A DNA stretch of 64,000 nt from positions 1-64,000 of the forward strand of contig JANXAQ010000061.1 of the NCBI GenBank assembly GCA_025062105.1, written 5' to 3'. The notes under the pieces are model-generated. The model did no database searches. It was not told the origin of the DNA and saw only the letters and a list, made by a program, of their open reading frames with translations. Source of the stretch: Thermoguttaceae bacterium. Lineage in GTDB: Bacteria; Planctomycetota; Planctomycetia; Pirellulales; Thermoguttaceae. Below are positions 1 through 64,000 of the stretch, piece by piece. How positions within the stretch are numbered: the stretch's first letter is position 1; each line of letters opens with the position of its first letter. Position numbers and translations under genes: made by a program.

Positions 1-770
1 ACCCTTTTTACGCGACATAGAAGATTTCTCCTCTAAGAAAGGAACCAAACAACCAAACGGGAGAGACTCTTTTTCCCCTCTCCCCTCTGCGGGAGAGGGT
101 TAGGGTGAGGGCCAAGTCGCCAGGCTCACAGGAGCCTGGATTCCTGCCTGCGCAGGAATGACAGTCTTGGGACTTGGGATGCCTTTGCAGAACCGCTTCC
201 TTACAGGTGCGGCTGCGATGGCCCCTCACCCGGCCTCGGCGTTTGCCTCGGCCGACCTCTCCCACGATTGCGAGAGGCTCTTTTTTCCCCGCGCTTTGGG
301 AGAGGCAACAGGACTTGCGGCTTCGGAGGAAATATGTTAGGATAAAGGTGTTCCTACGAAGCCTACTTGGGCAAGCAGTTCTGTGGGGTCCGGCAATCGC
401 CGGTAAGCCACGCTTGGGGGCAAGGCAACAGGACCGAGCGGCTTGGCTTACGGCGGCTGAACCCAGGGGCTGCTTGCTTTTTTTCTTTGATTGGCGTTGG
501 CAGAGGCCCTCGGCAGCCTACCTACCCCGACTGCCGGCGGACCTTGCAACGCTTGGGCAACCCCCAGGATGCCTGCATTGCCGCCTGATGCGGACTTAGC
601 ACCTCTGGGGATTGGCCCCCTGGGGTAGCTTGTAGGATCTTGGTCGGTTTGGGCCTCCTTTGAACCATGTACTACTTGTTTTTTCCTAATTATCCCTCTT
701 CACTGGCGTGGGGAGTTGCCTAGTTGCTGTTGACCGAACCGAAGTCATCGTTTTCTTTTTTTCGCCCTTA
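1..770. other. No gene seen; GC-rich hairpin repeats
   Basis: I see no credible gene here. Two hairpins stand out: CCCTCTCCC at 76-84 with GGGAGAGGG at 91-99, and TTCCTGC at 141-147 with GCAGGAA at 152-158. CCTCTC/GAGAGG pairs again near 256-277. These resemble the dispersed extragenic palindromes common in many bacteria. The word GGCAACAGGAC occurs twice, near 304 and 423. Nothing explains 480-770. Confidence 0.5.
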
Positions 771-1360
771 TTGTATCGAAGCTCCATTAAAGGTTCGCTA
801 AAATTTTGTAAAATCTTGGTTAATCTACGGAAGTCTTTTGGGATTGATCAGCGGAAATCATTCTGCGGTTTAGAGCTTCCTGAATAGGGAACATTTTTAT
901 CTTTGTCTTTCTTTGGGCTCTTTTGTTTTTTGGAGTATTGTATCGGGATTCTGTTAAAAATGGGCTAATGGTTTGTAAAATCTTGGTTAATCTACGGAAG
1001 TCTTCTTTAGCTAATTAGTTAGCATGCTGGAGGGCTTTGGAAGGCCCAGGGAGGAAGAAACATTTTTTACTTTGCTCTCTTTTTCCAGCACCATATTTGT
1101 GGGAGTAATTGTATCGAGGCCGAATTAAGGGATTGTTAACGTTTTGTAAAATCTTGGTTAATTGGTTGGGTTCATTCTTGGGCTTTTTGGGCCTGAATGG
1201 GTTAGGGAACATTTTTTCTGGATATCTTTTTTCTTGCTTTTTTAAGGGGTTTTCTTATCTTTGTGGGGTGAGGTGGACTTTAGGAATCTTTTTGGAGGCA
1301 TTGTACCTGGGGTAGGTTAGCAATTGGCTAAGATTTTGTAAAAAATTGGTAAGGTTAAAG
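771..1360 (+). repeat. Degenerate tandem array, 4 units of about 170-190 bp
   Basis: Units begin with TTGTATCG (or TTGTACCT) at 771, 938, 1109 and 1301, giving periods of 167, 171 and 192 bp. About 30 bp into each is TTTTGTAAAATCTTGGTTAA; the fourth has TTTTGTAAAAAATTGGTAAG. In the first two this is followed by TCTACGGAAGTCTT. Units 1-3 then carry GAACATTTTT or AAACATTTTTT and a T-rich tail. Units 2 and 3 have a GGGC...GCCC-type hairpin in the middle. The array lies just beyond the 3' end of the minus-strand gene at 1355. A single related block lies near 5033-5080. Function unknown; a tandem small-RNA or protein-binding array is possible. Confidence 0.7.
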
Positions 1361-3484
1361 GGTACTTTTTTGGGGCTGGATTCCTCCGGTAAGGGGAGAG
1401 TTTGGGGAGTTAGCAGCGGCCGGATCGGCGCTAGGTGAAGTAATTTCCACGGCTAAAATTTCCACTACTAAGGGTTGCTGTTCTTGGAGCGAGCGAGGGA
1501 TTTGAGGCTGCAGGGGACGGATACGTATTTGCACCATTCGTAGCGAGGGGCCCTCCTTCGGACTACTAAGGGATTCGACCAGTAGGGCGGCCTCAGTGGC
1601 ACGCTGACGGGCTTTGGGCAAGCTGCGCTGTAGGCGTTCAGCAAGCCACTGCGGGCTGGCATTGGTCTGCCATCGGCTAACATACACAATTGTTCTATCG
1701 TCAGGAACCCTCCATCCCACCTGCTGGCTGCGCTGGGCCAGGTCGGCTTGCCAGAGGAAGATCGGCCGAAATGGCACTGAGACAGACAAAGAAAGGCCAA
1801 GCGGGGCCAACGTTTGCTCTTGGCTGGAATTGACCGAACCAGTGGCAAGCTGCTGTAAATTTTGCTCCAGGAATCGCTCGGTCGCCTGATCCCAAAGGGC
1901 AAGCCACTGCTTGGCCACCGGCAATAGGCTTTCATGGCGGGTTTTGGCATGCAGACCTGGTCGAGGCAGCTTGGCGGCCGTCGGCTTGGGCTTGGCCGAT
2001 GGATCTACCGGCACCAATGGATCAATCTCTTCATAAAGCAGGCGAGCTACCAGGACCAAAAAGCCTGGCTCAAAAACCAATTGCTCGACCTGGTTGCGAA
2101 TCGACTCGGGCCGCTGGGGCCAGCGCTGCGTTAGCCAATCGGCCAAAAGCCGACGGGCCCAACCGGCCGGAATCGTCATGGCCAGTTGGGCGGCCGCTTG
2201 TTCCAAGGCCGACTCCCCCGCCCCAAACATAGCCGCCGGCGACAACAGCCCTTGCAAACTGGCGGCCATCGTCGGCTGCCAAAGAGCCTGGGCCACCTGA
2301 CGAGCTTGAGCCAATTGCTCGGCCGGCTGATGCAACCCCTCGGGCAACCAAAGCACCTGAGCGGCCTGAGCACTCCAAAGAGCAAACTGACGCAAAATGG
2401 CCGCTCGCACCGGCCCACTGGTACGCGACGACTGCAGCAACACCACATTGGCAGAAAAATGATCCCACCGGGCCGGTACAAAGGCCTGCTCAATCCGCTG
2501 ACGCAACGACGGGGCTAAAGCCGGCTGATCCACATAGCGAGCCAACTGCTGCTGTAGCTCCGGCCGAGCTTGATTGGTCAGCACCCGCAAGGCCTCCTGC
2601 TGCAAGGCCTGCGCATGCAAAGCGGCTGAACGGACTAGAAGATTTTCCGGCCCTAAGACGGCCTGCAACAAGAGCCGATCATGCTCCGGCGCCGGATGAG
2701 CGGCCAAAGCCGCCAAGACCACACGCATACAGGTTAAATAGTCTTCCGTGGGGGTTTGGCCGCTCAGTAATTGCCCAAGCCCGTCCGCGGCCTTGGGGGT
2801 CTGCTGACTGGCTAGGGCCTGGGCCACCGCTTGCAGCACAGTTTCCGTATGCTGCGAGCGTCCAGAGGAGGCGGTGGAACTGGTAGCAACGGCGCCGCCT
2901 TGCACCCAAACCACATCCAACAACAATTCCACCAGTTCGGGATCACCACGGCGGAGCTGAGCCCAATGGGCCACCGCCTCCACAAACCGCTGCGGAAACT
3001 GCTGGCGAGCAAGCAGAAAATGCTCCGGCTTCCATTGATCCAGCGATTCGGGCAAAATCGGCTTGGGCTTAGGCGCCTGGCTGCCTTCGGCTTCTGAGTC
3101 GGCAGAGTTGGCTTGGGAAGCCGAGTTGCCGTTTGCCGAAGCCGGCTGCCCGCTGGTGCGCTGCTTCCGACGAGCGGCAGCCTGCTGACGAGCCTCTTCC
3201 TGCTGCTTACGACGTTCCTCTTCTTCGCGACGTTTAGCTTCCTCCGCGGCCCGGCGAGCTTCTTCCTCCTCTTCTTTGGCGCGTTGCTCGGCCAAGGCAC
3301 GCCACTCTTCTTCCGACATGCCGCCCCATCGGCCTTTGAAGTGAAGCGAACGGGGATCAGAAGAACTCCCACAGCCGCCGCAGCCAGCCCAACAGACCAC
3401 TAGTCCTGCCAACACCAGCATCCAAACCCATCGTGCCCAACCGGACGGCGTTGCCGCTTGAGCGATCACGGTCCTACTCCCCAT
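1355..3484 (-). CDS. Exported or lipoprotein-like protein with charged coiled coil
   Basis: Unrecognised family. With the start at 3484 the protein has 709 residues. A hydrophobic stretch at about residues 19-34 runs into Cys31, Cys35 and Cys38 (WAGCGGCG), which looks like a signal peptide with a poor lipobox or a membrane anchor. Residues about 55-107 are almost wholly Glu, Arg, Lys, Ala and Gln and should form a long helix or coiled coil. The remaining ~550 residues are Gln/Ala/Leu-rich and helical, without a motif I can name. An upstream in-frame start at 3622 would overlap the neighbouring gene by 83 bp and put 46 basic residues before the signal, so I chose 3484, 55 bp after the DUF1559 gene. 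The two are probably co-transcribed. Confidence 0.75.
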   Translation of the reverse strand: MGSRTVIAQAATPSGWARWVWMLVLAGLVVCWAGCGGCGSSSDPRSLHFKGRWGGMSEEEWRALAEQRAKEEEEEARRAAEEAKRREEEERRKQQEEARQQAAARRKQRTSGQPASANGNSASQANSADSEAEGSQAPKPKPILPESLDQWKPEHFLLARQQFPQRFVEAVAHWAQLRRGDPELVELLLDVVWVQGGAVATSSTASSGRSQHTETVLQAVAQALASQQTPKAADGLGQLLSGQTPTEDYLTCMRVVLAALAAHPAPEHDRLLLQAVLGPENLLVRSAALHAQALQQEALRVLTNQARPELQQQLARYVDQPALAPSLRQRIEQAFVPARWDHFSANVVLLQSSRTSGPVRAAILRQFALWSAQAAQVLWLPEGLHQPAEQLAQARQVAQALWQPTMAASLQGLLSPAAMFGAGESALEQAAAQLAMTIPAGWARRLLADWLTQRWPQRPESIRNQVEQLVFEPGFLVLVARLLYEEIDPLVPVDPSAKPKPTAAKLPRPGLHAKTRHESLLPVAKQWLALWDQATERFLEQNLQQLATGSVNSSQEQTLAPLGLSLSVSVPFRPIFLWQADLAQRSQQVGWRVPDDRTIVYVSRWQTNASPQWLAERLQRSLPKARQRATEAALLVESLSSPKEGPSLRMVQIRIRPLQPQIPRSLQEQQPLVVEILAVEITSPSADPAAANSPNSPLTGGIQPQKSTL

Positions 3485-3539
3485 CCGAAAGGTTGCAATC
3501 CGGTCCGAGCCCACAAGCCGGTTCCTGCTCACCCACCGA

Positions 3540-4805
3540 CTACTGGGCCACAATGTCCCGCAGCGACCAACCGCTAAAGACCTCCTCCGGCGGCCATTCC
3601 ACCTGGCCATCGGCAAAGCCATTGTTGGTGCTGGGCGTAAAACCGTTGTTGATCAAAAAGTCCTGATTGAGATCTTTCACCTGCCGCACGCTTCCATCGG
3701 CAAAAAGCACATTGCAATAGCCGCGATGCACCGGAGCAAAACCCCGATAGTCCTGAAGGGTTCTGTTCCAGCCAGCCCACCAGCCGTTCGGCCCAGTTCG
3801 GGGAGTCCCTGCGCTAAATGTCGGCGGCGTCATTTCGGGATTTCGGACCGGGCCGGTGGTGAAAGCTTTGGTCAGGAAAGTACCAGCCGGCACATTGCCC
3901 ATGGGCTGCTGGAGTTGGCCGACCGAAGCCCCACAACCCATCAAAGGTACTAGCGACTGAGGCACCGGCGAAGAATCCAATATAGCGGGCGAAAGCGGCC
4001 CGAAGGTGCTTGCCCGTGAGGCCAACGAGGCTTCACACCCACTTCCACCACTATACAAATTGCCGCTTGCATCCAACCGAACACCTGTACGAACCAAAAA
4101 CCAACTGGCGGTGTAGTTCGTATTGTAAAACTTTTTATAGATTTGGGACTCTACCAGTTGGACCCGGGCTTGGCTGCCAGAAGCTAGATTCCCTTCAATG
4201 ATCTGCCGACAGGGATTGACCTGTTGGGTGCCATCGGGCAGATCCTTGGGCGGACTACCAAGGTGATCGACGCAGGGATCGAGCGAACTAGCCGTAGCCT
4301 CCAGAAGTTGCTGATAGGTTTCCGTCAGCAGGGCTGGATTGGACGGACAAAGCATCTTGCCCACCGGCGTGCCTTGCCGAACCAGATCGGCCACCCAACC
4401 CACTTCGGTTACACAACCGTCCCGATTCCAATCCATCGCTCCCGAACAGTAGGTGCCATGAGTTTGGGCATGCGTCAGAAAACCGACATAGAACTGTTTA
4501 AGATTGTTTTGGCAAGTAGTGGATCGGCTGGCTTCTCGGGCAGCATTCAAAGCAGGAAACATCAGGCCCAAAAGGATCGAAATAATCACAATGACCACCA
4601 ACATTTCTACTAGCGTAAAAGCCTTTGGCCGAGGCCGAAATCGGTCCGGCAGCTGAACAGAAGCCGCACTAATAGCCCCCAAAACCCGAGAACCGGTTTT
4701 GGAAGGCAATTGCCTGTCGGAAGCATGTTCCGGGCGCAAACTTCCTTCCGGCAGCTTCTGGCCAGGCGTAGGTTGGTCGAACGTCCAAAGTCTATCGGTC
4801 TTCAT
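3540..4805 (-). CDS. DUF1559 pseudopilin-like protein
   Basis: This has the typical planctomycete DUF1559 layout: a type IV prepilin-like N-terminal helix (FTLVE at residues 63-67, hydrophobic to about 85), the following NAAREASR, and the C-terminal FADGSVRQ box near 368-375. Family members are thought to be pseudopilins of type II secretion-like systems processed by prepilin peptidase. Two oddities: a 60-residue leader before the helix, much longer than usual, and Ala instead of Gly immediately before FTLVE, which may impair processing. AAAGGAGAG stands a few bases before the ATG at 4805 and supports the long form. It is first in a two-gene minus-strand unit. Confidence 0.9.
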   Translation of the reverse strand: MKTDRLWTFDQPTPGQKLPEGSLRPEHASDRQLPSKTGSRVLGAISAASVQLPDRFRPRPKAFTLVEMLVVIVIISILLGLMFPALNAAREASRSTTCQNNLKQFYVGFLTHAQTHGTYCSGAMDWNRDGCVTEVGWVADLVRQGTPVGKMLCPSNPALLTETYQQLLEATASSLDPCVDHLGSPPKDLPDGTQQVNPCRQIIEGNLASGSQARVQLVESQIYKKFYNTNYTASWFLVRTGVRLDASGNLYSGGSGCEASLASRASTFGPLSPAILDSSPVPQSLVPLMGCGASVGQLQQPMGNVPAGTFLTKAFTTGPVRNPEMTPPTFSAGTPRTGPNGWWAGWNRTLQDYRGFAPVHRGYCNVLFADGSVRQVKDLNQDFLINNGFTPSTNNGFADGQVEWPPEEVFSGWSLRDIVAQ

Positions 4806-5881
4806 GGAACTCTCCTTTTACTTAGAAGAAAAAAGAGGAAAAAAAGGAACGGAGGCGCACCCCCTGGACGGTAGCTGCCGTTGAACCGGGCCAAGCATGG
4901 TGGACCTTCACCGCTTGAGCCCTCAAGGAACCGATCTGCCCCAGGGCCAGAAACCAGCTCCTGTAGCCGAAGCTGCCAGCAACCGTCTGATCGGCAACCG
5001 TCTAAGGGGTATTTTTTGGGCATTGTAGAAAAGCCACGTAAAGCAAATATCAAAGTTTTGTAAAAATTCTGTTAGCGAATTGCTTCTTTCAGGGGAACAG
5101 GTGCCAATCCGAAGGGTTGCTACCAAAGAGGGGTTGTCGGACTCTGCCATGGTTTGCCTAATCCAGATCGTTTGCTTCTACCATCTATTCCTGCCTTCTT
5201 ACTATTCCGGCCTTCTTCACAGTGCCGGCTTTCTGGAGCCTAGAGATCGAAGGCCCAGGCCTCCTTCGGTGCAGAGAGTCCAATCCTGCGGAAGATATGG
5301 GAAGCAAAAAAAACGAGATACAATCCTTTAAGAAAAAATCCGAGGATACTTTGCCCAGACGGCTATAATTCAATAAATGGAATTGACTTTTGCGTAATTT
5401 CGGGGGAACGAATCCCAACCAACGGCGGAGTTCGGCCCGAGCTTTCCCCCAGCTCTCCGATCAGCCGGCAACAAGGCAGACCAGGCCCTGGATTTGGCCC
5501 ACTGCAAATACCACAAAGGTGTAGGCTACACCATCCTCGTAGGCAGCCATTCGGAGTGCTGACCTCCTGAGTTGAAAGGGCCCCCTACCACCGGGGTGCG
5601 GCCTATACCACCTGCCTAGGCCTCCATTCTGGGTGCCATCGGCGCCTTGTAAACCGTTGGCTCACACCAGCAAGCTATACCCAGCTGAATGTCTTGAAGT
5701 TCCGCCAAATGGAAATAAAATGTTGGCCCACACCAGTACCGGCCAACCGAGGACCAGCTACTGGATGTGGGCCGGGGAACCGAGCCACACAGTTCCTAAG
5801 GTCCACACTGCCCCTTGCTACCAGCAAGCCCAACTGGGGTCGGAAAAAGGCTAACGAAGAACATCCTGCGAACATCCTGCG
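4806..5881. other. Gap without a recognised gene
   Basis: This stretch separates the minus-strand pseudopilin pair from the plus-strand mvhD-like gene. Near 5033-5080 it has a solitary ATTGTA...TTTTGTAAAA block like the units of the array at 771-1360. From 5400 to 5880 the sequence is GC-rich and looks like decayed coding DNA, but I cannot assign it. A 29-codon hydrophobic reading frame is present on the minus strand at 5461-5550 (see findings). GAACATCCTGC is duplicated in tandem directly before the start at 5882. Confidence 0.4.
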
Positions 5882-6409
5882 ATGGAAGACCAATCGCTAG
5901 TTCTAGAGCCGAAGGTGGTGGCCTTCTGCTGCACCTACTGCGCGTATACGGCGGCGGATTTGGCTGGGGCTATGCGCCTGGAATATCCGCCCAATGTGCG
6001 GGTGGTCCAAATCCTATGCACCGGAAAAGTAGAAGTGCAGTGGCTGCTACGGGCCTTTGAACAAGGGGCCGACGCCGTTTATGTTGCCGGCTGCGCACTG
6101 GGCGATTGCCATTTTTTAGAAGGCAATCTCCAGGCGCTGCGTACGGTCGGGTATGCCAAACGACTTTTAGCCGAGGTCGGCCTGGAACCGGAGCGGCTGG
6201 AATTTTTCCATATTCCGGCCTCAGCCGGGCTGCAGTTTGCTGAGCGTGCCCGCCAGATGACCGAACGGGCCAGGCAGTTGGGTCCGAATCCACTTCGGAT
6301 AAACCGAGGCCTACTGGAGGAGCGGAAAATTGCTCTGCCACCGGATCCCCATCCCCCTTTGCCCCCCGCACAATTGGGCCGAATCATCCGAGACCAACAG
6401 AACGGCTAA
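5882..6409 (+). CDS. mvhD: MvhD-type hydrogenase iron-sulfur (delta) subunit homolog
   Basis: 175 residues, cytoplasmic. The N-terminal half matches the MvhD/FrhD family: FCCTYCAYTAADLAG at about residues 15-29, a second region with Cys46, then AGCALGDCH at 69-77 followed by GN. Cys16, 17, 20, 46, 71 and 76 are the candidate iron-sulfur ligands. In methanogens MvhD passes electrons from hydrogenase to HdrA; in acetogens such as Moorella it is part of a MetFV-HdrABC-MvhD complex. Here no hydrogenase or HdrABC genes are in the window, but metV- and metF-like genes follow in the same order. A role as electron-transfer subunit of a methylene-THF reductase is inferred. There is no clear ribosome binding site; an 11-bp tandem duplication precedes the ATG. 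Confidence 0.88.
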   Translation: MEDQSLVLEPKVVAFCCTYCAYTAADLAGAMRLEYPPNVRVVQILCTGKVEVQWLLRAFEQGADAVYVAGCALGDCHFLEGNLQALRTVGYAKRLLAEVGLEPERLEFFHIPASAGLQFAERARQMTERARQLGPNPLRINRGLLEERKIALPPDPHPPLPPAQLGRIIRDQQNG

Positions 6410-6624
6410 CACTACCCCCTACATAGCACGGGCATCGCCCTTTTAGAAAAATCTAAAGCTCAGCTTTCGGGGAAAATCTCTGGAAACGCCACTTGCCATC
6501 TTTTGTAACTTCTTTTATTCCCTCGATATTTGGGCATTTTCCTTAACTACTTTGTCTCCAACAGTTAGTATGGATCTGCCTTTTATGCACCCAATTTTCT
6601 ATCTCGAAAAACGGCAACGGCTCA
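6410..6624. other. Spacer, nothing recognised
   Basis: AT-rich spacer between the mvhD-like gene and the first PR-B element. No hairpin terminator or reading frame is evident. Confidence 0.4.
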
Positions 6625-6783
6625 GAGGCTGTCCTGAAATTGGGATTTGGGTGGTTTCCCATGGGTTTTGGCCGACCGGCTCCTGCATTTCAGACTCCTT
6701 AAAAACAGGGATTTTGGGAATTCTGGAGCATTTGGGACGGAAACTTCCTTTCTTCATATCTTCATAATTTTTAGGACAACCTC
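6625..6783 (+). mobile_element. PR-B element with TCA target duplication
   Basis: Starts GAGGCTGTCCTGAAA and ends GGACAACCTC. TCA flanks it at 6622-6624 and 6784-6786. The internal block TTTCCCATGGGTTTTGGCC is shared with other forward PR-B copies (8420, 48643). No coding capacity. The next PR-A begins directly after the right TCA. Confidence 0.88.
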
Positions 6784-6786
6784 TCA

Positions 6787-6937
6787 GCTCGACTTTTGCC
6801 CATTTTTTCTAACGGCCTTTGCTTCCAGGAGTTACGACGCAAACTCTTTTTGTTCGCCTAATTTCCTAACTTTAATAGTTACAAGAAGTTAGAACTTTTC
6901 TCCTCCGGGAAGAAGCTAAAATTGGCAAAACTGCAGC
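6787..6937 (-). mobile_element. PR-A element with TCA target duplication
   Basis: Starts GCTCGACTTTTGCCC; the right end has decayed to GGCAAAACTGCAGC. TCA flanks it at 6784-6786 and 6938-6940. It shares one TCA with the PR-B to its left, so the two form a chain. Confidence 0.85.
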
Positions 6938-6993
6938 TCAGAGCGTTCCCCTCTGGGCAGGAAGCCCCAAGTGCAAAAAGTCGAGTAACAGCG

Positions 6994-7074
6994 TTCTAAC
7001 AAAATGAGTTTTCCAACTAACCACCCAGGAGACAGGAGACACCTCGAAAACCGTCTGGATTTTCATTTTGTTAG
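6994..7074. repeat. PR-E element
   Basis: About 80 bp bounded by TTCTAACAAAATGAG and CATTTTGTTAG in inverted orientation. The middle is not conserved with other PR-E copies. No reading frame. Confidence 0.6.
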
Positions 7075-7078
7075 TCAA

Positions 7079-7227
7079 CCTCGACTTGTGCCATTTTTCT
7101 TAACTTGTTTTTTCCCAAGAGTTACGAGGAACCGCCCTTTGGTTCACACAATTTCCTAAGTCCAATAGTTTCAAGGAGTTAGAATTTTCCCATTTCGGCA
7201 CAGGGCCAAAATTGGTAAAAGTCGAGG
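7079..7227 (-). mobile_element. PR-A element, diverged
   Basis: Starts CCTCGACTTGTGCC and ends GGTAAAAGTCGAGG. The left flank is TCAA and the right flank TCA, so the duplication is probable but blurred. Confidence 0.75.
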
Positions 7228-7348
7228 TCAAAGAGCGCTTTTATTTTAAGGGTGCTTTGTTCCGGAAATTTGCTAGAGTGCACTATTTGCAAAAGATGAG
7301 AATATCCAAATGGGGGCACCCAGGAAATTGACACAACAAGTGAAAAAG

Positions 7349-7460
7349 ACTCTGTGGTTACGCTTCCGGCGGGCAGCAGAGGGGTTTTGCCCTGCCGGAC
7401 CGGTTCTGCTTCGATTTTTGTAGGTTTAGGCCTTCGACGGGAAACGGTTGGAGAGAGTCA
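7349..7460 (+). repeat. Diverged PR-D element overlapping the 5' region of metV
   Basis: GACTCTGTGG at the left and GGAGAGAGTC at the right are inverted. The interior (GGTTTTGCCC, then GTAGGTTTAGGCCTTCGAC) follows the PR-D consensus seen at 10800 and 16880. It ends 29 bp before the metV ATG, so any promoter for metV must lie in or beyond this element. Confidence 0.6.
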
Positions 7461-7489
7461 ATCGGTTAGCTTTCGCCGAGGAAGGTGCC

Positions 7490-8173
7490 ATGATTGTTGC
7501 TGAACGAAAACCGCTGGAGGAAATCGAGGCCATGCTGGGTGGGGCCGAAAAGCTATTAGTGGTAGGCTGCGGCACATGTGTGGCGGTGTGCATGGCTGGA
7601 GGTGAAAAAGAAGTGGAACTTTTGGCCACCGAACTCCGCCTCCGCTCAGGCCTGTCGGGTCGGCGACGACGGATCGACCAGGTAACGCTCACTCGGCAAT
7701 GCGACCGAGAATACCTAGAACCGTTGGCTCCCTATATAGACGAATACGATGCCATTATCTCCATGGCCTGCGGTGCGGGAGTGCAACTTTTGGCCGAGCG
7801 TTTCGAGCACAAATTGGTCCTGCCGGCGTTAAACACCCGATTCATCGGTGTGACGGAAGGACCGGGCCAGTGGAGCCAACGCTGCCTAGCCTGTGGGCAA
7901 TGCCTACTGCACCTGACAGGCGGCATTTGCCCCATAACACTCTGCCCAAAGAACCTGCTCAACGGCCCCTGCGGAGGAACCAACCACGGCAAATGTGAAG
8001 TGAACCCGGAAAACCCCTGCGCCTGGACGCTTATCTACCACCGATTGGAAAAACTAGGCCGCCTAGACCTTCTAGAGGTCATTCAGCCGCCGAAAGACTA
8101 TCGACCTATGACCAAGCCGGCCCGGCTATCGCATCCGGCATTCCAGAGTCCGTCAACTGCCGCTCCAAAGTGA
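7490..8173 (+). CDS. metV: MetV: methylene-THF reductase C-terminal (zinc/Fe-S) domain protein
   Basis: 227 residues. The start MIVAERKPLEEI is preceded by GAGGAAGG at good distance; an upstream TTG at 7448 is rejected. The family (Pfam MTHFR_C) partners MetF in many bacteria; in acetogens MetV carries iron-sulfur clusters and hands electrons to MetF. An N-terminal VVGCGTCVAVC segment has Cys27, 30 and 34. A dense C-terminal block at residues about 131-175 has the CLACGQC...CP...LCPKNLLNGPCGG pattern plus two more Cys. It lies between mvhD- and metF-like genes, so an MvhD-MetV-MetF electron path is likely. The gaps on both sides (about 1.1 and 0.8 kb) are full of mobile repeats. Confidence 0.92.
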   Translation: MIVAERKPLEEIEAMLGGAEKLLVVGCGTCVAVCMAGGEKEVELLATELRLRSGLSGRRRRIDQVTLTRQCDREYLEPLAPYIDEYDAIISMACGAGVQLLAERFEHKLVLPALNTRFIGVTEGPGQWSQRCLACGQCLLHLTGGICPITLCPKNLLNGPCGGTNHGKCEVNPENPCAWTLIYHRLEKLGRLDLLEVIQPPKDYRPMTKPARLSHPAFQSPSTAAPK

Positions 8174-8416
8174 AACTGTTTTCAAGTTATCACCAGCAAC
8201 CAAACCGAAGCTCGAACCTTTGCCCTCCATGGCCTGGAATGGTAGAAGGATGAGCGAACTGCATGTAACTATGTGAAGATTTACCCAATCATGGCGGCAC
8301 CGGATAGTTTCGAACTAACCGAAGGAAGCAAAGAGAGTTAGGAAAAATGTTAAGGACCCACGTTAGGTGAATGGGCTGAAACTAATGTTTTCCCTCTTCC
8401 CGGTGCTCTAAACCGC
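8174..8416. other. Spacer, nothing recognised
   Basis: Short spacer after metV. No terminator-like hairpin and no repeat of the families named here could be identified. Confidence 0.4.
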
Positions 8417-8419
8417 TTA

Positions 8420-8577
8420 GAGGCTGTCCTGAAATTGGGATTTGGGCGGTTTCCCATGGGTTTTAGCCCACCGGCTCCTAACCTTCGGGCTCCTTAAACC
8501 AGGGATTTTGGGAGTTCTGGGGCATTGAGGAAGGAAACCCCCCTTTCATCATAGAAAATGTTTTTTAGGAGAGCCTC
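8420..8577 (+). mobile_element. PR-B element
   Basis: Starts GAGGCTGTCCTGAAATTGGG and ends GGAGAGCCTC. The left flank is TTA (8417-8419) and the right is TAA (8578-8580), so its own duplication has mutated or been replaced. A PR-A is inserted at the right TAA. Confidence 0.8.
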
Positions 8578-8580
8578 TAA

Positions 8581-8731
8581 GCTCGACTTTTGCCATTTTT
8601 TTCCTAACTTATGGTGTTCCCAGGAGTTCGGGCGAGGGGTCGTTTGTCCATACAATTTCCTAACTCCAATATTGATAAGGAGTTAGAGCATTCCTATTCC
8701 GGGCGGAAGCCAAAAATGGCAAAAGTCGAGC
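8581..8731 (-). mobile_element. PR-A element with TAA target duplication
   Basis: Starts GCTCGACTTTTGCCATTTT and ends in its exact inverted copy. TAA flanks it at 8578-8580 and 8732-8734. One of the best-preserved copies. Confidence 0.9.
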
Positions 8732-9003
8732 TAAAGGTGCGGAGGAAGGAGACAAACAAGTAGGGGTTTTGTGCGATTCAGCCGAAGAGCTTCGCTGGCC
8801 GCCTCGGCGATCCCCAGGCAGAGGTAAATTACCTCTCTGGGCGGAACTGTTACAATTGGCAAAAGTTGCGATCCGACAAGGCTTCCGAGTCCGCCTCGTT
8901 TCTGAGGTCGTTCTTGCCTAAAGAGGGGCGATCCTGAGTTGCTGTCTCCATAAGGATGGCGGAGGAACCTTCTCTGCTCCCGCTAAAAGATAAGGAAGGC
9001 ACT

Positions 9004-9912
9004 ATGGTGCGAGCGTTTCGGGATCTGCTGCGTGAGAAGGATTTTATTATTACGGCAGAAATCGGTCCCCCTAAGGGAACCGATGTAGGCCGACTGATTC
9101 GTCATATCGAACTTCTGCGGGACCTAGTGGATGGTCTGAATGTTACGGATAATCAAAGTTCGGTGATGCGGGTTAGTTCTTTGGCTGTCTGTCGGCTCAT
9201 CCTCGAACATGGCGGTGAACCCATCCTGCAACTAACCTGCCGAGATCGGAATCGGTTGGCCCTGCAATCGGAGTTGCTGTCGGCCTGGGTACTGGGGGTG
9301 CGGAATGTCCTGTGCCTGACGGGCGATTATGTCAGCGTAGGCGACCATCCGGAAGCCAAGCCGGTCTTCGACCTAGATAGCGTCCAGTTGCTTCAGACGG
9401 TGCAGTGTTTAAACCAGGGAAGGGACCTGGCGGGTAACATGCTGCAGGGAGCTACCGATTTTCTAGCCGGGGCGGTTGTTACCCCAGAAGCCGATCCCCT
9501 GGAACCTCAACTCATCAAGTTCGCCAAAAAACTGCGAGCAGGCGCTCGGTTTTTCCAGACCCAAGCCGTGTATGATTTGGATCGGTTCCGGCAATTTATG
9601 GAGCGGGCTCACCAAGTCTTAGCCCAGACAAACACAGGGCCGGTCAGGATTCTGGCAGGCATCGTGCTTTTGACGTCGGCCAAGATGGCTAGATATATGA
9701 ATGAACATGTCCCTGGGGTACAGGTACCCGAGCATCTGATTCAGCAGCTGGCCGCGGCCGAAAAAAGCAAGGCGCTTGAGGTAGGCATCGAGATTGCTGG
9801 TCGGCTGATCCGGCAGATTTACCAACAGCGGCTCTGCGACGGGGTGCACATCATGGCCATTGGACGGGAGGAACGAGTACCGGATATTTTGGCCGCTGCC
9901 GGGATTTTATAA
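9004..9912 (+). CDS. metF: Methylenetetrahydrofolate reductase (MetF)
   Basis: 302 residues from the ATG at 9004, which has AAGGAAGG at ideal spacing; an in-frame ATG at 8956 has no usable site and would add 16 residues. The TIM-barrel MetF features are present: FIITAEIGPPKGTD near the start, then GLNVTDNQ, LQLTCRDRNR, NVLCLTGDY and a late GARFFQTQAVYD. The FAD enzyme reduces 5,10-methylene-THF to 5-methyl-THF for methionine or C1 metabolism. Together with metV and mvhD it suggests the MetFV type, which takes electrons through iron-sulfur proteins rather than directly from NADH. A PR-C element begins 2 bp after the stop codon. Confidence 0.94.
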   Translation: MVRAFRDLLREKDFIITAEIGPPKGTDVGRLIRHIELLRDLVDGLNVTDNQSSVMRVSSLAVCRLILEHGGEPILQLTCRDRNRLALQSELLSAWVLGVRNVLCLTGDYVSVGDHPEAKPVFDLDSVQLLQTVQCLNQGRDLAGNMLQGATDFLAGAVVTPEADPLEPQLIKFAKKLRAGARFFQTQAVYDLDRFRQFMERAHQVLAQTNTGPVRILAGIVLLTSAKMARYMNEHVPGVQVPEHLIQQLAAAEKSKALEVGIEIAGRLIRQIYQQRLCDGVHIMAIGREERVPDILAAAGIL

Positions 9913-9914
9913 TA

Positions 9915-10093
9915 GGAATCTTAGCAGAATACGGAACATATAATAAACTATATGAATATTTACTTCTGTAGGCTTTAGCCATCCCCCAAACATCTACTAT
10001 ATGTAGGGTGCGAGCAACTCAATATAGTGGGGCACCAGCAAAGAAGACCCAATGGTATCAAACTATCTCCCTTGAATTATATACAAAGGTTCC
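9915..10093 (+). mobile_element. PR-C element abutting the metF stop codon
   Basis: Starts GGAATCTTAGCAGAAT and ends ACAAAGGTTCC, a diverged inverted pair. The interior word CTACTATATGTAGGGTG matches the PR-C core. No clear duplication. It starts 2 bp beyond the metF stop. Confidence 0.7.
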
Positions 10094-10177
10094 AACACTT
10101 GGTTTTGAAAAGACTTCCAACCATTCAACAATTCGGCTGCCGCCCCCAAACCTGTCCAAAACACTAAAAGCTTCTGA

Positions 10178-10324
10178 CTTCGACTTTTACCATTTTGGGC
10201 CTCTTGCCGAAAGGGGAAAGATCTAACTCCATAATCATTGAACCTAGGAAGTCGGATGGACAAAAGGGAGTTTCATCGTAATGATCAAAGGCAAAGCAAG
10301 TTAGAAAAATGGCAAAAGTCGAGC
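10178..10324 (+). mobile_element. PR-A element
   Basis: Starts CTTCGACTTTTACC and ends GGCAAAAGTCGAGC. Flanks TGA and TTA agree to TNA but are no longer identical. Confidence 0.78.
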
Positions 10325-10360
10325 TTACAAACAAATGAATTTGCCTCCCTGTTAATGTCT

Positions 10361-10643
10361 CGCTGTTATCCACAAGTTAGAGTTCAGAGGCTCGGACATC
10401 CCTTTAGGAAAATACCGAAAGTTTGTGGAAGGAAATTGAATAGATAAAACAGACAATATAGGTAAAAATAGTTTCTGAAACCAAACACTTCCTGATCTTC
10501 CGAATGATCTTTCTTAATGGTGTCTTTTCTCTAAAGTAACGGTTGGCTTCTTTTGAGAAGTTTGTTATACCCCTAGGTGGGGCAATCGCTTTGGCCCATT
10601 GGGATGGGAAATCCATTCCGAAAGATGTCTATAACAGCCAGCC
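10361..10643 (+). mobile_element. PR-F element, 283 bp
   Basis: Starts CGCTGTTATCCACA and ends TGTCTATAACAGCCAGCCG. TTAATGT occurs immediately on both sides (10352-10358 and 10644-10650). The interior aligns with the copies at 52078 and 62400. TTATCCACA at 10366-10374 is part of the terminal repeat and not evidence of an origin. Confidence 0.78.
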
Positions 10644-10799
10644 GTTAATGTGCAGAAGGATGGCTCCGCCGATCCCTCAGGACTTTCATTGTGTTAGAGG
10701 TTCTTACGTCCTCCAGCCCGGTAGAACCGGGTTGTTTAGGGATTTTCTTAGCCTGGGCTTTTGCGATTTTCTAAGGAGGACATCTTTTAGATTAGATGT

Positions 10800-10909
10800 G
10801 ACTCTATTGAAAGGTTGTCAGCAGTCTGGGAGATTTTGCCCATACTGGTCGGTTTTGCTTCAGTTTTGGTGGGTTTAGGGCTCCGACCGGAAAAGGTTTC
10901 AACAGAGCC
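10800..10909 (+). mobile_element. PR-D element
   Basis: Starts GACTCTATTGAAAGG and ends GGTTTCAACAGAGCC. ATTAGATGT lies at the left. The right-hand duplicate appears as ATTAGATTT at 11062-11070, displaced because a PR-A (10914-11061) was later inserted within it. Confidence 0.78.
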
Positions 10910-10913
10910 ATTC

Positions 10914-11061
10914 GCTCGACTTTTACCATTTCCCTAACTCCCTTTGTTTCCAGTAGTTACAACAAGACGTCCTTTTGTTCACATAATGTCCTAAGTCCAA
11001 CAGTTACAAGGAGTTAGAGTTTTCCCCTTCCGGGAAAAGGCCTAACATGGCAAAAGTCGAG
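10914..11061 (-). mobile_element. PR-A element inserted beside PR-D
   Basis: Starts GCTCGACTTTTACC and ends GGCAAAAGTCGAG. Flanks are TTC and TTA. It splits the right target duplication of the preceding PR-D. Confidence 0.78.
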
Positions 11062-11539
11062 ATTAGATTTTCCAAAGAATCTGCCAACTGAATTTTCGAA
11101 ATAAAAAGCTACAGAAAATGCCAAGAAAACGAGCTTGGAGAATGCCATTTAATTGGTTATGCAAACCTTAAATACAGGGGCAGAAGGCATAAGGGGAAAG
11201 GGGGTTGCAAAAATAGGTAGTATAGATAAAATAGATAAAATATTCTCTAAGACTTCTAGAAAAAACCTGCCCTCTGGAGTTGTAGGTTTGTAAGCGCGTA
11301 AGTATATTTTAGAAATTTCTAAGAGCCAGGCTACAAGTTCAAAAGGACTTCACAGACTTCACAGAAGATTGACCCGACCGAGCAAGCCCTCTACCGGGGC
11401 CTGGTTCAGGATATGCCCAAAATGGTAGGCTTTAGCTGGCCCGCAGCGCCCGGAGAACGGCTAGGAGCTGCCATGGTATTTTCCCCGGTACCTAACCCCT
11501 CCCAGGCTTGTAAGTCTTTAAGATAGCAAACAGATTACG
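11062..11539. other. Gap upstream of the FabZ-like gene
   Basis: AT-rich sequence with no repeat family member or reading frame that I can support. The promoter of the fatty-acid cluster should be here, but no clear -35/-10 pair stands out. Confidence 0.4.
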
Positions 11540-12049
11540 ATGCATTTTTCCTTAGTAGATCGAATCCTAGAGTTGGAATTGGGTCGGCGGATTGTGGCCG
11601 TAAAAAATCTCTCCTTGGCCGAGGAATATCTGGCCGACCATTTCCCCCAATTTCCGGTGATGCCCGGCGTGCTGATGCTGGAAGCGATGGTGCAGGCTGG
11701 GGCTTGGTTGGTTCGAGCTACCGAGGATTTCCAACACAGCATGGTTATCCTGCGTCAAGCTAACAACATTAAATACGGACGTTTCGTCGAACCTGGCCAG
11801 AGCCTGCAGATCGAGGCGGAAATCCTCGGCCAAACCGAGGAGGAAACCCGGTTGAAGGCGCAGGGAACGGTCGATGGGCAGTTTGCGGTGGGGGGTCGGC
11901 TTGTCTTGGTTCGGTATAATCTGGCCGACAGCCAACCCCACCGAAAATATGCTGACGATTGGGTCCGGAAAGAACTACGAAAAAAGTTCTACCTTTTGTA
12001 TCCCCCGGCACAGTTTCAAGACAGCGTCGGCCTCCAATCAGGGCCTTAA
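11540..12049 (+). CDS. FabZ-like 3-hydroxyacyl-ACP dehydratase (hot-dog fold)
   Basis: 169 residues, cytoplasmic. The active-site pattern of FabA/FabZ is intact: His34 in DHFPQFPVMPGV and Glu48 in LMLEAMVQAG. The enzyme would dehydrate 3-hydroxyacyl-ACP to enoyl-ACP. It is somewhat longer than classic FabZ (about 150), with a 20-30 residue tail. It heads a cluster with FabG, ACP, a second FabZ-like protein and FabF, so fatty-acid or specialised lipid synthesis is the likely job. The ribosome binding site is weak. The second copy at 15952 has His and Glu at exactly the same residue numbers, so the two are ancient duplicates. Confidence 0.88.
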   Translation: MHFSLVDRILELELGRRIVAVKNLSLAEEYLADHFPQFPVMPGVLMLEAMVQAGAWLVRATEDFQHSMVILRQANNIKYGRFVEPGQSLQIEAEILGQTEEETRLKAQGTVDGQFAVGGRLVLVRYNLADSQPHRKYADDWVRKELRKKFYLLYPPAQFQDSVGLQSGP

Positions 12050-12391
12050 CAACCGGGGCCATAAACAATGGGGTACAATGGCTTTCGGAGTGCCAAGCCA
12101 GATCTTTGATCGACCCACTTTCGGACGCTGCCTAGAGGTTTCAGGAAACCGGAAGGGATTGGCAAAGGGAAGCCCTTGTAACTTTGGAACTACTTAGCCG
12201 AAGGGGATACCGATTTGGAGAAGATGAGGAAAACAGGGAAATTGGAAAATTTCTTAGTTTTCCAGATTCTCAGTTTTCCATACATTGCCCATTTTCTCCA
12301 AATGGCAGGTTTCGATCCTGTTACTTTACCCGGCGGAAGTGTTATCACTGTGTTCATAGGGAACTGCCTACACTAAGCAGAGGGTGAGCGG
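12050..12391. other. Spacer between FabZ-like gene and fabG
   Basis: 342 bp with no repeat of the named families and no credible gene. A weak GAGGGTGAG site precedes the fabG start. Confidence 0.45.
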
Positions 12392-13132
12392 ATGAATTTT
12401 CAGGGAAAAACAGCCATTGTTACTGGAGCGGCGCGTGGGATCGGCTTGGCGATTGCCCGTCGGTTGTCCCAGGGCGGGGCAACCGTGGTGATGGTCGATT
12501 TGCTAGAACAGGCTTTGCAAGAGGCTGCTAGCAGCTTGGGCGGGGCCCCGGGCGGTGTTTATCCGTTCGTACTCAACGTTACTGATGAAAAAGCTGTCGA
12601 AAAACTTTTTGACGACGTACTGGCTAAAACAGGCCGGGTCGATATCTTGGTTAACAATGCGGGAATCACCCGGGACGGCTTGCTGGTGGCCATGAGCACG
12701 GAGGATTGGGATGCCGTGCTGAATGTCAATCTCAAAGGGACTTTCCTGATGACCAAATATGCCTGCCGGGTCATGATGCGACAACGGAGCGGCCGGATCG
12801 TTAACATTGCCAGTGTGTCCGGCCTGATGGGTAATCCCGGACAAGCCAACTATTCAGCCTCCAAAGCCGGCGTGGTGGGCTTTACCAAAACGGTAGCCCG
12901 GGAAATGGCAAGCCGAAATATCTGTTGTAATGCCGTGGCCCCCGGTTTTATTGATACCGAAATGACTCGGGTCCTACCCGACAAAGCCAAAGAACGGGCT
13001 CTGTCCTTGATCCCCTTGGGCCGAATGGGTACGGTCGAAGATGTTGCCGCAGCAGTATGCTTCCTGGCCAGCGATGAAGCCGGCTACATTACCGGCCAAG
13101 TACTAGCTGTTGACGGAGGCATGGCCATGTAA
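12392..13132 (+). CDS. fabG: 3-oxoacyl-ACP reductase FabG
   Basis: 246 residues, the usual length. Classical short-chain dehydrogenase: TGAARGIG at 11-18 for NADP(H), NNAG at 88-91, and the catalytic set Asn114, Ser143 (or 141), Tyr154 and Lys158 in YSASK. C-terminal GQVLAVDGGMAM is typical FabG. It reduces 3-oxoacyl-ACP to 3-hydroxyacyl-ACP. GAGGGTGAG lies 5 bp before the ATG. Neighbouring dehydratases, ACP and FabF support FabG over a general dehydrogenase. Confidence 0.95.
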   Translation: MNFQGKTAIVTGAARGIGLAIARRLSQGGATVVMVDLLEQALQEAASSLGGAPGGVYPFVLNVTDEKAVEKLFDDVLAKTGRVDILVNNAGITRDGLLVAMSTEDWDAVLNVNLKGTFLMTKYACRVMMRQRSGRIVNIASVSGLMGNPGQANYSASKAGVVGFTKTVAREMASRNICCNAVAPGFIDTEMTRVLPDKAKERALSLIPLGRMGTVEDVAAAVCFLASDEAGYITGQVLAVDGGMAM

Positions 13133-13273
13133 TACTCCCCCTGGACTACCGTTTCCGAAGAACCGTAAACTAACTTTTTACCGTTTTAGGGTAGTTCTTT
13201 TATTTCGACCTGTGCCCCATTTCTAAGGTGGAGCACTCTTTAGATGTTCTAACCCCTGAAAATATGGAACTTA

Positions 13274-13432
13274 GAGGCTGTCCGAAACAGCATTTTCTAT
13301 GAAGAAAGGAGGTTTACTTCCTCAATTGCCTAGAATCCCCAAAATCCCTGTTTTTAAGGAGTCTGGAGGATAGGAGCCGGTCGGCCAAAACCCCTTGGAA
13401 ACTAGCCAAATTCCCATTTTAGGACCAGCCTC
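13274..13432 (-). mobile_element. PR-B element with TTA target duplication
   Basis: Starts GAGGCTGTCCGAAAC and ends GGACCAGCCTC. TTA flanks it at 13271-13273 and 13433-13435. Lies between fabG and the ACP gene. Confidence 0.86.
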
Positions 13433-13469
13433 TTAGGGAATTTACGGAACAAAGCCCCTTAAAATCTCA

Positions 13470-13632
13470 AGTTCCTGAAATATAAAAAGTTACAAAAATG
13501 GCAAAATCGAGTTTTAGTTCCCAAATGTTTGGCTTTGAGGAGCCTTTCTTCGGAAATTTTCCGAACCCTAATGTTTTCAAAGGGGTAAAACATCCAACAG
13601 ACTGCTCCACCCAGGAAATTGGTAAAAGTCAA
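13470..13632. repeat. Decayed PR-A-like sequence
   Basis: AATGGCAAAATCGAG near 13496 and GGTAAAAGTC near 13621 resemble PR-A ends in the same direction. This suggests remnants of two overlapping copies. Boundaries uncertain. Confidence 0.4.
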
Positions 13633-13634
13633 GG

Positions 13635-13828
13635 GGAACCTTGGCATCCTTCGAGGGAGATATCTGGATACGATTTTGGTTCCCTCCGCCTCCGACCCAA
13701 TCTATTGGGTTACTAGTACTCCTAGCACCTTCCCTACATAGAGTAGGTGTTCGGGTGAGAACAGCTAAAGCCTACCGAATCAGAAATCCATGAAGTTCAC
13801 TATATGTTCAGCATGATGCAGAGGTTCC
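13635..13828 (-). mobile_element. PR-C element upstream of the ACP gene
   Basis: Starts GGAACCTTGGCATCC and ends GATGCAGAGGTTCC. The core words (GATATCTGGATACGATTTTGG, TAGAGTAGGTGTTCGG) are recognisable PR-C. It lies about 270 bp before the ACP start. Confidence 0.72.
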
Positions 13829-14100
13829 ATGGGTAAATCCAGCGCTAGGGGGGGCAGATAGATCCCAATGGTGTCGAGAAGGAGGACCAATATTGTCGAG
13901 AGAGAGGTCTGAAAAACAAAAAAACACTTCAGGCGAATGGAGAACTCGGCTTTGTCTTCCTTGCAAGTGTGGGAATGACACTTATGGCACTGTCCTGGGA
14001 AAAGTTTTTTATCATCTGGCTGAAATGTTATGTGAATCCGAAAGATGTTGATAAGGCCACATAAACCTTCTACAGTAATTTTCACGTTGGGAGGTCATCC

Positions 14101-14490
14101 ATGCCGACGAGAGAAGAAATCTATCAAAAGGTGCAAGCAGCCTTGGTGGATGCTTTAGGCGTAGATGAAGAGGAGGTTACTCCAGAGGCGACTTTGGTGG
14201 GCGATCTGGGCGCCGAATCGATCGATTTTCTAGATATTGTCTTCCGACTGGAGAAAGCCTTTGACATTAAAATTCCCCAAAACGAGTTGGTGCCCCAAGA
14301 CATCCTGACCAACGCTCAATATGTCAAAGATGGGCGTCTAACCCCGGAAGGCTTGTCTGCCCTCCAACAGCGAATCCCGTTTGTTGATCTGAGTAAATTT
14401 GCCGAAAACCCAGTGGTCCAGGATTTCCCGAATGTAATGACCGTGGGCGATATCTGCCGGTATGTGCAAATGAAACTGGGTGTAGATTAA
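14101..14490 (+). CDS. Acyl carrier protein, extended form
   Basis: 129 residues. The phosphopantetheine attachment site is Ser40 in GDLGAESIDFLDIVFRLEKAF, preceded by the usual acidic first helix. Normal ACPs have about 78 residues; this one has an insertion of roughly 45 residues (about 65-110) between helices II and III, ending with a helix that reads like a normal ACP C-terminus (MTVGDICRYVQMKLGV). Such extended carriers would dock with dedicated partners. It sits between fabG and the second FabZ-like gene. GGGAGGT precedes the ATG at good spacing. Confidence 0.92.
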   Translation: MPTREEIYQKVQAALVDALGVDEEEVTPEATLVGDLGAESIDFLDIVFRLEKAFDIKIPQNELVPQDILTNAQYVKDGRLTPEGLSALQQRIPFVDLSKFAENPVVQDFPNVMTVGDICRYVQMKLGVD

Positions 14491-14599
14491 GGCGCAAGGA
14501 GAGTGGGTCCTTTTGGACTAACCTTTCCACCGCACGGCAAAACACTGTCCACCCTATTCAAGTTGCCGCTCAAACTTACAAGAAATTTCCAGAAACTTA

Positions 14600-14749
14600 G
14601 CCCTGTCCTGAAAAGCGCTTTCCATATGAAAGAAGGTTTTTCCTCTAGATTCCCCTAAAATTTTCAAAATCCCTATTTTTAAAAGGGAAGAGGCCGGTCA
14701 GCCATAGCCTACGGGAAACCCCCAAGATCCCAATTTTCAGGACAGCTTC
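14600..14749 (-). mobile_element. PR-B element, diverged
   Basis: Starts GCCCTGTCCTGAAAA and ends GGACAGCTTC. Flanks are TTA (14597-14599) and TTG (14750-14752). First of a PR-B/PR-A/PR-B cluster. Confidence 0.75.
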
Positions 14750-14752
14750 TTG

Positions 14753-14892
14753 GCTTGACTTTTGCCATTTGGTTTGACTCCACCAGTTACGGTGAATCAT
14801 ACTTTTGTTTACATAATTTCCTAACTCCCCTCATTCCACGGAGTTAGAATTTTCCTCCTTCAGCAGGAGTCGAAAAATGGCAAAAGTTGAGC
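14753..14892 (-). mobile_element. PR-A element
   Basis: Starts GCTTGACTTTTGCC and ends GGCAAAAGTTGAGC. Flanks TTG and TTA differ by one base. Confidence 0.78.
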
Positions 14893-14905
14893 TTAGAGCT
14901 TCTAA

Positions 14906-15063
14906 GAGGCTGTCCGAAAAAGCATTTTCCAGGAAGAAAGGAGGTTTCCTTCCTCAATTGCCCAGAATCCCCAAAATCCCTGTTTTTAAGGAGTCGGAAG
15001 GCTACAAGCCGGTCGGCCAAAACCCATGGGAAACTAGCCAAATCCCCATTTTAGGACAGCCTC
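14906..15063 (-). mobile_element. PR-B element with TAA target duplication
   Basis: Starts GAGGCTGTCCGAAAA and ends TTTTAGGACAGCCTC. TAA flanks it at 14903-14905 and 15064-15066. Contains CCCATGGG in the conserved core. Confidence 0.88.
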
Positions 15064-15167
15064 TAAGAAAACGAGTCTGCCTTCCCTTTTATGAACGGGA
15101 AGAAGCCCGATGCTCTGTGAGGGGGTTCATTTTGTTAGAGGCTCTTATTACTCAAGGGGTCGGCTGA

Positions 15168-15334
15168 ACTCGACTTTTGCCAATTTTGGTCTTTTGCCCA
15201 AATGGGAAATTTGCCCCAATGGGAAAATTTTAACTTCTTGGAATTATTTGGACTTGGGAAATTGTGTGCCCAAAAAGAGGATGTTCGTAACCGCCATGCA
15301 CACAACAAGTTAGGAAAAATGGCAAAAGTCGAGC
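15168..15334 (+). mobile_element. PR-A element
   Basis: Starts ACTCGACTTTTGCC and ends GGCAAAAGTCGAGC. Flanks are TGA and GGA. Slightly longer than other copies because of a duplicated AATGGGAAA-type segment near 15200-15227. Confidence 0.8.
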
Positions 15335-15475
15335 GGAATCAGCATTTTTATGAGGAAAGGAGGGTTTCCTTCTCCATGGCGGAGAATGTCCCATCGCCAT
15401 AGAGGATTTCGAGGAAGGGAGCGGGGCAGCCAAAACCTTTTGGAAACCGGCGGGCGCTCAGAGGCAGTCCTGAAA
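15335..15475. repeat. Decayed PR-B sequences
   Basis: AGCATTTTTATGAGG near 15340, CCAAAACC...GGAAACC near 15430 and GAGGCAGTCCTGAAAT at 15461 follow the PR-B consensus. At least one broken copy, perhaps two. Confidence 0.5.
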
Positions 15476-15595
15476 TAGAATTTTGGCGTTTTTCTAAGGT
15501 GTTTTCGGACTGCCAGCGGCCCTGGCAAAGTTCGGTAAACTAGGGTGTTTAAGCATTTCGGAAACTCCACCCAGAGTTCTGCTGACAAATTGAAA

Positions 15596-15781
15596 AGGTG
15601 CCTTTACACAAAGGAGATATTTTTATACCATTTCAGCTTTCAGCCCCTCTGATTCCATATCCAGGGCTGGTAGAATGGCTAGCACCCAATAGATAGTAGG
15701 TCTTTGGGTAGGAGAACCTAGCGGCTATAGAAATCAAAAGTTCCTGCAGTTCACTATATGTTCAGGATTTTGCAGAGGTTT
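15596..15781 (-). mobile_element. PR-C element upstream of the second FabZ-like gene
   Basis: Core words GATATTTTTATACCATTT, GCTAGCACCCAATAGATAG and GTTCACTATATGTTCAGGA are intact; the left end is decayed and the right ends TTTGCAGAGGTTT. It ends about 170 bp before the next gene. Confidence 0.75.
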
Positions 15782-15951
15782 TAAACCCAAGTTTGCAGAG
15801 ACAGTCCGTGTCAGGGCAACCTCTTCCTGCGGTGGAAACGATACTACCAGGCAGTTCCACTGAAGTTTGGAATCCACTTGTGCGGCCATATGAGAGTCGG
15901 CCTTTGCCGGAACAGTTTCTGGGCTGATTATCCTTTCATTAAGGTCAAAAG

Positions 15952-16482
15952 ATGCGTTGGTTTTGGATCGATCGGTTTGTAGAGTTTGAGTGTGGACGTT
16001 TAGCCAAGGCAATTAAAAACATCTCCTTGGCCGAGGAGTATTTGCAGGACCATTTTCCTGGGTATCCGGTGATGCCGGCCACCCTGATCATCGAAGGCGC
16101 AGCGCAGACCGGTGGACTTTTGGTGGCCCAATGTTCTGATTTTCGGGAGAAAGTGGTCTTGGCCAAGGTCAGTTCCGCCCGATTTTACGCTGAGGCGGTC
16201 CCCGGCGACACGCTCACCTATACCGCTACGATTGAAGCCCTACAAAAAGACGGAGCTTCCGTGCAAGTGCTCGTCCACCGAGGGGAGGAGCTTTTGGCCC
16301 AACTGGAACTAATGTTTGCCCACCTGGACGGCGAGTTTGCAAATAAAATTTTGTTCAGACCAAAAACGTTACTCTTTTGGCTTCGTGCTTTGGGCACATT
16401 CCAGGTTGGTCGGCTGCCGGATGGCAACCCCTTGCCAGAGCCGGACTGGATGCGTCAGGCCGAAGCCACTGAAGCCGATTAA
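15952..16482 (+). CDS. Second FabZ-like 3-hydroxyacyl-ACP dehydratase
   Basis: 176 residues. Same hot-dog architecture as the protein at 11540: His34 in DHFPGYPVMPAT and Glu48 in LIIEGAAQTGG, with shared KNISLAEEYL before the His. MPAT replaces MPGV. The C-terminal ~35 residues differ entirely between the two proteins. A pair of such dehydratases may act as a heterodimer or on different chain lengths; that is inference. AAGGT lies 6 bp before the ATG. It stands between the ACP and FabF genes but is separated from each by more than 1 kb of repeats. Confidence 0.86.
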   Translation: MRWFWIDRFVEFECGRLAKAIKNISLAEEYLQDHFPGYPVMPATLIIEGAAQTGGLLVAQCSDFREKVVLAKVSSARFYAEAVPGDTLTYTATIEALQKDGASVQVLVHRGEELLAQLELMFAHLDGEFANKILFRPKTLLFWLRALGTFQVGRLPDGNPLPEPDWMRQAEATEAD

Positions 16483-16639
16483 ACACCAGTCGCCAGGGGG
16501 GATTTTGTGCCCAAAACCATACTTCAGCTGAATAGAGAAGTCCTATTTTTGCCCTCTCCCCTCATGCAAGATTCTGCATCAGCTACCAACGTCAGTCGCC
16601 GGAGGATTAGCCAAAATTCCTATATGGCCCAATTACTAA

Positions 16640-16789
16640 GCTCGACTTTTGCCATTTTTGGCTTCCTCCTGGAAGAGGAATGCTCGAACTGCTTATGAAT
16701 ATTGGAGTTAGGAAATTGTATGGACAAAGGACCCCTTACCCCTAACTCCTTGAAACACAAGGAGTTAGGAAAAATGCTAAAAGTCGAGC
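16640..16789 (+). mobile_element. PR-A element with TAA target duplication
   Basis: Starts GCTCGACTTTTGCCATTTT and ends AATGCTAAAAGTCGAGC. TAA flanks it at 16637-16639 and 16790-16792. Confidence 0.9.
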
Positions 16790-16798
16790 TAAGAGCTT

Positions 16799-16876
16799 CT
16801 AACAAAAGAAACTCCTCGAAAGCGAAGGGGGCATTTGCCCACTCATAAAGAGGCAGAAAACCTCATTTTGTTAGAA
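16799..16876. repeat. PR-E element, target of a PR-D insertion
   Basis: TTCTAACAAAAG at the left and CATTTTGTTAGAA at the right are inverted. The PR-D at 16880 is inserted in its right terminus, duplicating TTAGAAACT. Confidence 0.65.
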
Positions 16877-16879
16877 ACT

Positions 16880-16990
16880 GGTTTTGTTGAAAGGTTGTCC
16901 GTAGTCTGGGGAGGTTTTGCCCATACTGGTCAGTTTTGCTTCGGTTTTGGCGGGATTAAGCCTTCGACCGGAAAGGGTTTCAACAGAGCC
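16880..16990 (+). mobile_element. PR-D element with exact 9-bp target duplication
   Basis: Starts GGTTTTGTTGAAAGG and ends GGTTTCAACAGAGCC, 111 bp. TTAGAAACT lies at 16871-16879 and again at 16991-16999. IS903-group transposons of the IS5 family have ends beginning GGCTTTGTTGAA and make 9-bp duplications; this is the same signature. Confidence 0.9.
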
Positions 16991-16999
16991 TTAGAAACT

Positions 17000-18238
17000 A
17001 TAAGTTCAAAACAGGTCTGCAGGTTCCATGAAGCCGTTTCAATCCCTTGGGTAGGAGGAATCTTTCTCGAAAATCCGGTGTCTTAATACTAGTAGCTATG
17101 CATGTGTTGCCTGGTAGTAGGAAGTTTGGATACGGGAGCGTAGGGGGCAAGCAGGGGGACTTTTGGCCGCTTTAGCCGGCTTGCTTCGGAAAACGGCCTC
17201 GTCTGCTCCTGAGCACAGATAGTTTCACTACCGGGCGGAGATGTGACAAAAATGTTACAAAAACGGAATCTTTCAGCCGAGACTCCTCCTGCCTGCTCAT
17301 GGAAAGAGGCTGGTGGAGCCGAGAGACTGCTCCCGGAAACAGCCACCTAGGATCGACATATTGCTCATCCCCTCAAAGGCAGGAAGCCCAGACTGCGGAA
17401 GGGCCAGTTCTTGCCGGACGACCGCAGTGCCTACCACCAAAGCAGCACCTCTCCGGGTCATGGTTCGGACAAGACGTGTACAATACTGACATGCCTCCTT
17501 ACTCTGAGAGACTGTGCTGACATTGAGATGTTGAGGTTTTTCCAGAGATTTTGGGACGGGGCTGAGTTTTTTGTGCTCCGTTTAGGTGGGAGGGGTAAGA
17601 TAGCTTAGGCCCAATTTCCATCCAATGGCCTTTCCCTGACATCTCCAGGGACAAGAAGCACCGGATTCCCCATCCAGACCCTATGCCTCTCTGGGAGGAG
17701 TTTAGGTCTGCATATCCGGAAGGAAAATAAGTAGATTCTGGTTGAATCTGGATTTGGAGGGAGTAGGGCTTGATTAGCCTATTTGCCCAATTGGCCCACC
17801 GAATTTCAGCTGTCCCCCAGGTTTTGGACCGAGCGGCATTTCCTGCGGCGCTTCTGTATAATAAAGCTTTTTAGTCATTGTGGGACATTCAGAAAGAAAA
17901 ACTGCGTTTCTCATGGAAATGCCATTTTAGCACAGCTTCTGACCATCTGCGCCGTTTGGCGAGAGAGCAGAAAATAAGATCATGATGGAACTCCTCAGAG
18001 GTTAGAACCATGTTGACGCTTCATAAAGAGGAAGCCAATTTCATTGTGTTAGAAGACCAAGCCCACTGCGTTGGGCGGAAACTGTTGCCGAACATCAACC
18101 TCGTTAGAGTCTAGGGACGTATTGAAGTGGGAAGCACTAATTAACCTGGACTTGGGGATAAAAAGAGCGAAAAATAGGATAACTAGGGGAGTCGAAGGTT
18201 TCGTTAGTAGTCATGGAAACGTCACGAACTGGGTAGCT
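17000..18238. other. Gap upstream of fabF
   Basis: 1.2 kb without a gene I can support. Much of 17100-17640 is GC-richer than the repeats and may be decayed coding sequence. A PR-E-like right end (TTTCATTGTGTTAGAAG) is at about 18037-18053. No family A-D element is clear here. Confidence 0.4.
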
Positions 18239-19522
18239 ATGGACCGACGCGTGGTAATTACTGGTATTGGTTGGGTAACTCCATTAGGAGCGGACATTGA
18301 AGGCGTCTGGCAGGCGCTTTTGGAAGGACGATCTGGCGTCGATTATATCAGTCTATTCGACGCCAGCCATTTCCCTACTAAAATCGCTGCCGAAGTGCGT
18401 CATTGGTCGGTGGCCGATGTGGGAGAAGATCCCGAGGATTGGAAGCATCAAGGCCGACATACTCATTTTGCCGTCGGGGCTGCCAAAAAGGCGGTAGCCG
18501 ATTCTGGCATCTTCGACACCCGGCTGGACCCGACCCGATTTGGCGTCTATTTAGGCAGCGGGGAAGGCCAACAGGATTTTCATCGATTTAGCCAGATGAT
18601 GGTTGCCGCTCTAGAAGGAGGCCAATTTGATCTGGCTCGCTTTATGCGCAAAGGGCTGGAGGTGCTCCATCCGATCTCGGAGTTGGAGCAGGAGCCGAAC
18701 ATGCCTGCCGCCCATTTGGCCAGCTTGTTTGGTGCGGAAGGTCCGAATCTGAATTGTCTGACGGCTTGTGCAGCCAGTAGTCAGGCCATCGGGGAAGCCG
18801 CCGAAATCATCCGCCGCGACGAAGCCGACCTGATGTTGGCCGGGGGGACCCATTCGATGATCCACCCCTTTGGTCTGACCGGTTTTAATCTCCTGACCGC
18901 CCTGAGCACTCAGAATGAGCAGCCCACGAAGGCCTCCCGACCGTTCGACCGGCGCAGGGATGGATTTGTTCTGGGAGAAGGAGCTGCCATAGTGGTGCTG
19001 GAGGAGCTAGAACGGGCCAAACGCCGAGGGGCCAAAATTTACGGGGAACTAGTCGGATATGGTTCAACGGCGGATGCGTTTCGGATAACAGATGTTCATC
19101 CTGAAGGCCGTGGGGCTATCAGTTGCATGCGCATGGCCTTGCAGGACGCCCGCCTGGCCCCAGACCAGATTGACTACATCAACGCCCATGGCACCAGCAC
19201 CGCCATCAATGACCGAGTAGAAACCCTGGCGATTAAACAAGTTTTCGGCCAGCAGGCCTACCGAATCCCCGTCTCCAGCACAAAAAGCATGATGGGCCAC
19301 TTAATTGCTGCAGCTGGCGCTACGGAACTGATTATTTGTTTGCTCGCTCTTCGGGACCAAATCCTTCCGCCGACAATCAACTATGAAGAGCCGGACCCAG
19401 ACTGTGACCTAGACTATGTGCCCAATCAGGCCCGGCCGGCCCGTTGCCGGCGGGCTATGTCCAACAGCTTTGGTTTCGGAGGACAAAATATCACACTAAT
19501 CGTAGAGCGGTTCACCGGCTAA
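18239..19522 (+). CDS. fabF: 3-oxoacyl-ACP synthase, FabF type
   Basis: 427 residues from MDRRVVITGIGWVTPLG at 18239; an upstream in-frame start would add 56 unrelated residues. Thiolase-fold condensing enzyme with Cys at about 177 in LTACAASSQAIGEA and His at about 317 (NAHGTST) and 353 (KSMMGHLIAAAGA), the Cys-His-His triad of FabF. It extends acyl-ACP with malonyl-ACP. A long segment at about 125-150 (GLEVLHPISELEQEPNM) differs from E. coli FabF. It is last in the interrupted fab cluster. No strong ribosome binding site is visible before the start. Confidence 0.94.
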   Translation: MDRRVVITGIGWVTPLGADIEGVWQALLEGRSGVDYISLFDASHFPTKIAAEVRHWSVADVGEDPEDWKHQGRHTHFAVGAAKKAVADSGIFDTRLDPTRFGVYLGSGEGQQDFHRFSQMMVAALEGGQFDLARFMRKGLEVLHPISELEQEPNMPAAHLASLFGAEGPNLNCLTACAASSQAIGEAAEIIRRDEADLMLAGGTHSMIHPFGLTGFNLLTALSTQNEQPTKASRPFDRRRDGFVLGEGAAIVVLEELERAKRRGAKIYGELVGYGSTADAFRITDVHPEGRGAISCMRMALQDARLAPDQIDYINAHGTSTAINDRVETLAIKQVFGQQAYRIPVSSTKSMMGHLIAAAGATELIICLLALRDQILPPTINYEEPDPDCDLDYVPNQARPARCRRAMSNSFGFGGQNITLIVERFTG

Positions 19523-19644
19523 CCCGGCGGCCGCCACTGCCCATCCGGTAAAACAACCTACATCGAAGAACTCCCCTCCGATTTGCCCCGCTTATTTTCA
19601 TCTGACAACAATTCACCCAAAAGCAGCAATAGCCCCCCTCTAAA

Positions 19645-19745
19645 CTCGAGTTTTGTCGTTCTTATGCCTTTGTTTATCTCAAGGGGTTAGGGTTTGGGTA
19701 TTTTCGTTCATCAAATTTGTTAACGCCAATATTGTCAGTATGAAC
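19645..19745. repeat. Partial PR-A-like element
   Basis: CTCGAGTTTTGTCG at the left and an interior like that of the variant at 60717 (GGGGTTAGGGTTTGGG, GTTAACGCCAATATTGTCA). The right end is missing where the next PR-A begins. Confidence 0.5.
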
Positions 19746-19752
19746 CTCTACT

Positions 19753-19902
19753 TCTTGACTTTTGCCATTTTAGGCCTTCTGCCGGAAGGGGAAACCTCTA
19801 ACTGCTTGTAACTATTGGACTTAGGAAATTATATGAACAAAAGGAAGTTTCGTCCTAACTACTGGAAACAAAAGCAGTTAGGGAAAATGGCAAAGGTCGA
19901 GC
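19753..19902 (+). mobile_element. PR-A element beside the transposase relic
   Basis: Starts TCTTGACTTTTGCC and ends GGCAAAGGTCGAGC, followed by TAA. The left flank is no longer TAA. Its right end lies 12 bp before the first recognisable codon of the broken transposase, so it may have cut off the transposase N-terminus. Confidence 0.78.
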
Positions 19903-19913
19903 TAAGCAGGCAC

Positions 19914-20367
19914 TATCGTTGACACCACGCTCATCCAAGCTCCAGCGAGCCGAAAGAACCAAGAGGGAAAACCTTTGCTGGAAATGGGTTCCTTGAAAAA
20001 GGGCAATCCATGGTATTATCGAATGAAGGGGCATCCGGGGATGAAGGTATATAACAAAATTGTTCACTGAATAGAGGTTATCCCGGCTAATGTGCACGAT
20101 AGCCAAGGGATGGGACAACTTTTGCACGGGGATGAGAGAGCCGTTTATGGCGACAAGGCCTATGTGGGTCAAGAGCAGTCGATCCCAGCCATAGCGCCGG
20201 AGGCGGAGAGCTTTCTGTTGCATCGAGCTGCTTGGAATCATCTGCTCCAGTGCTGGCAGGAGAAGCTCAATCAGAGATGGAATTCGGTGCGTAGGGGGGT
20301 GGAAGATGTTTTTGGGGTGTTGATCGCGGGGTTTGGTTGGCGGCAGGTTCGGCTAAGCTGGGCATAG
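19914..20367 (+). pseudogene. IS5-family transposase remnant
   Basis: Translation from 19914 reads IVDTTLIQAPASRKNQEGK, then KKGNPWYYRMKGHPGMKV, a TGA at 20068-20070, then PANVHDSQ, AVYGDKAYVGQE and RRGVEDVFGVL...FGW, all in one frame. This is the middle and C-terminal part of the DDE domain of IS5/IS1106-like transposases. The N-terminal third is missing and the TGA stands where a Ser codon is usual (VHS-V). No terminal inverted repeats of the parent element are visible. It is inactive but shows that an IS5-family transposase once lived in this genome. Confidence 0.88.
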
Positions 20368-20705
20368 GAAGAAGGCCGGCGTAGGCGGTGATTGCCTGGG
20401 GGCCGCATCTAGCAGCATCGGCCTTGGCTACGGGAGGCTAGCCCTGGAAGCAATCCCAGACAGTCCACTGGTATGAACATTTTCAACAAGTATCGACATC
20501 TTTCCCTTGCATTGCCCCTTGCATTGGCGATTTTTCCCTACATTTGCGTTGGCTTTTGAGTCTCTGGATGCGGATAGTCCGGAACTTTGTTTTAGTGGAG
20601 GCGGCTGCCGATGCTCGCCGAGGGGCCAACTGGAACAAAAGAGGAAAACCACAAAAACCAGACAACCTGTCTGCCTGTCCTTTGCCGTTCTGAAAACGCA
20701 CCCTA

Positions 20706-20817
20706 AGGAAAAAAATAAGATAACGATAAAATTAGTCTAACATTTATTCAGAGGTTGCATAGGCAAATGCAAAATGGTTTCCGAAGCCACATCTTTCCTG
20801 ATTTTCAAATCATCCTT
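20706..20817 (+). repeat. Left part of a PR-F element broken by PR-C
   Basis: GATAAAATTAGTC, GGCAAATGC, GGTTTCCGAAGCCAC and TTTCCTGATTTTCAAATCATCC follow the PR-F interior. The sequence seems to continue after the PR-C with TTTTCTAAATACTGTCATTT at 21008. Confidence 0.55.
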
Positions 20818-21007
20818 GGAATCGCTGCAGAATCCTGAACACGTAGTGAACTTTGTGAACTTTTGATGCTCTAGCCGTTCGGTTGTCCTACCTAGAAAGC
20901 TACTATCTATTGGGTGCTAGCAATGCTGGTGCCCCTATATGTTGTGTTGGAAGGAGGAGAGGCCAAAATGGTATCAAAAGATCCCCTTTGACTGATGCAG
21001 AGGTTCC
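20818..21007 (+). mobile_element. PR-C element inside a PR-F copy
   Basis: Starts GGAATCGCTGCAGAAT and ends GATGCAGAGGTTCC. Core TACTATCTATTGGGTGC and GCTAGCAATGCTGG present. The flanks on each side are both PR-F interior, so this is a nested insertion. The duplication is unclear. Confidence 0.75.
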
Positions 21008-21417
21008 TTTTCTAAATACTGTCATTTCTTAGTAGTTCAAAGTCGGGTTGCCAGAAGAAAATAGTTCTAACCTTTTATTTTTTAAGGAGTTATATCACCT
21101 TCTCTTTATCCCTCCTTAAAGGGGGTGGACCAAAACCTGTTAGCTGTTCCGGCTGGGCTGGCCAGCCTCTGTGAGACGGATGGTCCAGCTGCTGCGATTC
21201 AGGCCCTAGAAGGGGACAGGGAAACTTTGTCCTAACATACTAACATTTTGAATAATCTTAAGTTAGGTTTAACTTCCGTCTTGCCAGGTCTTGGATATAC
21301 TCCGAAAGAGTTATTTTGGGGGCCTTCAGCTCTCGGATTTCTTCTGGGTGCTCTGGGAGGCCGGGGCAAAAACCACTTTTAAAAAAATTGTCTGGAAGGT
21401 TTTGGGCTGGGAGAAAG
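21008..21417. other. Unexplained gap sequence
   Basis: After a short PR-F-like start this has no feature I can name. A stretch at 21135-21215 is GC-rich and might be decayed coding DNA. Confidence 0.35.
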
Positions 21418-21606
21418 ATGCTTTTTCTAACTTCTTGTATCTTAAGGAGTTACAGATAAAGATTCTCCGTTCACTAGACTTTGAACTACTTTTTCTCCAA
21501 AGTAACCGTTGGGTTCTTTTGAAAAGTTTGTTCTCCCCGAATGTGGGGCTTCATTTTTTTCCGATGGGAATGGCAAATCCATCCCCAAAGCTGGGTATAA
21601 CAGCCA
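21418..21606 (+). repeat. Right part of a PR-F element
   Basis: CTCCAAAGTAACCGTTGG, TTTTGAAAAGTTTGTT, GATGGGAATGGCAAATCCAT and terminal GGGTATAACAGCCAAC match the right half of PR-F at 10361. Confidence 0.65.
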
Positions 21607-21696
21607 ACTGTTGGCGTCCCTGGAAGAGGGGAACAACAAGGCCATGGCGGTTGGCTGCAGGAGGTGGGCCTGTTTGAGGAGGCCGCAAGAGGGGAA

Positions 21697-23316
21697 TCAA
21701 CTGATGGTCACCCAATCAAGGCCGGCTTTACGCACCGCATACCCAGCCTCTCGCAAATATTCTCCATACACTAGGATCCAATGGAAACCTCGGATCTCCT
21801 CCAGCAGGCGTTGCCAATTGCCCTGGATGGCCAAATCCAACTGGGTGCGGCAGATGGGGTAGAAGGGGCTGTCCAAAATGCGGGCTTGGAAGCCGAGCCA
21901 ACGGCGCCCTTGAAAATCGGCATTGACTACGGTAACCGGCTGTCCTTTGCGCATTTCCACCTTGGTGGCTGCGCCGAAGTCGGATTCATAGTGGGTCAGC
22001 AGGCGAACTGGCTCCAGATGGCGGCCGTCCATGCGGCGGGGAGCAGTGCAATGGGAGACGGTCAGCACTGCCTGGTGGGGCCAGGAAGGATTGCATAAAA
22101 AGGCAGGCCGGTCGCCGATATAGCGCATCAGCACACCGGCCGGAATGGCCACAAAGTCCGATTCACAAAAAGCCAATAGTCCAGCGTCGTTCAGCAACGT
22201 GAGCGGCAGGCAGGCCGTTGTGCCCGATACCGGCATGATCGTCGTCATGCAAAGATTGATGGCGATGGCGTCGGTTTTGCTCTCTTCCAATAAGTCTAGG
22301 AAAATTTCGTTGAGCACAAAGGCACGGACCACGGATTCTTCCGGAATTTCTAAGCGGACGTCCGGCTGCCGGATATACTGCTGGGCCATGAGTTGGCAGG
22401 TTTGGAGGCGTTTGGGGTCTTTGAATGCGGCTTCGATCCGTTTGCCCAGATCGTCGTAGGAGACGGTAACATAATCGAATTTCCAGTTTTTCGTGGCGAT
22501 CTTGGGGGCTTCGGCGCCGTCGGCACCCCAACCGGCCGGGCCGCCGACACAGACAAACTTTTTGCCTAACGTATTCTTCAGTCCATATAACGCCCGAAGC
22601 CTCCATAAAAGCTCTTCATAATCGTCCACCACCACGTCATGGATGGTCATAGCTGGCTCGGCAAAAAAATCCCGGCGCTTGCGGAGATAATGGACATGGG
22701 CACCTATGTACATATAATAAAGGGGGCCGCTTTTATGGCGAACAAACATAAGATTCCATCGTTCCGGACGAGCTAGGGCCTCAAGCACCGGTACATTCCG
22801 GCGTGCTGCATAAATGAGCATCACATCGAAGTCCCCTTGGCTGGCAGCTTGGGCCTGCTCGACCGTTTCCACACGTACTAACGGCAGCATTTCTAGTCCG
22901 AAATCTGCCTTTTTCGCAAGTTCTGCCAACTCTGCTCGAATATGAGCTTCTTCTTGCTGGATTTCGGCTTCGTCGATAATCGCACCGGTAGTGCGCCAGC
23001 TGGTCTGAGGTTTGCGCTGGTAAGGATGGCAATTAAAGACGGGTTGGACGCGGAGGGGTTTTTTGATCGGCTGAGCCCGAAGCGGCGGGAAAGCCGCTGC
23101 GGCCGCTTGTTCCGCGAAAAGCCCCCGAGCCGCTGCGCCCACTCCAACCGCTCCGAGCACACCTGCCACACCCAGAAACTCCCGGCGGGAAAACTCAGTC
23201 CCGCTGGAACAACTATCCTGCAGACTCCGGCAGCCGCAGCAACCCACTTCCGAAACGGTCTCCAAACTGCTGGTCTCTTGAAACCACCCGTACTCTGGCA
23301 AAATCTTTTCGCCCAT
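21697..23316 (-). CDS. Tat-exported protein, possible sugar-isomerase-like fold
   Basis: 539 residues. SRREFLG at 43-49 followed by a hydrophobic Ala/Gly/Val stretch to about 63 is a clear twin-arginine signal; the 42 residues before it, with Cys26, 27 and 29, are unusual. The mature part has alternating helices and strands with a C-terminal section (CNPSWPHQAVLTVSHCTAPRRMDG) that reminds me of fucose/arabinose-isomerase C-terminal domains known in planctomycete Tat proteins. I cannot confirm catalytic residues. AGGAGA lies about 9 bp before the ATG. It stands alone, convergent with the sequence to its left, between two repeat-rich gaps. Confidence 0.75.
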   Translation of the reverse strand: MGEKILPEYGWFQETSSLETVSEVGCCGCRSLQDSCSSGTEFSRREFLGVAGVLGAVGVGAAARGLFAEQAAAAAFPPLRAQPIKKPLRVQPVFNCHPYQRKPQTSWRTTGAIIDEAEIQQEEAHIRAELAELAKKADFGLEMLPLVRVETVEQAQAASQGDFDVMLIYAARRNVPVLEALARPERWNLMFVRHKSGPLYYMYIGAHVHYLRKRRDFFAEPAMTIHDVVVDDYEELLWRLRALYGLKNTLGKKFVCVGGPAGWGADGAEAPKIATKNWKFDYVTVSYDDLGKRIEAAFKDPKRLQTCQLMAQQYIRQPDVRLEIPEESVVRAFVLNEIFLDLLEESKTDAIAINLCMTTIMPVSGTTACLPLTLLNDAGLLAFCESDFVAIPAGVLMRYIGDRPAFLCNPSWPHQAVLTVSHCTAPRRMDGRHLEPVRLLTHYESDFGAATKVEMRKGQPVTVVNADFQGRRWLGFQARILDSPFYPICRTQLDLAIQGNWQRLLEEIRGFHWILVYGEYLREAGYAVRKAGLDWVTIS

Positions 23317-24254
23317 GTTTGCTTTCTCCTGATGGTCCAGTGCCTACTTTGGGAAACACATAATAGAGCAATATATTATATACTCTGGCAGCAAGACCGC
23401 TCGGGCAACGCCGCTAAAAAACGGGGATACCACATCCAACTGCCGAATCATTCTGCAAGGTACTAGCCCTAGTCAATCGGCAAGAGGTGGACGGACTTTT
23501 TTATGGTCCGTTTAGGAAGCTGAGGAAGCTAGTCTCTAGTTTCGTCCCGGCACCTCTGTCTGGCATCTTGGGGAACAAAAAGTCTGTATTAGAGCCAGGG
23601 AGTATGAGTTTCTGTAGAGGAGTTTAGGTGCTCATCTCAGGGATAAAATGGGTAGGGGCAGTGGAAAGGTGGATTTCCGGCAGGTAGGCTTCTTGTGCCT
23701 ATAAGTGCCTATAAGATTCTGCTTGCCCAATTGAACTACCCAGCCGCCCCCTCCTCCATAAAGGGGACTTTTCCAAGATAATTCCATAACAGTTTCGCGG
23801 AAAGGAGCGGGCCACGTTTTTTCCTGTCTGTGTCCGCTGCTGGAAGGGGGTTTAGACGAGGGGAAGGAGGGAAAAGCCGACATACCTTTTGGCCCCCGCA
23901 GCCGGGGTTGGTAAAGTCAACGCCGGCATCTTCCACGGAACACAGGGGCGGTTCTTCACTTAGTGGTAGTTTCTGGAGAGTTCCTCTTTATGGGGTTAAC
24001 TTGCCTTGGGAGCGGGTTGGCTTTAGCGCCGGCCAGCTAGGCCCTTGCCGATGCCAAGCATCCTAACTTGTTAGAACGCCATTGGAAAGCCATAAGTTAC
24101 AGGAGCCATTTTGGAAAGGTATACAGCCATAGCCTAGAAATTGGAAACGGTCTCCAGGAATGGGCGAGCTGGTTGGGCTGGCTCAATAGCCTCTGCTCGT
24201 GAAGAGTAAATTTTGCAGACAGTACCGTTCAGTTAGCGGAAAAGTTACTATATT
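23317..24254. other. Gap between the Tat protein and the monooxygenase
   Basis: No gene supported. CATAAAGGGGACTTTT at about 23757-23772 recurs at about 54206-54221 (CATAAAGGGGACTTTTGG), hinting at a further low-copy repeat. CTATAAGTGC-type short duplications occur near 23699-23716. Confidence 0.4.
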
Positions 24255-24318
24255 GGTTATAGGCAGAAGGAATCAAAATAGTATAAAAATATCTCCGTCG
24301 AATTCATGTAGAGTTTCC
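24255..24318 (-). repeat. PR-C right-half fragment
   Basis: CAAAATAGTATAAAAATATCTCC, split here as an 18-bp core plus GTCGAATTCATGTAGAG, matches the terminal third of PR-C. The rest is missing. Confidence 0.5.
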
Positions 24319-24321
24319 GGA

Positions 24322-24470
24322 AACTCGAGGTTTGCCACTGTTGCCTCCGCCAAGAGGGGAAAATTCTAACCCCGGTATCTATTAGAGTTAGGAATGGTGG
24401 GGACGATAGGAGGTTTGGTTATAAGATTGGAAGCAAAAGCGAGGCGATTAGGAAAAATGGAAAAGTCAAC
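24322..24470 (+). repeat. Decayed PR-A element
   Basis: CTCGAGGTTTGCC at the left, GAGTTAGGAATGGTGGGGAC in the middle and AAAAATGGAAAAGTCAAC at the right are diverged PR-A features. Confidence 0.55.
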
Positions 24471-24546
24471 AGAAAGGTACTCCTCGGCTGGAGCAATCCA
24501 CTTGAAGTAAGAGGACATTGAACCGCTTAATAGGAGGTCTGTTGCT

Positions 24547-24882
24547 ATGGAGCCGATCGTGGTGTGTGTCTATGTCCATGTAAAATCGGAATATCGGGAA
24601 GCCTTTTTGCAGGCGACTTTGGAAAACGCTCAGTGCACTATTCAGGAACCGGGCAACCTGCGATTTGATGTGCTTCAGCAGGCCGACGATCCGGATCGGT
24701 TTATCCTGTATGAAGTTTGGCGGGATGAGGCGGGCATGAATGCCCACAAGGATACCCCCCACTATGCCAAATGGAGGGATACGGTTGGCCCTTGGATGGC
24801 GGAACCCAGGCGGGGAGTGCGACACATTGGTCGTTTTCCAACCGAACCGGTCGCTTGGTTGGCCCGAAAATCGGCCGAGTGA
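24547..24882 (+). CDS. Antibiotic-biosynthesis-monooxygenase (ABM) domain protein
   Basis: 111 residues, a single ABM/LsrG-like ferredoxin-fold domain. It has the usual pattern: VVCVYVHVKSEYREAFLQ, then EPGNLRFDVLQQADDPDRFILYEVWRD, then a helix containing TPHYAKW. Such proteins are dimers that oxygenate quinone-like substrates or act as isomerases (LsrG); the substrate cannot be read from sequence. A perfect AGGAGG lies 8 bp before the ATG. There is no operon partner; the next gene is 500 bp away. Confidence 0.9.
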   Translation: MEPIVVCVYVHVKSEYREAFLQATLENAQCTIQEPGNLRFDVLQQADDPDRFILYEVWRDEAGMNAHKDTPHYAKWRDTVGPWMAEPRRGVRHIGRFPTEPVAWLARKSAE

Positions 24883-25382
24883 GCTCCTGGAAGACTTTGC
24901 TGCCTTTAAGCAGATGGCCCCATAGGAGAACTCAGGCAGAGTGAAGATACTACCAACAGAGTAATTTTAACTACACTACAGTGGGGAAAAAGAAAAGGCT
25001 CCCGACGGCGGTACCCCCCCTCTGGAACTATATTTTGGACTATTTTCCCACCTATTTTGGGGGCAGTTTGGTTTACCATGTCAGATGTTTGACATTTAAG
25101 TTTACTTCTAGTAAGGTGGAAAATAGATATTTCTAGCTGGGTTGGGTCCATGGAAAATAGCGGGGGATTTCCTTTGCGGGCTTTCTAAGTCGGCAGGGAA
25201 GGCCTTCCAATTAGGTGCTGAGGTAGTTGGGGAAAGGGCCGGGCATTTTCCTATCCTCCCAAGGCGAACTACCCCCCTTTTGGCAGAGGGCTTACCAGTG
25301 CTGTCAGGCCCTCAGAGGGGGGAATCTGTATTGCCTTAAATGAGCGTAGATCGGGGGTTTTTGAGTCAAAGCGAGGTGTTGC
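24883..25382. other. Gap without recognised features
   Basis: 500 bp between the monooxygenase gene and the giant TPR gene. I see no repeat of the named families, no hairpin with a T-tract, and no gene. Confidence 0.45.
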
Positions 25383-28300
25383 ATGACGTCAGATGCTCCT
25401 GAAGTGCCGCCTATGGAAAATCTTCCAGCGGAGCCTCCGGTGGCTTCAGAGCAGTCGGAGGGGGTTTCTTCAGCTGGAGGGGGTAGTGGGGATGGGCAAT
25501 CAGTTTCCATGGCCGGGCAAGAGGCAAGGCCACCGGTGGTTTCTGGGCCGTCGGTGCCGGAGAAGGAGGGACTGCTGAAGACAGTGCTCAAGGTGGCTGC
25601 TGGGTTGGGGCCGAAGCGGTCTCCGGAGGAGATAGCTTTGGAGGAGGCGGAGAAGCGGGCCGAGGCGTTTGCCAAGGAGGCCTTACGTGCGTCGCAGGCG
25701 GCCATAGCGGCCCGGGAGCGTGCTCGGAAGGCGGCTGAAGAGGCGGCCGAAGAGGCGCGGAAGGCGGTGGAAGCAGCTGAGGCGGCGAAGGCAGCATTGA
25801 AAGATGTTCATGCGGCGCGGTTGGCGGTTGCTGCGCGGCGGGCTGCGGATCGGGCTGCTGCGTTGGCGGCCGAAGCTGCAGCGCGGGAGGCGGCTGAGGA
25901 GGCGGCAAGGGAGGCGGCCGCTCGAGCAGCGGAAATAGCAGCCCAGCAGGCGGCAGCCCGCGAAGCGGCCCAACGGGCAGCCGAGCAAGCCGCTTTAGAA
26001 GCGGCCCAACGGGCGGCCCGCCAGCAAGCCGAACTGGCAGCCCAAGAGGCGGCCCTTCGGGCAGCCCAACAGGCCGCTCAGGAAGCCAGCCGACAGGCCG
26101 CTCTGGAAGCCGCACAGCGAGCAGCTCGAGAAGCGGAGCTGGCCCGTCGGGCCGAGGCGGATCGAAAGGCCCGGGCCATTCGGGCGGCCAAAGCCGCCAA
26201 AGCAGCACGAGCCGCCAAAGCAGCACGGTTGGCCCAACGTGCCGCCGAACGCACCGGCCTAGAATACCGACCTGCCAAACGCTTAAACCTGAAAGTGGCT
26301 CTTGGCGTGCCAATTACCGTGGCCGTGCTCGCCGTTGCCGTGGTGGTTGTCCATGCATTCCAAGTCAGTCGCACGGCCGAGCTGATGCTCGCCAAGGCGG
26401 AAGAGGCTGAACAAAAAGGCAACAAAGAAGAGGCCATTCGATTCTATACGCACTATGTCAATTATGTGCCGAAGGATTATGCGGCGTACAGTCGGCTAGC
26501 GTTATTGGTGGCGGATCGGATTCGGCCCACCAGCCATCCTCGCCTGCTACTGGAAGCATTTCATGTTCTGGACCGGGCAGCCCAACAGGATCCAGAAAAC
26601 ATGGAAGTTCTCCGGCGATTGGCGGATATAGCACAGCGGCTTGGACGATGGCAACAGGCGGCCAACCATTGGCAACGGCTCCTGGAACGATTCCCGAAAG
26701 ATTCCGAGGTTGGCCTTCGATTGGGGCAGTGCCAGATCCAGATGGAAAAATATCGGGAGGCATTAGCTACCTTTGAACACGTTATTGCGCGAGATCCGGA
26801 ACATTTGCCTGCCTACGTCGCCTTGGCGGATCTGTTACGGGAAAAGTTGCAAGACCCCGATCGAGCAGATTCCTGGATCAACCAGATGGTGGCTCGCAAT
26901 CCGAAGTCCGTCAAAGCGTTTGTGGAACGGGCTAAATATTTCCATCGGTCTAAGCAACTGAATGCGGCCAGCGAAGACATCCGCAGAGCCTTGGAAATGC
27001 AGCCGCAAAATGTCGAGGTGCTAGTAACGGCTGCTGAGTTTGCCATCGACAACAAGGCCTACGAAGAAGCTAGCGATTATCTGGATCGGGCACAGGCCTT
27101 GCATCCGGAAGACGAATCCGTACAGCGGGCCCGGATGGTGCTGAACCTTTCGTTAGGCAAGACGGCCGAAGTTTTGGAACCGCTAGAGAAACGGATTCGA
27201 GAAGAGCAGTCGGCCGACGCCATGGATTTGCTCACAGTGGCCGACTTGCACCTGAAAAATGGCGATCTGAAAAAGGCCCGCGAAGCCATCAAAAAGATGC
27301 AACAGGCTGGCTTCCGGGAAGAGATCCTGGAGTTTTTTGAAGCTCGTGCTGAAGTGGCCGCGGGCAATTGGCGTAAAGCCACCTTCATGTTAGAGCGGCT
27401 TCGGGCAAAGGTAGCTGGCTGGCCGGAATTCCTTACCCATGTGGATCTGTTGCTAGGGGCCTGCTATGAGCAACTGCGATTGCCGGACCGGCAACTGGTC
27501 ATTTATCGTGGGCTGTTGGACCGGAACCCGAGCCTGCAACCAGCCCAAGCTGGGTATGCCGTGGCATTGTTCCGGTTAGGGAAACTGGACGAGGCGGCAC
27601 GGGAGTTTGCTGCCTTAGAAAAGGCTATGGGCGACGAATTCCTGCAAACTCCCGCTTTGCGAAATGTCCTGTTCCAGTTGATTGTCGCCCGCATCTTGCA
27701 ACAGCCGGAAAAGGCCAGGGATTGGTCGGAGCTGGAAAAATATGTGGAACGGCTTTCCAAAGTCGAAGGTGTGGACGCCGCCCAATTCACTTTGATGCAG
27801 GCGGAGGTGCTATCCAGAAAAGGGGACAATGCCAAGGCCCAACAACTGGTCCAGGCTCAGTTGGAAAAGTTTCCGAAGGATGTGGGCTTGTGGACAGCGG
27901 CGGTCAAACTGGCTGCAATGTTGCAGACGCCGCAGGAGGCCCTTCGCCTGGCCCAGCAGGCCAAAACTGCTTGTGGGGATGATGTAACGCTTCGGCTTAC
28001 CATGGCGGAACTGGCCCTGCAACTTCCGGCTGAGGAAGCAGCGAAACAATTGGAAGCATTGGGCGTTGGGACCGAGGAGTTTTCCGAATTTGAGAAGGTT
28101 CGGCTCTGGCGAGGTCTTGGAGCCTGCTGGTATCGGCTTCGAGACCGCCAGAAGGCCTACCAGTACTGGCAGCAAGTGGCTCAGTCGCCGCTTCGGGATC
28201 CACAGATTTTCTTAGTGCTTTTTGAATTAGCCCGGGAAAGCGAAGATGAATCTCGGATGAAAGAAGCTCTGAAGATGATAAACGAATATTTAGGTAGCCA

Positions 28301-30512
28301 ATCTACCGAAGCCGCCTATTGCGAGGCCTCGTTGATGGTCTGGCGAGCCCAACGCGGACAACTGGATAAAAAAGCCCTGATCGAGGCCAAACAACGACTT
28401 CGCCAAGCTGGCCTGGAGCGTCCTGGTTGGCATGAGATTCCTCGGCTGGAAGCGGAAATTGCCCTGCTGGAAAACAAACCGGATGAAGCCATCACCCTCC
28501 TCCGCAAGGCAGCCGACTTAGGCCCATTAAGCCCTGTTCATGCCGGTCAATTGGTCCAACTGCTTTTTAGCCGAGGTCGCTATGAAGAGGCCCGAGAGGT
28601 GATCCAACGTCTTGGGCCAGCCGCTCAGACCTTCTTATTCCTCAAGCGCATCGAAGCCGAAATCAATCTCCGGTTAGGCGATTTTCCGCAGGCGTTGGCC
28701 AAAGCCGCAGAAGCTGTGCAAAATTCCACTAACCCCGGCGATTTCCTTTGGTACGGGGAACTACTGGCCCGAAACCGACGCTTTGACGACGCTATCCAGC
28801 AATTCCGCAAAGCAGTGCAACTGGATCCGAAAATCCCCCAAGGGTGGATTGCCTTGGTGGCCGTTCTGACGGAAACCAACCAAAAAGAAGAGGCCCTTCG
28901 AACGATTCGGCAAGCCCAGGCCAGTCTGCCGGAAGATGAAGTGCCGCTGGCTCTAGCACAGTGTTACCATCTGGTCGGCGATTTGAGCAAAGCGGAACAA
29001 TATTATCTAACGGCCCTGCAGCAAGCCCCAGAGAATCTGGGCGTGCTCCGGGCCGTAGCACGCTTCTATATGTTTACTGGCCAAAGCGAAGAGGCCAAAC
29101 GCTATCTGGTACAGGTACTGACGCTGGCGGGCCGGGAACCCGAAAAACATCGTCGGGAACTGATCGAAGGCAGGCGATTGCTGGCCCGAGTCTTGGCCGC
29201 CGAGGGGGATTGGCGGCAGGTTCAGCAGGCACTAGCCCTATTGGATCGAAACGCCGAAGGCGGCAGTCTGTCCGTCGAGGACCTGAAGTTGAAGATCGCC
29301 ATCTTGGCCTCCCGCCCGGATCGATCCAGCCGACTCAAGGCCATTGAACTGCTAGAAAAAGTACGTTCTGAAAATCAACAATCGTTCACTCCACATGATC
29401 TGTTCACTCTAGCACAACTCTATGAACAAACCAATCAGTGGGTAGTTGCTCAAGGTCTCCTGCGAGAACTGGTCCTGAAAAACCCCAAAGAACCTCAGTT
29501 CCTGGCTGGTTATGTCCAGCTGATGCTCAAACATGATGCCCCCCTCAATGCGGTGGAAGTGAACATAGGCCGGCTGGAACAACTGGCTCCGGAAGCTCCG
29601 TTTACCAAGATCCTTCGAGCTCGGCTGATGCTGAAAAAAGGGCAAACCACTGAAGCAATCGGCTTGCTCAAATCGTTGCTGCCCGCCCAACTTCTGCCTG
29701 AACACGTCCGATATCTGCCCCAGTTGGTTTCGGTTCTGGAAGAGGCTGGCCAGATTCAACCCGCCAAACAGCTCCTGGAAGGCTATGCCGACCAACAACC
29801 CGGCGCCCGATTGGTATTGGCCAATTTCATAGGCAAACACGGCAGCTGGCAAGAAGCCCTGGCCCATGTAGAAAAACTCTTGCCTCAGCACCCCCCAGCC
29901 GCGATCTTGCCGCGAGTGATCGCCATCTTGACCGAACAGCGCAAAAAAGGGCCCCTGCCCCCCGAAGTCTTCCAGAAAGTCCGGCCCTGGTTTATTCAAG
30001 CGGCCGAAGAGGCTCCCAACTCAAAAACCATTCAATTGCACTTGGCCTCCTTAGCCGACCTGCAAGAAGATTACGCAGAACAAATCCGCATCTACCGAGA
30101 ATTCCTCCGACGAGAAGACCTGCGGGATCGGGAAAAGGCCATTGTCTGGAATAACTTGGCTTTCTTGCTAGCGGCCGAAGGCAAACAGCCCGATGAAGCC
30201 CTTCGACTGATCGACCATGCCATTGAAATCCTCGGCCCGGTCCCAGAACTGCTGGATACACGGGCTGTGGCCTTGTTGGCAGCTGGTAAACCCCAGGAAG
30301 CTCTAGAGGTTTTAAACCAGGCCCTTCAGGACGCCCCTTCCGGCATCATGTATTTCCATCGAGCCTTAGTGTATCAGGCATTAAAAGACATGCGTTCTGC
30401 AGCCGCCGACCTCCAACGGGCCCATGAAAACTATCAGCTTACCTACGACCAAGTGCCTAAAATCGAACGCAACGCCTATAACAAACTCTTGGCCGCCCTA
30501 AAATCTCTATGA
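25383..30512 (+). CDS. Giant membrane TPR protein with Ala-rich cytoplasmic domain
   Basis: 1709 residues. Residues 1-70 are a Pro/Ser/Gly-rich linker. About 75-295 are an extreme Ala/Glu/Arg-rich helix (runs such as AAREAAARAAEIAAQQAAAR) ending in a Lys/Ala/Arg segment (RAAKAAKAARAAKAARLAQ). A single membrane helix follows at about 303-325. From about 330 to the end there are many tetratricopeptide repeats (for example EEAIRFYTHYVNYVPKDYAAYSRLA and REALATFEHVIARDPEHLPAYVALA). With the basic part before the helix, the positive-inside rule puts the Ala-rich domain in the cytoplasm and the TPRs outside it. A scaffold role is inferred. A start at 25383 has GAGGTG upstream. Only a PR-A separates it from dprA. 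Confidence 0.88.
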   Translation: MTSDAPEVPPMENLPAEPPVASEQSEGVSSAGGGSGDGQSVSMAGQEARPPVVSGPSVPEKEGLLKTVLKVAAGLGPKRSPEEIALEEAEKRAEAFAKEALRASQAAIAARERARKAAEEAAEEARKAVEAAEAAKAALKDVHAARLAVAARRAADRAAALAAEAAAREAAEEAAREAAARAAEIAAQQAAAREAAQRAAEQAALEAAQRAARQQAELAAQEAALRAAQQAAQEASRQAALEAAQRAAREAELARRAEADRKARAIRAAKAAKAARAAKAARLAQRAAERTGLEYRPAKRLNLKVALGVPITVAVLAVAVVVVHAFQVSRTAELMLAKAEEAEQKGNKEEAIRFYTHYVNYVPKDYAAYSRLALLVADRIRPTSHPRLLLEAFHVLDRAAQQDPENMEVLRRLADIAQRLGRWQQAANHWQRLLERFPKDSEVGLRLGQCQIQMEKYREALATFEHVIARDPEHLPAYVALADLLREKLQDPDRADSWINQMVARNPKSVKAFVERAKYFHRSKQLNAASEDIRRALEMQPQNVEVLVTAAEFAIDNKAYEEASDYLDRAQALHPEDESVQRARMVLNLSLGKTAEVLEPLEKRIREEQSADAMDLLTVADLHLKNGDLKKAREAIKKMQQAGFREEILEFFEARAEVAAGNWRKATFMLERLRAKVAGWPEFLTHVDLLLGACYEQLRLPDRQLVIYRGLLDRNPSLQPAQAGYAVALFRLGKLDEAAREFAALEKAMGDEFLQTPALRNVLFQLIVARILQQPEKARDWSELEKYVERLSKVEGVDAAQFTLMQAEVLSRKGDNAKAQQLVQAQLEKFPKDVGLWTAAVKLAAMLQTPQEALRLAQQAKTACGDDVTLRLTMAELALQLPAEEAAKQLEALGVGTEEFSEFEKVRLWRGLGACWYRLRDRQKAYQYWQQVAQSPLRDPQIFLVLFELARESEDESRMKEALKMINEYLGSQSTEAAYCEASLMVWRAQRGQLDKKALIEAKQRLRQAGLERPGWHEIPRLEAEIALLENKPDEAITLLRKAADLGPLSPVHAGQLVQLLFSRGRYEEAREVIQRLGPAAQTFLFLKRIEAEINLRLGDFPQALAKAAEAVQNSTNPGDFLWYGELLARNRRFDDAIQQFRKAVQLDPKIPQGWIALVAVLTETNQKEEALRTIRQAQASLPEDEVPLALAQCYHLVGDLSKAEQYYLTALQQAPENLGVLRAVARFYMFTGQSEEAKRYLVQVLTLAGREPEKHRRELIEGRRLLARVLAAEGDWRQVQQALALLDRNAEGGSLSVEDLKLKIAILASRPDRSSRLKAIELLEKVRSENQQSFTPHDLFTLAQLYEQTNQWVVAQGLLRELVLKNPKEPQFLAGYVQLMLKHDAPLNAVEVNIGRLEQLAPEAPFTKILRARLMLKKGQTTEAIGLLKSLLPAQLLPEHVRYLPQLVSVLEEAGQIQPAKQLLEGYADQQPGARLVLANFIGKHGSWQEALAHVEKLLPQHPPAAILPRVIAILTEQRKKGPLPPEVFQKVRPWFIQAAEEAPNSKTIQLHLASLADLQEDYAEQIRIYREFLRREDLRDREKAIVWNNLAFLLAAEGKQPDEALRLIDHAIEILGPVPELLDTRAVALLAAGKPQEALEVLNQALQDAPSGIMYFHRALVYQALKDMRSAAADLQRAHENYQLTYDQVPKIERNAYNKLLAALKSL

Positions 30513-30530
30513 CCGACATTATCCCATTAG

Positions 30531-30680
30531 GCTCGACTTTTGCCCTTTTGGACCTTCTGCTGAAAGGGGAAATCTTTACTTGCTTGCAATTGTTGGAGTT
30601 AGGAAATTCGATGGACGAAAAAGGGATTCGTGGTAATGCTTAGCGACCAAACAAGTTAGGGAAAAATGGCAAAAGTCGAA
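30531..30680 (+). mobile_element. PR-A element between the TPR gene and dprA
   Basis: Starts GCTCGACTTTTGCCC and ends AATGGCAAAAGTCGA. It begins 19 bp after the TPR stop. Flanks TAG and AGT show no clear TNA pair. Confidence 0.82.
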
Positions 30681-30742
30681 GTGTCGCTGTGTCCGAGCAA
30701 AGAAGGAGTTAGATTGTCTGCAGAGCAGGAGGCCTGGCAGCG

Positions 30743-31945
30743 ATGAACTCTCAGGAAGCCAAACAAGTAGACTGCGTTTCTGAGCAGCCTGAGCTTCTCC
30801 AGCCGAATCCCAACGCCCTGAATCAGGCCACCCAAACGGCGCCGCTGCCTGAACTGCTAGATGAGTTGGCTTTGGCATTGGTGCCGGGCGTAGGTCCCCG
30901 CACCCGACTGAAGCTGCTGGAATATTTTGGGTCGGTAAAGGCGGTCTTAGAAGCTTCGGCTGCGGAACTGCAACAAGTTCCGGATGTCGGCCCGAAATTG
31001 GCCTTGGCGATTCGATCGGCGGAGGATCGCTCGAAAGCCCAACAGGTCTGGTCGATCTGCCGTCAACACGGGATTCAAGTGCTTTGCCAAACAGATCCGG
31101 AGTATCCGGAGCTACTAAAACAGATTGCGGATCCGCCGGCGGTGCTTTTTGTTCGGGGTGAGCTTTTGCCCAGGGATCAACTGGCCATTGCCATTGTGGG
31201 CACTCGGCATCCGAGCTTGTATGGGCTTCGGCAGGCGGAGCGGCTCGCTGGAAGTTTAGCCCGAGCGGGGCTAACGATTATCAGCGGATTAGCCAGAGGC
31301 ATCGATGCGGCGGCGCATCGAGGTGCTTTGGCTGCAGGTGGACGTACCCTAGCAGTACTGGCCAATGGAGTCATTGATATTTATCCACCTGAACATAAAA
31401 ACCTAGCTGAGCAAATCATTGCCCACGGAGCTTTGCTTAGCGAAACCCCGCCGGGTACCCAACCGCTAGCCGGTATGTTTCCCCAGCGAAATCGGCTGAT
31501 CAGCGGACTTGCCCTGGGAGTGTTGGTCGTGGAAGCCCCGCATCGGTCCGGTGCATTGATCACTGCCCGCCATGCCCTGGAACAAAATCGAGAGGTTTTT
31601 GCAGTGCCTGGCCGAATCGATGAACCCACCAGCCACGGCTGCCATCAACTAATCCGGGACGGTGCCAAACTGGTCGAATCGGCCGAGGATATCCTGGAAG
31701 AATTAGGCCCCCTGGTGCAGCCGACGGTGCGAGAAGACGGTCGGCCAATCCGGCACCCGGCCGAACTGCTGCTCAATCCTACCGAAGAAGCGGTCCTGCA
31801 GGCCATTGGCACCGACCCAACTGACATCGACCAGATCGTTCGCACCACCGGTCTGCCAGTACCCAGGGTACTGGCCTCGATCAGTGTGTTGGAAATGCGG
31901 CATTTAGTTCGGCGCCTTAGCGGCAGTAGCGTAGTCCGCCGGTAA
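30743..31945 (+). CDS. dprA: DNA-processing protein DprA
   Basis: 400 residues. Helix-hairpin-helix-like N-terminus (VPGVGPRTRLKLLEYFGS, VPDVGPKLALAI), a DprA/Smf Rossmann core with IAIVGTRHPS, GLTIISGLARGIDAAAHRGAL, GRTLAVLANGVIDIYPPEH and MFPQRNRLISGLALGVLVVEA, and a C-terminal winged-helix (about 340-395). DprA protects incoming single-stranded DNA and loads RecA during natural transformation. AGGAGG stands 11 bp before the ATG. No other competence genes are in the window. The presence of DprA fits a genome that acquires DNA, but it is widespread. Confidence 0.95.
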   Translation: MNSQEAKQVDCVSEQPELLQPNPNALNQATQTAPLPELLDELALALVPGVGPRTRLKLLEYFGSVKAVLEASAAELQQVPDVGPKLALAIRSAEDRSKAQQVWSICRQHGIQVLCQTDPEYPELLKQIADPPAVLFVRGELLPRDQLAIAIVGTRHPSLYGLRQAERLAGSLARAGLTIISGLARGIDAAAHRGALAAGGRTLAVLANGVIDIYPPEHKNLAEQIIAHGALLSETPPGTQPLAGMFPQRNRLISGLALGVLVVEAPHRSGALITARHALEQNREVFAVPGRIDEPTSHGCHQLIRDGAKLVESAEDILEELGPLVQPTVREDGRPIRHPAELLLNPTEEAVLQAIGTDPTDIDQIVRTTGLPVPRVLASISVLEMRHLVRRLSGSSVVRR

Positions 31946-32267
31946 CTGCCAGCCGACCGGCTTGCTAGTCTGGACTCCTTGTAATATCCGGTGGGGCCGC
32001 TTGTCTTGTCCACGCCCCCATCCTGCCGACCGAGTTGCTAGTCTGGACTCCCTGCAATGGCATGAAGACCTCCACCTCCCCCCTGCGCTACCAGGATCCA
32101 CGCCCCAATGAGACGGCTTAATGCCCCCCCAACTAAACACAACTCCCCAACCCCTCCAATGCTCCCTCGATTCCCACTTACCTGGGAATGCCAACGCAGG
32201 GGGGTGTTTCCTCTCCAATCGCCATCCACTTAGCTAAAACAGAGCAATGGACCAAGCTAGTAAGTGG
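31946..32267. other. Convergent gap between dprA and purE
   Basis: A short direct repeat, TTGCTAGTCTGGACTCC, occurs at about 31962-31978 and 32035-32051, each preceded by CCGACCG. No named repeat family and no clear terminator is present, although two genes converge here. Confidence 0.5.
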
Positions 32268-32795
32268 TCAGGAGGTTGGCGTTGAGCGAGCCAATTGGGC
32301 TTGCAAGCTGACATGGGCCGCACGGACTTTTTCCGCCAGCTTTTGCTTGAACTGGAGGAGTTTTTCCTGCAGTTCCGGCTGGTTGAGGGCCAGGATTTGC
32401 ACGGCCAATAGGCCGGCATTGCGTGGCCCACCCGAATTGGTTCCAACGACCGCCACGGGTACATCGCCCGGCATCTGGACCATAGAAAGCAGGGAATCCA
32501 AACCGCCAGCCAGTTCGGTAGGGACGGGAATGCCGATGACCGGCAGGATAGTATGGGCGGCCAGCACACCGGCCAAATGAGCCGCTCCACCTGCCGCCCC
32601 AATCAGCACTTTCAGACCGCGCTGAGCTGCTCGGCTCGCATACTCGGCCACATCCGTCGGAGTCCGATGGGCGCTCATGACCGAGACTTCATAGGCTATC
32701 CCGAACTGCTCGAGGACCTCGGCCGCTCCTTGAACCTTCGGCCAATCATTCGCACTACCTAATACGATCCCAACCAACGGGGCTTTTTCTGCCAT
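32268..32795 (-). CDS. purE: N5-carboxyaminoimidazole ribonucleotide mutase (PurE, class I)
   Basis: 175 residues. Hallmarks of class I PurE: GSANDWPKV at 13-21, SAHRTP at 41-46 with the active His43, GAAGGAAHLAGVLAA, and LDSLLSMVQMPGDVPV. It converts N5-CAIR to CAIR in purine synthesis. No purK is adjacent. AGGAGG stands 6 bp before the ATG. Twenty-five bases upstream of the start codon a PR-C element is inserted with an 8-bp duplication, so the native promoter was displaced and transcription must begin in the element or cross it. Confidence 0.95.
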   Translation of the reverse strand: MAEKAPLVGIVLGSANDWPKVQGAAEVLEQFGIAYEVSVMSAHRTPTDVAEYASRAAQRGLKVLIGAAGGAAHLAGVLAAHTILPVIGIPVPTELAGGLDSLLSMVQMPGDVPVAVVGTNSGGPRNAGLLAVQILALNQPELQEKLLQFKQKLAEKVRAAHVSLQAQLARSTPTS

Positions 32796-32820
32796 AACGT
32801 GCCTCCTAGTAATTTAGTTA

Positions 32821-33011
32821 GGGAACCTCTCCAAAATACTGAACATATCGTGAGCTTTGTGAGCCTTTGATTCTCTAGCCGGTCGATTCTATTATCTGAA
32901 CATCTACTATCTATTGGGTCCTAGCGATGCTAGCAACCCTATATGTTGTGTTAGAGAGAAGACCAGACAAAATGGGATAAAAATATCCTTTTCGAACTCT
33001 GCAGAGGTTCC
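32821..33011 (+). mobile_element. PR-C element with 8-bp duplication, at the purE promoter
   Basis: Starts GGGAACCTCTCCAAAAT and ends CTCTGCAGAGGTTCC, 191 bp. TTTAGTTA lies at 32813-32820 and 33012-33019. Core ATCTACTATCTATTGGGTCC and GCTAGC present. Best-bounded PR-C copy. Confidence 0.9.
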
Positions 33012-33223
33012 TTTAGTTATTTTGAGCGTGGCTGTGGCTAAAATTCTGTATAGGCAAAATAAGCCTAATACCTGCAAATCCCGGCTTTGTACAGCACCTA
33101 ACCGTTTTCCTGATATAAAACCCTAACCTCCTTTCAAAAACTCATATTACCTGGCATCTGGAATGCAGCCCCCAAGTTTCTTATAGATTCCCGCACTCTG
33201 TTGAAAGGTTGCCCGCCGACTGA

Positions 33224-33378
33224 GAGTCTGTCCAAAAAAAGCATTTTCTATGAGGAGAGGAGGTTGCCTGCCTCAATCCCCCAGAATCCAATTCCAGTTG
33301 TTAAGGAGTGCGGAGGATAGGAGCCGGTCGGCCAAAACCCATGGGAAACCAGCCAAATCCCCATTTTAGGATAGTCTC
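33224..33378 (-). mobile_element. PR-B element nested in PR-D
   Basis: Starts GAGTCTGTCCAAAAA and ends TTTTAGGATAGTCTC. TGA at 33221-33223 and 33379-33381. Confidence 0.9.
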
Positions 33379-33381
33379 TGA

Positions 33382-33531
33382 ACTCGACTTTTGCCATTTT
33401 TGGCGTTCCCCCGAAAGGAGAAAACTCTAACTCCTTGTAACTATTGGAGTTAGGAAATTGGATGAACAAAAGAGAGTTTCGTCGTAACTGCTGATGGCAA
33501 AACCAGTTAGGAAAAATGGCAAAACTCGAGC
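33382..33531 (+). mobile_element. PR-A element nested in PR-D
   Basis: Starts ACTCGACTTTTGCCATTTT and ends GGCAAAACTCGAGC. TGA at 33379-33381 and 33532-33534. Confidence 0.9.
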
Positions 33532-33676
33532 TGAGAAGGTTTTGCCCAAATACGGGTCGGTTTTGCTGGAGTTTTTGGGGGTTTAGGCCTCCGGTAGGAA
33601 AGGGTTTTAACAAAGCCAGATTCCCGCACAAAGCAGTTCGATTGGACTGGAATATCTATCTTCCCTATCCTCATAA

Positions 33677-33826
33677 CCTCGACTTTTGCCATTTTTGGCC
33701 TCGCCCTGGACGGGCAAATCTCTAAGTCCATGTAACTATTGCAGTTAGGAAATTGGGTGAGCAAAAGGAGGTTTCGCCGTAACTATTGGAGGCAAACCAG
33801 GTTAGGAAAAATGGCAAAAATTGAGC
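33677..33826 (+). mobile_element. PR-A element with TAA target duplication
   Basis: Starts CCTCGACTTTTGCCATTTT and ends GGCAAAAATTGAGC. TAA at 33674-33676 and 33827-33829. Confidence 0.88.
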
Positions 33827-33974
33827 TAACCGCACCCTAAAAAATCGGTCCTCCGAAGATGTTTACTTGAGCATTGGCTTAAGGCCGGTTAGATTAAAAA
33901 TATAATGTGCCTAGTGCCCGGTTGGAAGGAGTGCCGATTTTCCGCACGGAGCAGTTTACCTATTTTTTTCCCCG

Positions 33975-34115
33975 TGAATATGGACTTTTGCCTTTTTGGT
34001 CTCCTGCCGAACCCAGAAAGCTCTAACTCCTCGGAACTGGTGAGATTACGAAATTGGGTGAATAAAAGAAGGGGTCGAACTCAAAGTAAGTTAGGAAAAA
34101 TGGCAAAACTGGAGA
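33975..34115 (+). repeat. Decayed PR-A element
   Basis: TGGACTTTTGCCTTTTTGG at the left and AATGGCAAAACTGGAG at the right, with the usual TCTAACTCC interior. No duplication visible. Confidence 0.65.
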
Positions 34116-34124
34116 TTCGGAGCT

Positions 34125-34198
34125 TCTAACAAAAGATGAGTTTTCCTACGCGAACGGGGAGCAGCTGCGAACCGGGGAGAGTCTCATTTTTGATAGAG
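34125..34198. repeat. PR-E element upstream of the Hsp70 pair
   Basis: TTCTAACAAAAGATGAG and CTCATTTTTGATAGAGG are inverted around a 40-bp centre. It ends about 78 bp before the first Hsp70 start. Confidence 0.62.
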
Positions 34199-34275
34199 GT
34201 TCTTAGCCTCTTCTCCTCGGCGGAAGTGTCACTAAGATAGCAACGTTGCCCACCGTTTTACCGTGAGAGTGTTCC

Positions 34276-36531
34276 ATGGGGAAACTTAAACCAATCGGGA
34301 TTGATTTAGGGACAACGAATTCAGCGGTGGCTTGGGTAGATCATGCGGGCCGAACCGCCATGGTACCCAATAGCGAAGGGGATATCCTTACGCCAAGTGT
34401 GGTATTTTTTGATGATTATGAGGTCATTGTAGGCAAAGAGGCTCGAGCCGCTGCTATCCTCTACCCCGATCGGGTGGCCGAGTGTGTCAAGCGCGATATG
34501 GGCCATCCCTACTACAGCAAACCGATCCGAGGTCAATATCTACCGCCGGAAGTCATCCAGGCGTGCATCCTCCGAAAACTAAAGGCCGATATTTTACATA
34601 CCCTGGGGCCGGATACGGCGGTGGTCATTACTGTGCCGGCCTATTTTGACGAATTGCGGCGGAAAGCCACGGCCGATGCGGGGGAAATGGCAGGTCTTCG
34701 GGTCTTGGACATTGTCAACGAGCCGACAGCCGCTGCCTTGTCGTTTGGAGAGGCAGTAGGTTTTTTGACCCCCAGCGGAAGCCCCAAAGAAGAAATGACC
34801 GTAATGGTCTACGATCTAGGCGGTGGCACGTTTGACGTAACACTTTTACACTTAGCGCCTGGCACTATCCGCACCATCGCCACGGACGGCGACGTGCAGT
34901 TGGGCGGTCGCGACTGGGACATGCGCCTGGTCGATTATGTGGCCGAGCAGTTCAAGGCCATCCACGGGCTAGATCCCCGGCAAACGCCGGCCGGATTGCA
35001 ACGGCTGCTGGATACCTGTGTGGAAGCCAAACATACCCTTAGCGCCCGCACCAAAACAAAAGTCCGGGTGGTTCATGAAGGTCGCATTGCTGACATCGAG
35101 GTTACTAGAGAAAAATTCGAAGAACTGACGGCTGACCTATTAGAACGAACCGCCTACACATGTCGACAGCTTTTGGCGGCGGCCAAAATGGATTGGTCGC
35201 AGATAAACCGAATCCTTCTAGTGGGCGGGTCCACTCGCATGCCCATGGTCAGCCGAATGCTCAAGCAGCTTTCCGGCATGGAGCCGGATCATACGGTAAA
35301 TCCCGACGAGGCGGTGGCCCGCGGGGCAGCCCAATACGCCAGCTATCTTCTCGCCAAACAAGGCGGCATCTACACCAGGCCCAGCTTCGAAGTCGTCAAT
35401 GTCAACGCCCACAGCCTCGGCGTAGAAGGCATCGACCCGGATACAATGCGGAAAACCAATGTGATTTTGATTCCTCGCAATACGCCGCTGCCGGCCCGGT
35501 TTACCGAACGTTTTGCCACCAAAACAGATAATCAGCGTTCCATCGTCATCCAGATCCTGGAAGGCGAAAGTACGCATCCGGCTGAGTGTACTCCGATTGC
35601 TCGTACAGTGATTCGGGACTTACCGACGGGTTTGCCGAAAGGCTGGCCGGTAGAAGTAACATTTGAATATGGTACCAATGGCCGACTTTCTGTCCGCGCG
35701 GTTGTCCCCGGCACGCAGCGGGAAGTGCAACTGGAATTGGAACGGGACTGGGGTTACAGCTCCGAGGGCATTGCGCGGTGGCGGCAGGTGATGGCAGGTT
35801 CGCCTGGGTTTGGGGATTTTGAACGTCTGTTGCAGGAGATGTTGCAAACTGGGCCATCCCAAACGGCCCAGTCAGTAGGAGGCGGTTGGGTGGCTGTGCC
35901 CGTTGGAGCGGAATCGGCCAATTGGGCCACCCCCCTCGGGCCTGCCCCACCAGCACCCCCCGCTGCGACACAAAGCAGCCCTGCCACAGCTTCCGTACCA
36001 ACGCCCTCCATCCCTGCGCCATCTGCCTCTGTGGCTTCGGGAGGAACAGCCTCTATAATGTCTGGCTCTATGATGTCTGGGGCAGCTATGGCCGGGCCTT
36101 CGCTGGCTGGCTCCGCAGCTGCAGCGGCCTCGGCAGCCGTTATGCCTCCTACGGACATACCCGGCCTGAGGGGGCCTTCTGGGTTAGGAGCCCCAGCCTC
36201 GGCTGCCCGACCGATAGGGGAAATAGCTGCAGGAGCAATCTCTGCCGGCGGGGTTGCTGTGCCGACGCCTGCTAGCTTACTGAGTGGGCCCCATCCAGCC
36301 TCAGCATCCAGCGGTGGGTTGACCGCTAGCTATCCGCCTCAGGCCCCTCCGCTGGCAACTTCCATTTCTACCAAAACCGCCACCGAACTGTCCGAAGACA
36401 TGGCCGGTTCGGGCAGCTCCTCTCGAATGCTCAGCCTAGTAGGCCATGTGATTTTTGCCTTGTTGGGATTGGCCTTAGGATATTTGATCGGGCATTGGTG
36501 GAATCCAGAACGATTTCCACTTCCCTGGTAA
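34276..36531 (+). CDS. Membrane-anchored Hsp70 (DnaK-like) chaperone
   Basis: 751 residues. The ATPase domain is complete: GIDLGTTNSAVAW (phosphate-1) at the N-terminus, NEPTAAALSFG, VYDLGGGTFDVTLL (phosphate-2) near 175-190 and LLVGGSTRMPMV (adenosine) near 315-325. A beta substrate-binding domain follows (IPRNTPLPARFTERF, DNQRSIVIQILEGES). The usual helical lid and EEVD-type tail are absent. Instead about 180 residues of Pro/Ala/Ser/Gly linker lead to a membrane helix at about 721-742 and a 9-residue tail. It is therefore a tail-anchored Hsp70 with its ATPase in the cytoplasm. GTGAGAG precedes the ATG. A second Hsp70 follows after 41 bp. Confidence 0.92.
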   Translation: MGKLKPIGIDLGTTNSAVAWVDHAGRTAMVPNSEGDILTPSVVFFDDYEVIVGKEARAAAILYPDRVAECVKRDMGHPYYSKPIRGQYLPPEVIQACILRKLKADILHTLGPDTAVVITVPAYFDELRRKATADAGEMAGLRVLDIVNEPTAAALSFGEAVGFLTPSGSPKEEMTVMVYDLGGGTFDVTLLHLAPGTIRTIATDGDVQLGGRDWDMRLVDYVAEQFKAIHGLDPRQTPAGLQRLLDTCVEAKHTLSARTKTKVRVVHEGRIADIEVTREKFEELTADLLERTAYTCRQLLAAAKMDWSQINRILLVGGSTRMPMVSRMLKQLSGMEPDHTVNPDEAVARGAAQYASYLLAKQGGIYTRPSFEVVNVNAHSLGVEGIDPDTMRKTNVILIPRNTPLPARFTERFATKTDNQRSIVIQILEGESTHPAECTPIARTVIRDLPTGLPKGWPVEVTFEYGTNGRLSVRAVVPGTQREVQLELERDWGYSSEGIARWRQVMAGSPGFGDFERLLQEMLQTGPSQTAQSVGGGWVAVPVGAESANWATPLGPAPPAPPAATQSSPATASVPTPSIPAPSASVASGGTASIMSGSMMSGAAMAGPSLAGSAAAAASAAVMPPTDIPGLRGPSGLGAPASAARPIGEIAAGAISAGGVAVPTPASLLSGPHPASASSGGLTASYPPQAPPLATSISTKTATELSEDMAGSGSSSRMLSLVGHVIFALLGLALGYLIGHWWNPERFPLPW

Positions 36532-36572
36532 ACTCTGGATACTGGCATTGAGAACTTAGTGTCGGAACAACT

Positions 36573-38117
36573 ATGAGCAAACAACCTCCTGCCATTGGAA
36601 TTGATTTAGGAACCACTTTTTCTGTGGTGGCCATGCTCAACGAAGCAGGCCAACCGGAAACTTTGGTCAATGCCGAGGGCGATCGCCTGACGCCCAGCCT
36701 AGTCCTTTTTGACAATGATCAAGTCATTGTCGGTAAAGAAGCCTTAAAAGCCTTAGCCACCGAGGCTGAATGGGTGGCCGAGTGCGCCAAACGAGATATT
36801 GGTCATCGCGTTTTCCATAAGGCGATCGGCGGCAAACAATATCCTCCAGAGGTGATCGAAGCGTTCATTTTGAACAAACTCCGGGTAGATACGACCGCTC
36901 GGATTGGGGATTATGAAAAGGTAGTCATCACTGTACCTGCTTATTTTGACGAGGTTCGGCGGAAAGCGACTCAAGATGCTGGCTATATGGCTGGTTTTGA
37001 GGTGATGGATATTATCAACGAGCCGACCGCCGCAGCCATAGCCTTCGGCTACCAAAAAGGTTTCCTCAGCCGCGACGGCTTCCCACATAAACCGGAAATT
37101 ATTCTGGTCTATGATCTGGGGGGCGGTACATTTGATGTAACCGTCATGGAGCTGCATGGCCGAGAGTTCCGTGCCTTAGCCACCGACGGCGATGTCCGCC
37201 TAGGCGGATTTGATTGGGATCAACGGCTGGTGGATTTGGTGGCCGAGGCGTTTGCTCGGCAACATTTTTTGGATCCTCGGGAAGATGCCCGAGCTGCTGG
37301 CAAACTCTGGCGAGAATGCGAAGAAGCCAAGCGAACGCTTTCGGTGCGGCCAAAGACTTTTGTGCCCGTGGATTTCATGGGCAGAACCGCCCGGATCGAA
37401 GTTACACGCCAGCAATTTGAAGAAGCCACTCAGGACCTGTTGGACCGAACCCGCTTTACCACCGAACAAACCCTGCGAGCCGCAGGCCTTACCTGGGAAA
37501 AAGTCGATCGGGTCCTTCTAGTCGGCGGAGCCACCCGAATGCCCATGGTCCGCGAAATGCTTCGGAAACTATCCGGACTAGAACCGGACGCTTCCGTAGA
37601 AGCCGACGAGGCGGTCGCCCATGGCGCAGCACTCCATGCGGGCTTGCTTTTGGCCAAAAGCCAAGGCAAACCCCGTCTGTTTAAAATCAAAAACGTAAAC
37701 TCTCATAGTTTGGGTGTCGTAGGTATTGATCCGCTGACCAAACGTCGGCGAAATGGCATCGTTATCCCCCGGAACACACCGCTGCCGACCACCGCCCGCC
37801 GAATTTTCCGCACTCAAAAAGATAACCAGCGATCCATCCTGGTCGAAGTCGTCGAGGGTGAAAGTCCTTCGGCCGACGACTGCACCCTGATCGGCCGATG
37901 CTCGGTCCGAAACTTGCCGCCCGGTCTGCCCGCTAAAAGCCCTGTCCATGTCTATTTCCACTACCACCCCAACGGCCGTCTGAAAGTCCGGGTGGAAGTC
38001 CCCAATACTCACGCTAAAATTGAGACCGAATTCAAACGGGAAAATAGCCTCCCCAAAGAACATTTAGACGGCTGGCGAAAATACATCTGCGGCAAAGACC
38101 CAACCGATTATACTTAG
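36573..38117 (+). CDS. Lidless Hsp70-family chaperone
   Basis: 514 residues. It has the same ATPase motifs as its neighbour (GIDLGTTFSVVA, EPTAAAIAFG, VYDLGGGTFDVTVM, LLVGGATRMPMV) and the beta substrate-binding region (IPRNTPLPTTARRIF, DNQRSILVEVVEGES). It ends soon after, without lid or C-terminal tail; DnaK is about 640. The two genes are tandem duplicates and probably co-transcribed. No DnaJ, GrpE or other partner is in the window. The stop codon TAG shares its G with the first base of a PR-C element, so the present stop may have been completed by the insertion. Confidence 0.92.
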   Translation: MSKQPPAIGIDLGTTFSVVAMLNEAGQPETLVNAEGDRLTPSLVLFDNDQVIVGKEALKALATEAEWVAECAKRDIGHRVFHKAIGGKQYPPEVIEAFILNKLRVDTTARIGDYEKVVITVPAYFDEVRRKATQDAGYMAGFEVMDIINEPTAAAIAFGYQKGFLSRDGFPHKPEIILVYDLGGGTFDVTVMELHGREFRALATDGDVRLGGFDWDQRLVDLVAEAFARQHFLDPREDARAAGKLWRECEEAKRTLSVRPKTFVPVDFMGRTARIEVTRQQFEEATQDLLDRTRFTTEQTLRAAGLTWEKVDRVLLVGGATRMPMVREMLRKLSGLEPDASVEADEAVAHGAALHAGLLLAKSQGKPRLFKIKNVNSHSLGVVGIDPLTKRRRNGIVIPRNTPLPTTARRIFRTQKDNQRSILVEVVEGESPSADDCTLIGRCSVRNLPPGLPAKSPVHVYFHYHPNGRLKVRVEVPNTHAKIETEFKRENSLPKEHLDGWRKYICGKDPTDYT

Positions 38118-38316
38118 GGAAGCTCTGCATAATCCTGAACATATAGTGAACTTCGTGAATCTTCGGTTTTCTAGTTGTTCGGTCGTCCTATCTGAACACC
38201 TACTATCTTGGGTGCTGTAATGCTAATACGCTAATACAACTAAACTATATGTTGTGTTAGAGAAAGGACCAGCAAAATGGTATAAAAATATCCCCTTTGA
38301 ATTACGCAGAGGTTCC
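38117..38316 (+). mobile_element. PR-C element overlapping the Hsp70 stop codon
   Basis: Starts GGGAAGCTCTGCATAAT and ends TTACGCAGAGGTTCC. The flanks share TTA. Position 38117 is both the third base of the stop codon and the first base of the element. Confidence 0.82.
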
Positions 38317-38569
38317 TTAAACATTTCGACCCACAGAACCAGCCGTTTATCGAACTTTGAATCACCTTCAGGTTCCATCCACCTCGAGCCCAATTGATAG
38401 GATTGGTACCATTTCAGCCGACTGAGGGAATTTGCTTCTGGCCTTGGGAGAAGCCGGCGAACGGAGCTCGCAGTTATGGAGAGAAGAAAAAGCATGGCTG
38501 GTTCGACTCCTTCCGTCGCATCCGAACTCTCAAACAGTAGCGGGGAGAGGGAAAAAATGAGCCCACTTC

Positions 38570-38708
38570 ATTCCGGCGGACGTGTTCCTAGGGTTGCTGG
38601 CACTGCTGGCAGTCTGATGTAGGTGGGGATTTGGCTGAGACAGCCAAATCCTTCGGAAAGCAAAAGTGCGTAGAGTTCATTATATCCCAGGATTTTACAG
38701 ATGTTTCT
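38570..38708 (-). repeat. Decayed PR-C element just before the Gfo/Idh/MocA gene
   Basis: TAGGGTTGCTGGCACTGCTG, GTAGGTGGGGAT, GAGTTCATTATATCCCAGGA and TTTTACAGATGTTTC follow the PR-C right two thirds. It ends 23 bp before the ATG at 38732. Confidence 0.55.
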
Positions 38709-38731
38709 ATTCTTCTTTTTGGAGGTTTGCG

Positions 38732-40183
38732 ATGCATTCCGGACAGCCCATGCATAAAAAAGACAGTGCGGATGAGAATAGATTCAGGGTTTCTCGGCGA
38801 AGCGTTGTCGGCGGGTTAGGCTCGGTGGTGGCATGGACGATCGTCCCCCGCCATGTGCTAGGTGGCATCGGATATATCGCTCCCAGTGAAAAGATCACCC
38901 TGGCAGGTATCGGTACGGGCGGTCAAGGCATCCAGAATCTGGCTATCTTTGCCGAATTCCCAGAAATCCAGATCATTGCTGTCTGCGATCCAGAACGGGA
39001 GCGGGAAGGTTATCTCTCGTGGAATTGGGCGCAGGGTAAAGAGACTCGCACTGCTGGGCGAGAACCGGCTCGTCGGATGGTCGAAGAACACTATGCCGCC
39101 CAGAAGCAATCCGGGCGATGGAAAGGCTGCACCGCCTACGCCGATTATCGGGAACTTTTAGAAAAGGAAGACGTCGATGCGGTCATGATCGCCTCCCCGG
39201 ACCACACCCATGCCGTGATCACCATGGCAGCCCTGAAAAAAGGCAAACATGTTTACTGTGAAAAGCCGCTTACTTGGTCTGTCTATGAAGCCCGCCAGGT
39301 AACCGAAATGGCCCGAAAAATGAAAGTAGCTACCCAATTGGGCAACCAAGGCCAAGCCAGCGAAGAAGCCCGCCTCGTGCAGGAATATATCTTAGATGGT
39401 GCAATCGGCCAGGTGCGCGAGGTCCACATCTGGAGCGGACCGCGTTTCTGGCCCTATCCGACCTGGGAAGGACGTCCAAAAGAAACTCCACCAGTGCCCG
39501 AGGGCTTGGATTGGGACCTTTGGCTTGGCCCAGCCCCTTATCGCCCCTACCATCCTTGTTATCATCCATGGACCTGGCGAAATTGGTGGGATTTTGGCAC
39601 CGGGCTGATCGGCGACCTATGGTGCCATAAAGTTTCTACAGTCTTTAAGGCCCTGAAGCTCACCTACCCCAGCAGTGTGGAAGCCTCCGCCACCAAATGG
39701 GATCGGGACAATCCGGAACAGTATCCATTGGGAGTGATTGCCCGGTACGAATTCCCGCCTCGAGCGGATATGCCGCCACTGGTGCTTTGGTGGTATGATG
39801 GGGGGCTAAAGCCACCTAGGCCAAAAGACCTAGAACCGGGTCGTCCGATGGGCGATGTGATCTATATCGGCGAAAAGGGGACGCTGATGAACCATCGGCT
39901 CATTCCTGAAGAGAAGATGAAGGCCTATGGGCGGCCCCCGCGTCGGCTACCTCGCTCCCCCGGCCATCATAAAGAGTGGATCGACGCCATTCGAGGTGGT
40001 CCGCCCGCGGGCAGCAATTTCGTCGATCACGGCGGCCTACTGACCGAAGCCGGTCTGCTGGCCAACGTCGCTCTACGCACCGACCGAAAGCTCTACTGGA
40101 ACGGCCCAGAACTTAAGTTTATTAATGACGAAGCTGCCAACCAATACCTGCACCGGCCCTACCGCGACGGCTGGAGTCTGTAG
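38732..40183 (+). CDS. Tat-exported Gfo/Idh/MocA-family oxidoreductase
   Basis: 483 residues from 38732, where GGAGG lies 8 bp before the ATG; an earlier in-frame start would add 22 residues out of a repeat. SRRSVVGG at 21-28 and a following hydrophobic stretch form a Tat signal, so the enzyme folds with its cofactor before export. The NAD(P)-binding region has the GIGTGGQG glycine pattern, followed by VIAVCDPE-like and EKPL ([10 protein letters not shown]) motifs. The C-terminal half is the GFO/IDH/MocA substrate domain ([34 protein letters not shown]). Planctomycetes have many such genes for sugar or glycoside breakdown; the substrate is unknown. Confidence 0.93.
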
Positions 40184-40415
40184 GCCTCTGTTTGCTGTTT
40201 CTCAGTCGGAGTTCCCTGAATCGCTTCCCTAGGGTTGTTTTGTGGGGGGAAAGGCTGCCCTTCTGGGGGACCGACAGTTCGGCCATGTGGCGAAATTGCC
40301 TCGCCACAGCTTGCTAATAGGCCGCCATCGCCTTTCGGCAATGTCGGCGAAGGAAATAAAAAGACTAGGCTTCCATATTCTTTTCCCTTCACCCTCCCCC
40401 CTCCCGCCGCTGCTT
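40184..40415. other. Spacer, nothing recognised
   Basis: Sequence between the oxidoreductase stop codon and a PR-F element. GC-rich inverted words near 40250-40330 do not resemble a terminator with a T-tract. Confidence 0.4.
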
Positions 40416-40699
40416 CGCTGTTATACACATCTTTGGAAGGTATGTACCATCCTCCGGCAGCAAGGCATCGCCCCTAAGAGAGGAAAACGATCCATTCCAA
40501 AGGAGCTAATTGCTACTTTGGAAAAATGGCATACTTCAGGAAAGATCCGTTGGAAGGTCCAAAGGAGCAAGGTTTCAGAAACTGTTTTTGGCTATATTGC
40601 CTATTGTATCCATTCTGTTTTCTGTTTTTTCAACTAGCTTTCGGAATTTGCCTAAACTGATCTCCAGCACTTGAACGCGAATTTGTGTATAACAGCGAG
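40416..40699 (-). mobile_element. PR-F element, reverse orientation
   Basis: Starts CGCTGTTATACACATC and ends GAATTTGTGTATAACAGCGAG, an excellent inverted pair. Interior AACTAGCTTTCGGAATTTGC and CTATATTGCCTATTGTATCC match other copies in reverse. A second TGTTATATATACAAG end at about 40715 suggests a further fragment. Confidence 0.82.
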
Positions 40700-40974
40700 C
40701 CGCGGCTCGCTCCCTGTTATATATACAAGTGGAAAATCTGCGGAAGGATCGTCCAGGGGCTCTAAAGAGCATTTTCCTATATTTCCCAAATTCCCCAAAT
40801 CTACTGGTCCACCGGTTCCAAAGTCCGTTTGGTACCCATCCAGCCGGACTAGGAGGCCAGGATACCCTCTGGGGCCACCAAAGATGTGGATAACCCACCA
40901 AAGACGTGGATAACACCGAGCCGACGCTGGAGAGGCGAAAAGAACAAGCACACTTCATTCAGCTGAACGGGTAC

Positions 40975-43077
40975 CTATGGGGATTGGCTCAGCAGGTTCC
41001 GGATCCGGCGTAGGGTAGCAGTACCACCTAGGTAGAGGTCTTTTCCGGCAAAGGCAATCGGGCCGCCGGGTGATAGTTTACCCACTGGGTGGATGCGGCC
41101 ATCGGCCGGGTCGATCCGCACCAGACAACCCGCCAAAAATGTCCAGACGTGGCCGTCCGGGCCTAGGCGAAAATCCCACGGTTCTTGCTGGTTAGAACCT
41201 AGACCGACCGGCAGGCGCCAAGCAAGCTGCCGGCTCCAGACCAAACGAGGAGCGGTGGTTTCCACACCGTAGAGCCGACTAGCCTCCGGCTGGTCCGGTT
41301 CCACCGTCCAGCCGACAATTCGGTTCTCCCCTGCGGCTACAATCGGCCCGGTTCCTTGGACCTGAGGCACCGGTGTAAATTGACCGACGATTTGCTGTTT
41401 TTCTACGTCCCAGAACAATAGTGCTGCCTCCGACGGTTTAGGTTTTCCCAGCAGAGGATCACTGACAGCCACGGTAGAAATGACCAATTTCCGGCCGCCT
41501 TCTACGGCTGCCAGGTGGGTGATTTGATAGGTGCTAAACGGTTGCCAGGTACCGCCGGCCTGACCGGTTTTCGGATCGTACCAGGCCAGTCCGCCCGCCG
41601 AGCCGTCTCGCATCCAGCGGCCGCCAAAATAGATCTTGCCGTCTGCTCCCACTGCCGCTGCGTACATCTTATGGGTACCGGCCATTTTTTTGTCGCCCAA
41701 ATACATCAAAAATTTCGGATTGGCCGAGGGGTCTTTTTCGCTGATCCGCTGATCGGCCTCCACAGTACCGGTGGTCCATGGCTTCTTGGGATCATAAACA
41801 TACAGGGGCGAGGTGGGATAGCCACTCATGTAAATCAAACCATCATGAATAGCTGTTGCATAATGGCTAAGCGGGATTTTTCCCAAATGACGAGCTTTTC
41901 CAGTAGTGGGTTCTACGATGAAATTCCCCTCATAAGCACCGGCAGTACCAAACAATTGGCCATCGGGCAACTCCCGAAGCCGATAAATGTCCAGCGGATA
42001 CAGCGGCGTCTGGAACCGGAAGGATTTCCAGGTGCCTTCTAGGCGAACCCGGATTTCCGCCCAACCTTCCGGGTCTGGTTCGGCGTAGGCGAGATTCAGT
42101 TCTGGCTCCGGCGGAAAAGTAACCAGCGGTTTTCGGGCTGACCAAGGCGGAGCTTCGTTGGGGTTAGTTTTACGAATCGCTTTGCCTTGGTGAAGCCAAT
42201 AATCGATCCGTTGCCCATCGGTCTGCAGTTGCCCAGTAACGCTAGCAGTACATCCGTCGGCCAATTGACTAACACTGACATAACCGCCCACCGGCCCGGT
42301 CGTAGCCAAGACCTCCGATCGGCCTGTTTGCCGATCAAAGGCCACCAAATACCAAGGCACTTTGCCGCTAGCAATGTAAATGAATCGGTCGTCCGCTCCG
42401 CCGCTATAACCCCAACAACCGTGCGGAGCATGACTGGGGCCGATCGGGCCGTAGAAAGTTACTTCCAGCGTGTCCGGATCAATCCTGGCGGCTGCCGCCG
42501 CCCGGCTCGGATGGGAACCAATGGCATACAGTTTGCCGTCCGTCCCCAAAACCAACGGATGCGTCTCGCCCAACAACTCCTCCGGCATCCGAACCGCATC
42601 CAGATAAAACTGGTTGCTGGCCGGATCGTAGATGCAAATCCGCTGGCGAAGTTTACCATCCAGAATCGAAATAAACAATTTGCCGTTCGGCGCTACCACA
42701 CCGGGACATAAATGAAAGTTCCAGCCCGGCTCGGTAGTTAGCGTTTTTATCTGCCCTGTGCCGGTGTCAATAAAGACCAAAGTGTTCTGCCCACCATAAT
42801 GAGGGAAATAAATCTGCACCAGATCCCAGGTTTTACCGTCTGGATTGGGTGCTTTTAGAAGCATCCCTTGCCGGATGGTCCGAACCGGCTGGCCCAGCTC
42901 TTCGACGGTTAACTGCGGGGCAGCGGCCAATTGCTTTTTCAGCTCTTCCATCGACAGAGCAGTCTGTTCGGCCGTTTCGGCCCAATCCAATGAACCGAAC
43001 ACAACTCCCCCAACGCCCGCCAGATAGAAAAGACTCCTTATTCTGTTTTGCCAAAGTCTCCTCTGCATTGGTTGCAT
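40975..43077 (-). CDS. Exported beta-propeller-like protein
   Basis: 700 residues. Hydrophobic residues at about 13-30 followed by a DWAETAEQ cut region look like a signal peptide. The body has regularly spaced blade-like segments: LVFIDTGTGQIKTL, LCPGVVAPNGKLFISI, HPLVLGTDGKLYAIGS, RFIYIASG, DGLIYMSGYPTSPLYVYDPK, AAVGADGKIYFGG and RLGPDGHVWTF. This pattern is that of seven- or eight-bladed propellers (SMP-30/PQQ-like). No catalytic set can be read, so function is unknown. GAGGAG stands about 9 bp before the ATG. It is transcribed away from the glycosyltransferase-like gene. Confidence 0.82.
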   Translation of the reverse strand: MQPMQRRLWQNRIRSLFYLAGVGGVVFGSLDWAETAEQTALSMEELKKQLAAAPQLTVEELGQPVRTIRQGMLLKAPNPDGKTWDLVQIYFPHYGGQNTLVFIDTGTGQIKTLTTEPGWNFHLCPGVVAPNGKLFISILDGKLRQRICIYDPASNQFYLDAVRMPEELLGETHPLVLGTDGKLYAIGSHPSRAAAAARIDPDTLEVTFYGPIGPSHAPHGCWGYSGGADDRFIYIASGKVPWYLVAFDRQTGRSEVLATTGPVGGYVSVSQLADGCTASVTGQLQTDGQRIDYWLHQGKAIRKTNPNEAPPWSARKPLVTFPPEPELNLAYAEPDPEGWAEIRVRLEGTWKSFRFQTPLYPLDIYRLRELPDGQLFGTAGAYEGNFIVEPTTGKARHLGKIPLSHYATAIHDGLIYMSGYPTSPLYVYDPKKPWTTGTVEADQRISEKDPSANPKFLMYLGDKKMAGTHKMYAAAVGADGKIYFGGRWMRDGSAGGLAWYDPKTGQAGGTWQPFSTYQITHLAAVEGGRKLVISTVAVSDPLLGKPKPSEAALLFWDVEKQQIVGQFTPVPQVQGTGPIVAAGENRIVGWTVEPDQPEASRLYGVETTAPRLVWSRQLAWRLPVGLGSNQQEPWDFRLGPDGHVWTFLAGCLVRIDPADGRIHPVGKLSPGGPIAFAGKDLYLGGTATLRRIRNLLSQSP

Positions 43078-43219
43078 GGCACTAACTCCTCAACAAAATC
43101 CAATCCCAAAAAGCCTCTCAAAACCTCCCTCAGGAGGAGAGTGTTTTCCTTTAATATACCGGTCTATAATCAGCAGAGAAGCCTATATCTTCCCAGTATT
43201 TTTCGAAATAGGTCGCCGT
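43078..43219. promoter_or_regulatory. Divergent intergenic region
   Basis: 142 bp between two genes reading apart, the propeller protein (minus) and the glycosyltransferase-like gene (plus). Promoters for both must lie here. I cannot point to a convincing -35/-10 pair. One of the few gaps without any mobile repeat. Confidence 0.4.
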
Positions 43220-43891
43220 ATGGGACTGCGGGTATTGCTGACCAGTCATGACCCTATGGGGCAAGGGCTAGGTGGGCAGGAAGTGGTTCGGCTGGCTCGG
43301 GCATTGAAACGGTGCGGCTATCAGCTCCGAGTGCTCCTGGCCGATACTACGCACCAAAAAACAGAATGGGAGAACCAAGCTGATTTTTCGGTTCGTCGAC
43401 TGATCTGCCGACCCCAAGACCCCACAGCGGATCTGCCCATGCCATTACCCTGTTTTGACCCTGGGCCGGAACAGATTGATTTCCAACAACTGAGCCCAAC
43501 ACAGTGGCAATGCTACCAGGAACAGTTTCGTCAGGCCCTCCATCTAGAGCTCCAAACGTTCGACCCTCAAGTGATTCATTGTCAATATGCCTGGATTCAT
43601 GCAGGATTGGCTATGGAGACAGGGCTGCCGTATGTAGTCAGTGTGTGGGGGCCGGAATTGGAAGCAGCCGAACAAGATAGCCAATTCCAACGGTTGGTCG
43701 AGCAAAGCACGGTGGGAGCTGCTCGGCTGTTAGTACCGGATCCAGCCGTAGCCTATCGCTTACCCCCAGAAGCCCGGCGTCCGCCTGGCCGGGTGGTACT
43801 CCCGCCGCTCCATCTGGAACAGGAGGCCTCTTTCGGAAGCCGGATGGGCGAGCTATATCTTTCGGTTTTGGAAGCCTGGTTTGGTGCCTGA
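43220..43891 (+). CDS. Shortened GT4-like glycosyltransferase
   Basis: 223 residues from 43220; the reading frame extends upstream to 43076 but that part would overlap the opposite gene's ribosome site. The N-terminal Rossmann domain of GT4 enzymes is recognisable: RVLLTSHDP, then QGLGGQEVVRLARALKRCGYQLRVLLAD, PQVIHCQYAWIHAGLAMETGLPYVVSVWGPE, and AARLLVPDPAV. The nucleotide-sugar-binding C-terminal domain (EX7E region) is absent: the protein jumps to a closing helix (ELYLSVLEAWFGA). Either a deletion derivative or a stand-alone domain. Activity is doubtful. Repeats begin 85 bp after the stop. Confidence 0.7.
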   Translation: MGLRVLLTSHDPMGQGLGGQEVVRLARALKRCGYQLRVLLADTTHQKTEWENQADFSVRRLICRPQDPTADLPMPLPCFDPGPEQIDFQQLSPTQWQCYQEQFRQALHLELQTFDPQVIHCQYAWIHAGLAMETGLPYVVSVWGPELEAAEQDSQFQRLVEQSTVGAARLLVPDPAVAYRLPPEARRPPGRVVLPPLHLEQEASFGSRMGELYLSVLEAWFGA

Positions 43892-43976
43892 TTGGACTCT
43901 GGAAAGGTTGAAATAATACTTTCCGGCAAATAGCGAGCGGGAACCCAACCATTTGAAGAACATGGGGGATTTACTG

Positions 43977-44126
43977 GCTTGACTTTTGCCATTTTACCTA
44001 ACTGGTTTTGCTCTCAGCGGTTACGACGAAACTCCCCTTTGTTCACCTAATTTCCTAACCCCAATAGTTACAAGGAGTTAGAGTTTTCTCCTTTCGGAGG
44101 AACGCCAAAAATGCCAAAAGTCGAGT
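43977..44126 (-). mobile_element. PR-A element
   Basis: Starts GCTTGACTTTTGCC and ends ATGCCAAAAGTCGAGT. TTACTGG occurs on both sides, but no clean TNA pair. Confidence 0.8.
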
Positions 44127-44130
44127 TACT

Positions 44131-44322
44131 GGAACCTCCGCATAATTGAAAGGACATATTTTGTCTCCCAGCCACTCGGACCCAATATTAGGGTTCTCAC
44201 CACTGGTAGGATCTTACATCTAGTGGTGTTCGCAGAGGGCAGTAGGTGTCTGGAGAAAGCCAAAGACCTATCAAATCAAAGGTTCACATTGTTCACTATA
44301 TGGTCAGGATTTTACACAGGTT
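44131..44322 (-). mobile_element. PR-C element
   Basis: Starts GGAACCTCCGCATAAT and ends TTTTACACAGGTTT. The central part has an extra duplicated CTAGTGGTGTTCG segment. Lies between two PR-A copies. Confidence 0.75.
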
Positions 44323-44328
44323 TTCTTA

Positions 44329-44479
44329 GCTCGACTTTTGCTATTTTCCCTAAGTCTTTTTGTTTCCAGTAGTTACGACGAGACTTCCTTTTGTTCATAT
44401 AATTTCCTAAGTCCAATACTTACAGGGACTTAGAGTTTTTCACCTTCCGGGAGAAGGCTTAAAATGGCAAAAGTCGAGC
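44329..44479 (-). mobile_element. PR-A element with TTA target duplication
   Basis: Starts GCTCGACTTTTGCTATTTT and ends AATGGCAAAAGTCGAGC. TTA at 44326-44328 and 44480-44482. Confidence 0.9.
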
Positions 44480-44751
44480 TTAGGAAAAAATCGAATGTCT
44501 TGTCTGTTTTATCTAGATTACTCAAATTCCATGGTTTCTCATTTGGCTGAATAGTTACCTGTATAAAACGAGTTCTCCTCGGAGGGGTGGAAGTTTTCTT
44601 TGAGCCTTTCGGTAGCAAAAGCCGAATTATCATAACCGCCTCTCCCTTTGTTTCTTAAAGGTGTGGCAATACTGCCACGATCTTTAATTGCTGCGGAGGA
44701 GGGGCTTGGGTACATGTGGGGAGAATAAAGTACTTCTTTTAGGGGGCTTTT

Positions 44752-45693
44752 GTGGCCTGGTTTAGCCGTCTGTATTGGTTTATTTCTCTTTTGGGATGGA
44801 CAAAAGGCAAAAAGTTTTCCTCCCGGTGGGTTGTAGGCTGTACGCTGGGACTGTTTGTGGGGGTAGGTAGTTCTGTATGGGGGGCGGAAGGCCCCTTGAT
44901 CTCCCGACTCAAACGTCCCTCCCCCGAAAGCCCTGCAAGTCGAGAAGCTCAAGATGCGGCTTTGCAGGCAATTCCGTGGGAACGGCTGGATAAGACTGCT
45001 CGCGCTAAGGTGGAAGAAGTCGTCTCCGGGGCCAGTCTGTTTCGTCGAATGCCGGTGGAACTCATTCAGTGTGATCCAGAGTTTTTTCTTTTCTGCGTGC
45101 ACCATCCGGAGGTGGTAGTTCATATCTGGCAAGTGCTGGGCCTGAGCCGAATGAAAGTCCAACCTACTGCCCAGGGCACCTACTACGTGGATGATGGCAT
45201 GGGGACCTGCTGTGAGGCACAATTTTTGTACCAAAGTCCGCAGTTACACTTGATCTATGCTCAGGGAAGCTATGAGGGGCCGGTATTGAAGCGGAAAGTG
45301 TATGGTCGGGCGGTTCTGGTCTTGCATAGCCCAGTGCGTCGGCAGGAACAGGGGCAGAGTTGGATAGCCTGTCAACTGGATACCTTTTTACAGATGGAAC
45401 CGGGGGCGGTGGAAGTACTTACCAAAACGTTGCATCCGCTGATTGGTCGGGTCTCGGAGTACAATTTCAAACAGACAGCCCGTTTTGTGGAGGAGCTTTG
45501 GCTTTGTGGGCAGAAGAATCCGGGGCAATTGGAACGATTGACCTCCCGTCTGCAAGCACTCCCGCCTGAGCTGCGTCAGGAATTTCTTCGGCTTAGCCAA
45601 CAGAGCGGGCGCCCAGCCAAAGCAAGCACCTCCGCCCCCTCCCAGCCACCTCCTTCCACAACACCTTCGGTTTCCGAAACCTCAATGCCCTAA
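44752..45693 (+). CDS. Exported protein of unknown function
   Basis: 313 residues, GTG start with AGGGGG upstream. A hydrophobic N-terminal region (residues about 27-45) ending SVWGAEG is a signal peptide after a basic leader. The mature part starts with a charged Pro-rich linker and has a conserved-looking core with HHPEVVVHIWQVLGLSRM, GTYYVDDGMGTCCEAQFLY and a C-terminal helical region, then a Ser/Pro-rich tail. I recognise the general look of a planctomycete-specific exported family but cannot name it. No close operon partner. Confidence 0.75.
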   Translation: MAWFSRLYWFISLLGWTKGKKFSSRWVVGCTLGLFVGVGSSVWGAEGPLISRLKRPSPESPASREAQDAALQAIPWERLDKTARAKVEEVVSGASLFRRMPVELIQCDPEFFLFCVHHPEVVVHIWQVLGLSRMKVQPTAQGTYYVDDGMGTCCEAQFLYQSPQLHLIYAQGSYEGPVLKRKVYGRAVLVLHSPVRRQEQGQSWIACQLDTFLQMEPGAVEVLTKTLHPLIGRVSEYNFKQTARFVEELWLCGQKNPGQLERLTSRLQALPPELRQEFLRLSQQSGRPAKASTSAPSQPPPSTTPSVSETSMP

Positions 45694-45822
45694 ACCGACC
45701 AATTTTCTCCTCAGCATAGGGGTAAGTAGAATGCTAGTGGGACTTTGCCCATTTCTAGGGATCACTCTCTCTATTCAACAGAGTGGTGGCCTGGTACGGG
45801 AGTGAGTTTTTCGCATTTCTAA

Positions 45823-45931
45823 GCGTGACTTTTGCCATTTTTGTAAATTCTTTTATTTCAAGGAGTCAATATCTTCAAAGGGTTAGAAAATCCAAAGGGG
45901 GCTGACCCCTGGAAATTGTCAAAAGTTGAGC
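45823..45931 (+). mobile_element. Short PR-A variant, first of a three-element chain
   Basis: Starts GCGTGACTTTTGCC and ends TGTCAAAAGTTGAGC, 109 bp, with an interior unlike normal PR-A. TAA at 45820-45822 and 45932-45934. Confidence 0.82.
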
Positions 45932-45934
45932 TAA

Positions 45935-46090
45935 GAAGCTGTCCTAAAAACATTTTCTATGATGAAAGGAAGTTTCCTTCCTCAATGCCCCAGAATCCCC
46001 AAAATTCCTGTTGTTAAGGAGTGCGGAGGGTAGGAACCGGTCGGCCAAAACCCATTGGAAACCGCCCAAACCCAATTTCAGGATAGCCTC
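45935..46090 (-). mobile_element. PR-B element, second of the chain
   Basis: Starts GAAGCTGTCCTAAAA and ends TTTCAGGATAGCCTC. TAA at 45932-45934 and 46091-46093. Confidence 0.88.
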
Positions 46091-46093
46091 TAA

Positions 46094-46240
46094 GTTCGAC
46101 TTTCGCCATTTTTCCTAAGTTGTTTTGTATCCAGGAGTTACGTGGCACCCCTTTACCGACCCATTTTCCTAAGTGCAATAATGCCAAGCAGTCAGGGCTC
46201 TCTCCGTTCGCCAGAAGGCCCCACATAGCAAAACTCAAGC
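46094..46240 (-). mobile_element. PR-A element, third of the chain
   Basis: Starts GTTCGACTTTCGCC and ends TAGCAAAACTCAAGC. TAA at 46091-46093 and 46241-46243. Confidence 0.87.
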
Positions 46241-46293
46241 TAAGAAGCTCTTCTTGTGGTGAAGGGTCCTCAGCCCAATCCGCCGATAGGCGC

Positions 46294-48003
46294 TCAGTCA
46301 GCCCCATGGCCTTCGGAGATGCAGAAGATGTGCCGGGCCAGTTGATTAAGACTTCGGAGATCGAGTTTGCCGGTAGCGAGCACGGGGATGCTTGCTACCT
46401 GTCGAAAGTTTTCCGGTGAGGGGATCCAAAGCGGCGGTAAGCCAGCTTGGGCCAGGAGTCGACAAATTTCTTCTGGCGGTTGGGTCAGCCCGGTATGAAG
46501 CACCACCAGTTGTTCGCCTTTTGTCGGATGCGGTAGGCCGGTAACAGCCACTCGAGGTCCTTCTTCCTCTTGTAGGTGAAGGACTTGCTGAAGTGCTTCT
46601 TCAATCCGCAAATGAGGCACCATTTCGCCGCCGATTTTGGAGAATCGACTTCTTCGGCCAGTAATGCGGATGAAGCCTTCGGGATCGAGGATGGCTAAAT
46701 CCCCAGTTTTGTACCAACCGTTTTGGAGAACCTGGGCTGTTTGTTCTGGCTGATTCAGATAGCCTTTCATCACGTTGGGGCCTCGGATCCAGAGCATACC
46801 TTGTTGACCGGGAGGAAGTTCTTGGCCGGTCTGTTCATCCAGGACTTTGGCCCAGATGCCGGGTAGGGGTCGGCCGACGGTGCCTTCCCGCAGGCCTGCT
46901 TCCCGGCCGGGGATAGCCCGATGCGGAGGAACGTTCACTGAAACCACCGGCGATAGCTCCGTCGTTCCGTAGCCTTCCACCGGCCGAATACCAAACTTTT
47001 GTTCAAATGCATCGGCCAAGTCCCTCGGCATGGCTTCCGCTCCCAGGATGATAAGATCCAGCGTCTTAAAATCCTCTGGCTCACAGCGGCGAAGATAATT
47101 TCGAAGAAACGTAGGAGTAGAAATTAGGATCGTAGCCCGATGCTGGCGGCATAAATCGCCTATTGCCCGGGGCTCCAAGGGGCTGGTATGATAAATCCCT
47201 TTGGGCTCAAGACTTAGCACTGTCCATAGCGTAACAGTGTAGCCAAAAGAATGGAAAAACGGCAAAACCCCGACCAATACATCCGTAGGCCGAAACGACA
47301 ATACCTGCTCAAAGGCCTCGATGTTGGAAGCGATGTTTCCGTGGGTGAGCATGGCCCCTTTGGGCCGACCCGTGGAACCGGAGGTAAAAATGATCGTCAT
47401 CAGATCATCAGGCTGGATCTGGTGCACCCTCAGCAGACGACGGAGCACCGGCAAGGGTAGCCAGTAAGCTTGAAAGTAGGCCAAGAGTTTGTCGGCAGCC
47501 GTTAGTTTCTCGCGCAACTGTTCCAGCAACACCAGTTGGGCATCTAACTGAAGAGGAAAACGTTCAAGCATTTTTTGGCTGGTAATGACATGGCGGATTC
47601 CCGCCGGTGCTAGGCAGCCTTCGTTCAGAAGATCAGATGTTAATGTGTAGTTTAGATTCACCACCACCCGGCGGTCCACAGTGAGAGCGGCATTGACCAG
47701 AACTGCCGGCACACAGGGTGGCAAAAGGATGCCTACATTTTTTTCATCCTCCCTGAGTACATGGCGGCGAAGCAGACGTCGGACTAACAGCGTGCGCAGC
47801 AGAAGTTCCCGGCCGGTAAGATCCATCCCGGTAGAATCGGCTACCTTAGAACGTCGGCCTGCTTGCCGGCAGCTCCGGAGGAATCGACTTGCTAAATTTT
47901 CTCCCAAATCTGCCCAACAGCTTTCCCCCATGGGGTGGATGCTGCTGGATTCTGGGGAAACGGCATGGGAAGGACCATTGTGCCTAGCCAACTTCTCCGA
48001 CAC
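46294..48003 (-). CDS. AMP-binding acyl-CoA or acyl-ACP synthetase
   Basis: 569 residues, GTG start with GGGAGAG upstream. Adenylate-forming enzyme with IIFTSGSTGRPKGA at about 205-218, YGTTELSP (A5-like), WYKTGDLAILDPEG, ITGRRSRFSKIGGEM and the C-terminal catalytic Lys in TGKLDLRSL. It activates a fatty acid with ATP for loading on CoA or ACP. The family resembles the synthetase half of Aas (acyl-ACP synthetase/2-acyl-GPE acyltransferase). About 60 N-terminal residues before the domain are unusual. It may feed the fab genes, but it is 27 kb away and reads the other way. Confidence 0.92.
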   Translation of the reverse strand: MSEKLARHNGPSHAVSPESSSIHPMGESCWADLGENLASRFLRSCRQAGRRSKVADSTGMDLTGRELLLRTLLVRRLLRRHVLREDEKNVGILLPPCVPAVLVNAALTVDRRVVVNLNYTLTSDLLNEGCLAPAGIRHVITSQKMLERFPLQLDAQLVLLEQLREKLTAADKLLAYFQAYWLPLPVLRRLLRVHQIQPDDLMTIIFTSGSTGRPKGAMLTHGNIASNIEAFEQVLSFRPTDVLVGVLPFFHSFGYTVTLWTVLSLEPKGIYHTSPLEPRAIGDLCRQHRATILISTPTFLRNYLRRCEPEDFKTLDLIILGAEAMPRDLADAFEQKFGIRPVEGYGTTELSPVVSVNVPPHRAIPGREAGLREGTVGRPLPGIWAKVLDEQTGQELPPGQQGMLWIRGPNVMKGYLNQPEQTAQVLQNGWYKTGDLAILDPEGFIRITGRRSRFSKIGGEMVPHLRIEEALQQVLHLQEEEGPRVAVTGLPHPTKGEQLVVLHTGLTQPPEEICRLLAQAGLPPLWIPSPENFRQVASIPVLATGKLDLRSLNQLARHIFCISEGHGAD

Positions 48004-48112
48004 CCCGTCTCTCCCGCAAAGTTTAGAGACTATCCGAAATAATCAGAGGCCAGGAGTACACCACCCGGAAAGCACTCCCAAAATCCGTAAAAATAAGATT
48101 CAAAGCTTCTAA

Positions 48113-48261
48113 CCTCGACTTTTCCCATTTTTCCTAACTTGGGCGGGTTCCAAAAGTTACGACGAACCCTCCTGTTGCCCACACAATTTTCTAAGTCCAA
48201 TAATTTCAAGGAGTTAGACTTTCCCGCTTCGGTAGGCGCCCGAAAATAGCAAAAGGCGAGG
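48113..48261 (-). mobile_element. PR-A element upstream of the synthetase
   Basis: Starts CCTCGACTTTTCCC and ends TAGCAAAAGGCGAGG. No exact TNA pair. Confidence 0.75.
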
Positions 48262-48477
48262 GATAAAGAGACGTTACAAAAAGCACACGGCGAGCTTCCG
48301 TTTTTATTTGGCTCCAAGAATTCTGGCTGCCTTCTATGCCTAAATAGCATCTTTCAGACAGCTTTTTCGATTTTATCATACATCGATTTGCCGTGGGCAG
48401 TTAGATGGTACCATCCCACCAACAGATACACCGCTTGGCAGCTTCCCCCTGAGATGACCCTAGAAAGACCATCTCCC
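48262..48477. other. Short unexplained spacer
   Basis: No named repeat and no gene. Below the surrounding repeats in AT content. Confidence 0.35.
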
Positions 48478-48480
48478 TAA

Positions 48481-48639
48481 GCTCGACAAGCTCGACTTTT
48501 GCCATTTTTAGCTTCCTCCCGGAGCGGAAAAGTTCTAAGTTCTTGTAACTATTGGACTTAGGAAATTCGGTGAACAAAAGGATGTTTCGGCGTAACTCTT
48601 AGAAGCAAAAGCAGTTAGGAAAAATGGCAAAAGTCGAGC
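48481..48639 (+). mobile_element. PR-A element with partly duplicated left end
   Basis: The left end is GCTCGACAA followed by a full GCTCGACTTTTGCCATTTT, so 9 bp of the terminus are doubled. It ends GGCAAAAGTCGAGC. TAA at left and TTA at right. First of a PR-A/PR-B/PR-A chain. Confidence 0.82.
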
Positions 48640-48642
48640 TTA

Positions 48643-48800
48643 GAGGTTGTCCTGACATTGGGATTTGGGCGGTTTCCCATGGGTTTTGGCCGACCGGCTC
48701 CTACCGTTCCGACTCCTTAAAAACAGGGATTTTGGTGATTCTAGGGCATTGAGGAAGGAAACCTCCTTTCATCATAGACAATGCTTTTTAGCACAGCCTC
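48643..48800 (+). mobile_element. PR-B element in chain
   Basis: Starts GAGGTTGTCCTGACA and ends TTTAGCACAGCCTC. TTA at 48640-48642, TAA at 48801-48803. Confidence 0.83.
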
Positions 48801-48803
48801 TAA

Positions 48804-48952
48804 GCTCGACTTTTGCCAATTTAGGCTTTCTCCCGGAAGGGGAAAACTATAAGTCCTTGTAACTATTGGACTTAGGAAATTGTGTGAACAAAAGGGGGCT
48901 CGTCGTAACTAACGGAAACAAAAGGAGTTAGGGAAAATGGCAAAAGTCGACC
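48804..48952 (+). mobile_element. PR-A element with TAA target duplication
   Basis: Starts GCTCGACTTTTGCCAATTT and ends GGCAAAAGTCGACC. TAA at 48801-48803 and 48953-48955. Confidence 0.88.
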
Positions 48953-49095
48953 TAAGGAAGAATTCCTTTTGGGAAATAGTATAACCTGAGAGGGAGAAAA
49001 GACAGATTAGAGAATATTAGTACACTAAAAACTTGCCCCTCCATCTCTCAGCGCGGAGCTCCAAGAGGTTTTCCGATTGCCTGAATTCGGGCTGG

Positions 49096-49470
49096 CTAGT
49101 TCTGTTTGCTGGCCAGGCAATGTGCCATAGTGTTTTGCAATTGCTCGGGCAGGAAGGGTTTCGCGATAAAGTCGTGGGCCCCTTTGCGAATGGCCTCGGA
49201 GATCATCCGAGTTTGGTTCAACGCACTAACTACCACCACTTTGGCCTGCGGATCCAACTGTAAGATCTCTTCCAAAGCCTGAATGCCATTAGCCTCCGGC
49301 ATGACAATATCCATGGTAACGGCATCTGGCTGTAGCTGTCGATATTTTTCCACTGCTTCTCGGCCATTGGCCGCTTCTCCAGCTACTTGCCAACCAGCGG
49401 CCACAAGCGTTTCGCCGATCATCCGGCGCATCAACACCGAATCATCCACAATGAGCACTTTGGGCGCCAT
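49096..49470 (-). CDS. Single-domain CheY-like response regulator
   Basis: 124 residues from the ATG at 49470, which has AAGGAG 5 bp upstream (a GTG one codon earlier is less likely). A complete receiver domain: acidic pair VDD at 8-10, phosphoacceptor Asp54 in TMDIVMPEANG, Ser82 in VVVSAL and Lys104 in IAKPF. No output domain. Asp54 phosphorylation by a histidine kinase would be the trigger; no kinase, CheA or flagellar gene is in the window. It is closest in look to CheY proteins of chemotaxis-like systems (VLIVDDSVLMRRMIGETL). Confidence 0.93.
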   Translation of the reverse strand: MAPKVLIVDDSVLMRRMIGETLVAAGWQVAGEAANGREAVEKYRQLQPDAVTMDIVMPEANGIQALEEILQLDPQAKVVVVSALNQTRMISEAIRKGAHDFIAKPFLPEQLQNTMAHCLASKQN

Positions 49471-49760
49471 CACAGCTCCTTTGCTGAGGAAAGGAATAAG
49501 GAATGGGCATTTAGGTAAACACCTGCCAACGGTGATCTTGCGGGTTTGTTCAAATATAGAATACCGCTACCATCGGTAGGCAAATCCTTGGGGCATATTT
49601 TGCCACCGGGGGAAACCGCTGGTACCGGTAGGGTGCCGGTCCGGATGGAGAAAACTGCTAGCACTCTGAGTTACCCTGGGGCAAATGAAGTTATTGTGCA
49701 ACCCCCAGGGGGGCTATCTCCCCAATCTCTCCTATTTGGAACTGCTTCCCCACTCTTCCC

Positions 49761-49909
49761 ACTCGATTTTTGCCATTTTTATCCTCCTGCTCGAAGGAGG
49801 AAAGTTCTAACTCCCCAGAATTATTGGAGTTAGGAAATTTTATGAATAAAAGGAGAGTTCCTCCTCCCCTGGAGACAAAACAAGTTAAACAAAGTTGCAA
49901 AAGTCGAGC
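49761..49909 (+). mobile_element. PR-A element
   Basis: Starts ACTCGATTTTTGCC and ends TTGCAAAAGTCGAGC. Flanks CCC and CAA, no TNA pair. The stretch 49471-49760 to its left shows only an inverted GGTAGCGG-type word near 49568-49630 and no gene. Confidence 0.78.
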
Positions 49910-49990
49910 CAAGGGAGTGAAAAATGACACAACTCTACTCAACCCTCGAACAGAACAAAACTACCACCCAGATTGGGGGAATAGATTCCA

Positions 49991-50180
49991 GGAACCTCCG
50001 CAAAATCTTGAACACATAGTGAACTTTATGAACATTTGATTCTATAGCCGATTCATGCTCATATCTGGACATCTACTATCTATTGGGTGCTAGCAATGCT
50101 AGCAGCCCTATATGTTGTGTTAGAGAGAAGCCCAGACAAAATGGAATAAGAATACCCCATTCGAATTATGCGGAGGTTTC
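49991..50180 (+). mobile_element. PR-C element
   Basis: Starts GGAACCTCCGCAAAAT and ends TTATGCGGAGGTTTC. TCCA lies on both sides. Core CTACTATCTATTGGGTGC and GCTAGCAATGCTAGCA perfect. Confidence 0.85.
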
Positions 50181-50221
50181 TCCATAAGATAGGGCAAGCT
50201 TGTTTTGGCAGAACCTCTCAG

Positions 50222-50367
50222 TGTTTTGACTTTTTTGCTTGCTGTCCCAAATAGGAAAGCTCTGACTCCCTGAAAATATTGGCGTTAGGATGTTAACATG
50301 AAGAAAAGCAGGAATCGTCGTAACTCCTTACAATACAACAAGTTCAGAAAAATGGCAAAAGTCGATC
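50222..50367 (+). repeat. Diverged PR-A element
   Basis: TTTTGACTTTTTTGCTTG at the left and AATGGCAAAAGTCGATC at the right. Interior GGCGTTAGGATGTTAACATG follows PR-A. Confidence 0.65.
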
Positions 50368-50441
50368 TTTACCAAAACGAGAGTATCGTTTGGCTGGAGG
50401 GAGCTATAAATGAGAAACGTCGAGAGCAAAGGATCTGCTCC

Positions 50442-50595
50442 AAGACTGTTCTAAAATTGGGATTTGGGTGGCCCATGGTTTTGGCCGACCAACTCTATCC
50501 TCACAGCTGCTTTTAAAAATAGGGAGGTTAAGGATTGTAGGCAATTTAGGGAGGAAACCCACTTTCATCAAAAAAATGCTTTCTTGGACAGCCTC
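50442..50595 (+). repeat. Diverged PR-B element
   Basis: AAGACTGTTCTAAAATTGGG at the left and TTCTTGGACAGCCTC at the right. The core has lost one GTTTCCC block. No identical TNA pair. Confidence 0.65.
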
Positions 50596-50761
50596 TTTAA
50601 GAAAAAATCCAGCGAAATTCGGGCGGAAGGACTTTTCGATTCAATGCGTCTAATCGTTCTTTTGGCTAAAAAGGGATTTCTGGAAGGTTGTTTGGAGAAG
50701 CAACCGTCCCAGGCCGATACCTTCCACGACTACCCAAAAGCTGGCTTCACTAAGGTTCCCA

Positions 50762-51067
50762 ATGATGCGGGATCTGAATCGAAATCAATTTTTTTTGCTG
50801 GGGGTATTATTGGTCCTATTGGGGGGACAATTCCGGTTGATCGACACCGTAGTGCTCACCCCAGAGGCAGCCAAACTGTTGATCGGCGAACCCAGGCCTG
50901 CGCCCACAGCTAGCTTCTCGTTACCTCCCCTTTTACCCGGCCAACGCTCCACAAACAACCATCGAACGATCCGTCCCCCTGAATGGCTCGGCTACGCACT
51001 GCTTTCCATCGGGGCAGTACTGATTCTGCATGCCATGGCCATGCCAAAACCGGAAAAAAGTGGCTAG
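50762..51067 (+). CDS. Small two-helix membrane protein
   Basis: 101 residues. Hydrophobic segments at about 10-22 and 74-92 would both span the membrane, joined by a Pro/Ser-rich loop with RLIDTVVLTPEAAKLL after the first. The general arrangement resembles small planctomycete membrane proteins, but I cannot name it. Only a weak AAGG precedes the tandem ATGATG start. Codon use looks like that of neighbouring genes and unlike the repeats, which favours a real gene. Next gene 1.7 kb away. Confidence 0.6.
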   Translation: MMRDLNRNQFFLLGVLLVLLGGQFRLIDTVVLTPEAAKLLIGEPRPAPTASFSLPPLLPGQRSTNNHRTIRPPEWLGYALLSIGAVLILHAMAMPKPEKSG

Positions 51068-51346
51068 CCAGTCTCCCTGCCTCAGAATCTACCAGTTCCT
51101 CACCTTCCAGCTTCCTTCTACTCGACGGGGGGGAACCGGTTCGCCCAGTGTGGCAACTTCTGGGAGTACGAAGGTCTGCGCCGGATTTAAAGCAAGGGAC
51201 CTCATCTCAATTTATTCCTTAGAGTCGGACTCACCTAGAGGAAACTCATTCCGGCTATTCGGCTGAGGGCAGAAAAGTTCCATTCCGGCCAGAGATTTGC
51301 CCATCTAATGGAGGCTTTCTTAGCATTCGCCAGGTGGCCATCTTTG
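51068..51346. other. Spacer, nothing recognised
   Basis: Sequence after the small membrane protein gene, before a PR-A. No hairpin terminator or reading frame. Confidence 0.35.
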
Positions 51347-51494
51347 GCTAGACTTTTGCCATTTTCGCTTTTGTGCCCAAAGCTGGGTGCTTTAACACCA
51401 CGCAGCTATTGAACTGACGAAATTGGATGAACAAAAGGGCGTTTCGCTGTAACTACAGGAACAAAAGGATTTAGGAAAAATGGCAAACGTCGGG
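51347..51494 (+). mobile_element. PR-A element
   Basis: Starts GCTAGACTTTTGCCATTTT and ends AATGGCAAACGTCGGG. Interior less typical. No exact TNA pair. Confidence 0.7.
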
Positions 51495-51500
51495 TTCTTT

Positions 51501-51690
51501 GGGAACTTCTGCATAATATAAGAGGATATTTTTATACCATATTGGCTTATCCCCCTCTAACCTCAATATCTAGGAGGTGCTAGCATTTCTAGCACCCACT
51601 AGATAGTAGGTGTTCGGATAGAGGAACCGAAAGGCTATAGAATCAAAAATCCACAAAGTTAACTATATGTTCAGTATTACGGAGAGGTTC
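51501..51690 (-). mobile_element. PR-C element
   Basis: Starts GGGAACTTCTGCATAAT and ends ATTACGGAGAGGTTC. Core GTGCTAGCATTTCTAGCACC is a near-perfect palindrome. Confidence 0.82.
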
Positions 51691-51699
51691 TTTTTCTTG

Positions 51700-51860
51700 G
51701 AGGCTGTCTAAAAAGCATTTTCTACAAAGATGAAAAGGAGGCTTCTTTCCTAAATTCCCCAAAATTTCCAAAATCCCCGGTTTTAAGGCCTGTCGAGTGT
51801 AGGAGCCGGTCGGTCAAAACCCATTAGAAACCGCCCAACTCTCCATTTCAGGACACCCTA
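51700..51860 (-). mobile_element. PR-B element
   Basis: Starts GAGGCTGTCTAAAAAGC and ends TTTCAGGACACCCTA. Flanks TTG and TTA. A PR-A follows at the right TTA. Confidence 0.78.
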
Positions 51861-51863
51861 TTA

Positions 51864-52012
51864 CCTCGACTTCTGCCATTTTAGGCCTTCTCCCGGAAGG
51901 GGAAAAGCTAACTCCTTGTAACTATTGGACTTAGGCCATTGTGTGAACAAAAGGAAGTCTCGTCGTAACTACTGGAAACAAAAGGCGTCAGAGAAAATGG
52001 CAAAAGTCGAGC
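51864..52012 (+). mobile_element. PR-A element with TTA target duplication
   Basis: Starts CCTCGACTTCTGCC and ends GGCAAAAGTCGAGC. TTA at 51861-51863 and 52013-52015. Confidence 0.88.
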
Positions 52013-52077
52013 TTACAGCAGAGGTTCTTTTTTAAAAGTTGAATTGGAGGTTAAGGCCTCTAAAGCCTCCTTATAGG

Positions 52078-52355
52078 CTGGCTGTTATAAACAAAGTAGG
52101 GGTTGAAGTGTTTTGAAGATCAGTTTAGGTAAATCCCGAAAGTTAGCTAAATAACACAGAATGAATAAAATAGGCAATGTAGCTAAGATGGTCTCTGAAA
52201 TTAAGCACTTGTTAAGCTTGCAAGTGATCTTTCCTAAATGCAGCAATTTTTCCAAGTAACGCTACTTTTGAGAGGTTCTTTATCTCCCTATTGCGAGCAA
52301 AACTTGCTGTCGTGGCGATGGTAAATCCATGCCAAGAATGTGTATCACAGCGAGC
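52078..52355 (+). mobile_element. PR-F element
   Basis: Starts CTGGCTGTTATAAACAAAG and ends AATGTGTATCACAGCGAGC. Flanks TTATAGG and TTAATAGG are near-identical. Interior GTTAGCTAAATAACACAGAAT matches the 62400 copy. Confidence 0.8.
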
Positions 52356-52801
52356 TTAATAGGTAGGAGCCAAATCCATAAATCCATTTCGAACCCACAT
52401 GCGGCAAGTAAACCTCGGGATTGTTGAAATTATTTGAATACCCGACCCCTCTATTGGATATTATGAACCCCCACGAAAGACCCTAAACGAACCGAATGAG
52501 GGAGTACATTTTTCCTATAATTCCCATTTTGAGGATTTCAGGAGAGAACGTTTTTCTCGGTAAGAGTGGAAAGCCAGACAAAATCGAAAAAAAGCTACCA
52601 TTCCGCAGAGCGGTTAACCGAAAAGAATAGACAGGTACCGACCATCGGACTGTCATGATGCGCCAGGGGGGCGGCCGGGTCTTCTGCCAGGCCTTTCCCT
52701 CCGGGAAGCAACGAGTCCAATGGCAAGGAAGCTTTTGACCGTTTTTATGTCGGTCCCCAAGGGAACCCAGCGTGGGTTGATACTTTCATAGGAGGGAAGG
52801 C
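52356..52801. other. Gap upstream of the BON gene
   Basis: No named repeat, no gene. A strong GGAGGGAAGG ribosome binding site is at its right end. Confidence 0.4.
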
Positions 52802-53899
52802 ATGCGAAAAGTAGGGATTGCATTGGCGGTTTTGGCCATCTGCAGTGGATTTTCTTTGGCCGCTTGGGCTGACAACCAACAGATTGCTGAGCAGATTGCC
52901 GCTCATCTGCGCAATAGTGGGCAACTGCACGGGTATAGAATTGCGGTGAAGTTTCAGGATGGTACCGCGTGGCTTCGAGGCCGGGTGAGTAGCCCGGAGC
53001 AGATGCGACTTGCCTTGCAACTGGCCGCCCAAGTGCCGGGGGTCCAACGAGTGGAAAATGAACTGACAGTAGCTCCCCCCGAGCCAATTGCCGGTTCTGT
53101 GGCCGATAACGGTGGCAAACTGGTCAATCCGTTTGGGCATGGGGGGGTACAACCGGCTTCTGGCGAGATACCTGCTCCGGTGCTGCAACCGGCTCCATCT
53201 GCCATGGGACCCGAGCAGAGTCCTCGTCCCATAGGCCTGAGCAGCCTTGGCCTGGGGGCTGCCGCAGCGGCTGTGCCGCGATCGGAACCTGCTCCAGAAA
53301 GAATCCAGCCCTATTCGGAAGGAATTGCCCGAGTGGCAGGAGTGCAAACTGGCCCCCGGATTAGCAGTCCCGACCAACTGGCTATGGCCTCTAAGTATGT
53401 AGATCGGTATCAGGAGCCACCTGCGGCGCCGGCGACTTTACAGCCGATCCCCATGCCACAGTCCTCCGCTCGGCCCATAGGCACAGCTCGGTCAGCCTCT
53501 TCAAACAGCTCCCGAGCGATTCCGCTGGCTATGGCTCCGGCAGGGGAAGGCTCGGCCCCGGCTGCCACCCCAGTGCCGACGCATCCAGTGGCAGGGTCCC
53601 CGATCCCCGTGTCCGGAGTGCCGATCAGTGCGGGCGTCTCGCCGGTCCGATATGATCAACCGCATCTACCTAACTATGCCTGGCCCAGTTACGCCGCTTA
53701 TCCCAACTATGCGGCCGTCACCTATCCAAAACAATATTCGCCCACCGCTTGGCCGTATATCGGTCCGTTCTATCCCTATCCGCAGGTACCGCTCGGCTGG
53801 CGGAAAGTAACTTTAGAATGGCACGATGGTTGGTGGTGGCTGGATTTCGACGACGGCGTAGCTGCCAAACCATTTAACGGCTTATTCCGCCTAAAATAA
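52802..53899 (+). CDS. Exported BON-domain protein
   Basis: 365 residues. Signal peptide at 1-23 (hydrophobic, ending AAWADNQ). A BON domain follows at about 25-95 with IAAHLRNSGQLHGYRIAVKF, then GTAWLRGRVSSPEQMRLAL and the closing VPGVQRVENELTV. BON domains bind phospholipids or help outer-membrane stability. From about 100 to 300 the protein is a Pro/Ala/Ser-rich linker. The last 65 residues are Tyr/Pro/Trp-rich (YPNYAAVTYPKQYSPTAWPY) and end with a compact strand pair, typical of planctomycete surface proteins. GGAGGG precedes the ATG. A clear terminator follows. Confidence 0.88.
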   Translation: MRKVGIALAVLAICSGFSLAAWADNQQIAEQIAAHLRNSGQLHGYRIAVKFQDGTAWLRGRVSSPEQMRLALQLAAQVPGVQRVENELTVAPPEPIAGSVADNGGKLVNPFGHGGVQPASGEIPAPVLQPAPSAMGPEQSPRPIGLSSLGLGAAAAAVPRSEPAPERIQPYSEGIARVAGVQTGPRISSPDQLAMASKYVDRYQEPPAAPATLQPIPMPQSSARPIGTARSASSNSSRAIPLAMAPAGEGSAPAATPVPTHPVAGSPIPVSGVPISAGVSPVRYDQPHLPNYAWPSYAAYPNYAAVTYPKQYSPTAWPYIGPFYPYPQVPLGWRKVTLEWHDGWWWLDFDDGVAAKPFNGLFRLK

Positions 53900-53929
53900 G
53901 CCTCTAAATATTTCCCTCTTGCTCATCCC

Positions 53930-53970
53930 AAAGCCCTTCTGACTGTTTAGGTTAGGAGGGCTTTTTCCTT
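53930..53970 (+). terminator. Rho-independent terminator of the BON gene
   Basis: An 11-bp stem (AAAGCCCTTCT at 53930-53940 with AGGAGGGCTTT at 53954-53964, one G-U pair) and 13-base loop, followed by a T-rich tail (TTTCCTTTTT). It begins 30 bp after the stop codon. It is the clearest intrinsic terminator in the window. Confidence 0.88.
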
Positions 53971-54436
53971 TTTGGCAACCACTCGAAACCGTTTGTACTT
54001 AGGGTGAGGATAGGAGGAGGGTTGGCCCAGCAGATGATCCACGGGCTGGAACCACTTTTGGACGGATATACCGAACCAAGTAACCAACCAAAATTGGCAA
54101 TCGAACATCATTTCAGGACCGGTTAGGGTACTAAGGTTGGGAAATCTTTCGTTCTCAGCCGGGGTCAGGAAGGTGCCAGGCGATACCTCCTTTGGTACCT
54201 ACTCCCATAAAGGGGACTTTTGGGAAAGTACAGGTTTCGGGCACTACTACCTCTTCTTCTACTCTGGCAATGAGAGGTTATGCATTTCATCTTGCTCTCC
54301 GTGCAGTAAACAAGCGTGGGAAACCATAGGCCCACACTATTTGGGCTGAGGGTTGAGAAATATATTTTTAATTCCCTTTTGGTTCCTGCTGTCTCTGGTC
54401 CGACTATGGGAGGCTAGCTCCAGTTCCCCCTGCTCG
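53971..54436. other. Gap without recognised gene
   Basis: CATAAAGGGGACTTTT near 54206 resembles the sequence at 23757, a possible minor repeat family. Nothing else is recognised. Confidence 0.4.
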
Positions 54437-54772
54437 CCTCGACTTTTTCCATTTTTCCTAAATTGTCTTGTTACAAGAGTTACGTCGCCCCTTTTTATTC
54501 ACCTTTTTTCTAAGTGGAAGAATTCCAAGAAGTTAAAGCTTTTCCCTTTCCCAGGAGGCTAAAAAACAAAAGGAACCTTTGCATAATGCAAAGGGGATGT
54601 TTTTATACCATGTTAGCTTCTCCTCCCGCCAACACAACATATAGAGGTGTCGGCATTGCTAGCACCCAATAGATAGTAGCTGTCCAGGTAGGACAACCGA
54701 ACGGATAGAGAATGAAAAGTCCACATAGTTCACTATATGTTCAGTATTCTCCAGAGATTCCAAAAGTCGAGC
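54437..54772 (-). mobile_element. PR-A element split by a PR-C insertion
   Basis: The left part starts CCTCGACTTTTTCCATTTT at 54437 and runs to 54571; the right part AAAAGTCGAGC is at 54762-54772. The PR-C sits between. AAAA appears on both sides of the insert. Confidence 0.85.
54572..54761 (-). mobile_element. PR-C element nested in PR-A
   Basis: Starts GGAACCTTTGCATAAT and ends ATTCTCCAGAGATTCC. AAAA (54568-54571 and 54762-54765) is the apparent duplication. Core CACCCAATAGATAGTAG intact. Confidence 0.88.
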
Positions 54773-55126
54773 GGCCAGATAATAGCTATGGCATTGCCTG
54801 GCCCAGAAGGAGGAGAGCGTCGGATATTAAGAAGGAGATGTGAAGGGGATCCCCTCTAAATAGTTATATTAATATACCCTATTTTGGTTAATTTAGGCCT
54901 CCCTTTGAGAAAACTAACTGCGGCGAGCATGTCCCCAGGATTCCCAACATCCAATACTTTCGGAAATACCTGCAAGTCCCACACAATTTAACACGATAAC
55001 TATTGTAGCTCCGCATAATTTGCGGAAGGTGCCGGTTAGGCCGGGAAAGCCCCTGCCCAGCAGGCGGCCCCGGAGGTGTTGGGCCGGCGAAGTGTTTCCC
55101 AACCGCCACCTGATGAGGGATGACTC

Positions 55127-55699
55127 ATGTTCCGGAAAACTTTCCATCCCATAGCCCTTGGATTTGTGGTAGTGGGCTTTTTGTCTGCCCCTGGATGCTT
55201 CAATGTGTATGGACCAAGTCTAGGGTATCTCAGTATTCCGATCCCGGTGAGCCCTTATTTCCAGGACCGTTTGGAAGATCAATTTATCGAACAAGAGCGA
55301 TATGCCAAAGTTCCGATCCTCGGGCCGATTACCGCTGGAGCCCATCCGGTGGCCATGGATCCTCCGTCGGATGACCAGGTGCTTCGAGCCTTAGAAAAGG
55401 TGCGCCCGGTGGAGGGGGGGATACCTTTTTTACACGAAGTCCAGCGCACCAATGTTCGGATTGTCAAAGAACTAATTGCCGATTACATGGATCCACCCCG
55501 GCATTATCCGCTGATCGGTCCAGCCCAAGTGCATCACTGCCACTATAAATGCACCGTGTATTTTACGGAGATTACTCGGGTCGGTTGGCCCATTCCCTAC
55601 ACCACCAAAAAAGAAGATGCCCAAGAGGTCATCTACATTGACCTCAACCACTTCCATATTGTGGGCAATGTGGAATGTGGACCAAGCAGCGAGTACTAG
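55127..55699 (+). CDS. Lipoprotein of unknown function
   Basis: 190 residues. Residues 1-24 form a signal peptide ending LSAPGC, a passable lipobox with Cys24, so a lipid-anchored protein is likely. The mature part is Pro-rich at first (IPIPVSPYFQDRLEDQF), then helical (SDDQVLRALEKVRP, NVRIVKELIADYMDPP), and ends with beta-like segments that include HHCHYKCTVYFTEITRVGWPIPY and EVIYIDLNHFHIVGN. I recognise no family. GAGGGA stands 7 bp before the ATG. It is not close to another gene. Confidence 0.78.
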   Translation: MFRKTFHPIALGFVVVGFLSAPGCFNVYGPSLGYLSIPIPVSPYFQDRLEDQFIEQERYAKVPILGPITAGAHPVAMDPPSDDQVLRALEKVRPVEGGIPFLHEVQRTNVRIVKELIADYMDPPRHYPLIGPAQVHHCHYKCTVYFTEITRVGWPIPYTTKKEDAQEVIYIDLNHFHIVGNVECGPSSEY

Positions 55700-55977
55700 G
55701 TTTCAGAGTGTTTCCCTGGGGGACGATTGCTACCTGAGCATCTTCTTGGATCCAACGAGGTCTCTCTATTTCCGAGGAACGGCAAAACGAGCTACTCCGT
55801 ACCGATCGGCTCATAGGGGATAACTCTCCTTCAGTCTGAGCCCAGGTTGGCGAGCCAGCCGACTGGAGTGGGCAAAAGGACATCTTGCCGGTCCGTTTCC
55901 TCTAACCTTATTTCTTTCCCACTCCCTTATCTTGCTTGTCTTGTCGCAGCAAGGGGGCAAGAGGAGAACCTCAAGAG
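55700..55977. other. Spacer, nothing recognised
   Basis: No gene or named repeat between the lipoprotein stop and the next PR-A. Confidence 0.35.
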
Positions 55978-56125
55978 ACTCGACTTTTGCCTTTTTTCCT
56001 AAGTTATTTTGATTCCAGGAGTTACGGCAAACCTCCTTTTGTCCACACAATTCCCTAACTCTAATAAAGTCAAGGAATTAGAACTTTCCCCGTTTGCTAA
56101 GAAGCCCAAAATCACAAAAGTCAAG
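55978..56125 (-). mobile_element. PR-A element
   Basis: Starts ACTCGACTTTTGCC and ends ATCACAAAAGTCAAGC; TAA follows. The left flank is GAG, so one side has mutated. Confidence 0.78.
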
Positions 56126-56128
56126 CTA

Positions 56129-56282
56129 AGAGGCTGGCTAAAAAGAGTTTTGGCTCACTGGGCTCTCAAGTTCTTCCCCCATCAGGAGGGGTTAGAGCTC
56201 AGGAATTGCGCACCTTAGCTTCCAAGAGCCTTCCTCGCCGTGGGAAAAGGAACATAGGCCATCTCTCTTTTCAGACAACCTC
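56129..56282 (-). mobile_element. Diverged PR-B element with TAA target duplication
   Basis: Starts GAGGCTGGCTAAAAAG and ends TTTTCAGACAACCTC. TAA at 56126-56128 and 56283-56285. A further PR-B end (TTTTAAGACAGCCTC) at 56296-56310 is an extra fragment. Confidence 0.72.
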
Positions 56283-56310
56283 TAAAGAGTGCATTTTAAG
56301 ACAGCCTCTG

Positions 56311-56661
56311 AGGGGTTCATCTAGCACAAACGGAAGACAAAAGGTGCTCGGATTTTGGGCCCTACAGGCATAGCCCTAGCGAGAGTCAAACTACGTATCG
56401 GGCAGCCACTGAGAATTTCGCAAAGATAAACAAAATAGGCAGATTAGGAAGAGGCTCCCGCTTTTCATGTTCCGAACCATCCGCTAGGCCAGGAGTGCCG
56501 ATAGGAAGAAAAGGGGAAGCTCTTGTCTCAGCACCGTCTTGGAATTGGAGAGGGTTGCTCTTGAGGAAACTGCTTGTGGATCACTACCATACCCCCTCTA
56601 CGCCTCCTCCATATGCCGGAAAAAAAGAAGGGGGGAACTTTTTACAAGAGGGGCTTTGCGG
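56311..56661. other. Gap upstream of the TPR/Tol region
   Basis: 351 bp with no named repeat except a short PR-F-like AAAGATAAACAAAATAGGC near 56420. The open frame continues upstream of 56662 but lacks coding signs. Confidence 0.4.
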
Positions 56662-59600
56662 ATGGCCCGGTTGGTGGTTCACTCGTATAGCCAGCTATGG
56701 ATTGCCATCCTAGGAGCATTCCTATGGATGGAAGCAGGGGGCCAAGGTATGGAGCAGGTAGCAGAAGCCCTTTTCTCCTCCCCACCCCCTTCCTCAAATA
56801 GAATCGAGCACTCCCCAGCAAGGATCTCCCAACAGGTTGACCCGAGCCGGACTGCCACTGCGCAGCTAGGTGGTCTATCTCCAGGCCTGCCGACCTTGCC
56901 CCTGAATAGCCAGTCTCAGGGTGGAAGCTTTTCTGCTAGTGTTCCAACGGCTCCTGGGGGGCTAGATCCGGCAGAAGAGCAATATACCTTTGCGGTTACT
57001 TTGTATAACCGGGGTGATTGGGCCTTGGCAGCCCGGGAATTGCAAACCTTCCTACGCCAATATCCTCACCATCCAAATGCAAGCCGGGCTAACTTCTTGT
57101 TGGCCGAAACCTTGCTGCAACTGGGCCAATATGAAGATGCCCATGTTCGGTTTAACCAGTATTTGGACCGAGAACCCCAGGGCTTATGGGCAGCCAAAGC
57201 ATGGTTCCGAAGTGGAGAAGCGGCCTTTTGGGCCGGGAAATCCGAACAGGCTACCAGCCGATTCAAAGAGTTTTTGAGCCGGTATCCTTCCGATCCCTTG
57301 ACGGCGTATGCCTTGTGGTATCTGGGCCAACTGGCCCGAAAAGAAAAAAATTGGTCCTCCGCCGCTGAGTATTTCCGGCAATGTTTAGAGCGATTCCCGC
57401 AAAGTTCGATTCGGGCGGAATGCCAATTGGGCCTTGCTCAGAGTCAGGAGGCCTTAGGAGAGGCTGAGCAGGCGATTCGACTTTATCAGACACTGGCCCA
57501 TAATGAGTCCGATCCAGTGGGTGCAGAAGCCCAATTTCGTCTGGCCGTCTTACTATACAACCTCCAACGTTACTTGGAGGCGGCAGGAGCGTTTCAAGGC
57601 TATGAGCGGCGATCGCCTCGTAGTGGACAGGCCGCTTATGCCCGTTTGTATCGAGGTTTTGCCTTATTTCATCTGAAAAAATGGCAGGAAGCCGCGGAGT
57701 GTTTTGCTGAATTGGCTTCCCTAGGGAACCCAGATTTCCCAGGACCCAGCCACCCGCCCATGCCTGAGGGATCAGTCCAACCAAGTCCTTCTCCCCGAAG
57801 TGCCGCTGGCTCTGGAGGGGCTAGTTCTGGAGGTACCGGAGCGACTATTGCTGCTGGTCCCGAAGGCCCTAAAGTTGGGGAGTCGGGGGGAGATAGGTTT
57901 GGCGTGCTGGCTTCAGTACCAACTTTTCCCGGCCTTTGGCCAAACCAACTTCAGCAGCTTCGCCGCCAGGCCCAATATTGGCTGGGCATGGTCCAGCGGC
58001 AGCAGGCTCAATGGGCCGATTCGGCTAAGACGTTTACTCAATTGGCTCAAAGCGTCTCGGAACCTGCGGAACTGGTGGAATGCCACTACTATGCGGCCGA
58101 CGGCTGGCTCCGAGCTCAGAATCCCAAGGCCGCTTTGATGGAATTTGATTTAGCTCTCCAGGCAGTAGAAAAAAAACTGCAAACTCCACCACCCTCTACT
58201 CCCGGCTCGTCTTTTGCCCAACCGCCAGAAGGCACGGGCCAACAGTCGGCTAGCCTCTGGCTGGATAAAATCCTTCTGGGCAGATTGGAAGCAGCGGTGC
58301 TCTTACAGGATCATAGTTTGGCGGATCGGACAGCCAAGGAGTTTTTCCAGCGGTGTGCGCACAGCCCCTTGGCGGCCGAGGCGGCCTGTTGGCACAGCCA
58401 ATCCCTTCTCCATCGGAAGCAATTCCAGGAAGCTATTCAGGTCTTGGAGCCTTGGGCTCAACAAAAAGCCCTTGCTCAGGAGCTGGCTTGGCAGATCCGA
58501 TATTTGTTGGCCTATGCGTATCAGGCAGTGGGACGATTGGCCGAGGCACAGGCTCAGCTTAACCCCTTATTAGAAGCCGACAAGGGCCAGTGGAAATCTT
58601 TAGCCCAATTGGCCCAGGCTAGTATCCTGATGGCCCAAAAACAGTACCAACAGGCATCCCAGCTGTTAGAGGCTTATCTGGCAGCCGGAGCGGACCTGCC
58701 GGCTCAGACTACGGCTCAGGCCCAGTTGGCCCTTTGCTACGGTTGGCTCCGCCAGACCGAGAAGGCACAGCGGCTTTATCAGGCCCTCTCAGCGAAACAT
58801 ACAGCAGAGGCTTGGTTTAGGCCTTGGTGTGAGCAGTTGGCCGAGGCTGCCTTGGAGGCAGGGGATTTTGCCTGGGCCAAAAGCCTTTTTGAACAATTGG
58901 CTACTAATGGTGAGCCGACAGTGATCCAACGAGCACTGCTTGGCTTGGGGTGGACTCAGTATCGGGCTGGGCAATATCCAGAAGCAGCAGAGACATTAGC
59001 CCGGCTGCTTCGCATGGAACAGCTTCCCGCTTCGGTAGCTGCGGAAGCTACTTTCCTTCGGGCTACCATCCTCACAAAGCTTCGGCAACCGGATGCGGCG
59101 TTGGCGCTGTTCGGGATTGTAGTGGATAAATATTCAAATTCGAAATGGTTTGGCCCAGCTCTTTTGGCATCTGCTCGACTGCAGGCACAACTCGGCCAGC
59201 ACAACCAAGCCACCCAGTACTTCCAACGCTATGTGGAAACTTTCCCCCATGCTGCCGACTTAGATACCGCCTTGTATGATTGGGCCTGGAGTCTGAAGGA
59301 TTCTGGTCAGACAGAAGAAGCGATGAAACTCTTTGAGCGAATCCATCAGGAATTTCCCAAAAGCCCATATTGGGCCGAGGCTACCATCCGCCTGGCTCAG
59401 CAGGCCTACCAGGCCCGGCAGTATGAGCGGGCTGGAGAACTGGTTCGGGCTGTATTGGCTAACTGCCAGCCGCCGGACCTCCGCCCTTACGCCCTGTATC
59501 TGCAACTGCAGATAGCGGCCGCCCAAGGCCAGTGGGAATCGGTCGGCCAATTGGCTCAGCAATTGCTCCACGAACATCCAGGAAGTCCCTTGCAGGTCTA

Positions 59601-60462
59601 TACCGAGTTTTGGCAAGCCGAACTGGCCTTCCGCAAAAAGGATTTTCCGACTGCTGGCAAATTGTTAGAAGAATTTGTCAAAAAATATCCTTCGCTCCCT
59701 TCGGGGTTGGCTCCATTAGTAGCTCTTCGGCAGGCGCAACTGCTAGCCCACCAACGCCGATGGGATGAGGTGCTTCAGGCTGCCACTCGCATCCGAGAAC
59801 AGTACCCTCAGTTTGACCAACTTTACGAGGCCGATTATCTACTAGGTCGGGCTTTGGCCATGAAGGCTCGGTTCGACGAAGCTAGAGAGGCTTTTCAACG
59901 CGTCATCCGATCTCCTCAAGGTGCTAAAACGGAAACGGCCGCTATGGCCCAATGGTACATCGGGGAGACCTACTTCCACCAACGAGATTATCAGACTGCG
60001 CTGCGGGCGTATTTATTGGTAGAGGTGCTGTATGCATATCCAGAGTGGCAAGCTCTAGCCCTGCTGGAAGCGGCTCGATGCCACCAAATGCTCGGCCAAG
60101 CCGACCAAGCCCAAAAACTCTACCAACGCCTTCTAGCAGACTTCCCTAATACCGCAGCTGCCCAGCAGTATCGAAGCCGGCAAACATCCGCCTCCCAAAC
60201 CCCGCAGACAGATTCCCAACAGCCCACTTCCGCTCCTGTTCGGCAGATGCCTATCGGTTCACCCCAGCCTCCAGAGCAGAAAAGGTCCCAACGTCAGCCA
60301 AAACTATTGTGGGAACCCATAGAAATAGAAAAGAAGCCTCTCCATGATTCGAAGCATATATGTTTATACGATTTTGGTGTCCGTGCCCCTGACCCAGTAT
60401 ATAGGGTTGCTTGCAGTACTAGGACCCGCCATGGATTAGGTGTTTGGCAGGAGGCAGCTTAA
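56662..60462 (+). CDS. Large exported TPR protein with a repeat-derived C-terminus
   Basis: 1266 residues from 56662, which gives a clean signal peptide (residues about 10-29, ending EAGGQG) and has AGAGGGG upstream; an earlier TTG would bury it. After a Ser/Pro-rich linker there are more than twenty TPR-like units (EEQYTFAVTLYNRGDWALAAREL, ASRANFLLAETLLQLGQYEDA, VGAEAQFRLAVLLYNLQRYLEAA), interrupted at about 355-425 by a Gly/Ser/Pro-rich insert. The pattern is that of BamD/YbgF(CpoB)-type periplasmic proteins. ExbB and ExbD follow, so a Tol-like envelope complex is inferred. The last ~43 codons lie inside a PR-C element and replace the original C-terminus. Confidence 0.9.
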   Translation: MARLVVHSYSQLWIAILGAFLWMEAGGQGMEQVAEALFSSPPPSSNRIEHSPARISQQVDPSRTATAQLGGLSPGLPTLPLNSQSQGGSFSASVPTAPGGLDPAEEQYTFAVTLYNRGDWALAARELQTFLRQYPHHPNASRANFLLAETLLQLGQYEDAHVRFNQYLDREPQGLWAAKAWFRSGEAAFWAGKSEQATSRFKEFLSRYPSDPLTAYALWYLGQLARKEKNWSSAAEYFRQCLERFPQSSIRAECQLGLAQSQEALGEAEQAIRLYQTLAHNESDPVGAEAQFRLAVLLYNLQRYLEAAGAFQGYERRSPRSGQAAYARLYRGFALFHLKKWQEAAECFAELASLGNPDFPGPSHPPMPEGSVQPSPSPRSAAGSGGASSGGTGATIAAGPEGPKVGESGGDRFGVLASVPTFPGLWPNQLQQLRRQAQYWLGMVQRQQAQWADSAKTFTQLAQSVSEPAELVECHYYAADGWLRAQNPKAALMEFDLALQAVEKKLQTPPPSTPGSSFAQPPEGTGQQSASLWLDKILLGRLEAAVLLQDHSLADRTAKEFFQRCAHSPLAAEAACWHSQSLLHRKQFQEAIQVLEPWAQQKALAQELAWQIRYLLAYAYQAVGRLAEAQAQLNPLLEADKGQWKSLAQLAQASILMAQKQYQQASQLLEAYLAAGADLPAQTTAQAQLALCYGWLRQTEKAQRLYQALSAKHTAEAWFRPWCEQLAEAALEAGDFAWAKSLFEQLATNGEPTVIQRALLGLGWTQYRAGQYPEAAETLARLLRMEQLPASVAAEATFLRATILTKLRQPDAALALFGIVVDKYSNSKWFGPALLASARLQAQLGQHNQATQYFQRYVETFPHAADLDTALYDWAWSLKDSGQTEEAMKLFERIHQEFPKSPYWAEATIRLAQQAYQARQYERAGELVRAVLANCQPPDLRPYALYLQLQIAAAQGQWESVGQLAQQLLHEHPGSPLQVYTEFWQAELAFRKKDFPTAGKLLEEFVKKYPSLPSGLAPLVALRQAQLLAHQRRWDEVLQAATRIREQYPQFDQLYEADYLLGRALAMKARFDEAREAFQRVIRSPQGAKTETAAMAQWYIGETYFHQRDYQTALRAYLLVEVLYAYPEWQALALLEAARCHQMLGQADQAQKLYQRLLADFPNTAAAQQYRSRQTSASQTPQTDSQQPTSAPVRQMPIGSPQPPEQKRSQRQPKLLWEPIEIEKKPLHDSKHICLYDFGVRAPDPVYRVACSTRTRHGLGVWQEAA

Positions 60463-60521
60463 GCCTGCCAAAGTAAAACTTTTTATATCTTATTATATGT
60501 TCGATATTAGGGAAAAGTTCC
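60333..60521 (-). mobile_element. PR-C element forming the 3' end of the TPR gene
   Basis: Starts GAAGCCTCTCCATGATTCG and ends TTAGGGAAAAGTTCCC. GTTTATACGATTTTGG, TATATAGGGTTGCTTGC and GGATTAGGTGTTTGGC follow the PR-C order. The gene reads through its first 130 bp and stops at 60460-60462. Confidence 0.78.
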
Positions 60522-60632
60522 CTTAATGATGCTCTCTGAATTCAGAGGAAAGAGACAATGGAGTTTAGGGCCAAAGTTAGCAACCTGCCGATTGGGAATC
60601 CTGTTGTGGACCAGATTAAGGAGGCTGGAAGA

Positions 60633-60971
60633 GGCACCTTCCCAAAATACTGAACACGTAGTGAACTTGATGAATTTGGGTTCCATTAAGGGTGCCCCCA
60701 TTCGAAAACTGATTAACCTCAACTTTAGCGGTTTTTCGTAACTTCTTTTATATCAGAGAGTTAGGCTTTGAGGATTCTTTGTTCATCGACTTGCCTAACT
60801 CCAATACTGTCAAAAGGTTAGATATCCAAAATGGTATGTACCTTGGAAATTGGCAAATGTCAAGCTAACTGTATGTAGGGTGTGAGCAATGTTAACAGTC
60901 CCGTCGGTAGGTTAGAGGGGAGGAGATTAAAATAGTGTAAAAATATCTTCTTCGAATTATGCAGAGGTTTC
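60633..60971 (+). mobile_element. PR-C element split by a PR-A variant, upstream of exbB
   Basis: Left part 60633-60716 (GGCACCTTCCCAAAATACTG...) and right part 60869-60971 (...GAATTATGCAGAGGTTTC) make one PR-C. The insert at 60717-60865 is bounded by TAA. The element ends 39 bp before the exbB start, so the promoter probably lies in it. Confidence 0.82.
60717..60865 (-). mobile_element. PR-A variant nested in PR-C
   Basis: Starts CCTCAACTTTAGCGG and ends GGCAAATGTCAAGC. TAA at 60714-60716 and 60866-60868. The interior matches the short variants at 19645 and 45823 more than standard PR-A. Confidence 0.83.
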
Positions 60972-61010
60972 TGTATTATTTTCTCCTTTCGCATGAGGCT
61001 AGGACGATCC

Positions 61011-61898
61011 ATGAACCATGGATGTGGAGAAAACAGGCCGTTTTCCAGAGGGTATGGTCGAGTGGCAGTTTGGGGCCTTTTAGCTGGGGCGATGGTGTGT
61101 TTTGGATTGCTTTTGGAGCTTTGGGCTGCCGAGGCTCCGGCACCGACTGCCCAGCAGAGTCAAAGGCCGGTTCTGCCAGAAACCCTTCAGCAATTCATCC
61201 CCACCCGAAACCTATGGGACATCATGCGCCAAGGCGGGCCGCTCATGATTCCCATTGCCCTTTGTTCGGTCATTATGCTGGCCCTGACACTGGAGCGGAT
61301 GGTTAGTCTGCGTCGAAGCCGAGTTATCCCAAAGCCCTTCGTCAAACGCTTCCTGCAGCAGATGGAAGACGGCACGCTAGACCGAGACAGTGCCATACAC
61401 TTGTGTGAGGAAAACGGTACTCCTGTAGCCGAGGTCTTTGCGGCTGCAGTCCGCAAATGGGGCCGACCTTCTGTAGAAGTCGAACAGGCTATCATCGACG
61501 CCGGCGAACGGGTAACCAATGGACTGCGCAAATATCTTCGGGTCTTTAATGGAATTACTACCGTAGCCCCACTTTTGGGTCTGTTGGGGACCATCTCCGG
61601 TATGATTCAGGCCTTCAATGCCTTAGCACTTTCGGACCCAGCAGGTCGGACTCGTCCCCAACTGCTGGCCGAGGGAATTGCCAACGCCCTGTTGACTACC
61701 GCAGCCGGCCTTTGCGTAGCGATCCCCGCCCTAATTCTTTATTTATACTTTTTAGGGCGGGTAGATCGCCTGGTAATGGAAATTGACTCACTTGGAGAAC
61801 AGTTAGTTCCGATGATCTGCGCCGAAGAGATGGGCAATCGTCCTGCCAAGCCTCAGACAAAGTCCCGCCGCAGCCGCCAAGAGACCGGCGTAACCTAA
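61011..61898 (+). CDS. ExbB/TolQ/MotA-family proton channel protein
   Basis: 295 residues from 61011, where AGGA lies 7 bp upstream; an ATG at 60993 has no site. It has an N-terminal hydrophobic signal segment (residues about 20-40, WGLLAGAMVCFGLLLELWAAEAP) as in many planctomycete ExbB proteins. Three membrane helices of the MotA/TolQ/ExbB family follow: GGPLMIPIALCSVIMLALTL, the helix with ITTVAPLLGLLGTISGMIQAF, and ALLTTAAGLCVAIPALILYLYF. With ExbD it makes a proton-driven motor energising outer-membrane work. ExbD is 976 bp downstream, separated by repeats, although these genes usually touch. Confidence 0.93.
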   Translation: MNHGCGENRPFSRGYGRVAVWGLLAGAMVCFGLLLELWAAEAPAPTAQQSQRPVLPETLQQFIPTRNLWDIMRQGGPLMIPIALCSVIMLALTLERMVSLRRSRVIPKPFVKRFLQQMEDGTLDRDSAIHLCEENGTPVAEVFAAAVRKWGRPSVEVEQAIIDAGERVTNGLRKYLRVFNGITTVAPLLGLLGTISGMIQAFNALALSDPAGRTRPQLLAEGIANALLTTAAGLCVAIPALILYLYFLGRVDRLVMEIDSLGEQLVPMICAEEMGNRPAKPQTKSRRSRQETGVT

Positions 61899-62188
61899 TT
61901 TAGAAGGACCCCAAAGCCTCTCAATACCAAACCGATCCTCCGTTGGAAAAAACCTGTCGTTTTTACCAGAAAAAACCTATGCGACTTCTTGCTGTTCAAA
62001 CAGGAATGCAAAACAGAACCTGCAACATTTCCGCTGACTGTACAAATCCGCTCTCTGCTCCGAGTCAAAGGACGGCATTGCCGAAGGCAAGAGCGGTTCC
62101 GAGTGCCAAAAGGCCAGTTACACCTTTGCTTCGCTATTACCCTGCCCCCCTCCCACTGGGAGAATAGGAGAACCCAGAGAAAAAAATC
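61899..62188. other. Spacer, nothing recognised
   Basis: 290 bp after exbB before the first repeat. No terminator or gene. Confidence 0.35.
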
Positions 62189-62337
62189 AGTACGCTTTTT
62201 GCCATTTTCGACCTCCTGCCGAAGGGGAAAAGTTCTAACTGTTTGGAATTATTGAACTTAAGAGCTTGCGTGAATAAAAGGATGATCACCGTAAGTTCTG
62301 GCGACAAAAGACGTTGGGGAAAATAGCAAAACTCCGG
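62189..62337 (+). repeat. Decayed PR-A element between exbB and exbD
   Basis: ACGCTTTTTGCCATTTTCG at the left, GAAGGGGAAAAGTTCTAACT inside and AATAGCAAAACTCCGG at the right. Confidence 0.68.
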
Positions 62338-62344
62338 ATAAGAG

Positions 62345-62714
62345 TCTCCAACAAAATGAAACTCCTGTGAAGTCCGGCTCGCCATCTTCGCACTCATAGC
62401 TAGCTGTTATACACAAGTTAGCGTGGACCCGTTCGACCTTCACTTTAGGCAAATCCCAAACGTTAGTTGAATAACGCAGAATGGATAAAGTAGGCGATCT
62501 AGCTAACTGTTTTTGAAACCAAGCACTTTTTGCTCTTGGAAGTGATTTCTCCGAAATGCTGCAATTTCTCCAACTAACAAATTAGCTACTTTTGAAAGGT
62601 TCGTTATCTCGCTATTGCAAGTAAAACTTGCTGCCGTGGTGAGGGTAAATACATGCCAAAGATGTGTATCGCAGCCAGACACTCATAGGGGGGAGCAGCC
62701 ACATTTTGTTAAAA
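62345..62714. repeat. PR-E element split by a PR-F insertion
   Basis: Left part TCTCCAACAAAATGAAACTC (62345 on) and right part ACATTTTGTTAAAAGC (to 62714) are one PR-E. CACTCATAG flanks the inner PR-F at 62391-62399 and 62680-62688. Confidence 0.75.
62400..62679 (+). mobile_element. PR-F element with exact 9-bp target duplication
   Basis: Starts CTAGCTGTTATACACAAG and ends AGATGTGTATCGCAGCCAGA, 280 bp. CACTCATAG at both flanks. Best-bounded PR-F. Confidence 0.88.
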
Positions 62715-62874
62715 GCTGTAGGCTCGCGCCGTTCGCTAGAAGGGTTGCCAGAGCCGTGGGATTCCATGTATTGGTTCTTCGGGATCATGGCGATGACGAG
62801 GTCTTTCCGTATTGCTGAGGAGCCCTAGGATTCATCCCAACTTCAGGTCTGAAGATCGATAGGAGGCGTCCACC

Positions 62875-63312
62875 ATGCCGCTGAAAACCCATTGGGATGA
62901 ATTACCTCAATTGAACATGACGCCGATGATCGACTGTGTGTTTTTACTCTTGATTTTTTTCCTAGTAGCCACCCGCCTGGAAGAACAGACACCACAAATT
63001 CCACTTCGGCTACCGGAGGTGGTCGATCGGGGCGCTTTGAGTCCAGCGCCGGAGAAACTGGTCGTTAGTGTCTATCGGGACGGCTCCATCACCCTTGACA
63101 ATCGACCGGTCAGCTTGGAGGAGCTCACTGTCCAGCTGGCTGCCCTGCGCCGCCATTATCCGGATCTGGCTGTGATGCTCCGAGGCGATGCCCGAGCGCC
63201 GTACCAGCATGTTGCCCAGGTGTTGAATGCCTGTAAACAGGCAAATATTCGCGAATTAAACATCTCAGTTCGTACAATCTCCTTGGATAATTCCCCTCAG
63301 CACCCACCTTAA
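62875..63312 (+). CDS. ExbD/TolR-family protein
   Basis: 145 residues. Cytoplasmic start, then a single membrane helix at about 19-36 with the conserved Asp in MTPMIDCVFLLLIFFLVAT, the proton-carrying residue. The periplasmic part (RLPEVV...KLVVSVYRDGSITLDN, LRGDARAPYQHVAQVLNACKQANI) is a normal ExbD/TolR domain. It works with ExbB upstream. A strong AGGAGG lies 8 bp before the ATG, so it can be translated independently of exbB. Confidence 0.95.
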   Translation: MPLKTHWDELPQLNMTPMIDCVFLLLIFFLVATRLEEQTPQIPLRLPEVVDRGALSPAPEKLVVSVYRDGSITLDNRPVSLEELTVQLAALRRHYPDLAVMLRGDARAPYQHVAQVLNACKQANIRELNISVRTISLDNSPQHPP

Positions 63313-63369
63313 CCAACGGCAGGGATTCGTTTATTGGCTGCTAGAGGCCAAAGTCATGCGAAACCCTAA

Positions 63370-63526
63370 GAAGATGACCTGAAATGGCAGTTCCACGAGA
63401 AAAACCGTTCGCCTTTCTGAATTCCCCTGAATTTCCAAACGCCCTATTCAACAGGACTATGGAGGAAAAGAGCGGTCAGTCCCAAATCCAGTAGGAGCTC
63501 TCAGAATCCAATTTCACATTAGCCTC
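63370..63526 (-). repeat. Decayed PR-B element
   Basis: GAATTCCCCTGAATTTCC and AATCCAATTTCACATTAGCCTC follow the PR-B consensus in reverse. Its right end meets TCA at 63527. Confidence 0.6.
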
Positions 63527-63529
63527 TCA

Positions 63530-63678
63530 GTTCGATCTTTGTCTTTTGAGCTTTCTGCCGAAATGAGAAAGCATTAACAGTTTGGAATGATTGCAGTTAG
63601 GGAATTGGGTGCGCAAAAGAGTGGTTCGCTGTAACTTTTGGCGACAAAACAAGTTAGGGAAAATGTCCAAAATCCAGG
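63530..63678 (+). mobile_element. PR-A element with TCA target duplication
   Basis: Starts GTTCGATCTTTGTC and ends TGTCCAAAATCCAGG, both diverged. TCA at 63527-63529 and 63679-63681. Confidence 0.75.
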
Positions 63679-63699
63679 TCAGTGCGTCCTTTGCCATGG

Positions 63700-63818
63700 T
63701 TGGTCTGGCTATGAAAAAGGATGCATTCCCTGCTTGTAATTTTCGGAATTAGGAAATTGGGTGAACAAACGGACGACTTTGCCGTAACTACATAAAGCAA
63801 AGGCAGTTGGGAAAAATA
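63700..63818 (+). repeat. PR-A right-part fragment
   Basis: GGAATTAGGAAATTGGGTGA and GGCAGTTGGGAAAAATA are PR-A interior. The right end is cut by a PR-C that begins at 63819. Confidence 0.6.
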
Positions 63819-63947
63819 GGGAATCGCGGCAAAATCCCACACATTCAGTGAACTTTATGAACTTTTGATTCGGTAGGGGGCCACCTCACTGAAAGATCTC
63901 CTATATGTAGGTGGCTAGCAGTGCCAGCTCCCCTGTGTATTGGGGTC
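63819..63947 (+). repeat. PR-C left-part fragment
   Basis: GGAATCGCGGCAAAATCCC, CATTCAGTGAACTTTATGAA and CTATATGTAGGTGGCTAGC match PR-C. The rest is missing or displaced by the following PR-F. Confidence 0.6.
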
Positions 63948-64000
63948 TCGCTGTTATACACAAGTTAGCGTTGAAATGCTCGGATATCAGTTCAGGCAAA
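63948..64000 (+). mobile_element. PR-F element, cut by window end
   Basis: Starts TCGCTGTTATACACAAG and continues into TCAGTTCAGGCAAA. Same order as the 62400 copy. Confidence 0.72.

Follow-up and report, generated by a model that had tools for sequence, protein, structure and literature searches.

A four-copy array of predicted Pho-box promoters upstream of a pilin-like DUF1559 gene in a Thermoguttaceae bacterium

The start of contig C273 of a Thermoguttaceae bacterium (genome G000, 6.07 Mb in 345 contigs) carries a degenerate tandem repeat, raising the question of whether the repeat encodes small RNAs or is a place where a protein acts. We analysed a stretch of 64,000 nucleotides beginning at base 1 of this contig (hereafter, the window). 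A sequence-only reading had described a four-unit tandem array with a detached single copy near 5033, and had proposed either tandem small RNA genes or a protein-binding array at promoter-like spacing. The description of the repeat was borne out. A repeat search of the window recovered a 69-nt unit four times, at 769, 936, 1107 and 1299 (spacing 167, 171 and 192), along with a partial fifth copy at 5052-5074, confirming that the repeat is genuine. Exact matches to the core ATTGTA-N(22-30)-TTTTGTAAAA lie at 770, 1108, 1300 and 5022 and at no other place in the 6.07-Mb genome, and unit 2 (937) is one base off this pattern, in the second block.

All five copies read on the minus strand, where each is a 54-nt box of four 11-bp direct repeats (YTWAC-N6), 4 nt and TACAAT; in an example copy the register runs TTAACCAAGAT TTTACAAAATT TTAGCGAACCT TTAATGGAGCT TCGA TACAAT. 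From the fixed minus-strand positions we drew a 25-position layout (four YTWAC half-sites at period 11 plus TANAAT), to which the five window sites conform at 23-24 of 25, the next site that is not merely a shifted register scoring 19. The predicted promoter units are unit 1 at 770..823 (repeats 823-780, 4 nt, -10 TACAAT 775-770; 23 of 25), unit 2 at 937..990 (-10 at 942-937; 24 of 25), unit 3 at 1108..1161 (-10 at 1113-1108; 24 of 25) and unit 4 at 1300..1353 (-10 at 1305-1300; 24 of 25); the lone copy occupies 5022..5075 (-10 at 5027-5022; 23 of 25). The TACAAT follows the fourth repeat by 4 nt in 5/5 window copies, placing a -10 at a fixed distance, and each -10 is followed, on the minus strand, by an A-rich stretch.

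The 11-bp period is pronounced. Across seven copies, five from the window and two from a same-genus comparison genome (G001), the four YTWAC half-sites match at 18-19 of 20 positions; among the other periods between 6 and 16, the highest mean is 13.3. Sites of at least 22 of 25 arose in none of 200 dinucleotide shuffles of the whole window and in none of 5000 dinucleotide shuffles of 660-1400, and a control in which the layout was set to eight other periods (7-10, 12-15) reached a maximum of 19. As the layout was derived from these same copies, such controls demonstrate order rather than identity, and the identity of the box rests on other loci. Two earlier candidates were set aside: a minus-strand TTTACA-N17-TAA promoter was replaced by the 11-bp repeats, which explain more columns, and plus-strand promoters, judged by eye, were dropped because the flanking genes point the opposite way.

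The same layout precedes genes for phosphate uptake. We located pstS by TIGR02136 in 11 genomes and scored the upstream regions of three members of the genus (G000, G001 and G002) and seven others, leaving out one genome with a partial match (G003) and second copies. All three genus members searched carry the layout 131-154 bp before the pstS match, with TAGAAT as the -10, and the seven other upstream regions reach only 14-18 of 25. R1, a model built from the sequences alone of the seven copies at DUF1559 loci, was searched in four genomes. Directly below its training copies it placed the pstS boxes of G000 and G001, at full length and with weak E-values (0.112 and 0.166); it did not list the pstS box of G002. 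Among 29 fetched loci it also recovered a pstS box in G026, as well as two boxes 268 bp apart (25 and 24 of 25) before the DUF1559-A gene of G030, from another genus. A weight matrix built from pstS boxes alone ranked the five copies among the top eight sites of the window (scores 11.0-23.3); because 30 block shuffles also produced scores as high as 18.9, we did not use the matrix as a statistic.

With this shared element in hand, the small-RNA proposal can be weighed. It takes the units for plus-strand small RNA genes in tandem, and it draws on T-rich runs and on GC hairpins in two units. The T-rich tails are present, but we reinterpret them as the A-rich stretches downstream of the minus-strand -10s, and the hairpins, though drawable in two spacers, show no clear gain over shuffles: the six spacer folds (three spacers, both strands) have z scores of -1.33 to +0.73. 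No Rfam family reached its gathering score within the window, and what is conserved is the minus-strand box common to pstS; units and species have in common the 54-nt box and not a hairpin. We therefore rejected small RNA genes, an explanation to which we attach almost no probability. The other proposal, a protein-binding array, is strongly supported by these comparisons, on the opposite strand.

To survey the family, we built a second model from 13 boxes (nine DUF1559 loci and four pstS) and searched 119 family genomes, tallying all 25 non-training matches at E<1e-3 and leaving out those at E 0.001-0.01. All but one (24/25) precede PstS-, PstC- or PhoB-type, phosphoesterase, DUF1559 or ORF755-type genes. 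The same-strand downstream gene encodes DUF1559 in 11/25 (four of them near-identical sites in G141), a PstS-type binding protein in 3/25, a BPD_transp_1 permease resembling PstC in 3/25, a calcineurin-like phosphoesterase in 3/25, a PhoB-type regulator in 2/25 and an ORF755 homologue in 1/25; one match (1/25) lies in a phoB/pstS intergenic region, and the last (1/25), near a contig end, has an unassigned downstream gene. In further family genomes, beyond the genus, pstS is preceded by a box. Four model matches above 1e-3 were inspected as well: G008:C241 (before pstS), G002:C168, G022:C42 and G017:C282. In an AT-rich family member, five model matches or sites lie near two calcineurin-like phosphoesterase genes (L201 198-3115), two of them 162 bp apart, and in G002 a site of 22/25 (L137 3725-3778) stands before a protein of ~1138 aa with no Pfam match.

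A consensus pattern search allowing up to two mismatches, with the reversed pattern as control, returned 61 matches in 32/119 genomes. With the AT-rich genus g9 excluded, the pattern matched 36 times and its reverse 0 times; within g9 the counts were 25 and 6. The 23 non-training matches outside g9, which overlap heavily with the sites of the 13-box tally, fall before pst, PhoB-type or phosphonate-binding genes (11/23), before DUF1559 or ORF755-type genes (7/23), or before unassigned or unrelated genes (5/23, including one ankyrin protein and one unscanned). The 25 g9 matches stand outside this tally; by eye, several precede PstC-like or DUF1559 ORFs and others are simple repeats, and four of the 25 were examined as 13-box-model or related loci, or with gene calls only. 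A strict three-repeat pattern gave no enrichment in 60 genomes (6 matches versus 11 in the control). By comparison, the identity of the element as a Pho box is well supported.

Boxes of this kind are known elsewhere. The PhoP promoters of Bacillus subtilis carry TTAACA-like repeats at 11-bp spacing that overlap the core promoter, and the boxes described here resemble them in both respects. As described in PMC4415409, Pho boxes are built of 11-nt units in direct repeat, which are bound in head-to-tail fashion; the E. coli PHO box, recognized by the winged-helix response regulator PhoB, likewise consists of 11-nt direct repeats and likewise lies before pstS. The half-site is different (YTWAC here, CTGTCAT in E. 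coli), four units rather than two are joined to the -10, and four promoters stand in a row. Cyanobacterial SphR boxes, as described in PMC1906773, comprise three or more CTTAACCT repeats, joined by 3-bp linkers, and lie ahead of pst and phosphatase genes. They share the 11-bp period and are close in sequence, but belong to another phylum, and the text consulted shows neither a fixed distance to TANAAT nor a tandem promoter array.

The setting of the array is clear from comparison with G001. On the minus strand of the window the order is the lone box, DUF1559-A (3540..4805, minus strand), ORF755 (1355..3622, minus strand), the four-copy array and DUF1559-B (1..18, minus strand, cut by the contig end after six codons); G001 has a box, DUF1559-A, an ORF755 homologue, one box and DUF1559-B. 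DUF1559-A has matches to PF07596 (DUF1559, SBP_bac_10) and to PF07963, the N-terminal methylation motif, and in a scan of named genome records the sole relative returned was a contig of an uncultured Thermoguttaceae MAG, at 85% identity over this gene. ORF755, by eye a putative lipoprotein, has no Pfam match and is 60% identical to its G001 homologue from residue 40 on; its true start is probably downstream of 3622. For DUF1559-B, the Pfam assignment comes from the G001 gene, whose first six codons are identical to the window's first 18 bases on the minus strand. This identity and the G001 gene order mark the array as the upstream region of DUF1559-B. DUF1559-A and DUF1559-B would be pilin-like surface proteins. 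The lone box lies 216 bp before the DUF1559-A start and aligns with a G001 counterpart, and unit 4 starts immediately past the stop codon of ORF755. The next gene behind DUF1559-B in G001 (L048 284-2620) matches double zinc ribbon and PilM_2, which may connect the module with a type IV pilus-like system.

G001 thus has one copy at each of two places where the window has four and one. The downstream flank of unit 1 is common to the single G001 copy, suggesting that the array arose by tandem duplication. A plasmid-borne element was dropped, as the plasmid records held no match to the array. A AAAAATGTTCCC-like motif, weakly repeated on the minus strand in three spacers (887-902, 1052-1070 and 1201-1213), is probably a remnant of tandem duplication. 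The duplication history bears on whether every copy works. One copy suffices in G001, unit 1 is the one with the shared flank, and the inter-unit spacers have diverged, all of which would fit Pho sites of which a single array copy acts as promoter, the rest being leftovers of the duplication or decoy sites that titrate PhoB. Despite the spacer divergence, though, 4/4 units keep 23-24 of 25 positions, TACAAT included, and conserved units between diverged spacers suggest selection on each unit; we regard a single working copy as unlikely. More than two consensus matches within 1 kb occurred nowhere but in this window among the 119 family genomes. Same-strand box pairs were found in G030 (268 bp) and in G018 (495 bp, one of them before a PstS-type gene), and the model adds a pair in G129, 162 bp apart, whose second member has E 0.0024.

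A further question is which regulator binds. The PhoB orthologue of this genome (G000:C59) shares 62% identity with the regulator linked to pst in G017, and its best NCBIfam model is TIGR02154 (PhoB), at 238.5 bits against a cut-off of 296.2, that is, below it; the PhoB-type proteins of the comparison also score below that cut-off. A box precedes phoB in G007, G017, G034, G036 and G008, and no site of at least 18 was found at phoB in the genus itself (stretches L156-L158, from G000, G001 and G002). Pho-box autoregulation of phoB is not universal. Another member of the OmpR/PhoB family, responding to a signal other than phosphate, could bind the boxes: 11-bp half-site spacing is not exclusive to PhoB within that family, response regulators are numerous in the genome (the PhoB query has 34 matches), and the genus's own phoB is without a box. 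Set against this, boxes throughout the family stand before pstS and before genes for PstC-type proteins, PhoB-type regulators and phosphoesterases, and we consider a different regulator improbable.

Linkage of phosphate genes to the DUF1559 module is common but not universal, as judged from 14 of the 15 DUF1559-A loci at E<1e-50 (that of G000 excepted), each viewed over at most 20 kb and some over less because the contig ended. phoB-phoR-pst genes adjoin the module in 3/14 (G007, G017 and G035), sites of at least 21 lie near it in G001, G030 and G020, and 8/14 have neither a site of at least 21 nor pho/pst linkage, with generic ABC-ATPase matches in two. No close homologue of DUF1559-A occurs in G002 (best E 7.8e-18). 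Genes for Exo_endo_phos, Metallophos or PHP-domain proteins follow several boxed DUF1559 genes from other genera (L197, L205, L206 and L208), hinting at operons of DUF1559 and enzymes under phosphate control.

The best explanation, which we hold to be probable, is that the window carries four tandem PhoB-activated phosphate-starvation promoters and one detached copy, all on the minus strand. Sequence comparison establishes the layout of the boxes, their orientation, their place before pstS and other phosphate genes, and the gene order; from these we infer PhoB binding, phosphate control and the start sites. Four 11-bp half-sites would leave room for two dimers, and, ending 4 nt before the TACAAT -10, would cover the -35 region and replace a -35 element. 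Upon phosphate starvation, phosphorylated PhoB would occupy the half-sites in head-to-tail order and bring in RNA polymerase. From the lone copy, transcription would run through DUF1559-A and probably ORF755 as well. The array lies between ORF755 and DUF1559-B; transcripts from it would begin at four nested positions, about 763, 930, 1101 and 1293, and read left into DUF1559-B. The extra copies may raise or tune output or sensitivity. Several points count against PhoB promoters: DUF1559-B would have a leader of about 745 nt; the genus's phoB has no box, and 8/14 module loci have neither box nor pst linkage; the R1 E-values at pstS are weak, and the G002 pstS box is missing from the R1 list; seven pstS regions score low; the strict pattern gave no enrichment; and the PhoB-type proteins fall below the TIGR02154 cut-off.

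The kind of element is known, and the four-copy array and the DUF1559 targets appear to be new in the literature searched. No paper title there concerned a planctomycete Pho regulon, subscription papers lying mostly outside the search. We propose tentatively, at somewhat less than even confidence, that the DUF1559 pilin-like proteins of Thermoguttaceae, the ORF755-type putative lipoproteins and exported phosphoesterases form a phosphate-starvation surface or secretion system, whose second pilin-like gene is driven here by a dose-setting cassette of four duplicated Pho promoters unseen in the other 118 family genomes searched. The Hxc secretion system of Pseudomonas aeruginosa combines pilin-like parts with a secreted phosphatase under phosphate control; the likeness to the DUF1559 locus, in pilin-like parts and phosphate control, may be one of analogy only. 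DUF1559 is a heavily expanded, uncharacterised planctomycete family. Nine DUF1559 genes are up in cold and salt shock (PMC2754498), and Planctomycetales have at least 41 prepilin-motif genes per genome, most with DUF1559 (PMC8567305). Tying a defined DUF1559 subset to phosphate starvation would give a testable condition for function; the box could help to predict regulons in uncultured planctomycetes, and the array of four copies could serve as a natural test of promoter number versus output.

Two minor features lie between the array and DUF1559-B. Window positions 60-265 are missing from the aligned G001 counterpart and look like inserted repeat elements, with a short palindrome (ATTCCTGCCTGCGCAGGAAT) and GC-rich repeats. 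A hairpin in the leader (371..477, minus strand) has a fold z of -2.59 in the window and -4.04 in G001; of its 36 pairs, 21 are unchanged in G001, 4 changed on both sides, 5 broken and 6 gapped, and of 11 genomes, G000 and G001 alone carry its pattern. It is followed by a T-run on the plus strand, so it could also be a terminator.

Follow-up and report, generated by a model that had tools for sequence, protein, structure and literature searches.

End-to-end arrays of short transposons are best known from plants. The SaTar arrays of guayule and rice consist of non-autonomous MULEs, in which unrelated short elements are joined as end-to-end multimers with none interrupting another, and in 2018 their authors regarded such an architecture as undescribed in prokaryotes (PMC5907723). 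MITEs in tandem arrays are also found among the coral CMITEs (PMC2872659). In bacteria, the transposase of IS30 favors transposon ends besides a nearly palindromic hot spot (PMC9333248), and some IS elements target REP palindromes, such that another repeated palindrome serves as the landing site (PMC1525189). No direct precedent for an end-to-end joining of bacterial MITEs was found in the literature searched. Here, we describe bacterial chains in which MITEs of different families abut one another across a single shared TNA trinucleotide. The chains probably arise in an ordered process of two steps: MITEs of one family, B, arrive first, and those of an unrelated family, A, then dock on them.

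Structure of the chains

The window, by which we mean the whole stretch of DNA analyzed, corresponds to the first 64 kb of contig C273 in a genome of 6.07 Mb and 345 contigs (G000), some of which end within A copies (e.g., C325). The host belongs to the Planctomycetota, probably to the Pirellulales/Thermoguttaceae. Statistics were based on 1.73 Mb of sampled contigs, supplemented by pattern counts over the whole genome. A preliminary description of the window had reported three elements chained by four TAA words at 45820-46243, and the arrangement TAA-A-TAA-B-TAA-A-TAA was confirmed base for base. Its parts, read from the sequence and listed without strand, are as follows.

45820..45822, TAA, target duplication at the left end of the chain
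45823..45931, A-type MITE, shortened copy of 109 bp, ends GCGTGACTTTTGCC ... CAAAAGTTGAGC
45932..45934, TAA common to A and B
45935..46090, B-type MITE, 156 bp, ends GAAGCTGTCCTAAAA ... TTTCAGGATAGCCTC
46091..46093, TAA common to B and A
46094..46240, A-type MITE, 147 bp, ends GTTCGACTTTCGCC ... CAAAACTCAAGC
46241..46243, TAA, target duplication at the right end of the chain

The anatomy, the 3-bp duplications, and the sharing of one TNA between neighbors are thus observed directly. The target of this chain is reconstructed as TTTC-TAA-GAAG, which fits YTC-TNA-GAR, and the B copy (45935..46090) was probably the first arrival. In a sister species (G001), a region of 38 kb is collinear with the window, and the gap at this locus measures 321 bp there, compared to 710 bp in the window. 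The exact empty site in G001 is only suggested, by a CATGCTGAGCAG word that aligns near CATTTCTAAGAAG, a reading limited by intergenic divergence. The other chains in the window, again without strand, are the following.

6625..6937, B-A chain, TCA words at 6622, 6784, and 6938
33224..33531, B-A chain, TGA words
48490..48952, A-B-A chain, words CAA/TTA/TAA/TAA
51700..52012, B-A chain, words TTG/TTA/TTA
55978..56282, A-B chain, right-hand words TAA/TAA

The first two had been reported at 6622-6940, with TCA throughout, and at 33221-33534, with TGA throughout, and both are as stated. The chain reported at 48478-48955 is real, but its words are not a single one repeated.

Other features of the window were also recorded. 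The RNA of a typical A copy (48490-48639) is predicted to form a long hairpin (z -5.4), but the two A copies of the 45820-46243 chain do not fold strongly (z -1.7 and +1.5), and we therefore assign A no function at the RNA level. A unit of ~69 bp occurs four times at 769-1367, each with TTTTGTAAAATCTTGGTTAAT and at a spacing of 167-192 bp, adjoining a 755-aa ORF on the minus strand. An Rfam scan of the window returned no match.

Identity of the elements

The four MITE families A, B, C, and D make up ~24.5% of the noncoding DNA in the 1.73-Mb sample. Element A (ends GCTCGACTTTTGCCATTTT; median length, 150 bp) has the properties of a MITE, being short (~150 bp), noncoding, and bounded by terminal inverted repeats and a target duplication. 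Its ends were found 1145 + 1126 = 2271 times in the whole G000 genome at ≤2 mismatches, with 0 in the control. The genome holds about a thousand A copies, which documents a bacterial MITE burst. At ≤1 mismatch, the whole genomes of G000, G001, and G002 contain 1392, 5, and 0 A ends, respectively, and the burst is therefore nearly absent from the two sister species.

An autonomous element with the same ends as the A MITEs is present as one intact copy in G000 (contig C130), about 1613 bp long and with an open frame. Its transposase scores 252 bits against the IS701 family model NF049999 (cut-off, 170), those of copies from two other genomes reach 299.8 and 247.5 bits, and the catalytic D, D, and E columns are invariant across the three IS701-type sequences. 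Copies with A ends and related transposases in other Planctomycetota measure 1485 bp (L086) and 1490 bp (L095), inside the IS701 length range of 1400-1550 bp, which the G000 copy exceeds. The single intact transposase of G000 presumably moved the A MITEs. The A duplication is a 3-bp TNA, as the preliminary description had proposed: excising A where it is nested in C elements leaves exactly one TNA (L148, L153, and L040), and the sequences flanking A in other genomes point to the same duplication. Members of the IS701 family generate a 4-bp target duplication (PMC2266710), and A is accordingly filed as IS701-type rather than as a standard member because it duplicates the 3-bp TNA instead. The intact element itself lies in a chain (L118), in the order D-like MITE, TTA, element, TAA; a C-like end is located one base past this TAA, and beyond the next A copy lies a decayed B-type IS.

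Element B (ends GAGGCTGTC[CT]; median length, 157 bp) is a putative IS5-type, IS1031-like MITE. The IS1031 group duplicates TNA, and the TNA words on both sides are identical in 41/74 paired B copies. In G001, contig C22 carries an IS5-type element of ~1.0 kb with B ends, a TGA duplication, and a broken reading frame. Its two ORF pieces score 69.8 and 53.3 bits against NF033580, for which the cut-off of 110 bits refers to the whole protein, and the element also matches DUF4096 (76 bits; cut-off, 34.3) and DDE_Tnp_1 (44.7 bits; cut-off, 23). An intact IS5-type source of B was not found in G000: matches to PF01609 and PF13586 are mostly broken, none of those inspected is bounded by B ends, and pairs of B ends 0.7-2.6 kb apart enclose no long ORF. 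It appears that B was moved by an IS5-type enzyme that is now lost or broken. An IS5-like element on contig C51 (L073, 1252-2300; ends GAGCGTGTTTGA; TTA duplication) is possibly a relative of the lost source. The ends of family C (GGAACCTCTG) delimit an IS5-type element (L068, 668-2247, contig C56) that carries an ORF of 343 aa, is flanked by ATA on either side, and is likely the source of the C MITEs.

Junction counts and independence of insertions

In the 1.73-Mb sample, facing ends exactly 3 bp apart were found for A-B (128), A-D (21), A-C (17), A-A (9), and B-B (2). The 177 cases at 3 bp for all families compare with an average of 1.5 per bp across gaps of 41-400 bp, a spike far above the random background. 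Junction patterns over the whole genome yielded 249 + 278 = 527 A-B cases and 39 A-A cases, with 0 in the reversed-pattern control, although palindromic A-A and B-B junctions could be lost from the short-read assembly and may be undercounted. These counts bear on the possibility that both families inserted widely and piled up in the few intergenic places that tolerate insertions. All four families are mostly intergenic and the intergenic space of the window is inflated, as this account would have it, but it predicts a spread of distances and as many A-A contacts as A-B contacts. Given the spike at exactly 3 bp, landing-zone survivorship is a very unlikely explanation of the chains.

The A-B contacts are distributed over the four end combinations in the ratio 14:13:11:11, and no pair of chains has both flanks alike. 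Because the end combinations are equally common and no two chains share both flanks, each junction represents a separate insertion. The N of TNA varies from one chain to another but is the same throughout most individual chains, and all three TNAs of a pair (far side of A, junction, and far side of B) are identical in 43/57 pairs. The recurrence of the A-B-A order in several chains might suggest that whole chains were multiplied, either through segmental duplication or in the form of composite A-B-A transposons. Such copying is refuted as the main route, and highly improbable, by the equal end combinations, the differing flanks, and the variation of N between chains; moreover, B copies with A at both ends number 10, against 16.4 expected if the ends were independent. 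Segmental duplication of whole clusters, which the preliminary description had named as an outcome that would refute its own model, does not account for the chains.

Target choice of A and B

Solitary A copies occupy TNA followed outwards by G, A, and A/G (TNAGAR). The occupancy of noncoding TNA sites by A rises with the fit to this target, on a curve that is partly circular because the matrix was built from the same copies. In other Planctomycetota, TNA follows A ends in 64/68 cases and is then followed by G in 47/64. Solitary B prefers C-TNA-G, including all three (3/3) full-length B MITEs read in G001, a genome nearly without A. The anticipated preference of solitary copies for C-TNA-G is therefore borne out for both A and B, also in other Planctomycetota.

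The ends of the families start with GAG (B and D), GGA (C), or GCT (A). Among TNA-bearing ends, A occupies 84/236 (36%) of B ends, 13/45 (29%) of D ends, 6/71 (8.5%) of C ends, and 6/448 (1.3%) of A ends, in step with the fit of each end to the A target. In a looser count, A was located at 13/575 (2.3%) of A ends, compared to 41% of GAGG-bearing B ends. This target word does not suffice by itself, since B ends still exceed non-element sites when both half-sites are matched: the occupied fractions are 22/35 versus 3/22 for GAR/GAR and 26/81 versus 9/359 for GAR/G. B ends in G000 are occupied 5-20 fold above matched sites elsewhere. Survivorship may account for part of this excess, as places that took B tolerate insertions, but with A ends as the permissive control this effect covers perhaps only about 2-3 fold. 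The excess points either to an A transposase that recognizes a longer portion of the partner end or to survivorship stronger than this control suggests; some of the attraction exerted by B ends lies outside the local target word.

Order of arrival and chain growth

Under the ordered docking that we consider probable, B (an IS5-type MITE; ends GAGGCTGTC...GACAGCCTC) would first enter C-TNA-G and duplicate the TNA. A (an IS701-type MITE; ends GCTCGACTTTTGCC) would then enter one of the two TNA copies of B, because the GAGG end of B completes the palindrome YTC-TNA-GAR that A prefers, and would pick the side of B whose outer half-site fits too. The new junction would present the GCTC end of A, and the chain would usually stop at A-B or A-B-A because this exposed end is a poor A target.

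If A arrived second, the flank past A should have been chosen by A, and the flank past B should not. GAR forms the outer half-site in 24/57 cases on the A side and in 4/52 on the far side of B (Fisher 5e-5). When the two sides of the same B were compared as a pair, the A side was the better match to the A preference in 28/35 (Wilcoxon p=1.7e-4). The comparison is not circular because the copies that defined the preference were solitary, whereas those tested were chained. The order bias is thus observed on the outer half-sites, whose fit on the A side argues that B came first and A second. A copies beside B are also more alike, and hence younger, than solitary A copies (p=8e-9), while B copies beside A do not differ in similarity (age) from solitary B. 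Against the model, B does not look older than A overall by nearest-neighbor identity.

The reverse order, in which A came first and B docked later on its TNA, is decidedly unlikely. A begins with G and ends with C and so offers B its C-TNA-G, and the adjacency counts by themselves are symmetric. However, the A target signature is present on the far side of A and missing on the far side of B (base A at +5, 0.25, besides the scarcity of GAR), B would be required to favor the worse side, and the A copies beside B are the younger ones.

The number of elements per chain bears on how the chains grow. The 718 chains comprise 571 single, 129 double, 17 triple, and 1 quadruple, such that only 18/718 contain more than two elements. 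In the model of the preliminary description, every insertion recreates C-TNA-G, and clusters extend end to end without a fixed order. The C-TNA-G preference is real for both families, and some A-A junctions exist, several of them beside an A-B junction (B-A-A). Nevertheless, A-A junctions are far fewer than A-B junctions although A ends are more numerous, A is seldom found at A ends compared with GAGG-bearing B ends, and the chains are short. The self-regenerating target does not hold for A, and the model is mostly refuted and unlikely as a general account; regeneration exists but is weak.

Gene sparing and comparison with sister species

The mean ORF overlap is 7.6% for solitary A and 12.9% for chained A. 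Solitary copies are therefore as intergenic as chained ones, and the earlier proposal that chaining explains the sparing of genes did not hold up. TCTNAGA sites outside elements number 93 in coding and 97 in noncoding DNA; since they are about equally common in both, the loss of harmful insertions would be the simpler cause.

Intergenic gaps total 10.8 kb in G001 and 35.9 kb in the window, or 10.4 kb and 24.5 kb, respectively, without one 11-kb interval. This interval (19521-30831), which corresponds to a 376-bp gap at the same place in G001, holds ORFs 21697-23316 and a 1709-aa TPR protein. An A copy is located near either edge (19753-19902 and 30531-30681), with outer duplications that do not match. 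A broken DDE_Tnp_1 transposase remnant (19906-20355) begins directly after the TAA following an A copy.

Generality and comparison with known systems

In two other Planctomycetota, MAS4.bin39 and BP7.bin26, A abuts different MITEs (GGAACCGGGC..., GGGGCTGTC..., and GGGCCTGTA...) across exactly one TNA, and the same TNA is found on the far side of the partner MITE at four loci (L089, L111, L107, and L097). The partner ends in these genomes start with GGG or GGA, not GAR, which counts against the model. The Planctomycetota IS701-type transposase might recognize IS5-type ends as landing pads by sequence or structure beyond TNA-GAR, a suggestion that we make tentatively. If it is true, one mobile family lives on the insertions of another across the phylum.

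The chains indicate that one mobile DNA family can become the landing pad of another, and they show a route to mixed, non-nested transposon chains in bacteria, with internal controls for order and independence. They also provide a natural setting in which transposase target choice can be measured by sequence alone, over hundreds of replicate events, and they serve as a warning that clustered transposons need not imply self-targeting or duplication.

The closest described systems differ from these chains in several respects. SaTar elements are plant Mutator-like, are aimed at microsatellites, and form many joins without a normal duplication (PMC5907723), whereas the bacterial IS5- and IS701-type MITEs described here share a 3-bp TNA duplication and show order. 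IS30 targets its own ends via IR-IR junction intermediates (PMC9333248), whereas here the ends of another family are targeted and own ends are disfavored. The REPs targeted by IS elements are short extragenic palindromes (PMC1525189), while in the present chains a second MITE supplies the landing site in the form of its target duplication. Finally, the coral CMITEs are one MITE group in an animal (PMC2872659), whereas the chains described here mix families and include little self-array formation.
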